This document shows, one piece after another, positions 1 to 64,000 of a stretch of DNA of 64,000 bases (its first letter is position 1; the number at the start of each line of letters is the position of its first letter). The notes under the pieces are model-generated. The model was not told the DNA's origin, searched no databases, and saw nothing but the letters and a program-made list of their open reading frames with translations. A program made the position numbers and the translations under genes. Source of the DNA: Nocardioides sp. Soil797 (lineage in GTDB: Bacteria; Actinomycetota; Actinomycetes; Propionibacteriales; Nocardioidaceae); contig LMSR01000016.1 in NCBI GenBank assembly GCA_001429555.1, forward strand, positions 65,384 through 129,383. Reading direction: 5' to 3'.

Positions 1-942
1 GCCGACGACCATCACGCGGGCCCCGGGTTCGTCGCCGACGGCGTCCTCGATGGCCGCGATCACCGACGACACCCGGCCGGCGACGTCGCTGCCGACCAGC
101 TGCAGCTGTGCGCCGCCACGCTGGGAGGTGCTCGGCAGGAAGGCGATGAAACGACTCCCGGGCAGCTTCTGCACCAACAGGTCACCCTCGACCCTGCTCA
201 GGGAGGCCATCAGTTCCTCGATGCTGGCCGGTGCCGGTAGCTCGTCGACCGCCGACGAGGCCTCGGTCGTCGACTCGCGGTAGCCCCCGGCGACGTCGCG
301 CAGGGCAGAGGAGAAGTCGTCGACGAAGTCGGTGGCCCCGACCGCGCGCAGTCCACCGTGGGTGACCGCCGGGCCCTCTTCGCCGCCGAGCACGGCCGCG
401 GTGAGCAGGGCACGCATCTGCAGGCCTTCGAGCAGACCGCCACCACCGCTGACGAAGTGGTCCATCAGCTCGGGGTTCTGCTCGGCGAGCTCGTTGAGGT
501 AGGAGGCCAGGCCCTCGCGGTCGAGCGCGTCGGTCTCGATCAGGCCGGCGGAGAAGATCGCCCCACCCAGCGCCACCTCGGGTGCGAGGTAGCCGACGGC
601 ACGGGCGGCCACGGAGCCGAGCGTCTTGTACGCCGCGAGCTGCAGGTCGTCGATCCAGCGATAGGTCAGCACGGTGGCACGCACGATCAGGGCATCGGCG
701 TCGAGCTCGACCGAGCGCACCATCAGCCCGGTCTTGCCGGTGGTGGCGTTGAGGATGTCCTCCTCCGCCTGGGCGTAGGTCGCCCTCGACAGCTCCTCGG
801 AGTCGCTGACTCCCTCGTCGGCGAGGATGTCGGCGCCGAGGGATGCCCGCTCGCGCATCTCGTCACCGGAGTTGTCGAACAGGTCGGCCAGGCGCATCAT
901 CTGGTCGTACTTGTCCTGCTGTTCGCTTTCGTGGGTGCTCAT
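1..942 (-). CDS. T7SS-associated protein, probable secreted hydrolase (3' part missing)
   Basis: Open on the minus strand from ATG at 942 to the window edge, giving 314 residues with no stop, so the C-terminus lies outside. The start overlaps the upstream stop by 4 bp (ATGA), so it is translationally coupled to the EspG-like gene. The N-terminus (MSTHESEQQDKYDQMMRLAD) is helical and lacks a Sec signal, as in T7SS substrates. Residues about 270-314 look like the strand before a nucleophile elbow: the last visible residues are ARVMVVG, where alpha/beta hydrolases continue with HSxGG. The hydrolase reading is inference, because the active-site serine is not in the window. The three-gene order (WXG-like, EspG-like, long protein) resembles a T7SS substrate with its partner and chaperone. 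Confidence 0.75.
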   Translation of the reverse strand, partial: MSTHESEQQDKYDQMMRLADLFDNSGDEMRERASLGADILADEGVSDSEELSRATYAQAEEDILNATTGKTGLMVRSVELDADALIVRATVLTYRWIDDLQLAAYKTLGSVAARAVGYLAPEVALGGAIFSAGLIETDALDREGLASYLNELAEQNPELMDHFVSGGGGLLEGLQMRALLTAAVLGGEEGPAVTHGGLRAVGATDFVDDFSSALRDVAGGYRESTTEASSAVDELPAPASIEELMASLSRVEGDLLVQKLPGSRFIAFLPSTSQRGGAQLQLVGSDVAGRVSSVIAAIEDAVGDEPGARVMVVG

Positions 943-1865
943 GCGGTCACCTCCGCGAGGACAGGGCCCAGGCTTGCGGCCAGTTCGGTCGCTTCGACCC
1001 GGCGTACTTCGACGCGGTTGGTGGTGTCGTCCTGGTGGGCACGCAGCACGCGCCAACCGTCGGCGAGCAACACCCAGGAGACCACTCCGACCACGTCGCC
1101 GCCGGCGTCGATGTCGGCCACGAGGGCCCGCAGGCGACCGCGGGTCTCACCGACCAGGGCAGTGATCGCCGACGTGACCGTCGAGTCGTCGACAGACTCA
1201 CCCGAGCCGTCGACGACCTCGCCAGTGTGGTGGGCGACGATGGTGCCCAGCAGGTCGGTACGGCCGCTGCGCACGGCCTCCCCACCGGCATCGAGCAGCT
1301 CGTAGGGGAAGTCGATGACTGGCGCAACGGTCGACTCCTCCGTGACGTGGTCCTCGGGGAGTGTGGGAACGCGGCCGAGCTCCGAGGGCCAGTGGGGGCT
1401 CTCGAACCAGGCCAACTCGAAGACCACGCCGTCGGTGGTGGCCAGGGTGGCCACCGCGCCCTCGCGCTGGCGGTGCCAGGCCTTGGCCCGGATGCCGTCG
1501 ACGTTGAGGTCGATGTCCACCGCGACAGCCGGGGTCGCCAGCAGGCCGAGGGCACCGAGGACACCCGCATCGGCGGTGCCGTCGACGATCAGTCCACGCT
1601 TCGCGAGCGCCTCGGCCGGGTCGTGCAGCGTGGCCAGCGCGTCGGCGTACGCCTGGTCCTCTGTGGCGGCCCGGGACTGGCCCAGGCGGCTCTCGAAGGC
1701 ATTGGCGCCGGCGTCGGGGGCGGCGATCTCGAAGGGCAGCGGCGCGCCTCCGGCCCGCTCGGCGAGCAGCTGCAGCTCGGGCAGCGTCAGCGCCAGGCGG
1801 CGGGGCAGGCCCTCGAGTGTGCCTTCGGCGGCAGGGGAGGGGGCGCTCAGGTCAATGGTCGGCAT
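939..1865 (-). CDS. EspG-like T7SS chaperone family protein
   Basis: This 308-residue protein has the layout of the EspG family, cytosolic chaperones that bind T7SS substrates: an N-terminal part with PFEIAAPD, a middle LAKRGLIVDG segment, then a run of predicted strands ending in SWVLLADGWRVLRAH. There is no signal peptide or membrane segment. It starts 3 bp after the WXG100-like gene and its stop overlaps the next start by 4 bp, so the three genes form one operon. In mycobacteria EspG serves PE/PPE pairs, and none is visible here, so the likely client is the adjacent long protein or the WXG100-like protein. Family assignment is by pattern only and should be confirmed by profile search. Confidence 0.65.
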   Translation of the reverse strand: MPTIDLSAPSPAAEGTLEGLPRRLALTLPELQLLAERAGGAPLPFEIAAPDAGANAFESRLGQSRAATEDQAYADALATLHDPAEALAKRGLIVDGTADAGVLGALGLLATPAVAVDIDLNVDGIRAKAWHRQREGAVATLATTDGVVFELAWFESPHWPSELGRVPTLPEDHVTEESTVAPVIDFPYELLDAGGEAVRSGRTDLLGTIVAHHTGEVVDGSGESVDDSTVTSAITALVGETRGRLRALVADIDAGGDVVGVVSWVLLADGWRVLRAHQDDTTNRVEVRRVEATELAASLGPVLAEVTA

Positions 1866-1868
1866 GTC

Positions 1869-2312
1869 TCACAACCCCGGGAGTTCGACGGTGAGCCAGT
1901 CCTTGTGGCCCGAGGTGGGGGCCACGAACTGGTCGAGAGTGCGGTCAGCGTCGTTGGGGTCGATGGTGACCCCGGACGACTCGCTCTGCGCACGCTGCTG
2001 GGCGATACGGGTGCGGGCGTCGGCGGTCAGGGAACCGGCCTTGCGCTCGATCCCGTCGATGGCGTCCTTGAGTCGTTCGACCTCGAGCACGTGCTTGGTC
2101 AACGACTCAGCGGCCGTCTCGTGCTGAGCGGCGCAGTCACGAAGGTGGGCGGCGCGGTCGTGGATGCGCGAACGCATGTCGGCTGCGGCGCGACCCTCCC
2201 AGTTGATCGACTCGATCTGTGCCACCAACCGGTCAGCCATCGCTCGGATGTCTGTGGACTGCTCCTGCAGCTGGGCGGCACGCTTGCGCATGGCGGCGGA
2301 GTCGCCGTACAT
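1869..2312 (-). CDS. WXG100-like T7SS substrate or partner protein
   Basis: This 147-residue, mostly helical protein has a central turn motif WEG (in INWEGRAAADMRSR) between two long predicted helices, as in the WXG100/ESAT-6 fold. The C-terminal extension of about 45 residues contains a proline and ends in LTVELPGL. It is longer than a typical 100-residue EsxA/EsxB, like EspC- or LXG-associated partners. An AGAGGTGA ribosome site sits just before the ATG. It is the first gene of the minus-strand operon with the EspG-like and long proteins, which suggests that it is co-secreted with, or guides, the long protein. Confidence 0.7.
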   Translation of the reverse strand: MYGDSAAMRKRAAQLQEQSTDIRAMADRLVAQIESINWEGRAAADMRSRIHDRAAHLRDCAAQHETAAESLTKHVLEVERLKDAIDGIERKAGSLTADARTRIAQQRAQSESSGVTIDPNDADRTLDQFVAPTSGHKDWLTVELPGL

Positions 2313-2466
2313 GGATCACCTCTCATTCGCCGGGCCTCTACCCCCGTTCGAGCGGTTCAAACCGACTCAACCGAAGTTCTTTTCCCACGGTCGGTCGATC
2401 TCAAACCTGCCCCCGCAGCCGAGATTAGCGGGAGCCGGTCGGCAGCCGTCCAGAGGGACTTCGTGT

Positions 2467-3660
2467 TCAGCCCAGGAAGCGGCCGATCCGCTCCAGTCCG
2501 GTGACGATGTCGTCGCCCGATCCGGCAAAGCTGAAGCGGATGTGCTGGTTGCCGCGCACGGTGTCGAAGTCGACTCCGGGTGCCACCGCCACGCCGGTGT
2601 TGCGGAGCAGGTCGAGGCACCACGCCATCGAGTCGTCGGTGAGGTGGCCGATGTCGGCGTACGCATAGAACGCCCCGTCGGCCGGGGCCAGCTTGTCGAT
2701 GCCCAGGCGCGGGAGGCCGTCGAGGAGCAACCGCCTGTTCTCGGCATAGCGGTGCACGTGGCCGTTGAGCTCGTCGTACGACGCGTCGCTGAAGGCGGCG
2801 AGGGCGGCGTGCTGGGCAATGGCCGGCGGGCAGATGGTGAAGTTCCCGGTCAGTACGTCGACCGGGCGGCGCAGGCGCTCGGGCACCAGCATCCACCCGA
2901 TCCGCCAGCCGGTCATGGAGAAGTACTTGGAGAACGAGGAGAACACCACCGCCTCACGCGAGGTCTCCCACGCGCTGCGACTTCCCCGGTGGTCGAGCTG
3001 GTCGAGGCCGGCGTACTCGATCCCGTGGTAGATCTCGTCGCTGACCAGCTGGATCGCGTTGGTCTCGCACCACGACGCCAGCGCGGCCAGCTCCTCTGGC
3101 AGCAGCATGGTGCCGGTCGGGTTCGCCGGGCTGGCCACGACCAGCCCCTTGATCGGCCCGGTGCTGGCGACCAGGTGCTCGAGCTGCGCCACTGTGGGTT
3201 GGAACCGGGTCCCGGGGCCGCAGTCGATCTCCACCACCTCACAACCGAGCGCGGTGAGCACGTTGCGATAGCAGGCATATCCGGGACGGGCCATGGCCAC
3301 CCGGTCGCCGGGCTCGAAGGCGGCGAGGAAGGCCAGCAGGAAGCCGCCGCTGGAGCCGGTGGTGACGACCACGTCGTCCTTGTCGACCTCGATCCCGTGC
3401 GTGCGGTGGTGGTGCGCCGCAATCGCCTCCCGCAGGTCGGGGATGCCGGTGGCCACCGTGTAGCCGAGCGGGTCGCCGGAGCCGAGCAGGCGGATCGCCT
3501 CGGCCAGCACGGGAGCCGGGGCGCCACTGCTGGGCTGCCCGGCCACGAAGTTGACCATGTCGCCGTGGCTGCGTTGCCGCTCGCCGGCCGCGGCGAGCAG
3601 GTCCATCACGTGGAACGGCGGGACGTTGGCGCGGCTGGCGACGGTGAAACGGTCAGTCAT
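2467..3660 (-). CDS. PLP-dependent aminotransferase, class I/II
   Basis: This 397-residue cytosolic fold-type I aminotransferase carries the PLP-lysine segment SSFSKYFSMTGWRIGW, the SPANPTGT motif that contacts the cofactor, and the SDEIYHGI segment with the PLP-ring Asp. The ATG at 3660 was chosen over the upstream in-frame start because the protein then begins at the conserved N-terminus (MTDRFTVASRANVPPFHVMD). Substrate specificity cannot be read from the sequence; aspartate, aromatic or alanine-type transfer are all possible. It lies 100 bp downstream of the FAD oxidoreductase on the same strand, with a small 22-bp repeat array between them, and may be co-transcribed with it. Confidence 0.85.
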   Translation of the reverse strand: MTDRFTVASRANVPPFHVMDLLAAAGERQRSHGDMVNFVAGQPSSGAPAPVLAEAIRLLGSGDPLGYTVATGIPDLREAIAAHHHRTHGIEVDKDDVVVTTGSSGGFLLAFLAAFEPGDRVAMARPGYACYRNVLTALGCEVVEIDCGPGTRFQPTVAQLEHLVASTGPIKGLVVASPANPTGTMLLPEELAALASWCETNAIQLVSDEIYHGIEYAGLDQLDHRGSRSAWETSREAVVFSSFSKYFSMTGWRIGWMLVPERLRRPVDVLTGNFTICPPAIAQHAALAAFSDASYDELNGHVHRYAENRRLLLDGLPRLGIDKLAPADGAFYAYADIGHLTDDSMAWCLDLLRNTGVAVAPGVDFDTVRGNQHIRFSFAGSGDDIVTGLERIGRFLG

Positions 3661-3723
3661 GTGCCCAGTGTGGCCCGGCGCCGCCGTACTGTCGTCGACA
3701 CCCACCGTTCGAACGTCAAGGAC

Positions 3724-3789
3724 TGCCGGTTCGCGCAGCAACCATTGCCAGTTCGCGCATCAAGAAGTGCCGGTTCGCGACGCGGCGGC
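3724..3789. repeat. Three 22-bp direct repeats
   Basis: Three tandem units with period 22 begin at 3724, 3746 and 3768. Each starts TGCCGGTTCGCG (the middle one TGCCAGTTCGCG). The third unit lies inside the last codons of the FAD oxidoreductase, so the repeat has contributed to its C-terminus. Confidence 0.7.
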
Positions 3790-5232
3790 GTGGCGGCCGG
3801 CGCGACGCCCGAAGAACGAGCCCTCCCCGAGCTGGGTGCCGCTGGAGTAGCCCTTGGCGTCCTGGGCGATGTTGGAGGCGCACGCGCCGGCGGCATAGAT
3901 GCCGTTGATGACGGCTCCGTCCTGTCGACGGACCCGCCCGTCGACGTCGGTGGCCAGGCCGCCCATGGTGAACCCGGCGTACAACGCCTTGCCGAGGGTG
4001 AGGTCGAAGGCACCCCAGGGCCCGTTGGTCTGGGGGGCCAACCACTCCGGCTGCTTGTGGAAGTCGGGGTCGTCGCCGCGCGCGGCGTTCTCGTTGTACG
4101 TCGACAGGGTGGCGACCAGCGACCCTTCCGGCAGCCCGAGCCCGGACTCCATCTCCTCGATCGTCTCCCATCCGTCGATGAACGGCGCCAGCGGGAAGAC
4201 CGGGTGCTCGATGTGATCACTGTCGACGATGAGGTACGCCGCGTGGTCGGGCTGGTCCATCACGAAGGCGGAGGTGCGGGCGTGGTAGCTGTCCTCGGCG
4301 ACGAAGCGCCTGCCCTCCTTGTTGACCACGATCCCCTTGACCAGGCGCGAGGGCGGATAGAACGGCGCCGTGATGAAGGCCTCCTCCATGAAGGCGGTCG
4401 CGCCGCCGACCGACTCGCCGAGGCGGATGCCCAGGCCGTCGTCGTACGTCGATCCGAGGACGAAAGGTTTCTCGGCGAGGTTGGGGGTGAACTTGGCGAC
4501 CATGTCCTCGTTCATCACGAACCCGCCCGCAGCGAGGATCACCGCATGGCAGCGGACCACGCCGGTCTCGGCGAACCTCTTCCAGCGCACGCCGACGACG
4601 TCGGTCGAACCCGTCGCGACCACGAGTGCGCTGGCTCCGGTCTCGTAGCGAACCTCGACGCCCTCGTCAGCGAGCCGGTCGCGGAGCAGATCCATCACCA
4701 GCTTGGTGCCCTCGGTGTCGCCGGCGACCGGAACCTTGTGGCCACGCGGCGAAGGGACCGCCTGGGTGTTGAACGGGTGGACCTTCTCGTTGCCGGTGTA
4801 CATCAGGCCCTCGGTGCCGGGCTGGATGACTGCCTTCTTCTCGTAGTAGGAGCGCTCGAACTCGAAGCCGAGGCCCTCCAGCCACTCGAAGTGCTCGACG
4901 CTGCCCTCGCAGTAGGCGCGGATCTTCTCGGCATCGGGGTCGCGGGACACCGCGGTCAGGTAGTTCACCATCTCCTCGACGCTGTCCTCGTGGCCGGTCG
5001 CCTGCTGCACCGCGGTCCCACCGCCGAGGTAGAAGGCGCCGCCGCTCATGGCCGACGTGCCGCCGTGCACCGCGGCTCGTTCGAGGAGCAGCACGCGGGC
5101 TCCGTTGCGAGCCGCCTCCAGTGCGGCGCTGCCGCCCGAGATGCCGAAGCCGACGACGACCACGTCGAAGGACTCCGTCTCGTCGGTCAGGACGGAGGCG
5201 TCGAGGACCTCGGGCAGGTCGGTTCCACTCAT
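3760..5232 (-). CDS. FAD-dependent oxidoreductase, 3-ketosteroid dehydrogenase/fumarate reductase family
   Basis: This 490-residue flavoprotein of the FAD_binding_2 superfamily has an N-terminal dinucleotide fold at about residues 22-50 (VVVVGFGISGGSAALEAA), then HGGTSAMSGG, and a C-terminal FAD segment GIYAAGACASN. This layout is shared by 3-ketosteroid delta1- and delta4-dehydrogenases and fumarate reductase flavoprotein subunits. The upstream region carries a match to the KstR operator consensus, which favours a steroid or related ring-degradation substrate; this is inference. No steroid cluster is visible nearby. It is divergent from the NhaP gene and upstream of the aminotransferase. The C-terminal residues overlap a small repeat and may be recent. 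Confidence 0.82.
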   Translation of the reverse strand: MSGTDLPEVLDASVLTDETESFDVVVVGFGISGGSAALEAARNGARVLLLERAAVHGGTSAMSGGAFYLGGGTAVQQATGHEDSVEEMVNYLTAVSRDPDAEKIRAYCEGSVEHFEWLEGLGFEFERSYYEKKAVIQPGTEGLMYTGNEKVHPFNTQAVPSPRGHKVPVAGDTEGTKLVMDLLRDRLADEGVEVRYETGASALVVATGSTDVVGVRWKRFAETGVVRCHAVILAAGGFVMNEDMVAKFTPNLAEKPFVLGSTYDDGLGIRLGESVGGATAFMEEAFITAPFYPPSRLVKGIVVNKEGRRFVAEDSYHARTSAFVMDQPDHAAYLIVDSDHIEHPVFPLAPFIDGWETIEEMESGLGLPEGSLVATLSTYNENAARGDDPDFHKQPEWLAPQTNGPWGAFDLTLGKALYAGFTMGGLATDVDGRVRRQDGAVINGIYAAGACASNIAQDAKGYSSGTQLGEGSFFGRRAGRHAAASRTGTS

Positions 5233-5253
5233 GGGGGAAGGCTAGGGGAAAAC

Positions 5254-5267
5254 TAGAACAAGTTCCA
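5254..5267. promoter_or_regulatory. KstR-like operator
   Basis: The 14-mer TAGAACAAGTTCCA fits the published KstR form TNNAACNNGTTNNA exactly. It lies 22 bp before the start of the FAD steroid-dehydrogenase-like gene and also just upstream of the nhaP promoter, so a TetR-family KstR-type repressor could control either direction. Confidence 0.5.
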
Positions 5268-5280
5268 GATTTGGCCACGA

Positions 5281-5286
5281 TAGGAT
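5281..5286 (+). promoter_or_regulatory. -10 box for the NhaP gene
   Basis: TAGGAT lies 28 bp before the GTG start at 5315. It is a good actinobacterial vegetative -10 sequence. The -35 region would overlap the KstR-like site, so repression in both directions is possible. Confidence 0.45.
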
Positions 5287-5314
5287 TCAGTCCCAGCCCA
5301 CGAATCCGACTGAG

Positions 5315-6835
5315 GTGCCCTTGTCCTTCGACGCCCACCAGCTGGACCAATTCCTGCTGCTGGGATCGATCGTCACCCTGGCCGCGATCCTTGCGGTGCG
5401 CCTATCCAGCCGGGCCGGCCTGCCCAGCCTGCTGATCTACCTCCTGATGGGGGTCGCGCTCGGCGAGTCCGGAGTCGGCATCGTCTTCGACGACGCGGCG
5501 ATGGCCCACGCCGTCGGCTTCGGGGCGTTGGCGTTGATCCTCGCCGAAGGTGGCATCAGCACCAAGTGGTCCGAGATCCGTCCCGTGATCGGCCTGGGTG
5601 CATCGCTGGCCACGCTCGGCGTGGTGGTCAGCGTCGGCGTGATGGCCGTCGCCGGACACTACGTCCTCGGGCTCTCCTGGGAGCTGTCGCTCCTCCTCGG
5701 CGCAGTGTGCTCACCGACCGATGCGGCCGCGGTGTTCTCGGTGCTCCGGGTGGTGCCGTTGCCGCGACGGATCACCGGCACCCTGGAGGCAGAGTCCGGT
5801 CTCAACGACGCTCCGACCGTGGTGCTGGTCGCCCTGATCTCAAGCGGTGCCCTGGCCGAGGACTCGCTCATCGAGATCCTCGGCGTGATCGTCTTCGAGC
5901 TCGTCGCCGGTGTCGGCTTCGGACTGCTCGTCGGTTTCGGCGGCGCCTGGGTGATGCGGCGCATCGCGCTGCCGTCCTCGGGCCTCTATCCGTTGGCGAT
6001 CCTCTGCCTGGCCATTGGCGCCTACGCAACCGCTGCCGCAGTCCACGCCTCCGGGTTCGCCGCGATCTATGTGGCCGCGCTGGTGCTCGGCAACGCCGAG
6101 CTGCCCCACAGGGCAGCCACCAAGTCGTTCACCGAGGGCATCGGCTGGATGGCCCAGATCGGCCTGTTCGTGATGCTCGGGCTGCTGCTCTCGCCCGACC
6201 GGATCGACGCGCAGACCGTCGGCTACGCCCTCGTCGCGGGCGCGGTGCTCACGCTGGTCGCGCGTCCGATCTCGGTCGTGTTCAGCTCGGTGGTGCGCCC
6301 GATGCCCTGGCGCGACCTGACCTTCATCTCCTGGGCCGGACTGCGCGGCGCGGTTCCGATCGTGCTCACCACCATCCCCCTCGCAGAAGGGGTCGACGAC
6401 GCCGACCTCGTCTTCGACATCGTCTTCATCATGGTCATCGTCTTCACCCTGGTGACCGGCCCCACGCTGCCCATGCTGGCCCGGGTGCTGGACGTCGCCC
6501 AGCGCTCGGAGCCGCGTGACCTCGACGTGGAGGCGGCGCCCCTCGAGCGCATCGCCGCGGACCTGTTGCAGATCACCATCAGCGCCAACTCCCGGATGCA
6601 CGGCGTCGAGGTCGGCGAGCTGCGGTTGCCCCAGGGGGCCTCGGTGGCCCTGGTCATCCGCGACGGGGAGTCACGGGTCCCCGAGCGCCGTACCGTCCTG
6701 CGCCGCGGCGACGAGCTCCTGGTGGTCACGCCGCGCCGGCTGCGGGCGCGCACCGACGAGCGACTGCGCCAGGTCTCCCGCGGCGGGCGCCTGGCCCAGT
6801 GGCTCGGGAACGACAAGAGCCCTGCCGACGAGTGA
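5315..6835 (+). CDS. Potassium/proton antiporter, NhaP2/CvrA type (CPA1)
   Basis: This 506-residue protein has about 12-13 membrane segments over residues 10-390 (cation:proton antiporter domain) and a soluble C-terminal TrkA-C-like domain at about residues 410-485 (MHGVEVGELRLPQGASVALV). That combination is typical of potassium or cation/proton antiporters that set cytoplasmic K+ and pH. The charged core includes SPTDAAAV and ESGLNDAP, the conserved ion-binding motifs of the family. The start is GTG at 5315, since the protein then begins just before the first helix. It is transcribed alone and converges on the LytR_C gene, with the 51-bp minisatellite in between. Confidence 0.9.
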   Translation: MPLSFDAHQLDQFLLLGSIVTLAAILAVRLSSRAGLPSLLIYLLMGVALGESGVGIVFDDAAMAHAVGFGALALILAEGGISTKWSEIRPVIGLGASLATLGVVVSVGVMAVAGHYVLGLSWELSLLLGAVCSPTDAAAVFSVLRVVPLPRRITGTLEAESGLNDAPTVVLVALISSGALAEDSLIEILGVIVFELVAGVGFGLLVGFGGAWVMRRIALPSSGLYPLAILCLAIGAYATAAAVHASGFAAIYVAALVLGNAELPHRAATKSFTEGIGWMAQIGLFVMLGLLLSPDRIDAQTVGYALVAGAVLTLVARPISVVFSSVVRPMPWRDLTFISWAGLRGAVPIVLTTIPLAEGVDDADLVFDIVFIMVIVFTLVTGPTLPMLARVLDVAQRSEPRDLDVEAAPLERIAADLLQITISANSRMHGVEVGELRLPQGASVALVIRDGESRVPERRTVLRRGDELLVVTPRRLRARTDERLRQVSRGGRLAQWLGNDKSPADE

Positions 6836-6872
6836 GGCTGCCGCGGGCCGGCCGTCACGACGTACGCCGCCC

Positions 6873-7126
6873 GGGATCGGTCCTCCGAGCGGTCGGGATC
6901 GTGCAGGTGCGGGGTTGTGGCCCGGGATCGGTCCTTGGGGCGGTCGGGATCGTGCAGGTGCGGGCTTGTGGCCGGGGATCGGTCCTTGGGCGGTCGGGAT
7001 CGTGCAGGTGCGGGCTTGTGGCCGGGGATCGGTCCTTGGGGCGGTCGGGATCGTGCAGGTGCGGAGTTGTGGCCCGGGATCGGTCCTTGGAGCGGTCGGG
7101 ATCGTGCAGGTGCGGAGTTGTGGCCC
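6873..7126. repeat. 51-bp minisatellite, five copies
   Basis: Five head-to-tail units begin at 6873, 6924, 6975, 7025 and 7076; all are 51 bp except the third, which lost one G. The unit starts GGGATCGGTCC and contains CGGGATCGTGCAGGTGCGG. Changes cluster in the middle and at one position near the end. The array fills most of the 333-bp gap between the convergent NhaP and LytR_C genes. A 51-bp period keeps one frame open for 17 codons per unit, but no start signal supports translation. Confidence 0.95.
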
Positions 7127-7168
7127 CGGGTCAGCCTCTGGTCCCGCGCCGAGCCCGCGAGGGGGTGG

Positions 7169-7684
7169 TCACGCGATCGGCGGCGTGCAGACCGCGGTGT
7201 CCTCGCCGGCCTTCAACTTGCGCGGGGACTTCTTGACCAGCGACTGGAACTCGTCGCCGACGACGACCACGATGCCGACGCCGAGGAGCTCCTTGTCGGT
7301 GACGATCGGGGTGCCGGCGCCGAACTGGGCGGCCACCAGGCGCGCGGCCGCGTCATGGTTGGCGGCGCGGACCTCCACCCGCTTCACACCGGCCTTGCGG
7401 GCGTTGCCACTGTCGCCGGCGCCGAAGCCGTGCACGATCAGCTGCTCCATCGTCTTGCTGGCCAGGCCCGAGCGCTTGCCGGCGTTGTAGACGCTGACGG
7501 TGATGTCACCGGTGCGGACCTTGGACCCGGCCGGGATCGTCTTCTCGACGCAGGCCGGGTCACTGTCACCGAAGGAGGCCTTCGGGAAACCCTTGGTCGT
7601 CTGGGTGACCCCGAAGATGAGCATGAGCACGCAGATGAGGGCGAGCACGCCGAGCGTGACGGCCGAAGTCTGACGCCGATCCAT
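7169..7684 (-). CDS. LytR_C domain membrane protein
   Basis: This 171-residue protein has one membrane segment at residues about 8-30 (VTLGVLALICVLMLIFGV), followed by an extracytoplasmic LytR C-terminal-like domain (ITVSVYNAGKRSGLASKTME, with GVGIVVVVGDEF near the end). Such domains occur at the C-terminus of LytR-CpsA-Psr ligases and as free-standing anchored proteins; the molecular role of the free form is not settled. The ATG overlaps the stop of the upstream 98-codon gene (ATGA), so the two are co-translated, an association often seen in actinobacteria. Confidence 0.85.
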   Translation of the reverse strand: MDRRQTSAVTLGVLALICVLMLIFGVTQTTKGFPKASFGDSDPACVEKTIPAGSKVRTGDITVSVYNAGKRSGLASKTMEQLIVHGFGAGDSGNARKAGVKRVEVRAANHDAAARLVAAQFGAGTPIVTDKELLGVGIVVVVGDEFQSLVKKSPRKLKAGEDTAVCTPPIA

Positions 7685-7980
7685 CAGCCCTCCAGGATGT
7701 GGACGCGGGCATGCAGGACGTTGCGTTGCTGGAGGGCGGCGCGCAGGGCCCGGTGGAGGCCGTCCTCGAGGTAGAGCTCCTGGCGCCAGTAGACGACGTG
7801 GGCGAACAGGTCGCCGTAGAACGTGCCGTCCTCATCGAGGAGCGCGCTCAGGTGGAGGGTGTCCTTGGTGGTGATCAACTCGTCCAGACGCACCTGTCGA
7901 GGCGCGACCTGGGCCCATTCACGGGAGTTCATCCCGTGGTCGGGGTAGGGGCGAGAGTCACCCACGCGCTTGAAGATCAC
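7684..7980 (-). CDS. Small conserved actinobacterial protein (often labelled VapB-like)
   Basis: This 98-residue protein runs from GTG at 7980. Conserved features are VIFKRVGDSRPYPDHG at the N-terminus and FYGDLFAHVVYWRQELYLED in the middle. I recognise this as a family widespread in actinobacteria and frequently auto-annotated as a VapB antitoxin, but there is no PIN toxin next to it and no ribbon-helix-helix or AbrB motif that I can see, so the function is unknown. A TATAGT box ends a few nt before the GTG, which suggests a leaderless mRNA and supports this start over the longer open frame. It is coupled to the LytR_C gene. Confidence 0.8.
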   Translation of the reverse strand: MIFKRVGDSRPYPDHGMNSREWAQVAPRQVRLDELITTKDTLHLSALLDEDGTFYGDLFAHVVYWRQELYLEDGLHRALRAALQQRNVLHARVHILEG

Positions 7981-8144
7981 GGTCGTGACTATAACGAGGA
8001 CTGCCCACGATCCCAGACTTGGCGAGTCGGGCGGTCGCCTGCAGCTCGGCGGAGGGTCGGGCAGCATCCGCGTGGAACCCGCCGCTGTCCGGCCAGTGGC
8101 CCAATTCCGTGGCGCGGGTGCGGCGCGTGGCGCACACTGGATCG

Positions 8145-8792
8145 GTGCCCACCTCCAACCACCTGATCGCATTCGTGATCGCCTCGATCCTGTTCATCCA
8201 GGTGCCGGGGCCGAGCCTGCTGTTCACCATCGGCCGCGCGCTGACCGTGGGCCGGCGTGACGCGCTCCTCTCGGTCGTCGGCAACGCGCTGGGCCTGGTG
8301 GGCCAGGTCGTCGGAGTCGCCCTCGGCCTCGGGGCGCTGGTTGCGGCGTCGGCAACGGCGTACACACTGCTCAAGCTGGTCGGCGCGGCGTACGTCGTCT
8401 ACCTCGGCGTCCAGGCGATCCGTCACCGTGGCGACGCCCGACGGGCCATGGAGTCACCCACCGACGGACCCGCCACCGGATCCGCGGGAGGGGCGGTGTG
8501 GACCGGCATCCTCGTCGGCCTGACGAACCCGAAGAGCATCGTCTTCTTCGCGGCCTTCCTGCCGCAGTTCGTCAACCCGGCAGCGCCCACGACGCCGCAG
8601 CTGTTGCTGCTCGGCGCGATCTTCGGCCTGCTGGCGGTCTGCTCGGACACCTGCTGGGCGCTGGCCGCCTCGCGCGCCCGTGAGTGGTTCGCGAGCAAGC
8701 CGCAGCGGCTCGACGGTCTCGGCGTCACCGGCGGAGTGATGATGGTCGGTCTCGGTGCCGGGCTGGCCGTCACCGGCAACACCACCCACTGA
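8145..8792 (+). CDS. LysE/RhtB family exporter
   Basis: This 215-residue integral membrane protein has six predicted helices. The family signature is in the first loop (IQVPGPSLLFTIGRALTVGR), and the second half carries GLTNPKSIVFFAAFLPQFV. The family exports amino acids or small metabolites; the substrate cannot be told. GTG at 8145 was chosen because it places the first helix 8 residues in. The gene stands alone and converges on eccC, with a 72-bp repeat between the two 3' ends. Confidence 0.9.
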   Translation: MPTSNHLIAFVIASILFIQVPGPSLLFTIGRALTVGRRDALLSVVGNALGLVGQVVGVALGLGALVAASATAYTLLKLVGAAYVVYLGVQAIRHRGDARRAMESPTDGPATGSAGGAVWTGILVGLTNPKSIVFFAAFLPQFVNPAAPTTPQLLLLGAIFGLLAVCSDTCWALAASRAREWFASKPQRLDGLGVTGGVMMVGLGAGLAVTGNTTH

Positions 8793-8808
8793 TCGGCGCC
8801 ACCACCTC

Positions 8809-8880
8809 GAGTAACGCGGGGTTACGGTCGCTGAACACGTGCTGTGATGCGGATTTTCGTCAACACCACCGCACAAGTGC
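8809..8880. repeat. 72-bp interspersed repeat, copy A
   Basis: This matches the element at 27667-27738 at 67 of 72 positions with no gaps. It begins GAGTAACGCGGGGTTA and ends CCGCACAAGTGC. A small hairpin, GTAAC-GCGGG-GTTAC, lies at the left end. It sits between the convergent LysE gene and eccC. Confidence 0.9.
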
Positions 8881-8899
8881 GACGGGGCCTGACGACGGA

Positions 8900-11800
8900 T
8901 CAGCCTTCGGTCGGCTCGCTCCAGGCCAGTTGGAGTGCTTCCACGCCACGGTCACGGGTGATCAGACGACCACGGCCGGGAGGCTGCGCCTTCGGGCGCA
9001 GGTTGCCCAGCAGCATGCCCTCGTCGGGGTTGCCCGAGAGCAGGATGCCCGGCATGGCGAGGTCGCGGATGGTCTGGATGATCGGGTCGTACATCGCCCG
9101 CGAGGCACCACCGGAACGACGTGTGACGATCAGGTGGAACCCGGTGTCCTTGGCCTGGGCCAGCAGCGGTGCCAGCGCGTGCACGGGTGACCCCTGCTGG
9201 GTGGCGACCAGGTCGTAGTCGTCGACCAGCACGAAGGCATCCGCACCCGTCCACCATGACCGCGCCCGGAGCTGGTCCGGCGTCACGTCGGGCCCGGGCA
9301 GACGGTTGGTCAGGTATTCGGCCAGGTCCTTGAGCGCCGGTCCCGCCTGCGTGGCACTGGTCAGGTAGTCGAGGTTGTACTCCTCGGGGATCTCGCCGAG
9401 CAGCGAGCGCCGGTAGTCGACCGAGATGATCTGGGCTTCCTTGGGCGAGCGGGTGCGCACGATCTCCTGGACGACGGCTCGCAGCAACGCACTCTTGCCG
9501 GACTGCCCGTCGCCGAGGACGAGCAGGTGGGGCTCGGCGTCGATGTCGATGGACACCGGTGCGAGCTCCTTCTCGTTGATGCCCAGCAGAACCTTGCGGG
9601 CCGCCGAGTCGCCGGCCTGCTCGCGCACGCGCTCGAGGGTGACCTTCGACGGCAGCAACCGCACCTTGGGCCCGGACGGGCCCTGCCAGGCCTCGGTGGT
9701 ACGCCGGATCAGGTCCTCGACGCCGTCACCGAGAGTGGCGGCGTCCTGGTCACCGTCGATGCGCGGCAGCGCACTGAGGAAGTGCAGCTTGCCGGTGATC
9801 AGGCCCCGCCCGGGCCGTCCGGTCGGCACCAGCTGGGCCACCTTGCGGTCGATCTCGGAGTCGAGCGGGTCGCCGAGGCGCAGCTCGAGCCTGGTGCCGA
9901 AGATGTCGCGCAACGCGGCACGGAAGTCGGCCCAGCGGCCGGCGGCGACGAGCAGGTGGACACCGAAGGTCAGGCCGCGCTGGGCCAGGGTCTGCAGCTC
10001 GATCTCGATGTCGTCGAAGTCGGAGCGCAGCGTGCTCCAGCCGTCGACCACGAGGAACACGTCGCCGTAGCCGTCGTCGGCGCGGCCCTGCGCGCGACGG
10101 CTCCGGTAGGTCTCGATGGAGTCGATGCCGTTCTGCCGGAAGTAGGCCTCACGACGGTCCACGACTCCCTTCACCTCGGCCACGATGCGGCGTACGACGT
10201 CGGGCTCGGAGCGGGTGCCGACACCGGAGACGTGGGGGAGTGAGGTCAGTGGGGCGAAGGTTCCGCCACCGAAGTCGAGGATGAAGAACTGGCTCTCCAG
10301 GGGCGTGGTCGTCAACGCCATGCTGGTCACGATCGTGCGCAGGATGGTGCTCTTGCCGGTGCGCGGCCCACCGACGATCGCCGCGTGGCCCGCGGCGCCG
10401 GTGAGGTTGACGGTCATCGTGTCGCGGCGCTGCTCGCGGGGACGGTCGACGATGCCGATCGGCACGGTGAGGCCGCCGAGGCCACGCCACTTGTGGCTGA
10501 CCAGACCCAGCTTCGGGTCGACGGCGAGGTCGCCCATCAGCGAGTCGAGGGTGTCGGCGACGTCGAGCGGCGGCAGCCACACCTGGTGGGCCGGCGTGCC
10601 CTGGCCGATCATCTTGTCGACCGCGATGTCGAGCAGGCTGTCCTGCTCGCCCTGTTGCGGTTGGGGAGTCGACACGGGCTCGGCGACGTCCTCCTCGATG
10701 GCAGCCAGGGACTGCACCTCGGCGATGGTGAACGGCAGGATGCCGCGCAGGTTTCCGCCCTCGTCACGGTGGATCCTCGCCCGGCCGGACGGTGGGCCCG
10801 AGACGTACGCCGCCTTGAACCGCAGCAACGTGGACTGGTCGGGCTTGAGGAAGCCCAGACCGGGAACGGCCGGGAGCTCGTAGGCGTCGGGGACGCCGAG
10901 CACCGTGCGGGACTCCACGGCGGAGAAGGTGCGCAGACCGACGCGGTAGGAGAGGTGGGACTCGAGGCCGCGCAGTCGGCCCTCCTCGAGGCGCTGGCTG
11001 GCCAGCAGCAGGTGGAGTCCGAGCGACCGGCCGAGGCGGCCGATGGCGACGAAGAGGTCGATGAACTCGGGCTTGGCGGTCAACATCTCGGAGAACTCGT
11101 CGACCACGATGAACAGCGACGGCATCGGTGGCAGGTCCTCGCCCGAGGCGCGGGCCTTCTCATAGTCGCGGATCGAGGCGTAGTTGCCGGCCGCGCGCAG
11201 CATCTCCTGGCGACGCACCATCTCGCCGGACAGTGCGTCCTGCATGCGGTCGACGAGGGTGAGCTCCTCGGCCAGGTTGGTGATCACGGCCGAGACGTGG
11301 GGCATCTCCGACATGCCGGCGAAGGTGGCACCACCCTTGAAGTCGACCAGCACCATGTTGAGCTGTTCGGGGGAGTGGGTCATCGACAGGCCGAGCACCA
11401 AGGTGCGCAGGAACTCGGACTTCCCGGAACCGGTGGCACCGATGACGAGGCCGTGGGGTCCCATGCCCTGTTGGGCGGACTCCTTGATGTCGAGGTGCAC
11501 TGGCGACCCGTTGTCGGCGACACCGATCGGCACCCGCAACCGGTCTCGGGCCGGCCGCTGGCGCCAGGCGGAACGGGTCTCGAACGAGAACACGTCCCCG
11601 AGCCCGAGCAGGTCCATGAAGTCGGTGGGGCCGGTGCTCTCGTTGCCGCTGGAGTCGGACCCGAGGGAGACGGTGTTGAGCGGAGCCAGCCGCCGGGCGA
11701 ACGCCTCAGCCGTGGCCAGGTCCATCTGGTCGGCGAGCCCCTTCATCGGCTCGCTGCGCACCCGCAGCGCGGTGACCGGCTGCCGGCCGTCCTCGGGCGG

Positions 11801-12892
11801 CATGTTGGCGAAGTCGAGACGCAGGCGCGTGGGGTCGTCGAGCTCGTCCCACTGCTCGGGCAGGTCGATCAGGGTGACGCCGTGGAGACCGTCGGGCGGG
11901 ATGATGTGGTTGCCGGGAGGCAGGTGGCCGCCGTCGATGACGAGCAGGATGTGCGGCAGCGCCGGCCCTTCGTCGGCACCGAACCGGGGACGCTCGGACA
12001 GGTCCTGGGGAAGCATCGCTCCGAGGTCGTCGAGCGACGTCGTCACCATCCGTCGCGGGCCGACCGCGTCGCCCTGCTGGGCGCTCAGCGAGTGGGGCAG
12101 CCACTTGAGCCAGTCCCACTCGGCCAGGTGGTCGTCGCTGCACAGCACGGCCACGATCACGTGCTCGGGGTGGTGGAAGGCGCTCGCCGAGCAGATCATC
12201 GCCCGGGCCAGTGCCCGCGCGGTCTCGACGGGCCCGGTGAGCTCGATGCGGTCGAAGGCCCGCAGGTCGATCGAGGCAGGCAGGTTGGGCTGCACCCGGT
12301 GCACCACCAGGAGGCGGTGCAGCGCCGACGCGGCCGCCGGATCGACCTGCTCGATGGGTGCGCTCTCGGGAGGCACCAGCTCCAGGGAGAGTGGCTGGGA
12401 GGACAGCCCGTACCTGACGTGCAGGAAGCGTTCGTCGGACGGCGTGTGCTCCCAGAGTCGGATCCTGTCCTCGGCCAGCGACGGGAGCGCGGACGGTTCG
12501 GGGTGGTGCCAGTTCAGCGCGGAGCGCTGCTTGTTGGCCGCGTTGCGTGCCACGTCGCGGATGGTGGCGAGGTAGCGGAGATATTCGGTGCGGGACCCGC
12601 TGAGCTGCTGCTGGCGTTGCTTCCGCTGCCGGTCGATCTGCACGATGATGAAGCCGATCGTGGCGAAGAGGAACATGCCGCCGGCGATCAGGCGCTTCGC
12701 GTTGCCGCCGTTGTCGCTGCTCATCGTGGCCACGACCAGGATCGAACCGACGCTGCCGAGCATCGGGATCGCCATCATCATCGCGTTGCCGGCACCCTCG
12801 CGTGCCTGGAGCTCCGGGGGTGCCTGCACCTCGACCTTCCCGGTGGGCACCTCCGGCGGCTCGAGGCGTTGTCCACTTCGCAGCGTCGTCAC
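8900..12892 (-). CDS. eccC: Type VII secretion ATPase EccC (fused EccCa/EccCb)
   Basis: This 1330-residue FtsK/SpoIIIE-type motor drives ESX secretion. Two membrane helices at about residues 37-87 are followed by three ATPase domains. Their Walker A motifs are GATGSGKS (about residue 485), GGPRTGKS (about 841) and GDGQSGKS (about 1127). The first domain has a full Walker B with glutamate (VVDEFSE), while the second has VVDGWS without that glutamate, which agrees with the known pattern that only the first EccC domain is a strong ATPase. All three are in one chain, as in EccC of Streptomyces and Thermomonospora rather than the split mycobacterial ESX-1 form. The GTG at 12892 has AGGGAG upstream. 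It is divergent from eccD. Confidence 0.97.
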   Translation of the reverse strand: MTTLRSGQRLEPPEVPTGKVEVQAPPELQAREGAGNAMMMAIPMLGSVGSILVVATMSSDNGGNAKRLIAGGMFLFATIGFIIVQIDRQRKQRQQQLSGSRTEYLRYLATIRDVARNAANKQRSALNWHHPEPSALPSLAEDRIRLWEHTPSDERFLHVRYGLSSQPLSLELVPPESAPIEQVDPAAASALHRLLVVHRVQPNLPASIDLRAFDRIELTGPVETARALARAMICSASAFHHPEHVIVAVLCSDDHLAEWDWLKWLPHSLSAQQGDAVGPRRMVTTSLDDLGAMLPQDLSERPRFGADEGPALPHILLVIDGGHLPPGNHIIPPDGLHGVTLIDLPEQWDELDDPTRLRLDFANMPPEDGRQPVTALRVRSEPMKGLADQMDLATAEAFARRLAPLNTVSLGSDSSGNESTGPTDFMDLLGLGDVFSFETRSAWRQRPARDRLRVPIGVADNGSPVHLDIKESAQQGMGPHGLVIGATGSGKSEFLRTLVLGLSMTHSPEQLNMVLVDFKGGATFAGMSEMPHVSAVITNLAEELTLVDRMQDALSGEMVRRQEMLRAAGNYASIRDYEKARASGEDLPPMPSLFIVVDEFSEMLTAKPEFIDLFVAIGRLGRSLGLHLLLASQRLEEGRLRGLESHLSYRVGLRTFSAVESRTVLGVPDAYELPAVPGLGFLKPDQSTLLRFKAAYVSGPPSGRARIHRDEGGNLRGILPFTIAEVQSLAAIEEDVAEPVSTPQPQQGEQDSLLDIAVDKMIGQGTPAHQVWLPPLDVADTLDSLMGDLAVDPKLGLVSHKWRGLGGLTVPIGIVDRPREQRRDTMTVNLTGAAGHAAIVGGPRTGKSTILRTIVTSMALTTTPLESQFFILDFGGGTFAPLTSLPHVSGVGTRSEPDVVRRIVAEVKGVVDRREAYFRQNGIDSIETYRSRRAQGRADDGYGDVFLVVDGWSTLRSDFDDIEIELQTLAQRGLTFGVHLLVAAGRWADFRAALRDIFGTRLELRLGDPLDSEIDRKVAQLVPTGRPGRGLITGKLHFLSALPRIDGDQDAATLGDGVEDLIRRTTEAWQGPSGPKVRLLPSKVTLERVREQAGDSAARKVLLGINEKELAPVSIDIDAEPHLLVLGDGQSGKSALLRAVVQEIVRTRSPKEAQIISVDYRRSLLGEIPEEYNLDYLTSATQAGPALKDLAEYLTNRLPGPDVTPDQLRARSWWTGADAFVLVDDYDLVATQQGSPVHALAPLLAQAKDTGFHLIVTRRSGGASRAMYDPIIQTIRDLAMPGILLSGNPDEGMLLGNLRPKAQPPGRGRLITRDRGVEALQLAWSEPTEG

Positions 12893-12946
12893 GGCGCGTT
12901 CTCCCTGCAACTTCTCGACTGGTGCATCACGTTCAGGTCGGGGTCG

Positions 12947-12952
12947 ATCCTA
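12947..12952 (-). promoter_or_regulatory. -10 box for eccC
   Basis: TAGGAT reads on the minus strand about 55 bp before the eccC GTG. It leaves a leader of roughly 48 nt that contains the AGGGAG ribosome site. Confidence 0.45.
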
Positions 12953-13062
12953 GTGGTCCGTCTGCGAAATGGCGCGGCCTCGCCCCGCCCGGCATCGCGA
13001 CGTGCCACCAGCCTCGGATCAGACGTCGGGTGTGGGCCGAGCGCCGCACCACCCGGCCGTAC

Positions 13063-13068
13063 TACGCT
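13063..13068 (+). promoter_or_regulatory. -10 box for the eccD-led operon
   Basis: TACGCT lies 27 bp before the first eccD start; GGAGGG follows and serves as the ribosome site. With the eccC promoter it makes a 200-bp divergent control region for the secretion genes. Confidence 0.4.
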
Positions 13069-13094
13069 TCCGGCATCACCGGAGGGAGCGTGGC

Positions 13095-14456
13095 GTGGCC
13101 GAAACAGTCCTCGAGGACACCGTTGCCGTGACCGTGCACGGCTCCGTGGGCGCGGTCGACCTCATCGTCCCGCTCGGTGCCTCGGCCAGTGACGTGGCCC
13201 GGGAGTACGCCGCCCAGTCCGGCTCCGTGGAGGTCCCCCGGCTGGTGACCATCATCGGCAGGCAGCTTCCGCCGACGACCTCGATGGAAGCGGCCGGGGT
13301 CACGGCCGGAGCCGTGCTGGTGGCCTTCTCGGGTGACTCGCCGACCCCGTCCTCACCGGCACGCCCGGCCTCCGACCCGACGACAACCGATCGGCGTACG
13401 CCGGCCGCGGTGGCAGTGTTGACCGGCGCTGCGGTGCTCGCCACCGCCAGCGCGTTCCTCGGAGCACACGCCGAGGGTTGGCAACGCGACGTGGTCCTCG
13501 GCTGCCTGGCGTTCGCCGCGGCCCTGGGCGTGATCCCGATGGGGCGTCACATCGACCTGCGTGGCGTGAGCGCGCCGGCGTTCGGTGCGGCGCTGGGCTA
13601 TCTCCTGGTCTGGGAACCGGGGTCCTTCTCGCAGCCGCTGGCCTTCGGCATCACCGGCCTGGGCGCGGCACTGGTCGCGGGGATTGCTCGTGCCTCTGGC
13701 GCCGGGCCAGCCGTCGTACACACCGTCTGGATGGTGGCCGGCGCCGGCACCTTCCTGGTCTCTGGCGCCGTGGTGCTCACCGGAGCACCGCCCCAGCTCA
13801 CGTGGGCGGTGCTGCTGATCGCCGCACTCCTGGCCACCCGGTCCGTGGTCGCGGCCGCGGTCGACGTACCCGACCAGATGCTCATCGACCTCGAGCGGCT
13901 GGCGGTCACCGCGTGGTCGGCACGCGATCGGCCCCGAGGACGTCGCGGGCGCATCATGATCCGCGAGTCGGCGGTCAGCGAAGTGCTCGCCCGAGGAACC
14001 CTCATCGTCAACGCGACCAGCGTCGCCATCCTCGTGCTGGTCGTGGTCGCGACTCCGCAGCTCCTCGCGGAGGCCACCTTCGACGTCGATCGCCCGGGCG
14101 CCCAGGCGCTCGTCTTCTTCACCGGGGCCGGCATCCTGCTGGCGGCTCGGAGCTTCCGTCACCCGCAGGCCCGGATCCTGTTGCGGACCGCCGGCCTGTT
14201 CGCCTGGGCGATGCTGGCGGTGGAGCTCCTCCCCGGCTACTCGGAGCGAACCCTGTTGTGGGTCGTGGTGGTGTCCCTCGCCCTGGCCGCCAGCGCACTC
14301 GCGACCGCCATCGCCACCGGGCGTGGCTGGCGTTCGGCCTGGTGGGCTTCGAAGGCTGAGCTGGCCGAGACCCTGGCCGGCGCGTTCGCGATCGGTGCCC
14401 TCGTCGTGGCGAGCGGTCTCATGCGCCTGGTCTGGGAGATCCCCTTCGTCCGCTGA
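13095..14456 (+). CDS. eccD: Type VII secretion membrane protein EccD, paralogue 1
   Basis: This 453-residue protein has the EccD layout: a ubiquitin-like cytosolic domain at about residues 5-80 (VAVTVHGSVGAVDLIVPLGA), a linker, then about 11 hydrophobic helices from residue 95 to the end. EccD forms the membrane pore scaffold and its ubiquitin-like domain contacts EccC. The GTG start at 13095 has GGAGGG about 8 nt upstream. A second, clearly different EccD lies at 15443-16801 in the same locus. It is followed, after 170 bp, by the two small WXG100 genes. Confidence 0.88.
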   Translation: MAETVLEDTVAVTVHGSVGAVDLIVPLGASASDVAREYAAQSGSVEVPRLVTIIGRQLPPTTSMEAAGVTAGAVLVAFSGDSPTPSSPARPASDPTTTDRRTPAAVAVLTGAAVLATASAFLGAHAEGWQRDVVLGCLAFAAALGVIPMGRHIDLRGVSAPAFGAALGYLLVWEPGSFSQPLAFGITGLGAALVAGIARASGAGPAVVHTVWMVAGAGTFLVSGAVVLTGAPPQLTWAVLLIAALLATRSVVAAAVDVPDQMLIDLERLAVTAWSARDRPRGRRGRIMIRESAVSEVLARGTLIVNATSVAILVLVVVATPQLLAEATFDVDRPGAQALVFFTGAGILLAARSFRHPQARILLRTAGLFAWAMLAVELLPGYSERTLLWVVVVSLALAASALATAIATGRGWRSAWWASKAELAETLAGAFAIGALVVASGLMRLVWEIPFVR

Positions 14457-14625
14457 TCGGTGCCGCTCGCAGGGGTTGTCTGTGGAAACCGAGAATGCGA
14501 TGTTTACGTGGTAAGGGCACGGGTAACACAGGTCTCAGCGACGCAAGTCGCAGCAGAACGACCAGAACTTCACCCACCACAGATCGCTCGGGCAGATCGT
14601 GCTCGACACGAAGGGAAGACAACCG

Positions 14626-14940
14626 ATGAGTACAGGCGGAATGAAGGCAACAGCCGACGTCCTCAGAGTGGCTGCAAAGGACGTCAAGAGCACCCAGGAA
14701 GAGCTCGACTCGATCATCACCGACATCCGTTCCAAGCTGGATCACCTCAACACCGCTTGGCAGGGTCGTGGTGGCAAGGCGTTCCAGGGCGCCATCCTGT
14801 CGTGGCAGCGCACCGCCAACCGTGTCACCGGTGCGATGGACAACTTCCACTCGAGCCTGCTCGGCACCGAGCAGACCTACGACGAGACCGAAGACTTCGT
14901 GGCCGGCGGCCTGAACCGTTACGAGGACGGCGCTCTCTGA
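14626..14940 (+). CDS. WXG100 family T7SS substrate (EsxB/EsxA-like), first of pair
   Basis: This 104-residue protein has the helix-turn-helix of WXG100 proteins, with the turn motif WQG (NTAWQGRGGKAF) at about residue 45. The C-terminus contains YDETEDF, which fits the YxxxD/E secretion signal carried by one partner of each Esx pair. That makes this the likely signal-bearing partner (EsxB-like). The ATG at 14626 has AAGGGA upstream. It is followed 34 bp later by the second WXG100 gene, and the two probably form a secreted heterodimer. Confidence 0.92.
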   Translation: MSTGGMKATADVLRVAAKDVKSTQEELDSIITDIRSKLDHLNTAWQGRGGKAFQGAILSWQRTANRVTGAMDNFHSSLLGTEQTYDETEDFVAGGLNRYEDGAL

Positions 14941-14974
14941 GCGTCGGACAGACTGAGACTGAGGAGAAGACACC

Positions 14975-15274
14975 ATGACCGGTGAGAACATTGCAGTTGA
15001 CTACGACCAGCTCGACGGCGCCGCGACCATCATCAAGAACCGCGCGATCGACATCGAGGACAAGCTGAACCAGATGGAGAAGCGGATGCTCGCCCGCAAG
15101 GACGAGTGGACCGGCGACGCGTCCAACGCCTTCGACGAGTGCCGTGCCGACTGGGAAGGCGCGATGAACGACATGAAGAACGTCCTCAACGACATCGGCC
15201 ACCAGGTCGGTCTCTCCAACCAGGAGTACCAGGCCGCTGAGGCCGCAAACGCGAGGCGCTTTCGCGGAGCATGA
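14975..15274 (+). CDS. WXG100 family T7SS substrate, second of pair
   Basis: This 99-residue WXG100 protein has the turn motif WTG (KDEWTGDASNAF) at about residue 46, between two helices, and a short tail containing YQAAEAANARR. GAGGAGA sits 7 nt before the ATG, which is the strongest ribosome site in the locus and suits a highly made substrate. A hairpin terminator follows about 25 bp after the stop. No tyrosine plus acidic signal as clear as in the first partner is seen. Confidence 0.92.
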   Translation: MTGENIAVDYDQLDGAATIIKNRAIDIEDKLNQMEKRMLARKDEWTGDASNAFDECRADWEGAMNDMKNVLNDIGHQVGLSNQEYQAAEAANARRFRGA

Positions 15275-15299
15275 GCCGCAACGGTCCGTCAGGACTGTG

Positions 15300-15329
15300 A
15301 AGGGGTTGTCGATGGACCGACGACCCCTT
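15300..15329 (+). terminator. Hairpin after the WXG100 pair
   Basis: The arms AAGGGGTTGTCG and CGACGACCCCTT pair over 12 bp with one G-T pair and a 6-nt loop. There is only a weak T-run. It would let the two small secreted proteins be made in excess over the membrane genes downstream. Confidence 0.6.
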
Positions 15330-15375
15330 CTTGGCGTCGGGGGCGTGGCCGTCGATGAGCGGTGACCGTCAGCGG

Positions 15376-15381
15376 TAGGCT
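15376..15381 (+). promoter_or_regulatory. -10 box for eccD2-eccB-mycP
   Basis: TAGGCT lies 61 bp before the second eccD start and downstream of the hairpin terminator. This implies a separate promoter for the membrane and protease genes. Confidence 0.4.
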
Positions 15382-15442
15382 GCACACCGCCTTCAGCACG
15401 CATCCGCAGCACCATCCGCTCAAGCACAGAACTGGGGAGAGG

Positions 15443-16801
15443 ATGTCCCAAGCCGCGACACCTGCCAGCACCTCCGGCCTCGTCCGGGTCACCGTTGCCT
15501 CCGGCACCCGCCGCGTCGACCTCGTGCTGCCCGGGTCGATCCCCGTGGCCGAGTTGGTTCCCGAGCTGGCCCGCAGCGTCGGCCTCCTGGACTCCACCAC
15601 CGTCTACGGCGGATACCGAGTGGTCACCGGCGACGGCCGCGAGCTCGTCAACGATGCCGGCCTCACCATGCAGGGTGTCGAGGACGGTGGGTTGCTCACA
15701 GTCGCCGCCGGCATCGACGACCCGCCGCCGCGCGTCTACGACGATGTCGTGGAGGCGATGGCCGACGCGGTCGAGCGTGACCTGAAGCCCTGGGAGCCTG
15801 CGGCAGGGCGGCGTACGGCGCTCACCGCGAGCTCGCTCCTGCTCGCCCTCGGTGGTCTGGCGTTGCTGCTCCAGCGCGGCTCCGCGGTCGGCTCCGCGGC
15901 GGCCTGCATCATCGCGGTCCTCCTCGTGGTCGGAGCCATCGTGCTCAGCCATGTGCAACACGAGCGCGAGGCCGCGGTCTGCCTGGCCTGGATGGGGGCG
16001 GCGTACGGCGCGGTGGCCGGTCTGATGCTGGTTCCCGACGGCGGTGTCCTCGGCACCCCGATGGCGGCTGCCGGTGCCGGCGCACTGGTCGCTGGCGGGG
16101 TTGCGCTCGTCGGCCTCGACGAAGGTCGGGCCCTGGTGATCCCTGCAGTCGTCGTGGGCAGCATCTTCTGCGCGGTGGGCCTGGTGATGAACGCCGCCGA
16201 CTTCGACCCGGCCGTGGTGTTCACCATCGTGCTGACACTCGTGGTCGTGGCCGGCAGCGTGCTGCCCTGGCTGGCCCTGGCCGCCACCCACTCGCGGGTG
16301 GAGCAGCTCTACTCCCACGCCGACATCACCAACGACCCCGACCCGATCGATCCGAAGACCGTCCACGGCGATGCCGTCGTCGGTCACGAGATCCTCCTCG
16401 CCGTCACCGCAACCGTCGGGGCGCTGCTGGTGCTGTGCGCACCGATGGCCGTCTCGCTCGGCCTCTTCGGAGCCCTGCTCGCCGTGGCCGCCTCCGCGGT
16501 CGTGATGCTGCGCACCCGCCAGTACCGTTCCGGCTCCGAGGTCCTGGCCGGCCTCACTTCGGGCATCCTCGGCCTGCTCTCCACGGCCGGTGCCGTCCTG
16601 GTCATGCATCCCGACTGGCGCCCGACAGCGGCCGTCGTACTCGCGGCCACGGCCGCGTTGCTGCTGGCCGGCACGCTCGTGCCGACCTCGCCGTCCGTGC
16701 GCCGCGGTCGGCTCGGCGACGTCGCCGAAGTGGTGGCGTTGCTCGCGTTGGTGCCGCTGCTGGTCCTGGCCAGTGGGCTCTTCGACCGCGTGAGCGGGTG
16801 A
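15443..16801 (+). CDS. eccD: Type VII secretion membrane protein EccD, paralogue 2
   Basis: This 452-residue protein again has an N-terminal ubiquitin-like domain (about residues 12-90: GLVRVTVASGTRRVDLVLPG), a linker ending about residue 125, then 11 hydrophobic helices. Sequence similarity to the first EccD is low by eye, so this is an old paralogue rather than a fresh duplicate. In solved ESX structures EccD is a dimer within each protomer, so the two here might form a heterodimer; this is inference. The start follows GGGGAGAGG. eccB follows within 6 bp. Confidence 0.9.
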   Translation: MSQAATPASTSGLVRVTVASGTRRVDLVLPGSIPVAELVPELARSVGLLDSTTVYGGYRVVTGDGRELVNDAGLTMQGVEDGGLLTVAAGIDDPPPRVYDDVVEAMADAVERDLKPWEPAAGRRTALTASSLLLALGGLALLLQRGSAVGSAAACIIAVLLVVGAIVLSHVQHEREAAVCLAWMGAAYGAVAGLMLVPDGGVLGTPMAAAGAGALVAGGVALVGLDEGRALVIPAVVVGSIFCAVGLVMNAADFDPAVVFTIVLTLVVVAGSVLPWLALAATHSRVEQLYSHADITNDPDPIDPKTVHGDAVVGHEILLAVTATVGALLVLCAPMAVSLGLFGALLAVAASAVVMLRTRQYRSGSEVLAGLTSGILGLLSTAGAVLVMHPDWRPTAAVVLAATAALLLAGTLVPTSPSVRRGRLGDVAEVVALLALVPLLVLASGLFDRVSG

Positions 16802-16807
16802 GCCCCG

Positions 16808-18199
16808 GTGTCCACCAAGCGTGATCTGGTCGAGGCGCACGCCTTCAGCCGGCGGCGCCTCGTCACGGCCTTCGTCAGCGGCGCGCCCGGAGGTCGCGAG
16901 GTCGAGCCCGTGCGGCAGACCCGTGTGGTCATCGGTGGCATCGCCCTCGGCGTGCTGCTGGTCGCCGGTGCTGCCCTGGCCGCGATCCTCGGCGGTGGCC
17001 GCTCTCCCTCCGACTGGCTCGACCCGGGAGTGGTCATCTCCAAGGAGGAGGGCAGTCGTTACGTCGTGCTCACCGAGGGCGGAGACCTGCACCCGGTGCT
17101 CAACCCGGTCTCCGCGCGCCTCCTGCTCGGTGACACCGAGCCCAAGGTGGTCAAGGAGGAAGTGATCCGGGGGGAGCCCCTCGGTGCCCAGATCGGCATC
17201 TACGGCGCCCCCGACGGCGTGCCGGAGTCCGGCTTCCTCCGTTCCAGCGGCTGGACCTCCTGCACCACCACCGAGGCAGCGAGCAAGCTCCATCTCGGCG
17301 ACAAGCCTGTCGCCACACCGGTCACCGACACCGCCATGGTGGTGACGACCACGTCCGGCAAGGGCGGGCCGACGTACTACCTGGTGGCGCCCTCCGCCGA
17401 CCCCGACCACGGCTACTACCGCTACAAGATGGGCTCGAAGGCGCAGGCCTCCCCCTTGCTCGGCGACCTCCGTCTCGACGGTGCCGAGGAGTTCCGGGTC
17501 TCCGCGCGCTGGCTCAACCTCTTCCCACAGGGGCCGAATCTGTCCCTCGCGAGCTTCAACCTCCCGGCCGGTTCGCCGAGGGCCACCTACCTCGACGGCG
17601 GCTCCCACAGGGTGGGCGACCTGGTCCGCAACCCCAGCTCCGGGCAGGTCTACGTGCTCGGCAGCGAGTCGCCGTTGCTGCTCACCGAGTTCTCCCAGCG
17701 CGTCTACGGCGCCGTCTCCGACGCGGGTGCACCCAAGGACTCCGACGGCGTGGCGGGTGAGCCGATCGAAGCGCTCGAGGACTGGCCGGGCGCCGTACCC
17801 CAACCCTTGCTAGACGACGAGTCCTGCGCGCTCCTCGATGCCGAGGCCGGCGAGGCGGCCCGGGTCCGCCTGGCCGTGAACCCGTCCAGCCAGGAGAGCG
17901 CCATCGACTCCAAGCCGGGCTCGTCGGAGGTCACTGTCGAGCCGTCGTACGGCGCCTATGTCAACGTCGGTCAGTTCGGCGACGAGGCAGGGGGCTCCCC
18001 GGTGCTGATCGACATGAACGCCACCCGCTACCGCCTCGGAGGGGAAGAGGGCCTGGCCGCCGAGATGTTCGGCTACGGCAGCATCGACCCGCCGACCGTT
18101 CCTGACTCCTGGACGGAGGGCTTCGACTGCGGCCCCGAGCTCTCCCAGGAGGCTGCACGGCGCTCACCCGACCCCAGGAGCACGGCTCGATGCGGCTGA
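16808..18199 (+). CDS. eccB: Type VII secretion protein EccB
   Basis: This 463-residue protein starts at GTG. A short cytosolic head (STKRDLVEAHAFSRRRLVTA, the EccB signature) is followed by one membrane helix at about residues 42-62 and a long extracytoplasmic domain built of repeats around a central core. A single pair of cysteines (about residues 151 and 337) may form the disulfide known from mycobacterial EccB. EccB connects the membrane complex to the outside and to MycP. The 3' end overlaps mycP by 10 bp. Confidence 0.95.
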   Translation: MSTKRDLVEAHAFSRRRLVTAFVSGAPGGREVEPVRQTRVVIGGIALGVLLVAGAALAAILGGGRSPSDWLDPGVVISKEEGSRYVVLTEGGDLHPVLNPVSARLLLGDTEPKVVKEEVIRGEPLGAQIGIYGAPDGVPESGFLRSSGWTSCTTTEAASKLHLGDKPVATPVTDTAMVVTTTSGKGGPTYYLVAPSADPDHGYYRYKMGSKAQASPLLGDLRLDGAEEFRVSARWLNLFPQGPNLSLASFNLPAGSPRATYLDGGSHRVGDLVRNPSSGQVYVLGSESPLLLTEFSQRVYGAVSDAGAPKDSDGVAGEPIEALEDWPGAVPQPLLDDESCALLDAEAGEAARVRLAVNPSSQESAIDSKPGSSEVTVEPSYGAYVNVGQFGDEAGGSPVLIDMNATRYRLGGEEGLAAEMFGYGSIDPPTVPDSWTEGFDCGPELSQEAARRSPDPRSTARCG

Positions 18200-19557
18200 G
18201 TCGGCTGGCCTCCTACGCGCTCGTGGCGGGTCTGGCGGCTCCCGGCGGACTGGCCGCATCCGCGCTCGCGCCTGCCGCGGCCCACGGTGCGCCTGCCGCG
18301 GCCGTGGTCGGGCCCGTCGCGCCGGCGTACGCCGGATTCGGGAACGCCGGGTCCGGGTACGCCCGGTTCGGGAGTGCAGCGCAGAAGACCGGGTGCACGA
18401 CGGCGGCGCCGGGTGACGACACCCAGTCGACCGACGTCAGCAAGGCCGACGACGAGAAGAACCAAGCACTGCGGGCGCTGCGCCTCGACGACGTGCACAA
18501 GATCGCCACCGGTGCAGGTGTGGGCGTCGCGGTCATCGACTCGGGCGTCCAGCCCGGTCCCAACCTGACCCTGCGCGGTGGCACCTCGTTCGTCGGCAAC
18601 GGCGAGATCGTCGACGGCCACGGCACCATCGTGGCGGGGTTGATCGCGGGCAGGGGCGACACCACCTCGATCGCGCCCGGGGCACACATCGTCCCGATCC
18701 GGGTCAGCGCCTCCGAGCCCGACCAGGACGACCCCCAACCCGGCCGGGTCGACCCCGCGGCCGTTGCCCAGGCGATCAACTGGGCTGTGGACCACCGCAA
18801 CGACGGCGGCAACAACATTCGGGTGATCAACCTGTCCCTGGGCTTCGCCGACCGCGACCAGCCCCAGATCAGCGACGCCGTCGCGAAGGCCGAGAAGGCG
18901 GGGATCGTGGTGGTGGCTGCGGCGGGCAACCGGCCGGACGACTCCGCCGAGGACCCCGACGAAGCGCCGACGGATGACGCCGACAAGCCGGAGAAGACGC
19001 CCGACGAGGTGCTGTTCCCGGCCACGCTCGACACCGTGATCGCCGCGACTGCGCGCGACGAGAACCTGGCGATGACCACCGAAGCCGTCTACGTCGGTCC
19101 CGAGATCGACGTGTCGGCGCCCGTGGTGGGGCTGCGCTCGGTGATGTTGCGCGGCCTGCTCTGCGACATCCCGTTCACCGCCTCGAGCTGGGCCACCGCC
19201 GAGGTCAGTGGCCTGGCCGCCCTCCTCCTGCAGCAGGATCCCGACCTGAGTGCCGCACAGGTGCGCACCCGCATCGAGGCGACCGCCCAGGGCGGGTTCC
19301 ACGACAGCGCCACCGACGGCCACGGGATGATCCAGCCCTACGAGGCGCTCACCGCCATGCTCGACATCGCCCGTGACGGCACCCTGCGCGAGAGCCGCGC
19401 GACCCAGCGCGAGGAGTTCGAGGCCGACAGGCCGGAAGTGCCCGGCGACCAGTACGCCGCCAGCCGCAAGCACCTGCTCTGGTGGGGAGTGGGGGCCGGA
19501 GGCGCGGTGCTCCTGGTGCTGATCCTGCGTCCGTTGACCGCGCGTCGCCGAGACTGA
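18190..19557 (+). CDS. mycP: Mycosin, subtilisin-like T7SS protease MycP
   Basis: This 455-residue S8 peptidase has an N-terminal Sec signal (about residues 1-32) and an Ala/Gly-rich propeptide-like stretch. The catalytic residues are Asp117 (VIDSG), His144 (DGHGTIVAG) and Ser333, with oxyanion Asn247 (AAAGN). The serine motif reads ASSWATAEVSG instead of the usual GTSxATPxVAG; the serine is kept. A C-terminal membrane anchor spans about residues 430-450, ending in the positively charged LTARRRD. MycP stabilises the ESX membrane complex and cleaves some substrates. It overlaps eccB and ends the operon. Confidence 0.95.
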   Translation: MRLSRLASYALVAGLAAPGGLAASALAPAAAHGAPAAAVVGPVAPAYAGFGNAGSGYARFGSAAQKTGCTTAAPGDDTQSTDVSKADDEKNQALRALRLDDVHKIATGAGVGVAVIDSGVQPGPNLTLRGGTSFVGNGEIVDGHGTIVAGLIAGRGDTTSIAPGAHIVPIRVSASEPDQDDPQPGRVDPAAVAQAINWAVDHRNDGGNNIRVINLSLGFADRDQPQISDAVAKAEKAGIVVVAAAGNRPDDSAEDPDEAPTDDADKPEKTPDEVLFPATLDTVIAATARDENLAMTTEAVYVGPEIDVSAPVVGLRSVMLRGLLCDIPFTASSWATAEVSGLAALLLQQDPDLSAAQVRTRIEATAQGGFHDSATDGHGMIQPYEALTAMLDIARDGTLRESRATQREEFEADRPEVPGDQYAASRKHLLWWGVGAGGAVLLVLILRPLTARRRD

Positions 19558-19610
19558 CCCTGGTTCCACTGCCTCCTGGTCTTCCGGCGGTGTGTCCGCA
19601 TTGCTGTCCC

Positions 19611-19690
19611 GCTGCAGTTACCGCTGCAGTTACCGAACAGTCCGCAGGTTTTTCCCGCCCAGAACCTGCATACGTTTCGGTAGCGGCAGG
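19611..19690. repeat. Degenerate long palindrome, family copy 1
   Basis: The right arm AACCTGCATACGTTTCGGTA (19663-19682) is identical to the right arm of the perfect palindrome at 58071-58126. The left arm has decayed (TTACCGAACAGTCCGCAGGTT against TTACCGAAACGTATGCAGG). A GCTGCAGTTACC duplication (19611-19634) precedes it. It lies between the convergent mycP and tRNA-Ser. Confidence 0.85.
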
Positions 19691-19723
19691 GGTGGGTGGG
19701 CAAACGCGGCAGGGGAGATGCAA

Positions 19724-19755
19724 GAACGCCCGGACTTCCATCAGTCCGGGCGTTC
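19724..19755 (-). terminator. Terminator of tRNA-Ser
   Basis: A perfect 13-bp stem, GAACGCCCGGACT paired with AGTCCGGGCGTTC with a 6-nt loop, begins 4 nt beyond the tRNA CCA end. It can work in both directions and may also end mycP transcription. Confidence 0.75.
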
Positions 19756-19758
19756 CAG

Positions 19759-19846
19759 TGGCGGAGGTAGGGGGATTCGAACCCCCGAGGGCGTTAACCC
19801 AACCCGCTTTCCAAGCGAGCGCCATAGGCCACTAGGCGATACCTCC
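19759..19846 (-). tRNA. tRNA-Ser (anticodon GGA)
   Basis: This 88-nt cloverleaf has acceptor stem GGAGGTA/TACCTCC, T-arm GGGGGTTCGAATCCCCC, an anticodon stem CGCTT..AAGCG with GGA in the loop, and the long variable arm typical of tRNA-Ser. The CCA end is encoded. It lies next to the SRP RNA and reads in the opposite direction. Confidence 0.95.
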
Positions 19847-19906
19847 GCGGAGGAGATTACCTGCCGGTGACCGGCCTGAGAAATCCGGCCACCGCCTGCT
19901 GCCACT

Positions 19907-19936
19907 TTGGTCGGCGTCCGGCCTCTGTCCTACACT
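19907..19936 (+). promoter_or_regulatory. Promoter of the SRP RNA gene
   Basis: The -35 box is TTGGTC (19907-19912), followed by an 18-bp spacer and -10 box TACACT (19931-19936). This places the transcript start at about 19943, just before the RNA stem. Confidence 0.6.
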
Positions 19937-19942
19937 TTCGCC

Positions 19943-20031
19943 AACCCCCCGTGCGGCGGCATCTCGCTGAACTCCCCCAGGGCCGGAAGGCAGCAAGGGC
20001 AGGTGAGCTCTGTCGGGTGCACGGGGGGCCT
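19943..20031 (+). ncRNA. ffs: Signal recognition particle 4.5S RNA
   Basis: The ends pair as CCCCCCGTGC (19945-19954) with GCACGGGGGG (20019-20028). The tip holds the conserved Ffh-binding core CAGGGCCGGAAGGCAGCA with its GGAA tetraloop. The size of about 89 nt is that of the small bacterial SRP RNA. It sits between tRNA-Ser and dnaX, a neighbourhood seen in other actinobacteria. Confidence 0.93.
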
Positions 20032-20126
20032 TTGCGTCCTTGCCGGGCACGAATCGGGACAACCGGGTCGTCACCGGACCGAATCACGACGCTGGGTTCC
20101 GATCCGGCCTGCGTATCCTCGTCGCC

Positions 20127-21089
20127 ATGCATCCCCGGGCCGGCCTTCTCGTCGCCTCCGTCGCTGCCCTGGCCGCGTTGGTCGGTTGCGCGGAGGACAG
20201 CGGGGACGCCGACCCCGGGGCCGTCCCGTCCGGCTCCACCCGGCCGACGGCGTCCAGCACACCTCCGCCCGACGCCGTACGCACCGAGGACCTGGTGGTG
20301 CCGAGCGACCTGGAGTCGTTGGCGGCGGACTACAACGCATCGAAGAAGGCCACCGGCCCCAAGCTGGGGCCGATCCGTGGCGCCGACGTCAGCTGGCCGC
20401 AGTGCCCCAAGGGGATGGGCATCCCTGAGAAGCAGGGGCAGGACCAGCCGATGCCCGTCGAGGCCGCCGAGTTCGTGATCATCGGGCTGACCAACAGTCC
20501 GTCGTTCACCGTCAACCCCTGCCTCGAGGACCAGATCGAGTGGGCCCGCGAGCGTGACCTGCTCGTCGCGGCGTACGCGATCGTCAGCTACCCCGACGAC
20601 GCGACGGTGCAGAAGCTGGGCAACGAGGGGCCGTACGCCGGCAGCTCGCGGCTGGGTGCCCTGCGCAACGTCGGCTACCAGGCGGCCCTGCACAACCTGC
20701 GGACGATGAAGGACACCGGCCTCGACAGCCCGATCGTGTGGATCGACGTGGAGCCCGTCGGCACCTTCGAGTGGAGCGCCGACACCGAGGCCAACGCGGC
20801 CGTGGTCGAGGGAACGGTGCGCGGCTACCGTGACCAGGGCCTGCGCGTGGGCTTCTACTCGCTGCCGTCGATGTGGTCGAAGATCGTGGGCGACCTGAGC
20901 TTCGAGGCGCCGGAGTGGCGTCCGGCCGGGGAGAACCCGCAGTCGGTGGCCGAGGAGCGATGCGGCGCGGACTGGTCGTTCCAGGGCGGCGACGCGGTGT
21001 TCGGGCAGTGGGTGGCCGACCACCGGGACCACAACATCAGCTGTCCCGGAGTCCGACTCGACCGGGATCGCTGGTTCCACAAGTTCTGA
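20127..21089 (+). CDS. Lipoprotein with a glycoside hydrolase/DUF1906-like fold, function unknown
   Basis: This 320-residue protein has a lipoprotein signal (MHPRAGLLVASVAALAALVG) with the lipobox cysteine at residue 21, then a Ser/Thr/Pro-rich spacer to about residue 70. The core begins IRGADVSWPQCPKGMG and includes IVWIDVEP, with acidic residues at the end of a strand. This resembles the TIM-barrel of GH25-like and DUF1906 proteins that act on peptidoglycan or glycans; I am not certain of the family. It is exported and anchored to the outer face of the membrane. TATCCT lies 8 nt before the ATG, suggesting a leaderless mRNA. Confidence 0.75.
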   Translation: MHPRAGLLVASVAALAALVGCAEDSGDADPGAVPSGSTRPTASSTPPPDAVRTEDLVVPSDLESLAADYNASKKATGPKLGPIRGADVSWPQCPKGMGIPEKQGQDQPMPVEAAEFVIIGLTNSPSFTVNPCLEDQIEWARERDLLVAAYAIVSYPDDATVQKLGNEGPYAGSSRLGALRNVGYQAALHNLRTMKDTGLDSPIVWIDVEPVGTFEWSADTEANAAVVEGTVRGYRDQGLRVGFYSLPSMWSKIVGDLSFEAPEWRPAGENPQSVAEERCGADWSFQGGDAVFGQWVADHRDHNISCPGVRLDRDRWFHKF

Positions 21090-21140
21090 ACCTCGCGGGC
21101 GACCTTTCGAGTGTCACCGCCGGTGGTTAGGGTTCACAAC

Positions 21141-23603
21141 GTGGAAGCACCCCTCGCCCTTTATCGCCGCTACCGGCCCGAGACGTTCGCCGAGGTCATC
21201 GGCCAGGATCACGTCACCGAGCCACTGCGTGCTGCGCTGGCGAACAACCGGGTCAACCACGCCTATCTGTTCTCGGGGCCACGCGGCTGCGGCAAGACCA
21301 CGTCGGCGCGCATCCTGGCCCGGGCGCTGAACTGTGAGAAGGCCCCGATCGCCGATCCCTGCGGCGAGTGCGAGTCGTGCCGTGACCTGGCCCGGGGCGG
21401 CCCGGGCTCGATCGACGTGATCGAGATCGACGCGGCCTCACATGGTGGTGTCGACGATGCCCGAGACCTGCGTGAGAAGGCATTCTTCGCCCCGGTCAAG
21501 AGCCGCTACAAGGTCTACATCATCGACGAGGCCCACATGGTCTCCCCGCAGGGCTTCAACGCGCTGCTCAAGCTGGTCGAGGAGCCGCCGCCCCACCTGC
21601 GGTTCATCTTCGCCACCACCGAGCCGGAGAAGGTCATCCCGACCATCCGCTCGCGCACCCACCACTACCCGTTCCGGCTGATCCCGCCGCGCCTGTTGTC
21701 GAACTATCTCGGCGAGCTGTGCGAGCTGGAAGGCGTCACCATCGAGCCCGCCGCGCTGCCCCTGGTGGTCCGCGCCGGTGGTGGCTCAGCGCGTGACACG
21801 ATGTCGGTGCTCGACCAGCTGCTCGGCGGAGCCGGCCCGGAGGGGGTCACCCACACACTGGCCACAGGTCTGCTCGGCTACACCCCCGACACCCTGCTCG
21901 ACGAGGTCGTCGACGCCTTCTCGGCCGGCGACGGGGCGTCCGTCTTCGGTGTCGTCGACAAGGTCATCGAGACCGGGCAGGATCCGCGCCGTTTCGCCGA
22001 AGACCTGCTGCGTCGGTTCCGCGACCTGGTGATCATCGCGGCCGTGCCCGATGCGTCCGCGACCGGACTGATCGACGTCGCCGAGGATGCCGCCGAGCGA
22101 CTGACGGCCCAGGCCACCCGCTACGGGGTCGCCGGGCTGAGCCGCGCTGCTGACCTGTTCGCCACCGGACTGACAGAGATGCGTGGGGCGACCGCGCCGC
22201 GGTTGTTGCTCGAGCTGATCTGTGCCCGGGTGCTGCTGCCGGGCGCCGATGACTCCACCGACGGCCTGGGTGCCCGCCTCGACCGTCTCGAGCGCCGCGC
22301 CGCGATCACCGGCACTCCCTCCGGGGGCGCCGGCGCGGCAGTCCCGAGCCAGCCCCGCCCGTCCGTCGAGGGACGAACGGGTCCGTCCGGGGCGACCGCC
22401 GCTCCGCCGGCCACCGCAGCGGCGCCCGCTGCCCCTGCCCCGCAGGCGAGTCCTGCCCCGCAGGTGAGCCCGTCCTCGGCGCAACCCGAGCCACCGCGGC
22501 AGTCGGTGTCCGACGCCCCTGCCGCGCAGGCGAGTCCCACCGCGCAGGCAGGCCCACGCCCGGCGCCACCCGAGCAGCCGGCGCAGGCTTCCGATGCGCA
22601 GCAGCAGCAGCCGGACTCGTTCCGGCCCGAGCTGGCCGAGACCGGCTCAGGGCAGTCCGACCGGTCCGCAGGGTCGGCCCAGTTCGCCGAGCCAGCCCAG
22701 TCCGAACCGGCCCAGTCCGAGCCGGCCCGGGCCGAACCAGCCCAGGCCGAACCAGCCCAGGCCGAACCAGCCCAGGCCGAACCAGCCCAGGCCGAACCAG
22801 CCCCACGTGACGCCCAGGGCGCCCCCGCAGGAGCAGGCCCAGCAGCGAACGCCCCGGAGGCTGCGCCGAAGAGTGGGCTGAGCCTCAGTGACGTCCGCCA
22901 ACTGTGGCCCGACATCGTCGAGGCCACGAAGATGAAGCGACGGGTGACCTGGATCCACCTCACCCAGAATGCTCAGGTCGTCGCAGTCGACGGCAAGACC
23001 CTCACGCTCGGCTTCGCCAACGCCGGGGCCCGCGAGTCGTTCGTCAACGGCGGCAGTCCCGAGATCGTCCGGCAGGCGGCCATCGACGTGGTCGGCTCCG
23101 ACTGGAGGATCGAGGCCATCGTCGACCCGGGCGCACAGGCCCACGCCACCTCGCCCGCCGTACCCCAGCACGGCCAGCAGGACACGCCGTCGGCAGGTCA
23201 GGCGCCCGCGCAGGCGGCAGGGCAGCCGGCCGAGCAGTGGAACGCGCAACCCAGTGCGCCGACCCAGACCAGCCAGCAGCCGCCGGCCGCGCCCGACGCA
23301 CCACCCCCGTGGGCGGATCCGTCGACCCCGTTTCCCGACGGCGGAGGCCGGGCCGCGCCGGTCGAGGACTCGGCGGCCACGCCGTCCGAGCCCGCGCCGA
23401 ACCACGCACTCAACGCGGCCCGTGAGGCGATCCAGCCGACCCGGTCGGGTGCAGTCGAAAGGGGCCCAGAAGTCGACCCGACGGCTGCAGATGCAGATGT
23501 GAGCCCCGACGACCAGGAACTCGACAGCTCAGGCCTGTCGGCTGCCGAGCTGCTCAAGCGGGAGCTCGGTGCGCAGGTCATCCAAGAGATCAAGAACGAC
23601 TGA
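21141..23603 (+). CDS. dnaX: DNA polymerase III subunits gamma and tau
   Basis: This 820-residue clamp-loader ATPase has Walker A GPRGCGKT (Lys52), zinc ligands Cys65, Cys74, Cys77 and Cys80, and Walker B IIDEAHM. The AAA+ and collar domains end near residue 390. A long Ala/Pro/Gln/Glu-rich linker then holds a 15-bp repeat array, followed by a folded segment at about residues 585-660 (SDVRQLWPDIVEATKMKRR) and another disordered tail. GTG at 21141 was chosen since TAGGGT sits about 8 nt before it (leaderless) and it gives the usual N-terminus ALYRRYRP. No A-rich slip site was seen, so a separate gamma form by frameshifting is unlikely. Confidence 0.96.
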   Translation: MEAPLALYRRYRPETFAEVIGQDHVTEPLRAALANNRVNHAYLFSGPRGCGKTTSARILARALNCEKAPIADPCGECESCRDLARGGPGSIDVIEIDAASHGGVDDARDLREKAFFAPVKSRYKVYIIDEAHMVSPQGFNALLKLVEEPPPHLRFIFATTEPEKVIPTIRSRTHHYPFRLIPPRLLSNYLGELCELEGVTIEPAALPLVVRAGGGSARDTMSVLDQLLGGAGPEGVTHTLATGLLGYTPDTLLDEVVDAFSAGDGASVFGVVDKVIETGQDPRRFAEDLLRRFRDLVIIAAVPDASATGLIDVAEDAAERLTAQATRYGVAGLSRAADLFATGLTEMRGATAPRLLLELICARVLLPGADDSTDGLGARLDRLERRAAITGTPSGGAGAAVPSQPRPSVEGRTGPSGATAAPPATAAAPAAPAPQASPAPQVSPSSAQPEPPRQSVSDAPAAQASPTAQAGPRPAPPEQPAQASDAQQQQPDSFRPELAETGSGQSDRSAGSAQFAEPAQSEPAQSEPARAEPAQAEPAQAEPAQAEPAQAEPAPRDAQGAPAGAGPAANAPEAAPKSGLSLSDVRQLWPDIVEATKMKRRVTWIHLTQNAQVVAVDGKTLTLGFANAGARESFVNGGSPEIVRQAAIDVVGSDWRIEAIVDPGAQAHATSPAVPQHGQQDTPSAGQAPAQAAGQPAEQWNAQPSAPTQTSQQPPAAPDAPPPWADPSTPFPDGGGRAAPVEDSAATPSEPAPNHALNAAREAIQPTRSGAVERGPEVDPTAADADVSPDDQELDSSGLSAAELLKRELGAQVIQEIKND
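22686..22805. repeat. 15-bp tandem repeat within dnaX
   Basis: Eight 15-bp units of the form GCCGAACCAGCCCAG encode AEPAQ repeats in the tau linker. The central four (22731-22790) are identical, so copy number is likely to vary between strains. Confidence 0.9.
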
Positions 23604-23619
23604 CGCGAGAGGCACGACG

Positions 23620-24012
23620 ATGACTGAGAACCCCTTCGGAGCAGAGCAGTTCGGCCAAGGTGGCTTCGACATGAACGCCCTCCTCCAGCAGGCCCAGCAG
23701 ATGCAGGAGCAGCTGGTCAACGCCCAGGCGCAGCTCGCCGAGACCGAGGTCGAGGGCAGTGCCGGGAGCGGCGCGGTCACCATCAAGCTCAGCGGCGCCG
23801 GCGACCTGCAGGCGGTCAACATCAAGGCCGGCAGCTTCGCCGGCGACGATGCTGACGACCTGGCCGACCTCGGCGACCTGGTCGTGGCGGCCTGGCGTGA
23901 CGCGAAGGCCAAGGTCGACGCCCTGGCCGCCGAGACCCTCGGCCCGCTGGCCGGTGGTGGCGGTCTCGGTGGTGCCGGCGGCGGGGACTCCCTGCCCGGC
24001 TTGGGGTTCTGA
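23620..24012 (+). CDS. YbaB/EbfC family nucleoid-associated protein
   Basis: This 130-residue protein has the family core [20 protein letters not shown] followed by [16 protein letters not shown]. It binds DNA as a small dimer; the physiological role is linked to recombination and nucleoid structure. The C-terminus is Gly-rich. It lies 16 bp after dnaX and 1 bp before recR, the standard dnaX-ybaB-recR order. Confidence 0.93.
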
Positions 24013-24013
24013 C

Positions 24014-24613
24014 TTGTACGAAGGAATCGTCCAGGACCTGATCGACGAGCTCGGTCAGCTCCCCGGCGTGGGCCCGAAGAGCGCCCAACGCATCGCCTTC
24101 CACCTGCTCCAGGCCGAGCCCGCCGACGTACGCCGTCTCGCGGAGGTGCTGATCAAGGTCAAGGAGAAGGTGAAGTTCTGCACGGTGTGCTTCAACGTCT
24201 CCGAGGACGAGCAGTGCCGCATCTGTCGCGACCCACGCCGCGACCCGTCGGTGCTGTGCGTCGTCGAGGAGTACAAGGACGTCGTCGCCATCGAGCGCAC
24301 CCGCGAGTTCCGTGGCCGCTACCACGTGCTCGGCGGCGCGATCTCGCCCATCGACGGCATCGGGCCCGAGCAGCTGCGGATCCGTGAGTTGATGATGCGA
24401 CTGGCCGACGGCACCGTCACCGAGGTCATCCTGGCCACCGATCCGAACCTCGAGGGAGAGGCCACTGCGACCTTCCTCACCCGCAATCTAAAGCCGATGG
24501 GGTTGCGCGTGACGCGTTTGGCTAGTGGACTGCCTGTGGGCGGAGATCTCGAATACGCCGACGAGGTGACCCTCGGACGGGCCTTCGCCGGGAGGAGATC
24601 AGCCGATGACTGA
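24014..24613 (+). CDS. recR: Recombination mediator protein RecR
   Basis: This 199-residue protein has an N-terminal helix-hairpin-helix ([20 protein letters not shown]), a four-cysteine zinc site (Cys56, 59, 68, 71), a Toprim domain ([19 protein letters not shown]) and a C-terminal Walker-B-like segment. It acts with RecF/RecO to load RecA at gaps. The start is a TTG that begins one base after the previous stop; no ATG or GTG fits the conserved N-terminus [10 protein letters not shown]. It overlaps the next gene by 8 bp. Confidence 0.96.
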
Positions 24614-25217
24614 CCAGACGACCACTGACCAGACCATGGACCCGCAGCTCGAGGAGTTCGCCCAGCAGGTCGCCGACCAAGTGGAGAGCTTCCTGGTGGC
24701 GCTGCAGGCAATCACCCGTGAAGCCGACGGCAGCCGCGCCATCTCGTTGTTGCTGCTCGAGGTGTCCCAGGTGCTGCTCGCCGGCGCGCGACTCGGCGTA
24801 CAAGCCGACTTCACGCCTGCCGAGGAGTTCCAGCCCGATGCCGGTCCCGACCCCGACCTCGACGAGATGCGCCTGCGGTTGGCCCGGATGCTCGACGGCG
24901 TCGACATGTATGCCGAGGTCTTCGACACCTACGGCGAGCCCGAGATCGTGACCTCGATGCTCTCCGACGACCTCACCAGCGTGGCCTCCTCGCTGGCCCA
25001 CGGCCTGCGCCACTTCAAGGCCGGCCGGGTCGACGAGGCGCTGTGGTGGTGGCAGTTCTCCTACGTCTCGACGTGGGGGAGCGAGGCCTCCGGCGTGCTG
25101 CGTGCGCTCCAGTCGATCGTGACGCACGACCGACTCGACACCGACTTCGAGATCGAGCAGGAGCAGGTCGCTGCTGCCGATGAGATGCTTGAGGATGCCG
25201 CACTCGACCCCCGGTAG
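24606..25217 (+). CDS. DUF5063 family protein
   Basis: This 203-residue acidic, helical cytosolic protein includes [23 protein letters not shown], which I recognise from DUF5063 proteins found downstream of recR in actinobacteria. The function is unknown. The ATG lies inside the recR 3' end. The stop codon TAG forms part of the TAGAAT promoter box for aspartokinase. Confidence 0.85.
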
Positions 25218-25220
25218 AAT
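25215..25220 (+). promoter_or_regulatory. -10 box upstream of aspartokinase
   Basis: TAGAAT overlaps the stop codon of the DUF5063 gene. Transcription would start near 25228 and give a leader of about 72 nt before the aspartokinase GTG. Confidence 0.5.
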
Positions 25221-25229
25221 CCAGCCAGC

Positions 25230-25274
25230 GTGATCGTGCAGCGTCGCCGGTCCGCTGAGTTGTCACAAACCTGA
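25230..25274 (+). other. Possible leaderless leader peptide before aspartokinase
   Basis: GTG at 25230 falls at the expected transcript start and opens a 14-codon frame ([14 protein letters not shown]) ending at 25274, 25 nt before the aspartokinase start. It has no run of Asp, Lys, Met or Thr codons, so classical attenuation by pathway amino acids is not supported. It may be chance. Confidence 0.25.
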
Positions 25275-25299
25275 GTCGTCACACCGTGAGGAAGAATCC

Positions 25300-27620
<2,321 letters not shown>

Positions 27621-27666
27621 CCGGCCTCGCCCTCCCCAGTGCGCTCCAGCGCGCCCGACCTGCCGT

Positions 27667-27738
27667 GAGTAACGCGGGGTTATGGTCGCTGAACACGCGC
27701 TGTGACGCGGATTCTCGTCAACAGCACCGCACAAGTGC
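27667..27738. repeat. 72-bp interspersed repeat, copy B
   Basis: This matches 8809-8880 at 67 of 72 positions without gaps; four of the five changes are C/T transitions. It abuts the stop codon of the minus-strand gene at 27739 and follows asd, so both copies lie between convergent genes. Confidence 0.9.
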
Positions 27739-29016
27739 CTAGGCGTGAGCGTCCGCGGAGTCTTCCTCCACGAACAGCGAGGTGAGCCAGTGGGAGACCA
27801 CGAATGCCACCACGGCCACCAGTGGGATCACCACGATCATCCAGGGCGAGAAGATCACCCGGATCAGGAAGAGCAGGGCGACCACGGCCACGAGGCCGAC
27901 GGCCATGAAACTGGTGCTGCCCGGGTCCGCCTGACGCCAGGCGTTGAGCAGTGAGCTGCCCAGGACCACCAGCAGGATCATGATCGCGACCAGCAGGAAG
28001 AAGCCGGGGGTGCCACAGCTGCTGGTTCCCTTGACCTTCTCGCAGCCCTGCACCGCCAGGTAGGTCATCGCCACGGCCAGCAGGCCGACGACCAGACCGG
28101 TGACCGCGGCAGCGGCGCGCCCCGGGAGTGGCGGAAGTGTGAGACCACGACGGGTACGCGGGGTGCGTTCGTCCTCCTCGTCGACGTCGTCATCCTCAAG
28201 TTCAGCGTCGACCGGATCCGTCTCTTCCGCCTTTGCGGTGACGTCCCCGTCAGGGGAGGCAACCGGCAATACTGTCGTCGCGTCCGGTGCCCGGTCACCC
28301 TGCACCCCGTCCGCGAACAGGGGACGGTCGGTCTCGTCATCGGTGTCCAGTTCGCTGGAGGGAGGCTCCGCTGCGGATGGCTCGACCGCGACAGGCTCGT
28401 CCTGTGTGGGCACGACCTCTGCACGACGCGCACGGGCATCCGCGGCCGCCGCCGGCCCGGCCTCAGCTCCGGCCGCTTCGGCTCCGGCCGGCCCGGTTGA
28501 CTCGGCTCCGGCCGGCTCCGTCGGCTCGACCTCGGGGAGCCGGACGGTGTGTTCGGTGTCGGATGCGGCGTCCCCGGTGGGGACCACATCGGTCGGGACG
28601 TCGTCCCTGCCGGCCTCGGAAGTGGTCGCGTCCCCGGCAGGGATCACAGTGGTCGGGACGTCGTCCGTGCCGGCCTCGGAAGTGGTCGTCGAAGTGGCAT
28701 CGGTGGAGTCCGCCGGGTCATCGGCTGCGCTGGTCTCGGAGGCTCCGGCGTCCGACTCTGTGGCTCGGCCGCCCGCGCGGCCCGACACAGCCGCGCCAGC
28801 AGTGGCGTCAGGGGCAGGCTCGGCAGCGGGTTCGGCAGCCTCTGGCTCGACCTCCTGCGCAGGCTTCTTGCCGCGCACGACCGCATCGAGCTCCTCGCGT
28901 GACACCGTGGGTGCGTCGTCCTTCTCGGCTGCCTTCTTCTTGCGCTTGAAGAGACTTCCGAGCGAGGGCATCTCCAGTGAGGGGCCGTCGCCGTCCCCCA
29001 GGTCCTTGTCTGCCAT
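27739..29016 (-). CDS. Acidic repeat-containing membrane protein, function unknown
   Basis: This 425-residue protein begins MADKDLGDGDGPSLEMPSLG, then a Lys-rich KRKKK patch. Residues about 40-290 are a low-complexity Ala/Glu/Thr/Pro/Asp-rich cytosolic or linker region with a 20-residue repeat (SEAGTDDVPTTVIPAGDA). The last 125 residues hold about four hydrophobic helices and end in an acidic tail. I do not recognise a catalytic domain. The ATG at 29016 was chosen over the longer frame because it begins the coherent protein. It may anchor or organise something at the membrane, but there is no direct evidence. Confidence 0.75.
   Translation of the reverse strand: MADKDLGDGDGPSLEMPSLGSLFKRKKKAAEKDDAPTVSREELDAVVRGKKPAQEVEPEAAEPAAEPAPDATAGAAVSGRAGGRATESDAGASETSAADDPADSTDATSTTTSEAGTDDVPTTVIPAGDATTSEAGRDDVPTDVVPTGDAASDTEHTVRLPEVEPTEPAGAESTGPAGAEAAGAEAGPAAAADARARRAEVVPTQDEPVAVEPSAAEPPSSELDTDDETDRPLFADGVQGDRAPDATTVLPVASPDGDVTAKAEETDPVDAELEDDDVDEEDERTPRTRRGLTLPPLPGRAAAAVTGLVVGLLAVAMTYLAVQGCEKVKGTSSCGTPGFFLLVAIMILLVVLGSSLLNAWRQADPGSTSFMAVGLVAVVALLFLIRVIFSPWMIVVIPLVAVVAFVVSHWLTSLFVEEDSADAHA
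28568..28687. repeat. 60-bp tandem duplication within the membrane protein gene
   Basis: Two 60-bp units (28568-28627 and 28628-28687) share long identical stretches such as GGTCGGGACGTCGTCC and TGCCGGCCTCGGAAGTGGTC. They give two 20-residue protein repeats. Confidence 0.85.
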
Positions 29017-29172
29017 GGGCGGCAGTCTGCCAGAAACCAGTTCTCGTCCCCGGGGTATCCGGTGGTTGGGCGCACGGTTGTTCACCGAACTGGGCGGGCC
29101 GCGCCGTCGTGTTCGAGCAGCATCCACCTGGAATCTCACGACGTCTCGGGTCCCGGACGCTCACCCGGAATG

Positions 29173-29210
29173 AGGACTCCCGGACCCACCTGAGTGGATC
29201 CGGGAGTCTT
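29173..29210 (-). terminator. Terminator of tRNA-Pro
   Basis: The stem GACTCCCGGA (29175-29184) pairs with TCCGGGAGTC (29199-29208), with a further CCAC/GTGG pairing inside. It lies about 25 nt past the tRNA 3' end. Confidence 0.7.
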
Positions 29211-29233
29211 CGATGTCTTGCGACATCACCGGG

Positions 29234-29307
<74 letters not shown>

Positions 29308-29504
29308 ATCACGGAACGTTCCCGTGAACGCAGGCGAGCATACCCGAGGGCAACCGACCGCCTGAAATCGCCTCCGCCAATGCCGAGCGTCGTGGTTCAC
29401 AGGGCAAGGAAGTTCGCCGGGTACGACGATTGGCTGAGTGTGAAATCCTCGGCCGTCGGCTCAACTTCCTTGCGCGGCGAACACCGCTCCGAGCTGCGTG
29501 CCGG

Positions 29505-30413
29505 TCAGCCACTCGTGAGAGTGAGCAGCGTCGCCTCAGGTCGGCAGGCAAGCCGCACCCGGGTGTAGGGATTGGTGCCGAGCCCGGCCGACACGTGCAT
29601 CCAGGTCGAGCCCGGGTCACCCGGGCAGGACGCGGCCGGATGCCGGTGCAGCCCCTTCGCACGCGCGTTGTCGAGGTCGCAGTTCGTGGTCAGCGCACCC
29701 AGGAACGGCACGCAGACCTGGCCGCCGTGCGTGTGCCCGGCGATGATCGCGTCGTACCCGTCGGCGGCGAACTGGTCGAGGACCCGCAGGTACGGCGCGT
29801 GCGCAACTGCCAGGCGTACGTCGACGTCTGTGCGCGCCGGGCCCGCCACGGCGGGGAGGTCGTCGTAGGAGAGGTGGGGGTCGTCGACGCCGACGAACCC
29901 GAAGCTGGTGTCACCGACGTCGAGGGATGCGGCGGTGTTCGTCAGGTCGGTCCACCCGGCCTTGCGGAAGCCGTCGCGCAACGTCTGCCACGGCAGGCTC
30001 GGGCTGTTGGTGGCCCGGGTGCCGTCGTCGGGCATGAGGTAGCGCAGGGGATTGCGTGGTGTCGGGGCGAAGTAGTCGTTGGAGCCGAACACGAAGGCCC
30101 CGGGCAGGTCGAGCAGGGGGCCGAGGGTGTCGAGCACGACCGGCACAGCGTGCTTGTGGGCGAGGTTGTCGCCGGTGTTGATGACCAGGTCCGGTTGCAG
30201 GGCCGCGAGTCGGCGTACCCATTCCTGTTTCTTGGCCTGCCCGGGCGTCATGTGGATGTCGCTGAGGTGGAGCACCCGGATCGGGGTGCGGCCTGCCGGG
30301 AGGACGGGGAGGTCGACCCGTCGCAGCGTGTAGGCGCGGGCCTCGGCGGCGGCGTAGCCGAGCGTTGCCGCACCGGCGAGGGCGCCCAAGCCGAGAATGC
30401 GGGTGAACGACAT
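29505..30413 (-). CDS. Membrane-anchored metallophosphoesterase
   Basis: This 302-residue calcineurin-like phosphoesterase has the metal-binding motifs in order: LHLSDIH, NTGDN, FGSNDYF, and GHTHGGQ near the C-terminus. An N-terminal hydrophobic segment (GLGALAGAATLGYAAAEA) suggests a membrane anchor or uncleaved signal, so the domain would face outside. The substrate is unknown. In M. tuberculosis, as I recall, a metallophosphoesterase gene also lies beside ponA2. Here it is divergent from the GatB/YqeY gene. Confidence 0.92.
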   Translation of the reverse strand: MSFTRILGLGALAGAATLGYAAAEARAYTLRRVDLPVLPAGRTPIRVLHLSDIHMTPGQAKKQEWVRRLAALQPDLVINTGDNLAHKHAVPVVLDTLGPLLDLPGAFVFGSNDYFAPTPRNPLRYLMPDDGTRATNSPSLPWQTLRDGFRKAGWTDLTNTAASLDVGDTSFGFVGVDDPHLSYDDLPAVAGPARTDVDVRLAVAHAPYLRVLDQFAADGYDAIIAGHTHGGQVCVPFLGALTTNCDLDNARAKGLHRHPAASCPGDPGSTWMHVSAGLGTNPYTRVRLACRPEATLLTLTSG

Positions 30414-30439
30414 CCCTCAAGGCTGCCACAATGGTGTGC

Positions 30440-30901
30440 ATGAGTGCTCTCAAGGACCGGATGCGTGCTGACCTGACCGCTGCCATCAAGGGCAGGGACG
30501 GAACGCGTTCCTCCACCCTGCGGATGCTGCTCACCTCGATCACCAACGCCGAGGTGGCCGGCAAGTCGCAGGTCGAGCTGACCGATGACGACATCGTCAC
30601 CGTGCTCTCGACGGAGGCCAAGAAGCGTCGCGAGGCAGCGACCGCGTTCGACGAGGCGGGGCGCAGCGCGATGGCCGACAAGGAGCGCGCAGAGCTGCTG
30701 GTGATCGGCGACTACCTCCCGGCCCAGCTCAGTGAGGTCGAGATCGCCGCCATCGTGACGGCCGCCATCGACCAGACCGGTGCGGCCGGTGAGGGCATGC
30801 GAGCGATGGGCAAGGTGATGGGCCTCGTCTCACCCCAGGTCAAGGGCAAGGCCGACGGCGCCCAGGTGGCCGCCGAGGTCAGGCGTCAGCTCGGCGCCTG
30901 A
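30440..30901 (+). CDS. GatB/YqeY domain protein
   Basis: This 153-residue cytosolic helical protein has the YqeY signature LKDRMRADLTAAIKGRD and a C-terminal segment with GMRAMGKVMG related to the tRNA-binding tail of GatB. It probably has an accessory role in tRNA-dependent amidation or RNA binding; the function is unproven. The ATG at 30440 lies 7 nt after a CACAAT box, consistent with a leaderless start. It converges on the penicillin-binding protein gene. Confidence 0.88.
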   Translation: MSALKDRMRADLTAAIKGRDGTRSSTLRMLLTSITNAEVAGKSQVELTDDDIVTVLSTEAKKRREAATAFDEAGRSAMADKERAELLVIGDYLPAQLSEVEIAAIVTAAIDQTGAAGEGMRAMGKVMGLVSPQVKGKADGAQVAAEVRRQLGA

Positions 30902-31017
30902 CGGGCTGCCCCGCTCGGCGGCTACGCCGGTCGGGCCGCACCTGCCCGGCTACGCCGTCCAACGGTCACCCCGGCGCTCAGCGCGCAGGGCATCGAGCGT
31001 TGACGCCTCGTGGGTGG

Positions 31018-33396
31018 TCAGCGACGGCCGCGGCCGCGGCCACGGCCCGGCTTGTCGTCCCCGCCGTTCTTCTTGGGCTTGGTGTTCTTCTTCGGCGGCG
31101 GTGGGACGTACGGCGTGCCGTCGGACGGGTAGATCGTGACCACGCTGCCCGAGGTGCCCGTCTCCCCGGCCCCGGGCGAGGTGTAGGCCACGGTGCCCCG
31201 CGCGTAGCTGGAGTCGACCTGGCTACCGACCATCACGGAGAAGCCGAGCTCCTCGAGCTTGGCCTTCGCCGCGTCGGTCGACATCCCACCCAGTGACGGA
31301 ATCCCGACCGAGACACCCTGGATCTCGCTGGTGTTGGGCGCCACGAAGGTCTCGTCGGCCAGCCACTGCTGGACCACGTGCATGGCGTCTCCCCACATCG
31401 GCCCGGCGGTGCCGGATCCTGAGGCGGAGTAGAGAGTGCGGCCGCCGATGACCTTGCCGATCAGCGAGTCGGGGCCACCGCCCTCGTTGACCCCGGCGAT
31501 CATCGACGCTGCGGCGAGGTTGGGGGTGTAGCCGGCGAACCACACGGAATTGGCGCTGTTGGTGGTGCCGGTCTTGCCGGCCGACTCCTGGTTGAGGGCC
31601 AGGCCGTTGATGGCGCCGAATCCGTTGCCCTCCTGCACCCCGCGCAGGATGTCGTTGACCGCGTCCGCGACTGCGTTGGAGAACAACTGGGTGCACTTGC
31701 TGGGGTACTTCTTGACGAGGGTGCCGTTGGCGTCCTCGATCCGGTTGACCGGCCGCGCGTCACAGTGCAGTCCACGCGCCGCGAACGTGGCGTAGGCCTC
31801 GGCCATCTCGAGCGGGGTCGCGTCGGCGACACCGAGCGTGAAGGTCGGCACCCGCTCGGCACTCGGACCAGTGGGGGTGGTCAGGTTGACGCCCATCTCC
31901 TTGGCGAGCCGGAAGGGAGCACACAGGCCGGTGACCTGCTCGAGGGCCATGAAGAAGGTGTTCACCGACTCCCGGGTGCCGGTGTAGAGCGTCTTCGGAC
32001 CCGACGTGGTCGAGTTCGGGATCGAGAACGAGCCGTAGCCGTAGGGCTGGCCGTCACAGTTCTTGTAGTCGGCCTCCTGGAAGGTGCGTTCCGCCGGGGA
32101 GTCGATCGTCGTGTTCAGCGAGACACCCTGCCTGATCGCCTGGGCGAGCACGAAGACCTTGAAGGTCGACCCCGCCTGGAAGCCGCGCGCACCGCCGACC
32201 TCCTTGGGGGTCGTGTAGTTGATGGTGGTCTCGTTGAGCTTGTCGTCCAAGCCCATCGGTCGCGACTGGGCCAACGCCTTCACCGCACCCGTGCCCGGCT
32301 CGATCATCGCCAGTGCACCGATCGCCGACTCGTTCTGGCGGACGTGCGCGGCCACGGACTTGTCGGCCGCGTCCTGGAAGCGCAGGTCGATCGTGGTGCG
32401 GATGGTCAGACCACCCGACTTCAGCAGGTTCATCCGCTGCTTGGGGGTCTTGCCGAGGCTCGGGTCACGCTTGAGATAGCTGACGACGTAGTCGCAGAAG
32501 AACGGGGCCCGAGCGAGCAGGCAGCCGTTGTTGTTCTTGGTGACCTTCAGCTTGAGCGGCATCTTGCTGGTCTTCTCGGCCCGCTTCTGCGGGATCACGT
32601 TCAGCTGGGCCATCCGGTCCAGCACCGTGTTGCGGCGGTCGAGTGCCTTGTCGGGGTGGTCGATCGGGCCATAGCCGTTGGGGTTCTTCACCAGACCGGC
32701 CAGCGTGGCCGACTCACGCAGGTTGAGGGCGCTGGCGTCCTTGCTGAAGTAGTGCTTGGCGGCTGCCTGGATGCCGTAGACGCCGTCGCCGAAGTAGGCG
32801 ATGTTGAGGTAGCGCTCGAGGATCCAGTCCTTGGAGTACTTCTTCTCGAAGGCGATCGCATAACGCAGCTCACGCAACTTGCGGGCGAAGGTGTCGTCGG
32901 TGGCCTCCTTGCGCTCCTGTTTGGTCTTGGCCTGGCTGACCAGGGTCAGCTTGACCATCTGCTGGGTGATCGACGACCCACCCTGGCGGGTCTCACCGGA
33001 GGCCTGGTTGGTGACGAAGGCGCGCAGCGTGCCCTTCACGTCCATGGCGCCGTGTTGGTAGAAGCGGTAGTCCTCGATCGAGACGATCGCCTGGCGCATC
33101 TTCTTCGACACCTGGGAGAGCGAGACGTTGACGCGGTTCTCGGCGTAGAGCGTCGCGATCGACGTGCCGTCGGCGGCCAGGATCCGGGTGCGCTGGGGGA
33201 GAGCTTCGGCCTCGAGCTCGTCGGGCAGCTCCTCCAGGCCGTCGGCGACGTTTCCGGCGGTGAGGCCCGTGACTGCGGCGAACGGGATCACCAGACCAGC
33301 GGCCACCACGCCGAGAATCATCGACACCACGAGCATGGAGCCGAGGTGGGACAGCGCGGAAACCGGGCGGGGTGAGCCGTCGTCGGGGTCAGACAT
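31018..33396 (-). CDS. Class A penicillin-binding protein with a PASTA domain (PonA2-like)
   Basis: This 792-residue bifunctional cell-wall synthase has a short cytosolic head and a membrane helix (about residues 20-45). The GT51 glycosyltransferase carries catalytic Glu108 (SIEDYRFYQHG) and QGGSSITQQMVK. The transpeptidase carries Ser410 (GSTFK), SVN and Lys608 (KTGTT). A PASTA repeat follows at about residues 690-755 and a Lys/Pro/Gly/Arg tail ends the protein. It polymerises and cross-links peptidoglycan outside the membrane. TATTCT lies 7 nt before the ATG, suggesting a leaderless mRNA. It is divergent from whiB4, the same pairing as ponA2-whiB4 in mycobacteria. Confidence 0.95.
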   Translation of the reverse strand: MSDPDDGSPRPVSALSHLGSMLVVSMILGVVAAGLVIPFAAVTGLTAGNVADGLEELPDELEAEALPQRTRILAADGTSIATLYAENRVNVSLSQVSKKMRQAIVSIEDYRFYQHGAMDVKGTLRAFVTNQASGETRQGGSSITQQMVKLTLVSQAKTKQERKEATDDTFARKLRELRYAIAFEKKYSKDWILERYLNIAYFGDGVYGIQAAAKHYFSKDASALNLRESATLAGLVKNPNGYGPIDHPDKALDRRNTVLDRMAQLNVIPQKRAEKTSKMPLKLKVTKNNNGCLLARAPFFCDYVVSYLKRDPSLGKTPKQRMNLLKSGGLTIRTTIDLRFQDAADKSVAAHVRQNESAIGALAMIEPGTGAVKALAQSRPMGLDDKLNETTINYTTPKEVGGARGFQAGSTFKVFVLAQAIRQGVSLNTTIDSPAERTFQEADYKNCDGQPYGYGSFSIPNSTTSGPKTLYTGTRESVNTFFMALEQVTGLCAPFRLAKEMGVNLTTPTGPSAERVPTFTLGVADATPLEMAEAYATFAARGLHCDARPVNRIEDANGTLVKKYPSKCTQLFSNAVADAVNDILRGVQEGNGFGAINGLALNQESAGKTGTTNSANSVWFAGYTPNLAAASMIAGVNEGGGPDSLIGKVIGGRTLYSASGSGTAGPMWGDAMHVVQQWLADETFVAPNTSEIQGVSVGIPSLGGMSTDAAKAKLEELGFSVMVGSQVDSSYARGTVAYTSPGAGETGTSGSVVTIYPSDGTPYVPPPPKKNTKPKKNGGDDKPGRGRGRGRR

Positions 33397-33461
33397 GGGG
33401 CTCAGAATACGCGAACACACCTGATCAACCCGAGTTCACGACCCCGGACGGGTATTGGGCA

Positions 33462-33479
33462 CTAGTCCTTTCTGACTAG
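33462..33479. promoter_or_regulatory. Palindrome in the ponA2-whiB4 intergenic region
   Basis: CTAGTC and GACTAG flank a 6-nt spacer, upstream of both divergent genes. It is a plausible operator for a dimeric regulator; no specific family is recognised. Confidence 0.35.
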
Positions 33480-33600
33480 AAGGATTGGCCGGGTTGTGTC
33501 TGTTTCAACCATCGATTCTTGCCTACCTTCAGTGATGGGGATTGGCATTTGGCGAGATCCGACCCGGAACTCACCAATCTCGGATGGATGTGGGGACATC

Positions 33601-33882
33601 ATGTGGGTTGAAGATTGGGCTCCGGCAGCTGCGTGCAAGCAGGCCCAGCCGGACGAACTCTTCGTGCGTGGAGCCGAGCAGAACAAGGCCAAGCAGGTCT
33701 GTGCAGCCTGCCCGGTGCGCACCGAATGCCTCGCCGAGGCGCTCGACAACCAGATCGAGTGGGGCGTGTGGGGCGGCATGACCGAGCGTGAGCGCCGGGC
33801 GCTCCTGCGGCGCAACCCGGTCGCCTCCTGGCGCAGCGTCCTCCAGGACGCGAAGAACCAGCACAGCCTCGCCTCCGTCTGA
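33601..33882 (+). CDS. whiB4: WhiB family iron-sulfur regulator, WhiB4/WblA type
   Basis: This 93-residue redox-sensing protein has four cluster ligands, Cys12, Cys34, Cys37 and Cys43 (CAACPVRTEC), the turn GVWGGM and a basic DNA-binding tail ERRALLRRNP. The N-terminus WVEDWAPAAAC and the body resemble Streptomyces WblA and M. tuberculosis WhiB4, which respond to oxygen and nitric oxide. The ATG at 33601 was chosen over an upstream in-frame start because it begins at the family N-terminus. Its position beside the ponA2-like gene and the ATPase pair supports the WhiB4 assignment. Confidence 0.92.
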   Translation: MWVEDWAPAAACKQAQPDELFVRGAEQNKAKQVCAACPVRTECLAEALDNQIEWGVWGGMTERERRALLRRNPVASWRSVLQDAKNQHSLASV

Positions 33883-33941
33883 CGGCGTACGGCGCCGAGT
33901 CGGCGCGTGGTGACGGCGTACGCCGCCGAGTCGGCGCGTGG
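33880..33941. repeat. 31-bp tandem duplication after whiB4
   Basis: Two units (33880-33910, 33911-33941) begin TGACGGCGTACG; they differ at one position. The first contains the whiB4 stop codon. GGCGCCGAGTCGGCGCG within the unit can form a short hairpin. It lies between convergent genes. Confidence 0.85.
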
Positions 33942-33978
33942 TGACGCAGCGCGCGTGAACGCGTGCCCCCTCGGCCGA

Positions 33979-35169
33979 TCAGGCTGACGGGGCCTCACCG
34001 GCGAGCAGCCCGCCGATACGGCGGAGACCGTCGAGGTCGTGCACGTCTGTCGACAGGGCCGGTACGACGGCGGTCGCCACCCGTGGGTTGGCGACAGAGA
34101 AACGCTCCCGCAGGGCGGCCTCGCGCTCGACGATGCGGGTCCGGGCGGCATGCAGTCGCAGCAGACCCGCCGTGACGGATGGCTCGCCGTCGCGCCTGCG
34201 GAGCTTCTCGACCGCACCCATCGCCTCGTCGGCACCGAGCTCGCTGGGCGGGGCGACACTGGCCCGGTTGACCACCAGGCCGGCCAGGGGCATGTCCTCC
34301 CCGCTGAGGCGGTCCACGAAGTACGCCGCCTCGCGCAGCGCGTCGGGCTCCGGGGCAGCGATCACCAGGAACGCCGTACCGTCGGCCTGCAGCAGCCGGA
34401 AGGTCTTCTCGGCGCGCTGCCGGAAGCCTCCGAAGAGGGTGTCGAAGGCGGCCACGAACATCTGCAGGTCCTGCAGCACGGTCGCCCCGAGGATCTTGGT
34501 CAGCGCGTTGGTGATCACGCCGAACCCGGCGGTCATCAGGCGGGCCGGGCCGCGCGCCGGGGCCAGCAGCAACCGGATGAACTTGCCGTCCAGGAAGCTG
34601 CTCAACCGCTCGGGTGCGTCCAGGAAGTCCAGGGCCGAGCGCGACGGAGGGGTGTCGACCACGATCAGGTCGTAGTCGCCCGACTTCTTGGCATCCCGGT
34701 AGAGCTGCCCGAGCTTCTCCATCGCCATGTATTCCTGTGTGCCCGCGAACGAGCTCGACAAGGCGATGTAGAAGGGGTTCTCCAGGATCTGCTTCGCCTT
34801 CTCAGGGCTGGCCTGGCTCTCGACCACCTCGTCGAAGGTGCGCTTCATGTCGAGCATCATCGCGTCGAGGGAGCCGGTGCCCTCCTGCACACCGACCACG
34901 GGCCGCGGGGTGTTGTCGAGGGCCTCGATGCCCATCGACTGGGCCAGCCGACGGGCCGGGTCGATGGTGAGCACGACGACCTTGCGGCCGCGCTCGGCGG
35001 CGCGCAACGCCAAGGAGGCGGAGGTCGTGGTCTTGCCGACACCACCCGACCCGCAGCACACGATGATCTCGGTGGCGGGGTTGTCCAGCAGGGCGTCGAC
35101 GTCGAGCGCCGGCGCGCTCTCACCGGTCGAGGCCAACGGGCCGACCCGGGTGCGCTGCTTGCCTCTCAT
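33979..35169 (-). CDS. Get3/ArsA-like ATPase, second of pair
   Basis: This 396-residue deviant-Walker (SIMIBI) ATPase has P-loop GSGGVGKTTTSA at about residue 40, switch I IDPARRL and the conserved VVDTPPSRSALDFLD. It resembles M. tuberculosis Rv3680, one half of a paired Get3-like complex tied to whiB4 and reported to help tolerate glycerol-linked and oxidative stress. ATG at 35169 has GAGGGGA upstream. The start overlaps the stop of the second 30-codon micro-ORF (ATGA), so it depends on translation through the duplicated spacer or on its own ribosome site. Confidence 0.92.
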   Translation of the reverse strand: MRGKQRTRVGPLASTGESAPALDVDALLDNPATEIIVCCGSGGVGKTTTSASLALRAAERGRKVVVLTIDPARRLAQSMGIEALDNTPRPVVGVQEGTGSLDAMMLDMKRTFDEVVESQASPEKAKQILENPFYIALSSSFAGTQEYMAMEKLGQLYRDAKKSGDYDLIVVDTPPSRSALDFLDAPERLSSFLDGKFIRLLLAPARGPARLMTAGFGVITNALTKILGATVLQDLQMFVAAFDTLFGGFRQRAEKTFRLLQADGTAFLVIAAPEPDALREAAYFVDRLSGEDMPLAGLVVNRASVAPPSELGADEAMGAVEKLRRRDGEPSVTAGLLRLHAARTRIVEREAALRERFSVANPRVATAVVPALSTDVHDLDGLRRIGGLLAGEAPSA

Positions 35170-35258
35170 GCCATTCCCCTCTCGCACGATCCCTGCGGTG
35201 CCTCACTCCGGCACGCCTCGTGCCTCGGCGTACCTCCGCGGGGGCTCCTCGTGCTCAT
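35166..35258 (-). CDS. 30-codon micro-ORF, copy 2 (possible)
   Basis: The frame from ATG at 35258 encodes a basic 30-residue peptide starting MSTRSPRGGTPRHEA and ending in GMA. Its stop overlaps the start of the second ATPase (ATGA), and its start overlaps the stop of copy 1. A GAAAGGGG ribosome site precedes it. It lies in the first of two 89-bp tandem units. It may be only a translational bridge rather than a functional peptide. Confidence 0.4.
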   Translation of the reverse strand: MSTRSPRGGTPRHEACRSEAPQGSCERGMA

Positions 35259-35344
35259 GCCATTCCCCTTTCGCACGATCCCTGCGGTGCCTCACTCCGG
35301 CACGCCTCGTGCCTCGGCGTACCTCCGCGGGGGCTCCTCGTGCT
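35167..35344. repeat. 89-bp tandem duplication between the paired ATPase genes
   Basis: Units 35167-35255 and 35256-35344 match at 88 of 89 positions. The unit carries a ribosome site, a start codon and a stop codon, so that duplication lengthens the spacer without breaking stop-start coupling (31 codons minus the 4-bp overlap equals 89). Confidence 0.95.
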
Positions 35345-35347
35345 CAT
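35255..35347 (-). CDS. 30-codon micro-ORF, copy 1 (possible)
   Basis: This is the same peptide as copy 2. The start ATG at 35347 overlaps the stop of the first ATPase (ATGA), and its own stop overlaps the start of copy 2. The bases before it (ending GAACAGGGCATGGC) give a weaker ribosome site than for copy 2. Confidence 0.4.
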   Translation of the reverse strand: MSTRSPRGGTPRHEACRSEAPQGSCERGMA

Positions 35348-36372
35348 GCCATGCCCTGTTCCCGCAGCGAGGCTGCGAGGTCGTAGAGACCGCCCAGATC
35401 CACCCCGGACGGCAGTCGCTCGAGCTCGTACGTCGGCACGCCCATCTCCCCGACCAGCTCGCGCTGGCCGTCCTCGAGGGCGCGGCGCTCGGCGTGGTCG
35501 TGGGCCTCGGTGAGCAGGCCGTCGACGAGTACGTCGTCCACGGCGATGCCCACGTCCCGGAGGTCGGACTCGATCGCGGCGCGGTCCAACGTTCCCTCCC
35601 GGGCAGCCTTCAGCTCGTCGTCGGCCAGATCGCGAGGGCGGGCGAGGTTGACCACCACGCCACCGACCGGCAGCTCGGCGGCACGGAGATCGGCGATGCC
35701 GTCGGCGGTCTCCTGCACCGGCATCTCCTCGAGCACGGTGACCAGGTGGATCGCCGTACGCGGGGAACGGAACAGCGTCATCACGGTGTCGGCCTGTTTC
35801 TTGATCGGCCCGGCCTTGGCCAGACCTGCCAGCTCCCCGTTGACGTTGAGGAACTGGGCGATCCGCCCCGTCGGGGGAGCGTCGAGCACGATCGCGTCGT
35901 ACTTCTGGCCGGCCTTGCTCGACGTACCCTTCTTGCGGCTGGCGCGGGCGGCCTCGAAGACCTTGCCGGTCAGGAGCACGTCGCGAACGCCGGGCGCGAC
36001 CGTGGTGGCGAAGTCGATGACCCCGAACCGGTCGAGCGCCCGGCCGGCACGACCGAGCTTGTAGTACATCGCCAGGTATTCCAGCAGCGCCGACTCGGCG
36101 TCGATGTGGAGCGCGAAGACGTTGCCGGCGTTGCCCTTCGGGCCGGGGAGACCGGAGGCGATCCTTCGCTCCTCGTAGGGCAGCGGCGAGACGTCGAACA
36201 TCTGGGCGATGCCCTGACGGCCCTCGACCTCGCACAACAGCACGTTATTGCCGCGGCTGGCCAGCGCCAGCGCGAGCGCAGCAGCAACCGTCGACTTGCC
36301 GGTGCCGCCCTTGCCGGTGACGACGTGGAGTTCGACGCGCGGCCAGTCTGAACTGGTGACGGGGGTGCTCAC
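35344..36372 (-). CDS. Get3/ArsA-like ATPase, first of pair
   Basis: This 342-residue SIMIBI ATPase has P-loop TGKGGTGKSTVAAALA at about residue 20, then LCEVEGRQG and VLDAPPTGRIAQFL. It resembles Rv3679, partner of Rv3680. The two proteins differ in length and keep separate P-loops, as for the mycobacterial heteromer. GTG at 36372 was chosen since TAGGCT ends about 8 nt before it (leaderless). Its last codons GMA and stop resemble the end of the micro-ORFs, hinting that the 89-bp duplication arose by slippage at this junction. Confidence 0.92.
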   Translation of the reverse strand: MSTPVTSSDWPRVELHVVTGKGGTGKSTVAAALALALASRGNNVLLCEVEGRQGIAQMFDVSPLPYEERRIASGLPGPKGNAGNVFALHIDAESALLEYLAMYYKLGRAGRALDRFGVIDFATTVAPGVRDVLLTGKVFEAARASRKKGTSSKAGQKYDAIVLDAPPTGRIAQFLNVNGELAGLAKAGPIKKQADTVMTLFRSPRTAIHLVTVLEEMPVQETADGIADLRAAELPVGGVVVNLARPRDLADDELKAAREGTLDRAAIESDLRDVGIAVDDVLVDGLLTEAHDHAERRALEDGQRELVGEMGVPTYELERLPSGVDLGGLYDLAASLREQGMA

Positions 36373-36383
36373 GGCACTAGAGC

Positions 36384-37151
36384 CTACTTGGCCCGGAAGC
36401 GCTGGATGCGGCGCGACAGCTCGTGGGCCTCCTGCAGCAGCAGGCGCCCCAGCTCCGGCTGCCGATCGGGGGCGAATCGGTGGTCGATCCCGGTCAGGCT
36501 GAGCGCCCACTGGGGGATCCCCCGGGCATCGAACACGGCCGCGCCCATGCCCCAGCTGCCGTGCACGATCAGGCCGGGATTGACCGAGTAGCCGAGCCGT
36601 TGGGTCTGTCGGATCCGGTCCTCGAGCCGCTCGCGGGAGTGCGCGTCGCCGAACGCTTCGACGAGGTCGTGCTCGTCGAGGTGCTCGGCCAGCTCGCGTT
36701 CGGGGAGGTGGGCGAGAATGACCAGGCCAGCGGATGCGACGCCGAGCGGGAAGCGGATGCCCTCGTGGAGCACGTGTGAGCGGATCGGGAAGCTCCCGTC
36801 CTCGCGTGCGAGGCAGATGGTCTCGTCACCGCGTCGTGCGGAGAAGAACGCGCTCTCACCGGTGGCCTCGCTGAGCCGGCGCAGACTGGTGCCGGCCAGG
36901 TGGCTGACGTCGTAGCGGGTGGAGGCGGCATTGCCGAGCAGGAACGTCTCGGGCCCGAGCAGCCACTGTCCCGAGGGCGTGCGGTCGACCAGGCCCTCGT
37001 GGTGCAGCGCGACGAGGAGGCGGTGGGCGGTGGGGCGGGCGAGGTCGGCAGCGACGGCCGCCTCGGTGGTCGTGACACCTGTCGGCTCATGGCGGGAGAC
37101 GGTGCGCAGCAGGCGGCCCACGCGGGCCACGACCTGGTGGGGAGTCTCCAT
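36384..37151 (-). CDS. IclR family transcriptional regulator
   Basis: This 255-residue protein has an N-terminal winged helix (residues about 5-65, TTEAAVAADLARPTAHRLLV) and a C-terminal effector-binding IclR domain (HVLHEGIRFPLGVASAGLVI). ATG at 37151 lies 6 nt after TATGCT, so the mRNA is probably leaderless. A 19-bp inverted repeat covers the promoter, so the protein probably represses itself and controls the divergent CoA-transferase operon. The effector is unknown. Confidence 0.92.
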   Translation of the reverse strand: METPHQVVARVGRLLRTVSRHEPTGVTTTEAAVAADLARPTAHRLLVALHHEGLVDRTPSGQWLLGPETFLLGNAASTRYDVSHLAGTSLRRLSEATGESAFFSARRGDETICLAREDGSFPIRSHVLHEGIRFPLGVASAGLVILAHLPERELAEHLDEHDLVEAFGDAHSRERLEDRIRQTQRLGYSVNPGLIVHGSWGMGAAVFDARGIPQWALSLTGIDHRFAPDRQPELGRLLLQEAHELSRRIQRFRAK

Positions 37152-37167
37152 ACGTCCAGCATAGGGC

Positions 37168-37186
37168 GCGTTCACCCAGTGAACGC
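37168..37186. promoter_or_regulatory. Operator for the IclR regulator
   Basis: Arms GCGTTCAC and GTGAACGC surround a 3-nt centre. It lies between the iclR -10 box and the divergent promoter of the CoA-transferase genes (TTGACG at 37243, ACAAAT at 37267), where an IclR-family dimer would act. Confidence 0.6.
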
Positions 37187-37349
37187 ACGTGGTCGAAAAC
37201 GTACGCCGCGCGAGAGGTTGACGTTCGTCTTGCGGTCGGGCGTTGACGCGGGGGGTGCCGTGGGGCACAAATGGAACTGGCTCATCAGTGAGTCGGCTCA
37301 TTCGCAGTGGCGCCCGGGCCGGTGGCGCACGTGAGGTCGAGGAGGACCT

Positions 37350-38165
37350 GTGGACAAGGTGATGGGGAGCGCCGCCGAAGCGGTGGCCGACATCGGGTCG
37401 GGCTCGACCCTGGCTGTCGGTGGATTCGGGTTGTGCGGCATCCCGTCGGTGTTGATCGAGGCCCTGCTGGAGCAGGGGGCCGACGAGCTCGAGGCGGTCT
37501 CGAACAACTGCGGCGTCGACGACTGGGGCCTCGGCCGACTGCTCGGCGCCCGCCGGCTGCGGCGGATGATCTCCTCCTACGTCGGGGAGAACAAGGAGTT
37601 CGCCCGGCAGTACCTCTCCGGTGAACTCGAGGTCGAGCTGACGCCACAGGGCACGCTCGCCGAGCGGATGCGTTGCGGCGGCACCGGGATCCCGGCGTTC
37701 TTCACGGCCACCGGGGTCGGCACCCAGGTCGCCGAGGGCGGTCTGCCCTGGAGGTACGACGACGCCGGCAACGTGGTCGTCTCCTCTCCTGCCAAGGAGG
37801 TACGCACCTTCTCGACCGCCGAGGGTGACAAGCAGTTCGTGCTGGAGGAGGCGATCGTCGCTGACTTCGGGCTGGTCCGGGCCTGGAAGGGCGACCGGCA
37901 CGGGAACCTCGTCTTCCGGGACTCGGCGCGCAACTTCAATCCGCTCGCCGCGATGTGTGGGCGGGTGACCATCGCCGAGGTCGAGGAGCTGGTCGAACCG
38001 GGCGAGTTGAACCCCAACGACGTGCACACGCCCGGCGTGTTCGTGAAGCGGGTGGTCGAGCTGACTCCCGAACAAGCAGCCGACAAGCGCATCGAGAAGC
38101 GCACTGTCAGTGCGCCGGATGAGGCAGCTGCGCAGCAACAGGTTCGAAACCAGGGAAGGAACTGA
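37350..38165 (+). CDS. CoA-transferase subunit A (3-oxoacid or 3-oxoadipate type)
   Basis: This 271-residue family I CoA-transferase alpha chain has [13 protein letters not shown] near the N-terminus and the segment [16 protein letters not shown]. It moves CoA from succinyl-CoA (or another donor) to a 3-oxoacid. Whether it serves acetoacetate or 3-oxoadipate (PcaI) cannot be decided; the IclR regulator recalls pca operons, but no other aromatic-pathway gene is nearby. GAGGAGG precedes the GTG start. Subunit B begins 1 bp after its stop. Confidence 0.9.
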
Positions 38166-38166
38166 C

Positions 38167-38805
38167 ATGGCCTGGACCCGTGAGCAGATGGCTGCCCGCG
38201 CCGCCTCCGAGCTGAGCGACGGCTCCTACGTGAACCTTGGCATCGGTCTCCCGACCCTGGTGCCGAACTACGTCCCCGAGGGCGTCGAGCTGGTGCTCCA
38301 GTCCGAGAACGGAATCCTCGGTGTCGGTCGCTACCCGACCGAGGACCAGGTCGACGCCGACCTGATCAACGCCGGCAAGGAGACCGTCACCCTCAACCGG
38401 GGCGCCTCCTTCTTCGACTCCGCCACCTCATTCGGGATGATTCGCGGCGGCAAGATCGATGCCGCCATCCTCGGTGCGATGCAGGTCTCCGCGGCCGGCG
38501 ACATCGCCAACTGGATGATCCCCGGCAAGATGGTCAAGGGGATGGGCGGAGCGATGGACCTCGTGCACGGTGCCAAGAAGGTGATCGTGCTGATGGAGCA
38601 CGTCGCCCGCGACGGCTCCTACAAGATCGTCGACGACTGCTCGCTGCCCTACACCGGCCTGGGCGTCGTACAACGCATCATCACCGATCTCGGCGTCATC
38701 GACATCACCCCCGCCGCTGAAGGAGGCGGGCTCAAGCTGGTCGAGCTCGCGCCCGACGTCACGGAGGACGAGATCCGCGAGAAGACGGAGCCCGAGCTGC
38801 ACTGA
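38167..38805 (+). CDS. CoA-transferase subunit B
   Basis: This 212-residue beta chain has the catalytic Glu47 in the signature SENGILGVG and conserved [15 protein letters not shown]. It pairs with subunit A to form the active enzyme in the cytosol. The ATG at 38167 is chosen because it lies right after the subunit A stop and matches the family N-terminus ([16 protein letters not shown]). A strong hairpin follows the stop. Confidence 0.92.
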
Positions 38806-38812
38806 AACCGGT

Positions 38813-38862
38813 GGGACGTCCTGCGAAGGCGACGCATGCGCGACCGCTCCGCAGGACGTCCC
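38813..38862. terminator. Bidirectional terminator
   Basis: The 13-bp perfect arms GGGACGTCCTGCG and CGCAGGACGTCCC enclose a 24-nt loop. It lies between the convergent CoA-transferase operon and the ABC permease gene, 2 bp before the permease stop. Confidence 0.8.
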
Positions 38863-38864
38863 GG

Positions 38865-41305
38865 TCACTCCATGGTCAGCCCGGTCGCGGGCGTGACCCG
38901 GACGGCACGGCGCGCCGGGAGCACGCAGGCCATCAGGCCGGCCAGTGCGGAGACGAGTACGACGACGGCGAGCTGTCCGAGCGGCAGCGACATCGACACG
39001 TCGGCCACGAAGGACCTGAGCATCGTCTGCACGGCCACCCAGGCGAACCCGATGCCCAGCGCCGTGCCGAGCAGGGTGGCCACCACCGAGAGCAGCACCG
39101 CCTCGGTGGCCAACGTCGCCCGCAGCTGGCGACGGGTCAGGCCGAGCGCCCTCAGCAACGCGTTCTCACGACCCCGCTCCAGGACCGACAGCCCCAGGGT
39201 GTTGGCGATCCCGATCAACGCGATCACCACGGCGATGCCGAGCAGGCCCACGATGGCACCGGTCATCACGTCCAGCTGGAGGTCGACGAAGGCCCACTTG
39301 CCCAACGACGACTCGACGGTGGCGTCGGAGGCGGACGCCACGGCGGAGAGGTCCCCGCTGAAGTCCTCGGCATCCGTCTCGAGATCAGCGCGGATCCAGA
39401 TCGCCTGGGTTGTCGGTGAGCGGTCCAGGTCGGCCAGCACGGAAGGAGCGATGACCGCGACGTCTCCCCAGTCCTCGTCGACCTCCGCCACGCGCAACGT
39501 CCGGGTGTGGCCGCCGACCGTGACGGTGACCTTGTTCGGGACCTTGCCGTCCTCCACGGCATCGGCCGGCAGGTAGATCTCGTCGGCAGCGGGGGTGGCG
39601 AAGTCGCGGCGGCTGCGCATCAGCTCACCCGCGTCGGCATCGGGAGCCACCAGTCGGATCCCGCCGACGTGGTGGTCGATGCTTGCGGAGGTGCCGGGAA
39701 GCTCCACGGCCTGCTCCACGGCTGGCAGGTCACGGATCTCGGAGAGCATTCCGGCCGGAAGGGCGCCGCCCGTGCTGGCCGAGACGGACGCATCCAGGGG
39801 ATGGTCCGTGGCCATCTCGTCATCGATGATGCTGCGGCCACTGGCCAGCCCGGTGAGCACCGCCGTGGTCAGGGTGACCCCGACCAGGAGCGAGGCCGTG
39901 GTGGCCGCCGTACGCCGGGGGTTGCGCACGGCATTGGAGGTCGCGAGACGACCGGGCATGCCGATCAGGCGGGCGGCGAGCGAGCCGGCGACCCTGACCA
40001 GGGCCGGGACCACGACCGGCCCGACCACCACGACACCGAAGAAGGTCGACAGGCCGCCGACGACCATCACGGGCACCGCCGTCGCGGCGATCGCGGCCGC
40101 CATGGCGAGCACTCCGGCCTCGACCATGAGGACGCCGAGCGCGATGCGGAGCCGGCCACTCGCCGTACGGGCATCGACACCGGTGTCGGGGCGCAGCGCG
40201 GCCAGGGGACTGACCCGGGTGGCCCGACGAGTCGGGAGCCAGGCCGCGACCAGGGTCACCGCGGTGCCGACGAGGAACGCTCCGGCGAACCAGACGGGGG
40301 AGAACGAGACCTCGCCGAGGCGGGCACCCGGGGCCCGGTCGCGGATCAGCGCGACGAGCCCGACACCGAGCCCGGTGCCCGCGAGGAGGCCGAGGAGGGA
40401 GGAGCCGATCCCGAGCAGGAGGGCCTCCACCCGGATCGATCGCAGCACCTGTCTCCTGGTCGCGCCGACACAGCGCAGCAGCGCGAAGTCCCGGGTGCGC
40501 TGGGCAAACAGGATCGAGAAGGTGTTGGCGATGACCATCACCGAGGTGGCGATGGCGATCGCCGCGAAGAGCAGCAGGATGATGGCCAGCACGTCGACAC
40601 CGTTGGTGGCCACCTTCTGCTGGTCGCTCACGAAGGCGTCCGTCGTCTGCACCGTCGCATCGGGGTACGCCGAGGAGAGGTCGCTGATCTGGTCGTCGAC
40701 CGAGCCCTGGCCGTGCCAGGCGACGCTGTTGATCTGGCTCCGCTCGAGCCACCGGGCCTGGGCGTCCTGGGTGAGGTAGACGGCGGTCCACACCATCGCT
40801 GAAGGGCTGTCGACGGTGCCGACGACCTCCACGTCGAGGGCGTCCCTGCCCTTGCCGATGGTGAGGGTGTCGCCGATGTGGACGTCGTTGCCCTTGGCCG
40901 CGTTGGCATCGACGACAGCTTCGTCGTCGACCGCAGGGAAGCGCCCGTCGACCAGCTCCTGCCAGCGCATGGTGTTGTCGCGGGGAAGTGCCCCGACGTC
41001 TACCCCGTCGCCGAACTCGGTGCCGTCGCGGGAGACCGGGAGCCAGGCCCACCCCAACACCGAGGCTGCGGCACCCTCCTTCTCCGCCCGATCCAGCAGG
41101 CTGGCTGCCTGGTCGCCGTCGAGGTCGGAGACCACGACGTCAGCGTTGGCATAGGGAGCATCCAGGCCGGAGACCATCCCGTCACGGGCCGCGGACGACA
41201 GCGCGTTGGTCACGATGATGAAGGTGACCCCGATGACCACGGCGAGGGTCGCCGCGACGTACCTCCTGGTGTGGCGTCGCATGGAGGCGAGGATGACGGT
41301 GCGCA

Positions 41306-41306
<1 letters not shown>
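38865..41306 (-). CDS. ABC transporter permease, FtsX/MacB type with two FtsX domains
   Basis: This 813-residue membrane protein has helix 1 at about residues 16-36, a large extracytoplasmic domain, then three helices of FtsX domain 1 (about 240-370). Two central helices and a second extracytoplasmic domain follow, and then FtsX domain 2 near the C-terminus. This layout belongs to mechanotransmission or export systems for peptides, lipids or antibiotics. It is coupled to the ATPase gene (TGATG overlap). Together with the sensor kinase and regulator upstream it suggests an envelope-stress or antimicrobial-response module. Confidence 0.92.
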
Positions 41307-42067
<761 letters not shown>

Positions 42068-42175
42068 GGCACCAACGCTAGGAACATCGGCGCCGGCGAT
42101 CGTCAGGCCGACGGTGGAACCTGCGCTACGCCGCTGGGCGGACGCCGCGTGCCGGCGTACGACCGGGGGATGACC

Positions 42176-42832
42176 TCAGCCGACCAGGCCGGTCTCGTAG
42201 GCCAGCACGACCAGCTGCACCCGGTCACGGGAGCCGGTCTTGGCCAGCAACCTGCCCACGTGGGTCTTCACGGTGGCCTCGGCGACCACGAGGTCTCCGG
42301 CGATCTCGGTGTTGGAGCGGCCACGGCCGACCAGCACCAGCACCTCGCGCTCTCGATCGGTGAGCTCCTCGAGCCGTACGTCGGGACCCGGGGCGCGCGG
42401 CTCGTCGGGCAGCGACGTGGCGAAGTGGTCGAGCAGCCGACGGGTGGTCGACGGAGCCACGACCGAGTCGCCGGCGTGCACGGCACGGATCGCGTGCAGC
42501 AGGTCGTCGGGCCGCGCATCCTTGAGCAGGAACGCGGCCGCGCCCGCCTTGATCGCCGCGAAGGCGTACTCGTCGAGGTCGAAGGTGGTCAGCACGATCA
42601 CCCGCGGCGCCGCTCCGCGGGAGACGAGCAGGCGAGTGGCCTCGACCCCGTCCATGCGTGGCATCCGCACGTCCATGAGCACCACATCGGCGCCGGTGAC
42701 GGCGAGCTTCTCGGCAGCCTCGGCTCCGTCACCGGCCTGGCCGACCACTGCCATGTCGTCCTGCGAGTCGACCAACATCTGGAAGCCGGCTCGGACCATC
42801 TGCTGGTCGTCGACCAGGAAGACGCGGATCAT
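42176..42832 (-). CDS. Response regulator, NarL/LuxR type
   Basis: This 218-residue protein has a receiver domain with phospho-acceptor Asp54 (VVLMDVRMPRMDG) and an acidic pocket (LVDDQ), followed by a LuxR-type helix-turn-helix (LTDREREVLVLVGRGRSNTE). It binds DNA after phosphorylation by the kinase encoded upstream, whose stop overlaps this start by 4 bp. The downstream ABC exporter is the probable target. Confidence 0.95.
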   Translation of the reverse strand: MIRVFLVDDQQMVRAGFQMLVDSQDDMAVVGQAGDGAEAAEKLAVTGADVVLMDVRMPRMDGVEATRLLVSRGAAPRVIVLTTFDLDEYAFAAIKAGAAAFLLKDARPDDLLHAIRAVHAGDSVVAPSTTRRLLDHFATSLPDEPRAPGPDVRLEELTDREREVLVLVGRGRSNTEIAGDLVVAEATVKTHVGRLLAKTGSRDRVQLVVLAYETGLVG

Positions 42833-43980
42833 GCGGGAATCCTTGCAGAGACTGCGAATCCGCCGCCGGTCACCGGTCCTGTGGTGAGGGTGCCGCCGTG
42901 CACGGTGACTCGCTCACGCATGCCGATCAGCCCCAGGCCCTTGCCGTCGGAGTGTGCGGAGGCACCACGGCCGTCGTCGACCACGTCGAGCCGGATCTCG
43001 CCGTCCGTGACTGCGAGGGAGAGGTGCACCTGCGCCGTGCCCGCATGCTTGCGCACGTTGCTCAGCGCCTCCTGGGCGATGCGGTAGACGGTCAGGGCGG
43101 CCCCGTCCGAAAGGGGAGGGAGCGGATCGGGGAGCCGGGCCTCGAGCTGCATGCCGCCGGCCCTGGCCTCCTCGACCAGATGGGCGAGATCTGCCAACCC
43201 TGGTTGGGGTGTGGTGCCCGAGGTCACCTCCGAGCGCAGCAACCCGAGCATGCGTCGCATCTCCGTCAACGACGCGCGGCCGGTCTCCGAGATCGTCTCC
43301 AGCGCCTCGACCGCACGGCCCGGATCCTTGGTCGCCGCATATCTGGCTCCGTCGGCCTGCACCACGATCACCGACAGGCCGTGTGCCACCACGTCGTGCA
43401 TCTCCCGGGCGATTCGAGCCCGCTCGTCCTGGGCTGCAAGCTTGGCCTGCTGGGCCGACTCGCGCTCCAGTCGCTCACCCCGCTCGACCAGCGAGTCGAC
43501 GTAGGCCGCCCGGGTGCGACCCAGGGTGCCCAGGGCCCAGGCCGTGGAGACGATGGCCGCGATCGTCAGGAAGTAGGAGAGATAGGCGGCCCGGCCGACG
43601 TCGTCGACGAACGGCTTCATCCAGTCGTACGACGCCACGCCCGAGCCGATCAGCCCGACCAGCAGGATCGCGAATCCCCAACGTGCATTGGCGAAACGTG
43701 CCACCGAGTAGACCGTGATCGGGAAGGCGACCTGGCCCCAGATGGGTGTGTCGACGAGGGCTGCCTGCAGCACGGAAGCACCGACGACGGCGACGGCCGA
43801 GGCCACCGGATGGGTGCGACGCCAGAAGAGCGGCACGAACTGGAGCGTGCAGAGCCCACCGATGAGAGGCGTGAAGCCTCCCAACGGGGTGCCGGCGACG
43901 GCGGTGAAGACCAGGAAGCCGGCGAGTGAGAAGTCGAGGATGCGCCGACCTCGCTCGTCGAGCCGCCAGGGTTGCCGCAT
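42829..43980 (-). CDS. Sensor histidine kinase, HisKA_3 family
   Basis: This 383-residue protein has about five membrane helices in residues 15-155 without a large external loop, so it may sense within the membrane (intramembrane-sensing, common in ABC-linked systems). His195 lies in AREMHDVVAHGLSVIVVQ, followed by an ATPase domain (YRIAQEALSNVRKHAG, VVDDGRGA, GLIGMRERV). ATG at 43980 has TAGGGT about 8 nt upstream, suggesting leaderless mRNA, and excludes the longer frame. Confidence 0.93.
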   Translation of the reverse strand: MRQPWRLDERGRRILDFSLAGFLVFTAVAGTPLGGFTPLIGGLCTLQFVPLFWRRTHPVASAVAVVGASVLQAALVDTPIWGQVAFPITVYSVARFANARWGFAILLVGLIGSGVASYDWMKPFVDDVGRAAYLSYFLTIAAIVSTAWALGTLGRTRAAYVDSLVERGERLERESAQQAKLAAQDERARIAREMHDVVAHGLSVIVVQADGARYAATKDPGRAVEALETISETGRASLTEMRRMLGLLRSEVTSGTTPQPGLADLAHLVEEARAGGMQLEARLPDPLPPLSDGAALTVYRIAQEALSNVRKHAGTAQVHLSLAVTDGEIRLDVVDDGRGASAHSDGKGLGLIGMRERVTVHGGTLTTGPVTGGGFAVSARIPA

Positions 43981-44057
43981 GGCGCCGACCCTAGTGCCTG
44001 GCCGCGCTCGGATCGTCGTGCTGTGGACTGATCCCGGGTGCGACCACGGTCTGACCG

Positions 44058-44504
44058 TCAGCGGCAGAAGGCGTGCACCTGGAGGTGGTTGTCGACACCG
44101 GCGAACAGCTGGTCGAGTGCCTTGCCGACCAGGACGTCGCCACCGCGGATGGGACGGTCGTCGCCGGGATGGGTGACGATGACGTGGCCCGGCACCTGAC
44201 CCTCCATGTCGGCCGGCGCAGGCCCGCTCCAACAGTCGAACCGCTCGATCAACTTCTCGACCAGGTCTTCGGCCGTGGCCTCGTCGGTGCGCACCTGAGC
44301 GGATGCCGGCGCCTCCGTGGGGGCGGCGTGCCCGCCGAAGAAGGTGAAGCCGACCAGGAAGCCGGTGCAGACGAACGCCAGGCCGCCGAGGCTCTCGGCC
44401 ACGGTCCTGGCCAGTGTCTGCGGGTGGCGTCGGCGCCGGAACGGCCAGCGGCCGTGGCGCCTCGTGGGCTCGTCGGTGGGACTCGCGTGCGCGACCTTCT
44501 CCAT
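44058..44504 (-). CDS. Small membrane-anchored protein, function unknown
   Basis: This 148-residue protein has an Arg-rich cytosolic head (RRHGRWPFRRRRH), one membrane helix at about residues 35-58 (LGGLAFVCTGFLVGFTFFGG), and an external domain of about 85 residues with two cysteines that could pair. I do not recognise the domain. GGGGAA precedes the ATG. It lies 77 bp upstream of the kinase on the same strand and could be an accessory sensor, though nothing in the sequence proves it. Confidence 0.7.
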   Translation of the reverse strand: MEKVAHASPTDEPTRRHGRWPFRRRRHPQTLARTVAESLGGLAFVCTGFLVGFTFFGGHAAPTEAPASAQVRTDEATAEDLVEKLIERFDCWSGPAPADMEGQVPGHVIVTHPGDDRPIRGGDVLVGKALDQLFAGVDNHLQVHAFCR

Positions 44505-44627
44505 GGTTCCCCGTTCCCCCGAACTCGTGACTGGTTGAGCGTTCAAGAACGTAGCAACAAAATTGGCTCAGGGACTCGTTTCAGTGCATGAACCACCCGA
44601 AGTGACCATGAATGTTGTCCGGTCAGA

Positions 44628-44674
44628 TCACCCGGGGAGGGGTTACCATTGAGTAGGTTCACCCTGGGGAGGGA
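44628..44674. promoter_or_regulatory. Direct repeats in the XRE gene promoter
   Basis: TCACCCGGGGAGGGG (44628) and TCACCCTGGGGAGGGA (44659) start 31 bp apart, about three helical turns. They lie directly upstream of the small XRE gene, as expected for binding sites of the protein itself. Confidence 0.4.
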
Positions 44675-44682
44675 ATGAGGCT

Positions 44683-44940
44683 GTGTCGGAGCCTGCAAAG
44701 AGAGATGTCGTGAGCGTGATTCCCACGTTCACCATGGGCGATCGGTTGCGCAAGGCCCGCGAGGGCACGGGCATGACCACGCGCGACTTCGCCGTCGTCC
44801 TGGGGGTCTCCCAGAGCACGATCACCAATGCCGAGAACGGTCACACCAAGACGCGGCGCATCACGCTGCTGATGTGGAGCCAGGTCACGGGTGTCCCGGT
44901 GACCTGGCTCGAGACGGGCGAGGCTCCTGACGCGCACTGA
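44683..44940 (+). CDS. Small XRE/Cro-type DNA-binding protein
   Basis: This 85-residue protein has a helix-turn-helix at about residues 20-75 (MGDRLRKAREGTGMTTRDFA, then GVSQSTITNAENG). The C-terminal WSQVTGVPVTWLETGE resembles small repressors common in mycobacterial phages and actinobacterial genomes. No other phage gene is nearby. It probably represses its own promoter and perhaps the glycosidase gene 21 bp downstream. A later GTG at 44710 is an alternative start. Confidence 0.8.
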   Translation: MSEPAKRDVVSVIPTFTMGDRLRKAREGTGMTTRDFAVVLGVSQSTITNAENGHTKTRRITLLMWSQVTGVPVTWLETGEAPDAH

Positions 44941-44961
44941 CGGACGTGCTTGGGTTGGGCC

Positions 44962-47262
44962 GTGACCCACGAGTCGTCGCCCGAGAAACCGTCGGATCCC
45001 GTCGAGGGGCCCGTGCCCCGGCGCCCCCGGCGAGTGTGGTTGCGGCGCTCGCTGGTCGCACTCGTCGTGCTCGCCTCCGTAACATCGCTGGCGCTGTTGG
45101 TCTTCCGTGCCACCCTGCCCCGTGACCAGCTGGACACGGTCCTGGCCGGTGACCTCGACGTCGCTGCCAGCGCCCGAGGGGAATGGCAGCTCGGGCCGGT
45201 GTCCGTCGAGCTGGCGGGGGACGGGCTGGAGATCACCCAGGACGGAGTCACGGTGTGGGCCTCCGATGCCGACGCCGCCTTCGTCACCGGCGCCCGTGGC
45301 CGCGTGACGTGGCAGGAACACCGCGGATACTTCTGGCCGAGCGTCGACATCGACGAGCGCCTTGCCGACCAACGCATCGACGCGGTGCGGGCAGGTGACG
45401 ATCGGATCGTGGTCGACGGCGCTCTCACCGGGGGAGGAGATGACGCGCCCTACACGCTGACGATCGAGCGGCTGGCCCGCCACGGAGTCAGCGTCGACCT
45501 CTCCACCGACGGCGACCTTGACGCGGTGGGCCTGGTCTCCGGCCGCAGCGCCCACGCCGGCGTGCACGGCTTCGGCGAGCAGTTCGACGACTTCGACCTC
45601 GACGGCCGGCTGGTGCCGATCGTGGTGCGCGAGCAGGGCGTCGGACGCGGCACCGAACCCCTGACCTTCCTGGCCGACATGACCAGTCACAAGGCGGGTG
45701 GCAACGCCTCCACGACGTACGCCGCGTGGTCGTCCTACGTCACCGACGACCTGCGGGGGCTGCGACTCGACCCCGACCTGCCCGCCTCGCAGTCCTTCGC
45801 GGTTGCCGACACCCGCAATCCCGACCAGGTCGGCCTCGAGGTGTGGGCGCCCCGACTGCGTGCCGAGCTCACCGCAGGCAGCACGCCGGTCGAGCTGATC
45901 GCGCGCCAGCAGCGAGGGGCTCGCCCGGCGCTGGCCCGATGGACCGGCGGCGGTGCGATGGTCGGTCTCCAGGGCGGCACCGAGGAGGTGCGCCGCGAGC
46001 TGGCCGAGCTGGAGGATGCCGGCTCGGAGATCTCGGCGGTGTGGCTCCAGGACTGGACCGGCCAGCGCACCACCTCCTTCGGCGACCGGCTGTGGTGGAC
46101 GTGGCAGCTGGACCGGCAGCGCTACCCCGAGTGGGCAGACCTGGTCGCGGAGCTCAAGGAGAAGGGGATCCGCACCACGACGTACGTCAACCCGTTCCTC
46201 ACCGACGCCGTGCCGAAGGACGACCCCGGGATCCGCAACCTGTATGCGGAGGCGCAAGAGGCCGGCTACCTCGTCTCGCACCGCGACGGATCCACCTATG
46301 ACCTCGACCAGGGTGGCTTCGACGCCGCGCTCGTCGACCTGACGAACCCCGACGCCCGCAGGTGGTTCGCCCGGGTGATCGCCGAGGAGGTGCTCGCCGA
46401 CGGGGTCGACGGATTCATGGCCGACTTCGCCGAGGGACTGCCCTTCGACGCGCAGGTGCATGACGGCGACGCCGCCCAGCGGCACAACGAGTGGCCGCGC
46501 CTGTGGGCACAGACCGTTCGCCGCGCCTGTCGGATCGCCGACAAGCCCCACTGCGTCACCTGGTTCCGCTCCGGCTCGCTCGGCATGTCGCAGGATGCCG
46601 CCCTCTTCTGGAACGGTGACCAGCTGGTCGACTTCGGCCCCGAGGACGGGCTGGCCTCCTCGCTGCTCGGCACGTTCGCCGCCGGGGTGTCGGGGTGGCC
46701 GCTGGTGCACTCCGACGTCGGCGGATACACCTCGATCGACGCCAGGGTGCGCGACTACGTGCGCCCCGACGACCTGCTGCAGCGGTGGGCCGAGGTGGCC
46801 GCGTTCGGCGTGGTGATGCGCACCCACGAAGGCAACCGACCCGACGAGAACCGGCAGGTCTTCGACGCCGACGAACGCGACGCCTTCGCCCGGATGACGC
46901 GCCTGTTCGCCGCGCTGGCGCCGTATCGTCGCACGGTGGTGGCGCAGGCTCAGCGCACCGGGGTACCGGCGGTGCGGCACTCCTGGGTCAACTTCCCCGA
47001 CAGCGGCGCCGCCGACGTCGACACCCAGTTCTTCTTCGGCGACTCGATCCTGGTCGCGCCGGTCCTCGAGCACGACGCAGATCGTGTCGAGGTGACCTTC
47101 CCGCCCGGCAGGTGGGTGCACCTGCTCACCGGCGAGGAGTTCGACGGTGACCGCACCGTGACGGTCGATGCGCCTCTCGGCACTCCGGCTGCCTTCGTCG
47201 CGGTGGACGATCCGCGTGCGGATGCCCTTCGCTCACGCGTGGCCCGAGTCCTCGAGGACTGA
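44962..47262 (+). CDS. Membrane-anchored GH31 glycosidase, sulfoquinovosidase (YihQ)-like
   Basis: This 766-residue retaining alpha-glycosidase has an N-terminal membrane anchor at about residues 29-48 and then the beta-sandwich and barrel of family 31. The nucleophile is Asp488 (GFMADFAEG) and the acid/base is Asp553 (WNGDQLVDF). The family member with a similar LQDWTGQRTTSFG segment is YihQ, whose sulfonate pocket uses Arg and Trp in R-x-x-W plus Tyr in GGY; here R376, W379 and Y589 hold those places. That suggests a sulfoquinovose glycoside, but alpha-glucoside or xyloside remains possible. The anchor would place the enzyme outside the cell. The 3' end overlaps the MFS gene by 30 bp. Confidence 0.88.
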   Translation: MTHESSPEKPSDPVEGPVPRRPRRVWLRRSLVALVVLASVTSLALLVFRATLPRDQLDTVLAGDLDVAASARGEWQLGPVSVELAGDGLEITQDGVTVWASDADAAFVTGARGRVTWQEHRGYFWPSVDIDERLADQRIDAVRAGDDRIVVDGALTGGGDDAPYTLTIERLARHGVSVDLSTDGDLDAVGLVSGRSAHAGVHGFGEQFDDFDLDGRLVPIVVREQGVGRGTEPLTFLADMTSHKAGGNASTTYAAWSSYVTDDLRGLRLDPDLPASQSFAVADTRNPDQVGLEVWAPRLRAELTAGSTPVELIARQQRGARPALARWTGGGAMVGLQGGTEEVRRELAELEDAGSEISAVWLQDWTGQRTTSFGDRLWWTWQLDRQRYPEWADLVAELKEKGIRTTTYVNPFLTDAVPKDDPGIRNLYAEAQEAGYLVSHRDGSTYDLDQGGFDAALVDLTNPDARRWFARVIAEEVLADGVDGFMADFAEGLPFDAQVHDGDAAQRHNEWPRLWAQTVRRACRIADKPHCVTWFRSGSLGMSQDAALFWNGDQLVDFGPEDGLASSLLGTFAAGVSGWPLVHSDVGGYTSIDARVRDYVRPDDLLQRWAEVAAFGVVMRTHEGNRPDENRQVFDADERDAFARMTRLFAALAPYRRTVVAQAQRTGVPAVRHSWVNFPDSGAADVDTQFFFGDSILVAPVLEHDADRVEVTFPPGRWVHLLTGEEFDGDRTVTVDAPLGTPAAFVAVDDPRADALRSRVARVLED

Positions 47263-48645
47263 GGGTGCGGTGCCACCGGTCGACGTACGCCGGGCCACCA
47301 GGACGCCGACCACGCCGATCGCCACCGAGAGCAGGAAGACCGCCAGGAACGGGTCCGCATCGGTCCGCTCGGCGATGCCGAAGATCACGCCCGCCACCGA
47401 GAGCGCCAACGCTGCCCCCAGGGAGTCGGCGATGGTGAGCGCCGAGGAGTTGAAGCCGCGATCTGCGTCGGTCGACGCTTCGAGCATCGCGACGCCGGTG
47501 CGCGGGTAGCCGAAGCCCATGCCGGCGCCGGCCACGACGTACGACCCGGCCGCGACCAGAGCGGGGAGGTGCAACGAGACGCTGACGGCCAGGATGACGG
47601 CGCCGGTGAGGACCAGGGTGGTGCCGACCTGCATGGCGCGAGCGTTCGAGACCCGGGAGCCGAGTCGAGCCTGGGCCTGGCTCGCGGCCGCCCAGGTGAC
47701 CCCGACGACGGTGAGGGCCAGGCCGGCCCGGCCGGCGGTGAGTCCCCAGTCCTCCTGGAGGACGTAGACGATGTAGGCCTCGATGCAGAAGAACCCGGCG
47801 CCCAGCAGGCCGCGGGTCCCGATCACGGCGGGCAGTCCGCGGTGGGCGACCAGCGTGCCCTGGGGCACCAGCCTGCGTACGGTCAGAACGACCGCCACGA
47901 AGGCGACGACGGCACCGAGGCCGAAGATGCCCTCGGCCGAGCCGAGGAGCTCGACGGCGAGGACGGCGATTGCGGCCAGGCTGGCCCACACCAACCTCGA
48001 CAGTGGTGCGTCCTCGGCGGCTCCGCGATCGCCGCGCCCGCGGATGGCGGGCGCGATCAGCAGGGCACTGAGCGCCACCAGCACCACGGCGCCGAGGAAG
48101 ACCCAACGCCAACCCAGGTGGGCCGCGACGAATGCGGCGAGCACCGGGCCGAAGAGGCTCGGGAGCACCCAGGCGGCAGCGAAGCTGGCGAAGACCGACG
48201 GCTGCAGCTGTGGCGGGAAGGCCAGGCCCACCAACACGTAGAGCCCCACGGTCAGTGCGCCACCACCGAGACCCTGCACCAGGCGGCCCGCGACCAGGAT
48301 CTCCATCGTCGGCGCCGTGCCACAGACGACCAGACCGGCGGAGAACAGCACCATCGAGAGGACCAGGGGCAGCGCGGGACCGTGGCGGTCCGACCACATG
48401 CCAGCGGCGACGGTACCGATCACACCGGTGACCAGTGGTGCAGCGAAGGTCAATGCGTAGAGTCCCTGACCGTCGAGCTCGCGGGCGATGCCCGGCATCA
48501 CGGTCGTCACGGCCATCGCCTCGAACGCCACGAACGCGATCAGGGCGAACATGCCGACCGTTGTGGCGGCGTACGTCGGGCCGAGGATGCGCTCGGTGCC
48601 GTCGCGCCGGGCTCGGCCGTTCTCGGTTGGGGTCATGGTGGTCAC
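47233..48645 (-). CDS. MFS transporter
   Basis: This 470-residue protein has about 14 predicted helices. It has the family loop AAGMWSDRHGPALPLVLS between helices 2 and 3 and AGRLVQGLGGGALTVGLYVL in helix 4, as in drug/proton exporters of the EmrB/QacA group. The substrate is unknown. GTG at 48645 lies about 7 nt after TAGCGT. It converges on the glycosidase gene with overlapping 3' ends, so read-through would produce antisense RNA on both. Confidence 0.9.
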   Translation of the reverse strand: MTTMTPTENGRARRDGTERILGPTYAATTVGMFALIAFVAFEAMAVTTVMPGIARELDGQGLYALTFAAPLVTGVIGTVAAGMWSDRHGPALPLVLSMVLFSAGLVVCGTAPTMEILVAGRLVQGLGGGALTVGLYVLVGLAFPPQLQPSVFASFAAAWVLPSLFGPVLAAFVAAHLGWRWVFLGAVVLVALSALLIAPAIRGRGDRGAAEDAPLSRLVWASLAAIAVLAVELLGSAEGIFGLGAVVAFVAVVLTVRRLVPQGTLVAHRGLPAVIGTRGLLGAGFFCIEAYIVYVLQEDWGLTAGRAGLALTVVGVTWAAASQAQARLGSRVSNARAMQVGTTLVLTGAVILAVSVSLHLPALVAAGSYVVAGAGMGFGYPRTGVAMLEASTDADRGFNSSALTIADSLGAALALSVAGVIFGIAERTDADPFLAVFLLSVAIGVVGVLVARRTSTGGTAPSVLEDSGHA

Positions 48646-48679
48646 GGGACAGACGCTAGGAGTTCAACTGCGGTTGAGG

Positions 48680-49420
48680 TCAACCGACATTGTGCTTGAG
48701 GGCCTCGCGGCGGGAGAGGCCGGAGAGTCGGGCGCCGCGTTCGTCGACGTACGCCAGCACCCAGTCAGGGTCGGTACGGAAGTGGTCGCGCAGCGCCCAA
48801 CCGACGGCCTTCCGGATGAAGAACTCCCGCCCGTACGGCGACTTCGGCGGTGTGGTGCGCGTGGAGCCGTCGAGGTTGGCGTCGATCACATCCGCCAGCA
48901 GGCGCTGGTCGAGCCGGTCCTTCAAGCCGACCTGGCAGATCACCGCGGTGCGCCGGATCCACAGGTCGTCGTCGACCGCCCATTCGCGCATCATCGGGGT
49001 CAGGTCGTCGCGATGGACGACGAGGATGTCGCGGACCAGGTGGGTGGCGATGCCGTCGACGTGGTCCCACCAGGCGCCGGTCTCGACGAGATGACGGTAG
49101 AGCTCCAAGGTGTGCGGCTGCTGGTGCTCCCGATAGAGCCGGTGGCCGGCCAACGTGGTCGCGGCGTACCTCTCCTCACGGAACTCGGCCTCGTCCCAGA
49201 GGAGCAGCACCGCCTCGTGCCAGGACTGCTCGTCGGGCAGCGTCCACTCGGCGTACGCTTCCTTGAGCAGGCGTCCGAGCGGTTGGGCGGTGACACCGCG
49301 GTAGGGCATCTCCGACTTCATGTAGGCCTGCATGGACGGGGCCTTGGCCGGGTCGGCGGCCTCCGCGATCCGCTGACGGACGATGGTGGCGAGCTCGTGC
49401 GGACCGATCTCATCGGGCAT
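48680..49420 (-). CDS. AlkD-like DNA alkylation repair protein
   Basis: This 246-residue protein of helical (HEAT-like) repeats has the family features AYMKSEMPYRGVTA at the N-terminus and WIRRTAVICQVGLKD and FIRKAVGWALRDHFRTDP in the second half. AlkD-type enzymes remove bulky or charged N3/N7-alkyl bases without flipping them. The GVTA/P motif that follows the first helix is typical. It is divergent from the small gene at 49461. Confidence 0.93.
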   Translation of the reverse strand: MPDEIGPHELATIVRQRIAEAADPAKAPSMQAYMKSEMPYRGVTAQPLGRLLKEAYAEWTLPDEQSWHEAVLLLWDEAEFREERYAATTLAGHRLYREHQQPHTLELYRHLVETGAWWDHVDGIATHLVRDILVVHRDDLTPMMREWAVDDDLWIRRTAVICQVGLKDRLDQRLLADVIDANLDGSTRTTPPKSPYGREFFIRKAVGWALRDHFRTDPDWVLAYVDERGARLSGLSRREALKHNVG

Positions 49421-49460
49421 GGGCGCAGCCTATGCGCGCGGGCCGAGTATGGTGCCCAGC

Positions 49461-49613
49461 ATGACCAAGTGGGAATACCAGGTGGCGCCGATTCCGCTCC
49501 ACAACGAGGCACTGATGCTCAACAACTTCGGGCAGGACGGCTGGGAGCTGGTGCAGCTCCAGACCAACGCCCAGGGCGGCACGGTCGCGTTCTTCAAGAG
49601 GCCTCTCGCATGA
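49461..49613 (+). CDS. DUF4177-like small protein
   Basis: This 50-residue protein starts MTKWEYQVAPIPLH and contains FGQDGWELVQLQ, the form of DUF4177. TATGGT lies 7 nt before the ATG, suggesting leaderless mRNA. Its ATGA overlap with RidA makes the two a unit, the same order as in M. tuberculosis (Rv3678A-Rv3678c, as I recall). The function is unknown. Confidence 0.85.
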   Translation: MTKWEYQVAPIPLHNEALMLNNFGQDGWELVQLQTNAQGGTVAFFKRPLA

Positions 49614-50068
49614 GCGCCGTCGAGGAGCGGCTTGCCGAGCTGGGCCTGACCGTGCCCGACGTAGCCAAGCCAGTGGCTGCCTATGTGCCCGCCGTGCGCA
49701 GCGGCAACCACATCTTCACCTCGGGCCAGCTGCCGATGAAGGATGGCGAGCTCATGGTCACCGGCAAGGTCGGTGGCGAGGTCGGTGAGGAACAGGCGAC
49801 CGAGTGCGCCCAGCAGTGCGCGCTCAACGCCATCGCCGCGGTGAAGTCCGTGATCGGTGACCTCGACCAGGTCAAGCGGATCGTGAAGGTTGTCGCGTTC
49901 GTCGCCTCCACCCCCGACTTCACCGGGCAGCCCCGGGTCGCCAACGGCGCCTCCGAGCTGCTCGGCAAGGCGTTCGGCGAGGCCGGCATCCACGCCCGCT
50001 CGGCCGTCGGTGTCCCGGTGCTGCCGCTCGACACCCCGGTCGAGGTCGAGATCACCGTCGAGGTCTGA
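49610..50068 (+). CDS. RidA family protein
   Basis: This 152-residue protein of the RidA/YjgF/Rv3678c family has the family segments FTSGQLPMKDGELM and RSAVGVPVLPLDTPVEVEI. The catalytic Arg of true imine deaminases lies in the R-S-x-V segment and is present here. It probably hydrolyses reactive enamines/imines, although members of this long subfamily can have other roles. The start overlaps the preceding stop; a Nudix gene follows 1 bp later. Confidence 0.9.
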   Translation: MSAVEERLAELGLTVPDVAKPVAAYVPAVRSGNHIFTSGQLPMKDGELMVTGKVGGEVGEEQATECAQQCALNAIAAVKSVIGDLDQVKRIVKVVAFVASTPDFTGQPRVANGASELLGKAFGEAGIHARSAVGVPVLPLDTPVEVEITVEV

Positions 50069-50069
50069 C

Positions 50070-50942
50070 GTGGACCCGACGCTCACCCTTCCTCCCGAGT
50101 TCCTCGAGGAGGCGCGCGAGTTCCTCGATGGCAGTCGCGAGCCGGCCGAACCGCGTTCCGCATCGACCGTCGTCCTCCTGCGTGGGGGCGACGGCCTGCC
50201 CGGAGGCCTCGAGTCCTACCTGTTGCGCCGCCACGTCGGTATGAAGTTCGCCGCCGGGATGAGCGTCTTTCCCGGGGGTGGCGTCGACCCGCGCGACGCC
50301 GACGTCGACCAGTCGCTCTGGGCCGGCCCGACGCCCGAGGAATGGGCAACGCGCATGGACTGCACGCCCGAGCAGGCCACGGAGCTGGTCTGCGCTGCGG
50401 TGCGCGAGACGTTCGAGGAGTCCGGTGTGCTGCTGGCCGGCACCGTGGACTCCGTCGTCGCCGACACCACGGGTGACGACTGGGAGCGTGACCGGGCCGC
50501 ACTCGAGGCCCACGAGCTGGCGTTCTCCGACTTCCTGAAGGCCCGGGGCCTGGTGATCCGCACCGACCTGTTGGCCGTGCTCGGCGGTTGGTTGACGCCG
50601 ATCTTCGAGCCGCGCCGCTTCCTGACCTTCTTCTTCGTGGCTGCGCTGCCCGAGGGCCAGGTCACCCGCGACGTCTCCACCGAGTCCGACAAGGTGACAT
50701 GGTTGCGGGTCCGCGACGCGCTGCGCATGGGTGACGAGGGGGAGATGATGTTGATGCCGCCGACCTACGCGACGCTCTGCGAGATGTACGACGCCACCAC
50801 CCCGGCCGGTGCGCTCGAGCACGCCACCGCGGTGCCGTTCGAGATGATCACGCCCACCTTCAATCCCGAGACGAACCGGTTGGAGAGCAACGACCGCATC
50901 GTCCAGCTGGGGATCCGGGTCGGCGAGGCGCTGGCGCAATGA
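50070..50942 (+). CDS. Nudix hydrolase with split Nudix box
   Basis: This 290-residue hydrolase reads GMSVFPGGGVDPRDADVDQ, then an insertion of about 30 residues, then the catalytic AAVRETFEESGVLL. The box is thus interrupted, as in the NUDT19-type/coenzyme A-related subgroup. The substrate is probably a CoA derivative or other nucleotide-linked compound. It starts with GTG one base after the RidA stop and overlaps the next start by 4 bp. Confidence 0.88.
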   Translation: MDPTLTLPPEFLEEAREFLDGSREPAEPRSASTVVLLRGGDGLPGGLESYLLRRHVGMKFAAGMSVFPGGGVDPRDADVDQSLWAGPTPEEWATRMDCTPEQATELVCAAVRETFEESGVLLAGTVDSVVADTTGDDWERDRAALEAHELAFSDFLKARGLVIRTDLLAVLGGWLTPIFEPRRFLTFFFVAALPEGQVTRDVSTESDKVTWLRVRDALRMGDEGEMMLMPPTYATLCEMYDATTPAGALEHATAVPFEMITPTFNPETNRLESNDRIVQLGIRVGEALAQ

Positions 50943-51826
50943 GCGGCGCGGGCGACGCCTCGGGCAGTGCCTCCGGGAGTACGCCGGGTTGGGCCGGTGG
51001 GTCCTTCGGCGAACGGGCGCAGTGCGTGCTCGCCCCCAACGCCAACATGATGACGCTCGACGGCACCAACACCTGGGTGCTGCGCGAGCCCGACGCCCGG
51101 CGCTCGATCGTGATCGACCCGGGCCCCTCGATCATCAGCCACCTCGACGCGATCGAGTCGGCGTCGGGCGCCGTTGCCGCCGTACTCCTCACCCATCATC
51201 ACCACGACCACTCCGAGGCCGCGCGCGAGTTCGCCGAGCGGATGGGGTGCGGGGTGCGCGCCCTCGACCCGGCGTACCAGCTCGGCAGTGAGGGGCTCGG
51301 CGACGGGGACGTGGTCGAGGTCGACGGCCTCGAGGTGCACGTCATCGCAACCCCGGGACACACCGCCGACTCACTGTCCTTCCACGTGCCGGCCGACGGA
51401 GCCGTGCTCACCGGGGACACCGTGCTCGGCCGTGGCACCACTGTCGTGGCCCACCCCGACGGGCAGCTCGGTGCCTACCTCGACTCCCTCGACCGCCTGC
51501 ACCGGTTGGCCTCTGAGCACGAGCTCGCCGCGATCTGGCCCGGGCACGGGCCGGTGATCGAGGACGCCCTGGGTGCGCTCGACTTCTACATCAGCCACCG
51601 CCGCGACCGGCTGGCCCAGGTGGAGGCCGCCGTGGCCACGCTCGCCGCCCAGCCACATCCCGAGGGGCTGGCCGAGGACGACCTGCCCCGCAAGGTGGCC
51701 GAGGACGACCTGCCCCGCAAGGTGGTCGAGGTCGTGTACGCCGACGTCGACCCGGTGCTGTGGGGCGCCGCCGAGCTCTCCGTCCGCGCCCAGCTCGCCT
51801 TCCTCTCCTCCTCCTCTCCTCGATAG
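50939..51826 (+). CDS. Metallo-beta-lactamase fold hydrolase (LACTB2-like)
   Basis: This 295-residue protein has zinc motif THHHHDHSEAA and later histidines in ATPGHTADS, LTGDTVLG and WPGHGP. N-terminal NMMTLDGTNTWVL is typical of the LACTB2/ribonuclease-like branch. Rv3677c occupies the same place in M. tuberculosis. Near the C-terminus a 9-residue segment EDDLPRKVA is exactly duplicated by a 27-bp tandem repeat. It is the last gene of the DUF4177-RidA-Nudix operon. Confidence 0.92.
   Translation: MSGAGDASGSASGSTPGWAGGSFGERAQCVLAPNANMMTLDGTNTWVLREPDARRSIVIDPGPSIISHLDAIESASGAVAAVLLTHHHHDHSEAAREFAERMGCGVRALDPAYQLGSEGLGDGDVVEVDGLEVHVIATPGHTADSLSFHVPADGAVLTGDTVLGRGTTVVAHPDGQLGAYLDSLDRLHRLASEHELAAIWPGHGPVIEDALGALDFYISHRRDRLAQVEAAVATLAAQPHPEGLAEDDLPRKVAEDDLPRKVVEVVYADVDPVLWGAAELSVRAQLAFLSSSSPR
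51671..51724. repeat. 27-bp tandem duplication within the hydrolase gene
   Basis: Two identical 27-bp units (51671-51697 and 51698-51724) begin GCCGAGGACGACCTG. They duplicate nine residues in a linker before the C-terminal helix. Identical copies suggest a recent event. Confidence 0.95.
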
Positions 51827-51938
51827 TCCCTGACGTTCCGGTCCAGTTCCTGGGGTAGTCCCTGACGTTCCGGTCCTCCCGTGGACCGGAACGTCAGGGA
51901 GTATCCCCAGTGGGGGACCGAAACGTCAGGGAGTATCC
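51824..51938. repeat. Four-copy direct and inverted repeat
   Basis: TAGTCCCTGACGTTCCGGTCC occurs at 51824 and 51856. The reverse form GGACCGGAACGTCAGGGA occurs at 51883, with a one-base variant (GGACCGAAACGTCAGGGA) at 51915. The inner pair makes an 18-bp hairpin with a 6-nt loop. The array fills the start of the 218-bp gap between the hydrolase gene and nhaA. Confidence 0.9.
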
Positions 51939-51954
51939 GCGGGCAGGGTGCGGG

Positions 51955-51960
51955 TAGAGT
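51955..51960 (+). promoter_or_regulatory. -10 box for nhaA
   Basis: TAGAGT gives a transcript start near 51968, leaving 76 nt before the nhaA ATG. A GTG at 51969 lies at that position in another frame and would overlap the nhaA start. Confidence 0.4.
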
Positions 51961-52044
51961 GCACCCAGGTGAGCCGGGAAGTCTGGTCGGCCCGTCGCGC
52001 GAGTTCGCCGACGGAAACCCTGCTGCCGACCCTGAACGAGGCTC

Positions 52045-53259
52045 ATGTCCAAGCTCGCCCGCCTTCGATTCCTGCCAGACCCGACCAGCCGAGAAGACAC
52101 CTTCGTCGGTGACTTCCTCCGCAAGGAGACGGTCGGTGGCGCGGTCGCCCTGGTCGCCGCCCTGATCGCGGTCATCTGGGCCAACTCCATGTTCGGCCAC
52201 GACTACGAGAGCCTGCGTGCCTTCGAGATCGGACCGCTCAACGTCGAGCAATGGGCGGCCGACGGCGCGCTGACCCTGTTCTTCTTCGTCACCGGTCTCG
52301 AGCTCAAGCGCGAATTCATGGTCGGCTCACTGAGCCGGATCTCGGATGCCATCGTGCCCGTGGTCGCCGCCGCATGCGGTGTCGCCGTACCAGCCCTGAT
52401 CTACACGATCGTGAACGTGGTCGGCGACGGCCATCCAGGGGGATGGGCGATCCCGTCCGCCACCGACATCGCGTTTGCCCTTGCTGTGCTGGCGATTGTC
52501 GGCTCGTCCCTGCCCGGACAGCTGCGCGCCTTCCTGCTGACCCTGGCCGTGGTCGACGACCTGATCGTGATCGTGATCATCGCGGCCTTCTACGCGGCGG
52601 GCTTCGATCCGTGGTCCCTCGTGCTCGCCGGGTTGTGCTTCGCCGCCTACGCGCTCCTGCAGCACCTGCGGGTGCCGAACGTGTTGCCCTACCTGCCGTT
52701 GGCGGTCGGCGCATGGTGGTTCACCCACGAGAGCGGCATCCACGCCACGATCGCCGGAGTGGTGCTCGGCCTGCTCACCCGGGTGCGCACCGATGACGGG
52801 GAGGAGACCAGCCCCGCCGAACACATCGAGCACATCCTCTCGCCGTGGTCAGCCGGGGTCGCGGTGCCCTTCTTCGCGCTGATGTCGGCCGGTGTCGTCA
52901 TCGGAGGCGGCGCCGAGCTGGCCTCCGACCCGGTCGTCATCGGTGTGGTTCTCGGACTCATGGTCGGCAAGCCGATCGGGGTCTTCGGTGGCTCCTGGCT
53001 GCTGACGAAGCTGACCCGGGCCGAGTTCGACGAGGACGTGGCCTGGATCGACGTCTTCGGCGTCGCGGTGCTCGCCGGGGTCGGTTTCACCGTGTCCCTG
53101 TTGGTCTCCGACCTGTCCTTCACCGGAGCCGAACGAGAGGCCGCCAAGACCGCCGTACTCTTCGCGTCCCTGGTCTCCGCGCTCGTCGGTGCGGGGATCC
53201 TGATTCGTCGAAACCGCGTGCATCGGAGGGTCGCCGAGCGGGCAGCCGCTGACGTGTAG
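52045..53259 (+). CDS. nhaA: Na+/H+ antiporter NhaA
   Basis: This 404-residue protein of about 12 helices carries the ion-binding aspartate pair in LAVVDDLIVIVII, the pattern TDIAFALAVLAIVG before it, and GFFCL-type helices replaced here by VGFTVSLLVSDLSF at the C-terminus. It exports sodium in exchange for protons, active at high pH. No strong ribosome site is seen before the ATG. The holin-like gene follows 46 bp later. Confidence 0.95.
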   Translation: MSKLARLRFLPDPTSREDTFVGDFLRKETVGGAVALVAALIAVIWANSMFGHDYESLRAFEIGPLNVEQWAADGALTLFFFVTGLELKREFMVGSLSRISDAIVPVVAAACGVAVPALIYTIVNVVGDGHPGGWAIPSATDIAFALAVLAIVGSSLPGQLRAFLLTLAVVDDLIVIVIIAAFYAAGFDPWSLVLAGLCFAAYALLQHLRVPNVLPYLPLAVGAWWFTHESGIHATIAGVVLGLLTRVRTDDGEETSPAEHIEHILSPWSAGVAVPFFALMSAGVVIGGGAELASDPVVIGVVLGLMVGKPIGVFGGSWLLTKLTRAEFDEDVAWIDVFGVAVLAGVGFTVSLLVSDLSFTGAEREAAKTAVLFASLVSALVGAGILIRRNRVHRRVAERAAADV

Positions 53260-53305
53260 AGTCCACAACGGACTGACTGACCGCGAGACACAGGGAGCAC
53301 AAGGC

Positions 53306-53707
53306 ATGTCCCTCGACGAGGCGAAGCGCGAAGAGCCGACCATCGGAAAGCTGGTCGTCGATGCCCAACGCGACATTTCGAGCCTGGTCTCCAACGAGAT
53401 CAAGCTCGCCAAGTCGGAGCTCAAGGTCAGCGTCAAGGCGGGTGGCGCCGGCATCGGCCTCTTCGCCGCAGCGGGCTTCCTGCTGCTGCTGGCGATCATC
53501 ATCTTCTCGATCTTCCTGGCCGAGCTGATCCACTGGAACGGTGACGGCCTCGACCGGCACTGGTGCTACCTGATCGTCTTCGGCGTCTATGTCCTGCTGG
53601 CCGCGCTCCTCGGCTTCCTCGGCCTGCGATCGGTGAAGAAGGTCAAGGGCCCCGAGAAGGCGATCGCCCAGGCCAAGGAGACCAAGACCGCGCTCAAGCG
53701 CGGCTGA
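53306..53707 (+). CDS. Holin-X/DUF1469-type membrane protein
   Basis: This 133-residue protein of the phage_holin_3_6 (actinobacterial holin-X) family has a cytosolic helix (IGKLVVDAQRDISSLVSNEI), two membrane helices at about residues 50-72 and 88-108, and a Lys-rich tail. Despite the name, chromosomal members are not lytic phage proteins. It lies beside the MarP-like gene as in M. tuberculosis (Rv3669). Confidence 0.88.
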   Translation: MSLDEAKREEPTIGKLVVDAQRDISSLVSNEIKLAKSELKVSVKAGGAGIGLFAAAGFLLLLAIIIFSIFLAELIHWNGDGLDRHWCYLIVFGVYVLLAALLGFLGLRSVKKVKGPEKAIAQAKETKTALKRG

Positions 53708-53912
53708 TCCCTCCGGTCGGCAGGCGGCAGTCCGTGGTCGAGGGACGACGGGGGGTTTCCCGCACCTGCCGGGTGAGACCGGTGTCGGTCGGGTGGGTCA
53801 GCGGCGACGGATCCGAGGGCCAAACGCCAAGCTGACAGGGTGCGGGCGGAGCGACGCGACCGAGACCACGGCAGAGGCCGGGACAGAGCTCGAGTCGGCC
53901 GGGAGAAGGTCG

Positions 53913-55088
53913 TCAGCTGGCGCAGTCGCTGGTGCTGACCTCGGAGTTGCTGGTCAAACCGTTGGCTGCGGCCTCGGCGACCGCGTCGGCGGTCAACGCG
54001 TAGCCGGTGTCGGCGTCGGTGACGGAGGCCGCGAAGATCACGCCGATCACGTCACCCGAGGTGTTGACCAACGGACCACCGGAGTTGCCGGGACGGATCA
54101 TCGCCCGCAGCGAGTAGACCTCGCGGATCACCGACCCCTGGCCGTAGATGTCGGGTGAGCGGAGTCGTTGCTCGGCGCGGATGCGAGCCGGCTGCACGTT
54201 GTAGGGGCCGTCCTCGGGGTAGCCGAGCACGGCGGCGTTGTCGCGCGGCGAGGCCGACTTGTCGAACGCCAGGTGCGGGCGGTCGACGCCGTCAACGCTG
54301 AGCACCGCGATGTCGAGGTCCTCGTTGTAGTAGACGACGTCGGCATCGACGGTGTCGTCGCCCACGAGGACCTCGGGGTCGGAGACACCGGCCACCACGT
54401 GGGCGTTGGTCATGACTCGGTCAGGTGAGTAGAGGAACCCGGTGCCCTCGACGCCGCGGCCGCACTTGTTGTCGCCGTGGATCTTCAGCACGCTGGTGGA
54501 CGCATCGACCACGTCGGGATCGCGCACCACCTTCTTGGAGGGCGGGTCGACCTCGACGATGCGCTCGGGCGCGAACGGCTCGAGGTAACGCGGGAAGAAG
54601 CTTGCGCCCACGACGTTGTTGAACGCGTTGAGGGCCTGGTTCGCCCCCTCGGGCAGCACCCGGTCGACCTTGGCCAGCACCGTCGAGTCGCGCACCATCG
54701 GCGTCACCTGGCCGATGCGCGAGCCCGACACGGCGACCCCGAGGGCCCAGGAGACCAGGAGTACGGCGACCGCGCTGAGTGCCGCGCCTCCGACCGCGTC
54801 GACGGCGCGCACCGGTTGCCACTTGATCTGGGCACGCACCCTGGCTCCGGCGTACTGGAGCAGCGCCTGGCCGAGGGTCGCGGAGAGGATCACGATGAAC
54901 AGGGCGCCCAAGGAGACCCACACCGACGGGTCGACGCTACCCAGCGCGATGGGGGCCAGCCAGATGCCGAACAGACCGCCGAGCAGCAGCCCGGCGGTCG
55001 CGAAGGCGCCAGTGACGAACCCCTGCCAGTAGCCCGACAGGGCGTAGGCGAGGACCAGCAGGATCAGGATCCAGTCGAGGAGGTTCAC
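53913..55088 (-). CDS. marP: MarP-like membrane serine protease
   Basis: This 391-residue protein has four helices of the CvpA/colicin V family (residues about 3-125) and an external chymotrypsin-like protease. The triad is His230 (TNAHVV), Asp259 (EDLDIAVL) and Ser336 (RPGNSGGPL). Cys209 and Cys389 match the disulfide that activates M. tuberculosis MarP (Rv3671c), needed for acid and oxidative stress survival. The start overlaps the upstream Nudix stop by 4 bp, and the operon order nth-thioredoxin-Nudix-marP is kept. Confidence 0.93.
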
Positions 55089-55786
55089 CGGCCGGGTCCT
55101 TCCTTGAATCGAGTGTTGGGCAGGGGCGGAGGTGTCGCGGGTTCACCCTGCAGCATGTACGACGGCAACTCGTGCACCACGCCGGTGTCCCAATCGCTCG
55201 ACCACCCGACGTGGTCGAAGAGGCGGGAGATGATGCCAGCGGTGAATCCCCACAGGATGACGTCGCGGTTCTCGCCGATCAGGAAGCCCGGACCCAACCA
55301 ACCGCTGGGGTGGCGCACGTTGATGCGGTGGGTGGGCTCGACGAGGTCGGAGACCAGCACCCGATGGATGGCGTGCACCTCTTCCACGGAGTGGTTCGTG
55401 ACCGGCGACGGCGCGGCCCACCACCCCAGGACCGGCGTGACGGCGTAGTTGCTCGGGGGCAGCCACAGCTCGGGCAGCTCGGCGAAGATCTCCACGCCCT
55501 CAGGGTCGAGGCCGGTCTCCTCCCACGCCTCGCGCAGCGCGGCGTCGTGCGGGGTCTCGCCGGCGTCGATGCCGCCGCCGGGGAAGGACACCTGGCCCGG
55601 GTGGCTGCGCATCGTGTGGGAGCGCTCGGTGAGCAGCAGCTCACGGCCCTGCTCGCTCTCGCCGAAGAGCATGAGTACGGCGCCACGGCGCGGGTCGCTG
55701 CCCTCCGGGGGCATGAAACGGGTCAGGTCATGCACCGTGATCGACTTCGCGCCCTCACGGATCGGCTCGAGCCACTGGGGGATCAC
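55085..55786 (-). CDS. Nudix hydrolase, CoA pyrophosphatase type
   Basis: This 233-residue hydrolase has an intact Nudix box, [15 protein letters not shown] followed by REAWEETGL. It has the CoA-type signature [20 protein letters not shown] just before it, so CoA or acyl-CoA cleavage is likely. It is coupled at both ends by 4-bp overlaps with the thioredoxin-like and MarP genes. Confidence 0.93.
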
Positions 55787-56397
55787 AGCTTCACTCCGAG
55801 ATGCTGTGAGACGAGGCCCTCGAGCTCAGCAAGATCGTCGATCTCCTCGAACCGTTGGTCGACGATCTTGCCCTCCTCGTCGATGAGAATCACGTAGGGG
55901 AGGCCGGCAATGTTGGGCAGCGGGTCCTTCAGGCTCAGGTCGCTCTGTGGGTCCGCCAGCTGTGGGTAGCTCACCCCCGTCTCGCGGATCATGTCGAGGG
56001 CGGTGCCGGGCTGGGTGTCCTGGAAGTCGATGCCCAGGACCGGAACCTTGTCGCCGTACTTCTCGTGGAACTGCTGGTAGATCGGCAGCTCGCGGCGGCA
56101 CGGGCCACACCACACGGCCCAGAGGTTGACCACCATCGGGCCACGCAGCCCAGAGACGTTGACGTCCTTGCCGCCGCCCAGGCAGGGGAGGGTCACGTCG
56201 GGCAGGCCGCCGTCGACGTGATCACCCTTCGCCGGACGGCAGGCGGCAACGTCAGTCCTGGCCTTGAGCTTGCGCAGCTGGGGAGTGTCGACATCGACGT
56301 CGGACCTGCCGGCCTTGTCCACCTCGGGTGGCGTGACCGAGTCACAACCCTGCAGGGCAAGGAGTGTGACGGCTGCCGCGATCAGGGCGCGCCTCAT
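55783..56397 (-). CDS. TlpA-like thioredoxin lipoprotein
   Basis: This 204-residue protein has a lipoprotein signal with Cys18 (ALQGC). The thioredoxin domain has active site WCGPC ([14 protein letters not shown]) and the TlpA/ResA-type insertion. It is anchored outside the membrane and probably handles disulfides of exported proteins; the neighbouring MarP has a structural disulfide. It lies 28 bp downstream of nth. Confidence 0.93.
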
Positions 56398-56425
56398 GCG
56401 GCGACCTCACGGGAGGTTGTCGCGC

Positions 56426-57130
56426 TCATGCACGACCCTCCGTGCGCACCAGCTTCGCTGCCTCGTCGGCGTCGGTCGGCCCCTCGCCGTACGACGGGCA
56501 CCAGCGCGCCACGGGACAGGCTCCGCAGGCGGGCTTGCGGGCGTGGCAGATGCGGCGGCCGTGCCAGATGACGTGGTGGGAGAGCATCGTCCAGTCGCGC
56601 TTGGGGAAGAGCGCGCCGATCGCGTGCTCGACCTTGACCGGGTCGGTCTCCTCGGTCCACCCGAAGCGGCGGACCAGGCGGCCGAAGTGGGTGTCGACGG
56701 TGATGCCGGGGATGTCGAACGCGTTGCCCAGCACGACATTTGCGGTCTTGCGGCCGACTCCGGGGAGCTTCACGAGGTCGTCGAGGCGGGGTGGCACCTC
56801 ACCGCCATGGTTCTCCACGAGAGCCGCACTGAGCTTCAGCAGCGACTCGGTCTTGGCGCGGAAGAAGCCCAGTGGGCCGACGATCTGCTCGAGGTCGGCC
56901 CGCTCCGCGCCGGCCATCCGGGCAGCGTCCGGGTAGGCCGCGAACAGGGTCGGGCGGACCGCGTTGACCCGCTTGTCAGTGGTCTGCGCGCTGAGCACCG
57001 TGACGACGAGGAGCTCGAAGGGGTTGGCGAAGTCGAGCTCACACTTGGCGTCAGGGTAGGTTTCACCGAGGACCCGATCGATCTTGCGGGCCCGGCGAAC
57101 CAAAGCCGTGTGCGAAGGAGTCTGGGACAC
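56426..57130 (-). CDS. nth: Endonuclease III
   Basis: This 234-residue glycosylase/AP lyase removes oxidised pyrimidines. The hairpin-helix [10 protein letters not shown] holds catalytic Lys128; Asp146 lies in VDTHFGR; the 4Fe-4S ligands are Cys195, 202, 205 and 211 ([17 protein letters not shown]). GTG at 57130 is favoured over the one 9 bp upstream because TAGGGT lies 7 nt before it. It is divergent from crp. Confidence 0.96.
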
Positions 57131-57264
57131 GTCCCACACCCTACGTTGGAGGTCGGACGACGCTCGGATCGTGGTCTCATTCGGTCTTTCCTTGGTCGAT
57201 GGTTGATGATGTGACGTGGACCACGGATAGGATCGGCCTCGAACCCGACTACATGGAGGAACTT

Positions 57265-57942
57265 GTGGACAACGACGTGCTTCGTCAGGCTCCGCTCTTC
57301 AGCGCGCTCGACGACGAGGCTGCGACGGCACTGCGGTCGTCCATGGCCGAATCCAGGCTCCGACGCGGCGAGGTGCTCTTCCACGAGGGCGACGCAGGCG
57401 ACAAGCTCTACATCGTGCTCGACGGCAAGGTGAAGCTCGGCCGCACCTCCGCCGACGGCCGCGAGAACCTGCTCGCCATCCTCGGTCCCGGTCAGATGTT
57501 CGGTGAGCTCTCGCTCTTCGACCCCGGCCCGCGCTCGGCCACTGTCACCACGGTCACCGATGCCGCGTTCGCATCGCTGTCCCACGAAGACCTGCTCCGC
57601 TGGCTCGAGGGGCGCCCGGTCGTGGCCCACGGGCTCCTGTCCCAGATCGCGGCCCGCCTGCGCAAGGCCAACGACGTCAACGCCGACCTCGTCTTCTCCG
57701 ACGTGCCCGGTCGTGTCGCGAAGGCGCTGCTCGACCTGGCCGACCGCTTCGGCCGCACGGCCGACGACGGCGTCCACGTGCACCACGACCTCACCCAGGA
57801 GGAGCTGGCCCAACTCGTCGGTGCCTCCCGCGAGACCGTCAACAAGGCGCTGGCCGACTTCGCCTCACGCGGTTGGCTGCGTCTGGAGCCGCGCTCCGTG
57901 GTGATCATGGACATCGAGCGGCTCTCGCGCCGCGCCCGCTGA
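57265..57942 (+). CDS. crp: Crp/GlxR-type global regulator
   Basis: This 225-residue protein has a cyclic nucleotide-binding domain with phosphate-binding [16 protein letters not shown] and a C-terminal winged helix with recognition helix [17 protein letters not shown]. It matches GlxR/Crp of Corynebacterium and Mycobacterium (224 residues) in size. GTG at 57265 has GGAGGA 5 nt upstream; longer starts would add an atypical head. It controls carbon use, and acetate genes (acs, actP) are common targets and lie next door. Confidence 0.95.
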
Positions 57943-57968
57943 TCCGGCGGGTCTCCGCTCTCGAACCC

Positions 57969-58126
57969 CATTTCCCCGGGTACCCGGGGAAATGTCCACT
58001 CCCCGGCCGAAATATCGGCCGGGGAGTGGACATTTCGGCCGGGAGGTCCGGCCGATGACCCTTGTGCGCAGTTACCGAAACGTATGCAGGATTTCAGCGC
58101 CGAGAACCTGCATACGTTTCGGTAAC
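57969..58126. repeat. Array of three hairpins
   Basis: Hairpin 1 (57969-57994) is a 26-bp perfect palindrome centred on CCCCGGGTACCCGGGG. Hairpin 2 (57989-58036) has perfect 22-bp arms GAAATGTCCACTCCCCGGCC.. with a 4-nt loop and shares GAAATG with hairpin 1. Hairpin 3 (58071-58126) has perfect 20-bp arms GTTACCGAAACGTATGCAGG with a 16-nt loop, and is the intact form of the element at 19611-19690. The array lies between the convergent crp and acs genes. Confidence 0.95.
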
Positions 58127-58171
58127 GCAAGACGGGTGAGCGGCGGGCCAGGGTGACCCGCCGTGACCGGG

Positions 58172-60169
58172 CTACTCGTCGGAGCTGCCCGACATCCCGG
58201 ACTGGATCAGGTTCATCACCGAGGAGTCGGCGAGTGTCGTGACGTCACCGATCTCACGGTTCTCGGCAACATCACGCAGCAGTCGACGCATGATCTTGCC
58301 CGAGCGGGTCTTGGGCAGCTCGGGAACGACCAGGATCTGGCGCGGCTTGGCGATCGCGCCGATCTCCTTGGCCACGTGGTTGCGCAGCTCCTGCACCAGG
58401 TCGCCACCCTCACCCGGTTCGTCGGCCTCGGCGATCGCGCTCTCCCGCAGGATCACGAACGCACACGGCGCCTGACCGGTCATCTCGTCGGTGGCACCCA
58501 CGACCGCGGCCTCGGCGACCTTGGGGTGGGAGACCAGGGCCGACTCGATCTCGGTCGTGGAGAGGCGGTGGCCGGACACGTTCATGACGTCGTCGACGCG
58601 ACCGAGCACCCAGACGTCGCCGTCCTCGTCCTTCTTGGCGCCGTCGCCGGCGAAGTAGACGTCGGGCCAGCGTGACCAGTAGGTGTCCTTGTAGCGTTCG
58701 TCGTCGCCCCAGATGGTGCGCAGCATCGCCGGCCAGGGCTTGCGGAGGATCAGGTATCCGCCGGATCCGTCGGGCACGGACTCGCCCTCGTCGTTGACCA
58801 CGTCGGCGTCGATGCCGGGCAGCGGCGTCATCGCCGAGCCGGGCTTGGCCTCGGTGACCCCGGGCAACGGGGAGATCAGGATCTGGCCGGTCTCGGTCTG
58901 CCACCACGTGTCGACGACGGGAGCCTTGCCCGCGCCGATCGTGTCGCGGTACCAGACATAGGCCTCGGGGTTGATCGGCTCACCGACCGAGCCCAGCACC
59001 CGCACTGACGACAGGTCGAACTTGTCGGGGATCTCGCGGCCCCACTTCATGAAGGTGCGGATGGCTGTGGGCGCGGTGTAGAAGATGGTCACGCCGTACT
59101 TCTCGACGATCTCCCACCAGCGGCCCTTGTGCGGGCTGTCGGGGACACCCTCGTACATCACCTGCGTGGCGCCGTTGGCCAGCGGACCGTAGACGAGGTA
59201 GGAGTGCCCGGTCACCCAGCCGACATCGGCGGTGCACCAGTAGACATCGGTGTCGGGCTTGAGGTCGAAGACCGCCCAGTGCGTGTAGGAGGTGCCGACC
59301 AGGTAGCCGCCGGTCGTGTGCAGGATGCCCTTGGGCTTGCCGGTCGTGCCGGAGGTGTACATGACGTAGAGCGGGTGCTCGGAGTCATGCATCTCGGCCT
59401 CGTGCTCGCTCGACTGGCCGTCGACCACGTCGTGCCACCACTTGTCGACGTCGTCGTTCCACCCGTTCTCACCCAGGTCCTGACCGGTACGGCGTACGAC
59501 GAGCACGTGCTCGACCGCGTGTTCGCCTCCGGCCAGCTTCGCCACGGCATCGTCGACGGCGGGCTTCAGGGCCGAGGGAGCGCCGCGGCGGTAGCCACCG
59601 TCGGAGGTGACGACCACCTTGGCGCCGCAGTCCTCGACGCGCGAGGCCAAGGCGTCGGCGGAGAAGCCGCCGAAGACGACCGTGTGCGGAGCACCGAGCC
59701 GGGCGCAGGCCAGCATCGTGAAGACGCACTCGGGGATCATCGGGAGATAGATCGCGACCCGGTCGCCCTTCTCGACGCCGAGGGAGATCAGCGCATTGGT
59801 GGCCTTGTTGACCTCGTCCTGCAGCTGCGCGTAGGTGATGTCACGGGTGTCGTCCTCCGGCTCGCCGACCCAGTGGATGGCGACCTTGTCTCCCTTGCCC
59901 GCCGCGACGTGGCGGTCGACGCAGTTGACGGAGGCGTTGATGGTGGCACCCTCGAACCACTTTGCGAAGGGAGGGTTGTCCCAGTTGAGCACCCGCTCCC
60001 ACTTCTGGCCCCAGTCGAGTCGTTCGGCCTGGGCGGCCCAGAACCCCTCGAAGTCGTTGGCGGCGGCGTCGTAGGCGTCTGCCTTGACGTTGGCCGACGC
60101 GGCGAGGTCGGCCGGAGGGGGGAACCGGCGGTCCTCATGGCTCAGGTTCGAAAGGGTCTCGCTGCTCAC
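58172..60169 (-). CDS. acs: Acetyl-CoA synthetase
   Basis: This 665-residue adenylate-forming ligase activates acetate. It has the AMP-binding core [11 protein letters not shown], then QTETG and [10 protein letters not shown], and a C-terminal [11 protein letters not shown] with the lysine that is acetylated to switch the enzyme off. GTG at 60169 has AGGAG 5 nt upstream; the much longer open frame beyond it runs antisense-like through actP. It pairs functionally with the acetate transporter ActP upstream. Confidence 0.97.
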
Positions 60170-60355
60170 AATCACTCCTGTTTGTCGTTGTGTGTCTGTG
60201 CCCGCCGTCACGTCCAGCGTAGGCCGGATTCGTTCCGGCCACGATGCCTCCCTCGATGATCGGGGGCAAAGGGTTGCCGTGAGGTTGCATGGTCGGGCCA
60301 CCTCGAGGTGCTGCCCGGTGCGGCAGGCGTGTGGAAGGTGCGTCAAGCGTGTGGA

Positions 60356-60417
60356 ACGCGGTGTCCTCGTCACTGCGCAGGCGGTGCAACGCTTGCAGAG
60401 CGACAAGGACACCGCGT
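60356..60417 (-). terminator. Long imperfect hairpin after actP
   Basis: Arms ACGCGGTGTCCTCGTC and GACAAGGACACCGCGT pair at 15 of 16 positions, and the 30-nt middle can pair further. GCGTGTGGAA is repeated 20 bp apart beside it. It starts about 20 nt past the actP stop, within the 269-bp gap before acs. Confidence 0.65.
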
Positions 60418-60438
60418 CACATGCGGTGGATCGGACGA

Positions 60439-62067
60439 TCAGTCGGCGACGGCCTGCTCGGCTCCGGACCCGGTGAGGGCACGCACCTCGAGCTCGTCGT
60501 AGGCCTCCTCGGACTCCTTCTCCTTGGAGAGCACGGTGCCGAGCCACCCGAAGAAGAACCCGAGCGGGATCGAGACGATGCCGGGGTTGTCCAACGGGAA
60601 CCACGAGAAGTCGATGCTCTTCGGCAACAGCGCGAGGTTCTTGCCGTCGGCGTCGACCTTTCCGGACACCACCGGGGAGGAGGCGACCAGCACGAGGCAC
60701 GAGATCAGCCCGCCGTAGATCGCCCACGTGGCGCCCTGGGTGTTGAACCGCCTCCAGAAGAGGTTGTAGATCAACGACGGCAGGTTGGCCGAGGCCGCCA
60801 CCGCGAACGCCAGGGCGACGAGGAAGGCGATGTTGAGCTTCTGTGCCGGGATGGCCAGCACGATGGCGACACCGCCGATCACGAAGGCGGAGATCTTGGC
60901 GACCCTCACCTCCTGGGCCTCGGTCGCGGTGCCCTTCTTGAACACGTTGGCGTAGAGGTCGTGGGCCACCGACGACGCCGAGGTCAGGGTCAGTCCCGCC
61001 ACGACCGCGAGGATGGTCGCGAACGCCACCGCCGAGATCAGTGCCAACAGAACGGCGCCACCGGCGCTGCCGTGTCCACCTCCCACAGCTTCCGCGAGCA
61101 GCGGCGAGGCCAGGTTGCCGCCGCTCTCGGCAACCTTGCTGCCCTTGCCGGTGTCGAGCAGGGCGGCCGCACCGAAGCCCAGGGCCAGCGTCATCAGATA
61201 GAACGCACCGATCAGGCCGATCGCCCACATCACCGACGTACGCGCCGCCTTGGCGGTCGGCACCGTGTAGAACCGGATCAGGATGTGGGGCAGGCCGGCG
61301 GTGCCGAGCACGAGGGCGATGCCGAGCGAGATGAAGTCCATCTGGCTGGTCAGGTCGACGCCGTACTTCAGGCCCGGCTGCAGGAATGCCTCGCCCTTCC
61401 CGGTGTTGTCGGAGGCCGCCCCCAGCAGTTCGGAGAAGTTGAAGTCGAACTTGGCCAGCACCAGGAAGGTGATCAGGATCGTGCCGGCCATCAGCAGAAC
61501 GGCCTTGACGATCTGCACCCACGTGGTGCCCTTCATGCCGCCGACGGTGACGTAGAAGATCATCAGCAGACCGACTCCGACGATCACGAGGGCCTTCATC
61601 AGCTCGCTCTCGACGCCGAGCAGCAGGGTGACCAGAGCACCGGCCCCGACCATCTGCGCCAACAGGTAGAAGATCGAGACGACCACGGTCGAGGTGGCCG
61701 CGGCGGTGCGCACCGGACGCTGTTTCATGCGGTAGGCGAGCTGGTCGGCCATCGTGTAGCGGCCCGAGTTGCGCAACAGCTCGGCGACCAGCAGCAGGGC
61801 GACCAGCCAGGCCACGAGGAAGCCGATGGAGTAGAGGAAGCCGTCGTAGCCGTTGAGGGCGATCAGCCCGGAGATGCCCAGGAACGACGCGGCCGACATG
61901 TAGTCGCCGGAGACCGCCATGCCGTTCTGGAAGCCGGAGAACTGCCGACCACCGGCATAGAAGTTCGCCGTGCCGGTGGTCTGGCGGCTCGCCCAGAAGG
62001 TGATCCCGACCGTGATGAGTACGACGCCCACGAAGAGGCAGGCGGTGAGGAGCTCGGTGCCGTTCAT
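60439..62067 (-). CDS. actP: Acetate/cation symporter ActP
   Basis: This 542-residue sodium:solute symporter has about 13 helices. Family motifs include [20 protein letters not shown] near the N-terminus and [19 protein letters not shown] in the middle. It imports acetate and short acids for Acs. It is coupled to the upstream DUF485 gene by a 4-bp overlap, the standard yjcH-actP pair. A hairpin terminator follows. Confidence 0.95.
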
Positions 62068-62429
62068 GCCCGGGGCTCCTCTCCCTTGACCGCGTCGCCT
62101 CGGAGGGCCGCCTCGTAGCGGGCCTCGAGATCACGCGCGAGCGGGTCGACGTTGCGGTTCATGTGCCGGGCATAGAGCCACGCGATCATGAACGTGGAGA
62201 GGAACTGGAGCAGCCCGAAGACCAGGGCCACGTTGACGTGGCCCACGAGCTTGGTGTTCATGAAGCCGCCGGCCCAGTTCGACATGCAGACATAGAGCAG
62301 GTACCAGACCAGGAAGGCCACCGTCCACGGCACCACGAAGCTGCGATAGCGGCGGCGCAGCTCAGAGAAGTCGGGGGAGTCGTGGAGCTCCTGGTAGATC
62401 GGATGTTGCGAGCGTTGGTGCACAGACAT
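62064..62429 (-). CDS. DUF485 membrane protein (YjcH-like)
   Basis: This 121-residue protein has two membrane helices at about residues 35-55 and 73-95 and the family segment [20 protein letters not shown]. It accompanies ActP in most bacteria and may assist it. ATG at 62429 is preferred over the GTG 9 bp upstream because AGGAGAGG lies at proper distance. Confidence 0.93.
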
Positions 62430-62581
62430 GGGATTCACCTCTCCTGCGGGGGTGTGACGGCAGTCACGCTAGGGAGGGCGACGGGTGCACCGTCAGAGGT
62501 GCGCGACGACGTCGCGCCGAGTGGGGAGCACGAATCGGCGAACGGTCGATTGGGCGCGACGAACGGTCGCCGTGCACCGGC

Positions 62582-64000
62582 TCATCCGCGGTCGAGGGCC
62601 ACGGCCTCCGGAGTGTGCAGGCGCACCATGAAGCGCCTCACGTGCGACGGCACCCGGGACGCGGTCGCCCGTGACACGGCGTACATCGTGGTGAACGCGA
62701 GCGGGACCGACCAGGCCGCCGGCTGACTGAGGAGTACGTCGAACCAGCCCGAGGTCGTGAACGGGCTCAGTGAGTAGGCCACACCCAGCCCGGAGGAGAT
62801 GAAGCCGGTGCCGAGCCCGGCAATCGCCCCGACGTCGGTCAGGCCCCGCCACCAGATGCCCAGCACCAGCAGGGGACAGAACGTCGAGGCAGCCACCGCG
62901 AAGGCCAGCCCAACTGCCTTGGCGATACCCAGGTCGGGTGCCGCGACCGCGGCGACGCAGGGCACCACCACGGCAATCACCGCGGCGGCACGGAAGGCGC
63001 GTACGCCGGTGAACCGGGGCCCGCGGAACACGTCCTGGGTGAGCACCCCGGCCACCGCCACGGACAGGCCCGACGACGTGGACAGGAACGCCGCGAAGGC
63101 ACCTGCCGTGACGAGTGCCGACAGCATCTCCCCGGACGTGCCCGGCAGCATCAGGCGAGGCAGGTCGAGGACCAGCACGTTGGCGTCTGCGCGTTCGCCG
63201 TACACCCGACCGAGCTCGGCATAGATCGGCGGCAGGAGGTAGAAGGCGCCGAGCAGGGCCAGCACCACCACGGTCGTGCGACGGGCGGCGCGGCCGTCGG
63301 GGTTGGTGTAGAACCGAACGACCACGTGGGGCAGCCCCATCGTGCCGAGGAACGTGGCGATGATCAGCGACCAGGTCAGGTAGAGGCCCTGACCGCCGCC
63401 GTCGGCCAGGGGGAGCGACCAGTGGTCGTTGGTCGCCCCGTCGGGGGACGGGCGGCCGTCGCCGAGCCACACCCCGACCAGCACGATCGCCGGGACCAGC
63501 AGTGCGGTGAGCTTGAGCCAGTACTGGAAGGCCTGCACGAAGGTGATGCTGCGCATGCCTCCCGAGAGGACGTTGACCAGCACCACCGTGGCGACCACCA
63601 CGGCACCCAGCCAGGGTGGCGCCCCGGTCGCCGACTCGAGGGTGATGCCGGCGCCCTGGAACTGGGGCACCAGATAGAGCCACCCGATGGCAACCACCAT
63701 CAGCGTGCACGTCGTGCGCACCTTCGCCGACGCCAGCCTGGCCTCGGCGAAGTCGGGCAGTGTGTAGGCGCCGGAACGACGCAGCGGCGCGGCCACCAGC
63801 ACCAGGAGGACCAGATAGCCGGCGGTCCATCCGACCGGGTACCAGAGCATGTCGGCCCCGAAGACCAGCACCAGTCCCGCGACACCGAGGAACGACGCCG
63901 CGGAGAGGTACTCGCCACCGATCGCCGACGCGTTCAGCGCCGGGCGCACCGATCGTGAGGCAACGAAGAAGTCACTCGTGGTGCGCGAGAGACGCAGCCC
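62582..64000 (-). CDS. Sodium:solute symporter, 5' end outside the window
   Basis: The frame is open to the window edge: 472 residues plus the stop are present, beginning GLRLSRTTSDFFVASRSVRP. This is the end of the loop after the first helix, so only a short head is missing. It is of the same family as ActP (FLSTSSGLSVAVAGVLTQDVF holds the sodium-site serines) but is clearly a different branch. In Acs-ActP regions such a second symporter often carries acetate or propionate; the substrate is not shown. It ends 152 bp before the DUF485 gene. Confidence 0.93.
   Translation of the reverse strand, partial: GLRLSRTTSDFFVASRSVRPALNASAIGGEYLSAASFLGVAGLVLVFGADMLWYPVGWTAGYLVLLVLVAAPLRRSGAYTLPDFAEARLASAKVRTTCTLMVVAIGWLYLVPQFQGAGITLESATGAPPWLGAVVVATVVLVNVLSGGMRSITFVQAFQYWLKLTALLVPAIVLVGVWLGDGRPSPDGATNDHWSLPLADGGGQGLYLTWSLIIATFLGTMGLPHVVVRFYTNPDGRAARRTTVVVLALLGAFYLLPPIYAELGRVYGERADANVLVLDLPRLMLPGTSGEMLSALVTAGAFAAFLSTSSGLSVAVAGVLTQDVFRGPRFTGVRAFRAAAVIAVVVPCVAAVAAPDLGIAKAVGLAFAVAASTFCPLLVLGIWWRGLTDVGAIAGLGTGFISSGLGVAYSLSPFTTSGWFDVLLSQPAAWSVPLAFTTMYAVSRATASRVPSHVRRFMVRLHTPEAVALDRG

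What the first reader, a model, noticed from the sequence alone, without database searches (positions are those of the whole stretch)
1..2312. T7SS effector-like module: WXG partner, EspG-like chaperone and long possible hydrolase
Three minus-strand genes are tightly coupled (3-bp gap, then ATGA overlap): a 147-residue WXG100-like protein, an EspG-like protein and a long protein that runs off the window just before what looks like an alpha/beta hydrolase nucleophile elbow (ends VMVVG). EspG is known as a chaperone of PE/PPE pairs, which are absent here, so this may be an EspG relative serving another class of substrate outside the mycobacteria. The long gene is easy to miss because it has no stop in the window.
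Basis: partly seen in the sequence, partly recalled or inferred. Interest (0 to 1): 0.72.

Follow-up and report, generated by a model that had tools for sequence, protein, structure and literature searches.

The report
EspG-chaperoned dead hydrolase secretion module
Soil bacteria of the genus Nocardioides carry, near a type VII secretion machine, a three-gene set made of a small helical partner, a chaperone known mainly from mycobacteria, and a long protein that looks like a lipase but whose active site has been taken apart, which suggests an exported protein that binds rather than cuts.

Summary
In detail: three coupled minus-strand genes (147, 308 aa, and one running off the window). The own genome completes the long protein at 428 aa. 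The middle protein has the EspG fold: the 14 best PDB entries are EspG1/3/5 (Z 15.2-18.5, next 4.3), and three orthologues pass the Pfam EspG cut-off. An ESX locus (EccC, EccD, EccB, mycosin, two WXG100) lies 6.6 kb away. The long protein's C-terminal domain is an alpha/beta-hydrolase fold, but the nucleophile elbow reads GHAQGG, not GHSxG. Among 160 unique members, a sister group of 50 keeps Ser, Asp and His in all 50; this protein's clade of 110 lacks the catalytic His in all 110 and the Ser in 103, while Asp stays in 108. It evolves under purifying selection. Its N-terminal half carries YxxxD in 109 of 110; the small partner carries WxG but almost never YxxxD/E: together a split T7SS signal. 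Best reading: an EspG-chaperoned ESX-4-like substrate pair whose cargo is a pseudohydrolase. Secretion, complex formation and function are inferred, not shown.

The parts
1..942 (-). 5' 942 bases (314 codons) of the long gene (428 aa whole); N-terminal helical half plus start of a degenerate alpha/beta-hydrolase domain; the rest lies outside the window (L003:15040-15384)
   Evidence: ORF open at the edge; completed in the own genome; hydrolase fold for residues about 223-428
649..663 (-). Codons 94-98, YRWID: candidate YxxxD secretion signal of the long protein
   Evidence: Y in 109 of 110 and D in 109 of 110 of the clade; in the sister group D in 50 of 50 but Y in only 5 of 50
939..1865 (-). 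EspG-like chaperone, 308 aa
   Evidence: Pfam PF14011 sub-threshold (21.0 vs 27 bits); three orthologues over cut-off; model vs PDB EspG Z up to 18.5
1869..2312 (-). WXG100/PPE-like helical partner, 147 aa, with conserved C-terminal GHxDWL-type tail
   Evidence: 26 of 38 homologues match T7SS_signal, 20 PPE, 16 WXG100 at E<=0.01; own protein below all three cut-offs; alignment
2193..2201 (-). Codons 38-40, W-E-G (WxG motif) of the small partner
   Evidence: W38 invariant in 38 of 38
8900..12850 (-). EccC ATPase of the nearby ESX system
   Evidence: TIGR03924 and TIGR03925 over cut-off
13095..14456 (+). Membrane protein of the ESX locus, EccD-like by eye, no NCBIfam match
   Evidence: no family at E<=0.001
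14641..15274 (+). Two WXG100 genes (14641-14940, 14975-15274)
   Evidence: TIGR03930 over cut-off for both
15443..16801 (+). EccD
   Evidence: TIGR03920 over cut-off
16808..18199 (+). EccB
   Evidence: PF05108 over cut-off; TIGR03919 E 3.1e-41 but below its cut-off
18190..19557 (+). Mycosin (MycP)
   Evidence: TIGR03921 E 1.6e-63, below its cut-off

Best explanation
The three genes encode a type VII secretion substrate pair and its chaperone. The 147-aa protein (WxG, PPE/WXG100-like) pairs with the helical N-terminal half of the 428-aa protein, which supplies the YxxxD half of the export signal. The EspG-like protein caps the pair in the cytoplasm and hands it to EccC of the ESX-4-like machine encoded 6.6 kb away. 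The exported cargo is the C-terminal alpha/beta-hydrolase fold, which in this clade is a pseudoenzyme: nucleophile Ser and catalytic His are gone, Asp kept. It most likely binds a ligand, a surface or a partner instead of hydrolysing an ester. Shown here by computation: gene coupling, EspG fold, hydrolase fold, loss of the catalytic residues, purifying selection, the conserved YxxxD, proximity to ESX. Inferred: pairing, chaperoning, export, the ESX-4 label (from gene content, no tree made) and the binding role.
For: EspG fold: Foldseek 4w4i E 2.0e-12, and all 18 chains with E<=0.001 are EspG; of 50 listed VIA entries the first 14 are EspG1/3/5 with Z 15.2-18.5, next row 4.3; 14 of 31 homologues match PF14011 at E<=0.01, best 1.3e-10. 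Hydrolase fold: Z 11.3, 158 residues aligned, rmsd 3.3 to 5dwd, many others tied. Lost triad: His column empty or other in 110 of 110 (one row, L052_02, has a His within 8 columns), Ser absent in 103 of 110, Asp kept in 108 of 110, versus 50/50/50 of 50 in the sister group; one branch separates the groups, support 100. Split signal: YxxxD at residues 94-98 in 109 of 110; WxG in 139 of 149 unique small partners, YxxxD/E (sought from residue 21 on) in 1 of 149. ESX link: EccB within 25 kb of the module in 18 of the 20 genus genomes where both lie on one contig (coordinates; distances worked out by hand); 27 of 31 genus genomes with an EccB match carry the degenerate form and 0 of 6 without (Fisher p 9e-5). 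Selection: dN/dS 0.16-0.26 for the long gene, 0.16-0.25 EspG-like, 0.08-0.30 WXG-like, three species pairs each (ratios). In the degenerate clade the N-terminal half is more conserved than the C-terminal half (mean identity 0.68 vs 0.56), in the sister group less (0.41 vs 0.52), 400 random pairs each.
Against: No experiment shows export. The own EspG-like protein is below the Pfam cut-off, and a profile of its family found no EspG chain in the PDB by sequence. The N-terminal half of the long protein has no Pfam match to WXG100, PE or PPE, no profile similarity to the small partner, and the model is poor at residues 111-138 and 166-186. In the sister group Tyr of YxxxD is L or F in 42 of 50, so the motif may not be the signal. 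27 of 50 sister-group members have no EspG-like gene between partner and hydrolase, so EspG is not always needed. Three of the six genomes without an EccB match (G006, G025, G027) carry sister-type members, and EccC matches exist in all six, partial in G027. A new His (410) is conserved in 105 of 110, so some chemistry cannot be ruled out.
Confidence: 0.6

Rival explanations
1. A working secreted lipase/esterase effector with a chaperone, analogous to mycobacterial PE/PPE proteins with a serine-hydrolase domain or to the staphylococcal T7SS lipase TslA.
For: Hydrolase fold; the sister group has an intact Ser-Asp-His in 50 of 50 and a similar gene order, so this is likely what those are; 7 of 110 in the clade carry Ser at the elbow.
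Against: This protein has Ala at the elbow and no catalytic His; 103 of 110 lack Ser and all 110 lack the aligned His, including the 7 with Ser.
Confidence: 0.08
2. Not a substrate but an accessory part of the secretion machine: EspG-like protein, partner and pseudohydrolase form a cytoplasmic or membrane-bound adaptor or gate of the ESX-4-like system, comparable in role to substrates needed for secretion of others.
For: Wide conservation in the genus together with the ESX locus; the strongest conservation lies in residues 80-124, in part in a stretch that the model cannot place, as expected for an interface.
Against: One EccB-carrying genome lacks the module (G018) and 4 of 31 lack the degenerate form (G004, G016, G018, G032); the WxG/YxxxD features are those of substrates.
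Confidence: 0.2
3. The degenerate fold does nucleophile-free chemistry (Asp366 with the newly conserved His410) or serves as a ligand receptor.
For: Asp in 108 of 110, His410 in 105 of 110 versus 12 of 50 in the sister group; the fold list includes BotH, an alpha/beta-hydrolase-fold epimerase (that it works without a Ser nucleophile is recalled).
Against: No substrate or ligand known; His410 lies at the start of the last helix in the model and may be structural.
Confidence: 0.12

Closest known systems
EspG1/EspG3/EspG5 chaperones of mycobacterial ESX systems (PF14011)
   Same: Same fold over residues 12/22-308, T7SS neighbourhood, encoded beside a PPE/WXG100-like helical protein
   Different: 10-14% identity; no PE match in the genome; adjacent cargo candidate is a pseudohydrolase; longer (308 aa)
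PE/PPE proteins with a C-terminal PE-PPE serine-hydrolase domain (recalled; search listing only)
   Same: T7SS helical N-terminus plus alpha/beta-hydrolase C-terminus, partner protein, EspG chaperone
   Different: No PE or PPE family match to the long protein; catalytic residues lost
EsaD-EsaE and the lipase TslA of T7SSb (PMC11217815, passages read)
   Same: Large substrate with small helical partners; EsaE predicted to share the EspG fold; TslA is a T7SS lipase
   Different: Systems of Bacillota; TslA has its helical domain at the C-terminus and is a working toxin
ESX-4 / ESX-4EVOL (PMC4791881, passages read)
   Same: EccB, EccC, EccD, mycosin and WXG100 genes in an actinomycete outside the mycolate group
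   Different: The paper ties espG to eccA, eccE, pe and ppe acquired on plasmids in mycolate species; here EspG occurs without a PE match and with no EccE match (the EccE search had no positive control; EccA was not sought)

Membership tests
EspG family (PF14011) | Match over the Pfam gathering cut-off | tested here: inconclusive
   Own protein 21.0 of 27 bits; orthologues in three of 37 genus genomes (G026, G008, G013) over cut-off
EspG family (PF14011) | EspG fold | tested here: met
   Z 15.2-18.5 to 14 EspG entries, up to 246 residues aligned, next row Z 4.3; Foldseek E 2.0e-12
EspG family (PF14011) | Binds a PE/PPE-type heterodimer | not testable with these tools
   No co-folding offered; binding inferred from gene order only
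Alpha/beta hydrolase (active serine hydrolase) | Alpha/beta-hydrolase fold | tested here: met
   Residues about 223-428, Z 11.3
Alpha/beta hydrolase (active serine hydrolase) | Nucleophile Ser in the GxSxG elbow | tested here: not met
   GHAQGG; 103 of 110 in the clade have Ala or Gly
Alpha/beta hydrolase (active serine hydrolase) | Catalytic His | tested here: not met
   Not at the aligned column in 110 of 110, present in 50 of 50 of the sister group
PE/PPE substrates | PPE (PF00823) or PE (PF00934) match over cut-off | tested here: not met
   Small partner 17.8 vs 26 bits for PPE; no PE match in the own genome
WXG100 (PF06013/TIGR03930) | Match over cut-off | tested here: not met
   17.9 vs 27.3 bits; 16.5 vs 44.85. 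The W-x-G motif itself is present
T7SSa (ESX) substrate | WxG on one partner and YxxxD/E on the other | tested here: met
   WxG 139 of 149 small partners, YxxxD 109 of 110 long proteins of the clade; that the two proteins are partners is inferred
T7SSa (ESX) substrate | Export that depends on EccC | not testable with these tools
   Needs an eccC deletion and secretome

The most novel reading that the evidence does not exclude
A genus-wide pseudoenzyme substrate of an ESX-4-like system: a secreted lipase-type protein lost its catalysis on one long branch and then froze in its N-terminal, export-facing half. EspG is kept with the dead form in 109 of 110 but with only 21 of 50 triad-intact sister forms, so the dead form may have become a dedicated, chaperoned component that binds a ligand, steers or shields against the working sister, or gates the machine. 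EspG would then not be tied to PE/PPE and mycolate envelopes.
Probability: 0.35. Interest if true: 0.7.

Novelty: new variant of a known kind. Interest (0 to 1): 0.55.

Why it matters
ESX-4-type systems are held to be the ancestral ESX machines (PMC11217815, passage), and their cargo outside mycobacteria is little known (recalled). Here is a clear EspG-fold chaperone beside such a machine in Nocardioides, with a conserved substrate-like partner. The paired clades (triad intact, triad dismantled) give a natural comparison to ask what a T7SS cargo does when its enzyme is switched off, and whether EspG came before PE/PPE.

Tried and rejected
A working serine hydrolase was rejected for this protein. 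A pseudogene in decay was rejected (dN/dS 0.16-0.26 over three species pairs, intact frames). Homology of the two helical N-termini was tested and not found (hhalign probability 1.0%). Single-sequence PDB searches told little, and the EspG-like profile found no EspG chain by sequence; the fold search did. The EspG-like profile beyond the genus: 16 of 345 class genomes, all of the same genus. PADLOC gave one weak match, of the small partner (E 0.0089). The co-occurrence with EccB in 37 genus genomes depends on how members are counted: 30 of 31 vs 0 of 6 with single-sequence matches at E<1e-20 (p 3e-6) and p 0.001 if the two weak matches count; 27 of 31 vs 0 of 6 for the degenerate form (p 9e-5); 30 of 31 vs 3 of 6 when the sister-type members found in three EccB-less genomes by profile or in fetched loci are counted (p 0.01). 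The genomes are related, so these p values are too small. EccC matches exist in all six EccB-less genomes. Paper searches: pseudoenzyme + type VII secretion + hydrolase, 0 papers; Nocardioides + type VII secretion, 6 papers, none with a term in title or abstract (listing only). These cover the held open-access library only.

Rows dropped before counting: 191 long-protein hits, 164 after removing copies identical over their last 380 aa, 160 after leaving out two short fragments (L110_00, L201_03), one truncated row (L200_09) and one other type of hydrolase (L068_12). L107 to L186 came from a search with the degenerate clade as query (best 80 of 106 kept), so the ratio 110 to 50 is a sampling result, not a natural frequency. 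Genes in loci were called by my own simple script, not by a published gene finder. The tree is a FastTree tree with several long end branches. The third checkpoint in the notebook says 20 of 50 sister members have EspG; the recount gives 21.

Full report
WHAT IS THERE. The window is base 65384-129383 of contig 13 of a 4.38-Mb genome. The 80 named loci that encode a relative are labelled Nocardioides or Pimelobacter, apart from two metagenome bins with a broader label; the nearest is N. jensenii with 83% identity in the best segment. The three genes sit as described: 147 aa at 1869-2312, 308 aa at 939-1865, and a long gene from 942 to the window edge, all minus strand. The own contig to the left completes the long gene: 428 aa, stop 345 bp past the edge. 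Beyond it lie a VWA-type and a MoxR-type gene on the other strand (named by eye).

THE MIDDLE PROTEIN IS AN EspG RELATIVE. Sequence alone is marginal: PF14011, 21.0 bits against a cut-off of 27. Orthologues in three of 37 genus genomes pass the cut-off, and 14 of 31 homologues match at E<=0.01, best 1.3e-10. The model (mean pLDDT 85.4, pTM 0.80) settles the fold: all 18 chains that Foldseek matches with E<=0.001 are EspG, and VIA-align gives Z 15.2 to 18.5 for 14 EspG entries, then a drop to 4.3.

THE T7SS IS NEXT DOOR. In the window at 8900-19557 lie EccC, an EccD-like membrane protein without NCBIfam match, two WXG100 proteins, EccD, EccB and mycosin; EccB and mycosin score below NCBIfam's own cut-offs, EccB above Pfam's. 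Across 37 genomes of the genus, 31 have an EccB match; the degenerate long protein is in 27, all among those 31. Where module and EccB lie on one contig, 18 of 20 genomes have them within 25 kb (distances by hand). No PE match was found in the own genome. PPE, sought in 9 genomes, gave a sub-threshold match elsewhere in the own genome, one in a relative, and one just over cut-off in another relative. EccE gave no match, but that search rang nowhere, so absence is not shown; EccA was not sought. I call the system ESX-4-like from this gene content only.

THE LONG PROTEIN IS A PSEUDOHYDROLASE. The residues at the window edge and just past it read GHAQGG. The C-terminal domain (about 223-428) matches alpha/beta hydrolases, best 5dwd, Z 11.3 over 158 residues, rmsd 3.3, with many ties. 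I collected 160 unique members. Fifty form a sister group with GHS at the elbow, Asp after the next strand, and His in the last loop, in 50 of 50 each. The other 110, with this protein, form one side of a branch with support 100. Rooted on the most distant member (an arbitrary choice, a long row) this branch has length 1.26. There the elbow residue is Ala in 63, Gly in 40 and Ser in 7; the catalytic His column holds no His in 110 of 110, and only one row has any His within 8 columns; Asp remains in 108. Six of the seven Ser cases form one group nested inside the clade, and none has the catalytic His, so they look like later changes and not survivors; at least three changes of Ser are needed. 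Three further members in other loci (G119, G027, and G115 of another genus) have GHSxGG, so the intact triad is probably ancestral.

IT IS KEPT, NOT DECAYING. Between three closely related species dN/dS is 0.16-0.26 for the long gene, with both halves constrained. The half that matters most has changed: mean identity in the N-terminal half is 0.68 in the degenerate clade against 0.41 in the sister group, while in the hydrolase half it is 0.56 against 0.52. Residues 80-124 are almost frozen, with YRWID at 94-98: Tyr in 109 of 110 and Asp in 109 of 110. In the sister group Asp is in 50 of 50 but Tyr in 5 of 50. The small partner has WxG in 139 of 149 unique sequences and YxxxD/E, sought from residue 21 on, in 1 of 149. 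In T7SSa substrates the general export motif is YxxxD (start of the abstract of PMC5311947, seen in the listing), with the signal on the PE partner of a PE-PPE pair and EspG shielding the tip of the bundle (PMC11217815, passages); that PPE proteins carry the WxG is recalled. The split of the two motifs over two coupled genes beside EspG fits that plan. It is an inference: the N-terminal half has no Pfam match to a T7SS family and no profile similarity to the partner.

EspG FOLLOWS THE DEAD FORM. The EspG-like gene is directly upstream in 109 of 110 degenerate members, but in 21 of 50 sister members; 27 of 50 have the partner gene directly upstream, and 2 have an unmatched gene of 265 or 291 codons there. 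In 14 of 110 degenerate modules another long-protein gene lies directly upstream of the module, triad-intact in 14 of 14, and 26 of 134 loci hold both types (unique rows).

COMPARISON. The authors of PMC4791881 place espG, with eccA, eccE, pe and ppe, as later plasmid-borne additions to ESX-4 in mycolate species (passages). An EspG-fold protein in Nocardioides widens that picture. It is not the only EspG outside PE/PPE: in one genome of another family (f41, unnamed) EspG genes lie beside a PPE-matching 408-aa protein and a 108-aa protein without Pfam match, beside a 413-aa protein without Pfam match, and beside a dienelactone-hydrolase gene. In the class sample PF14011 was over cut-off in 28 of 295 genomes, all in families f7 and f41.

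VERDICT. Observation right; EspG guess right; enzyme guess wrong in an interesting way. I rate it a new variant of a known kind: an EspG-chaperoned T7SS pair with a pseudohydrolase cargo.

Noticed in passing
L003:15097-15099 (codon 410 of the long gene, just outside the window): A new His (410) is conserved in 105 of 110 degenerate members but in 12 of 50 sister members; it may be structural or part of a new site.
   Followed up: partly
L044, L049, L051, L117 and ten other loci: Tandem arrangement: a triad-intact partner-hydrolase unit lies directly upstream of the degenerate module in 14 of 110 cases.
   Followed up: partly
window 13095-14456: A membrane protein beside the WXG100 pair looks like a second EccD by eye but has no NCBIfam match; the locus may use two different EccD-type subunits.
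   Followed up: no
   Followed up: no
L264 (G027), 14773-15730: A genome with no EccB match shows short WXG100-, EccD- and EccB-like pieces (by eye) near a triad-intact partner-hydrolase pair; the ESX locus looks reduced.
   Followed up: no
L226 (G018:C28:130000-148000): This genome has EccB and EccC but no module at E<=0.001 in the single-sequence search; the stretch was fetched and passed through the gene script but not examined further.
   Followed up: no
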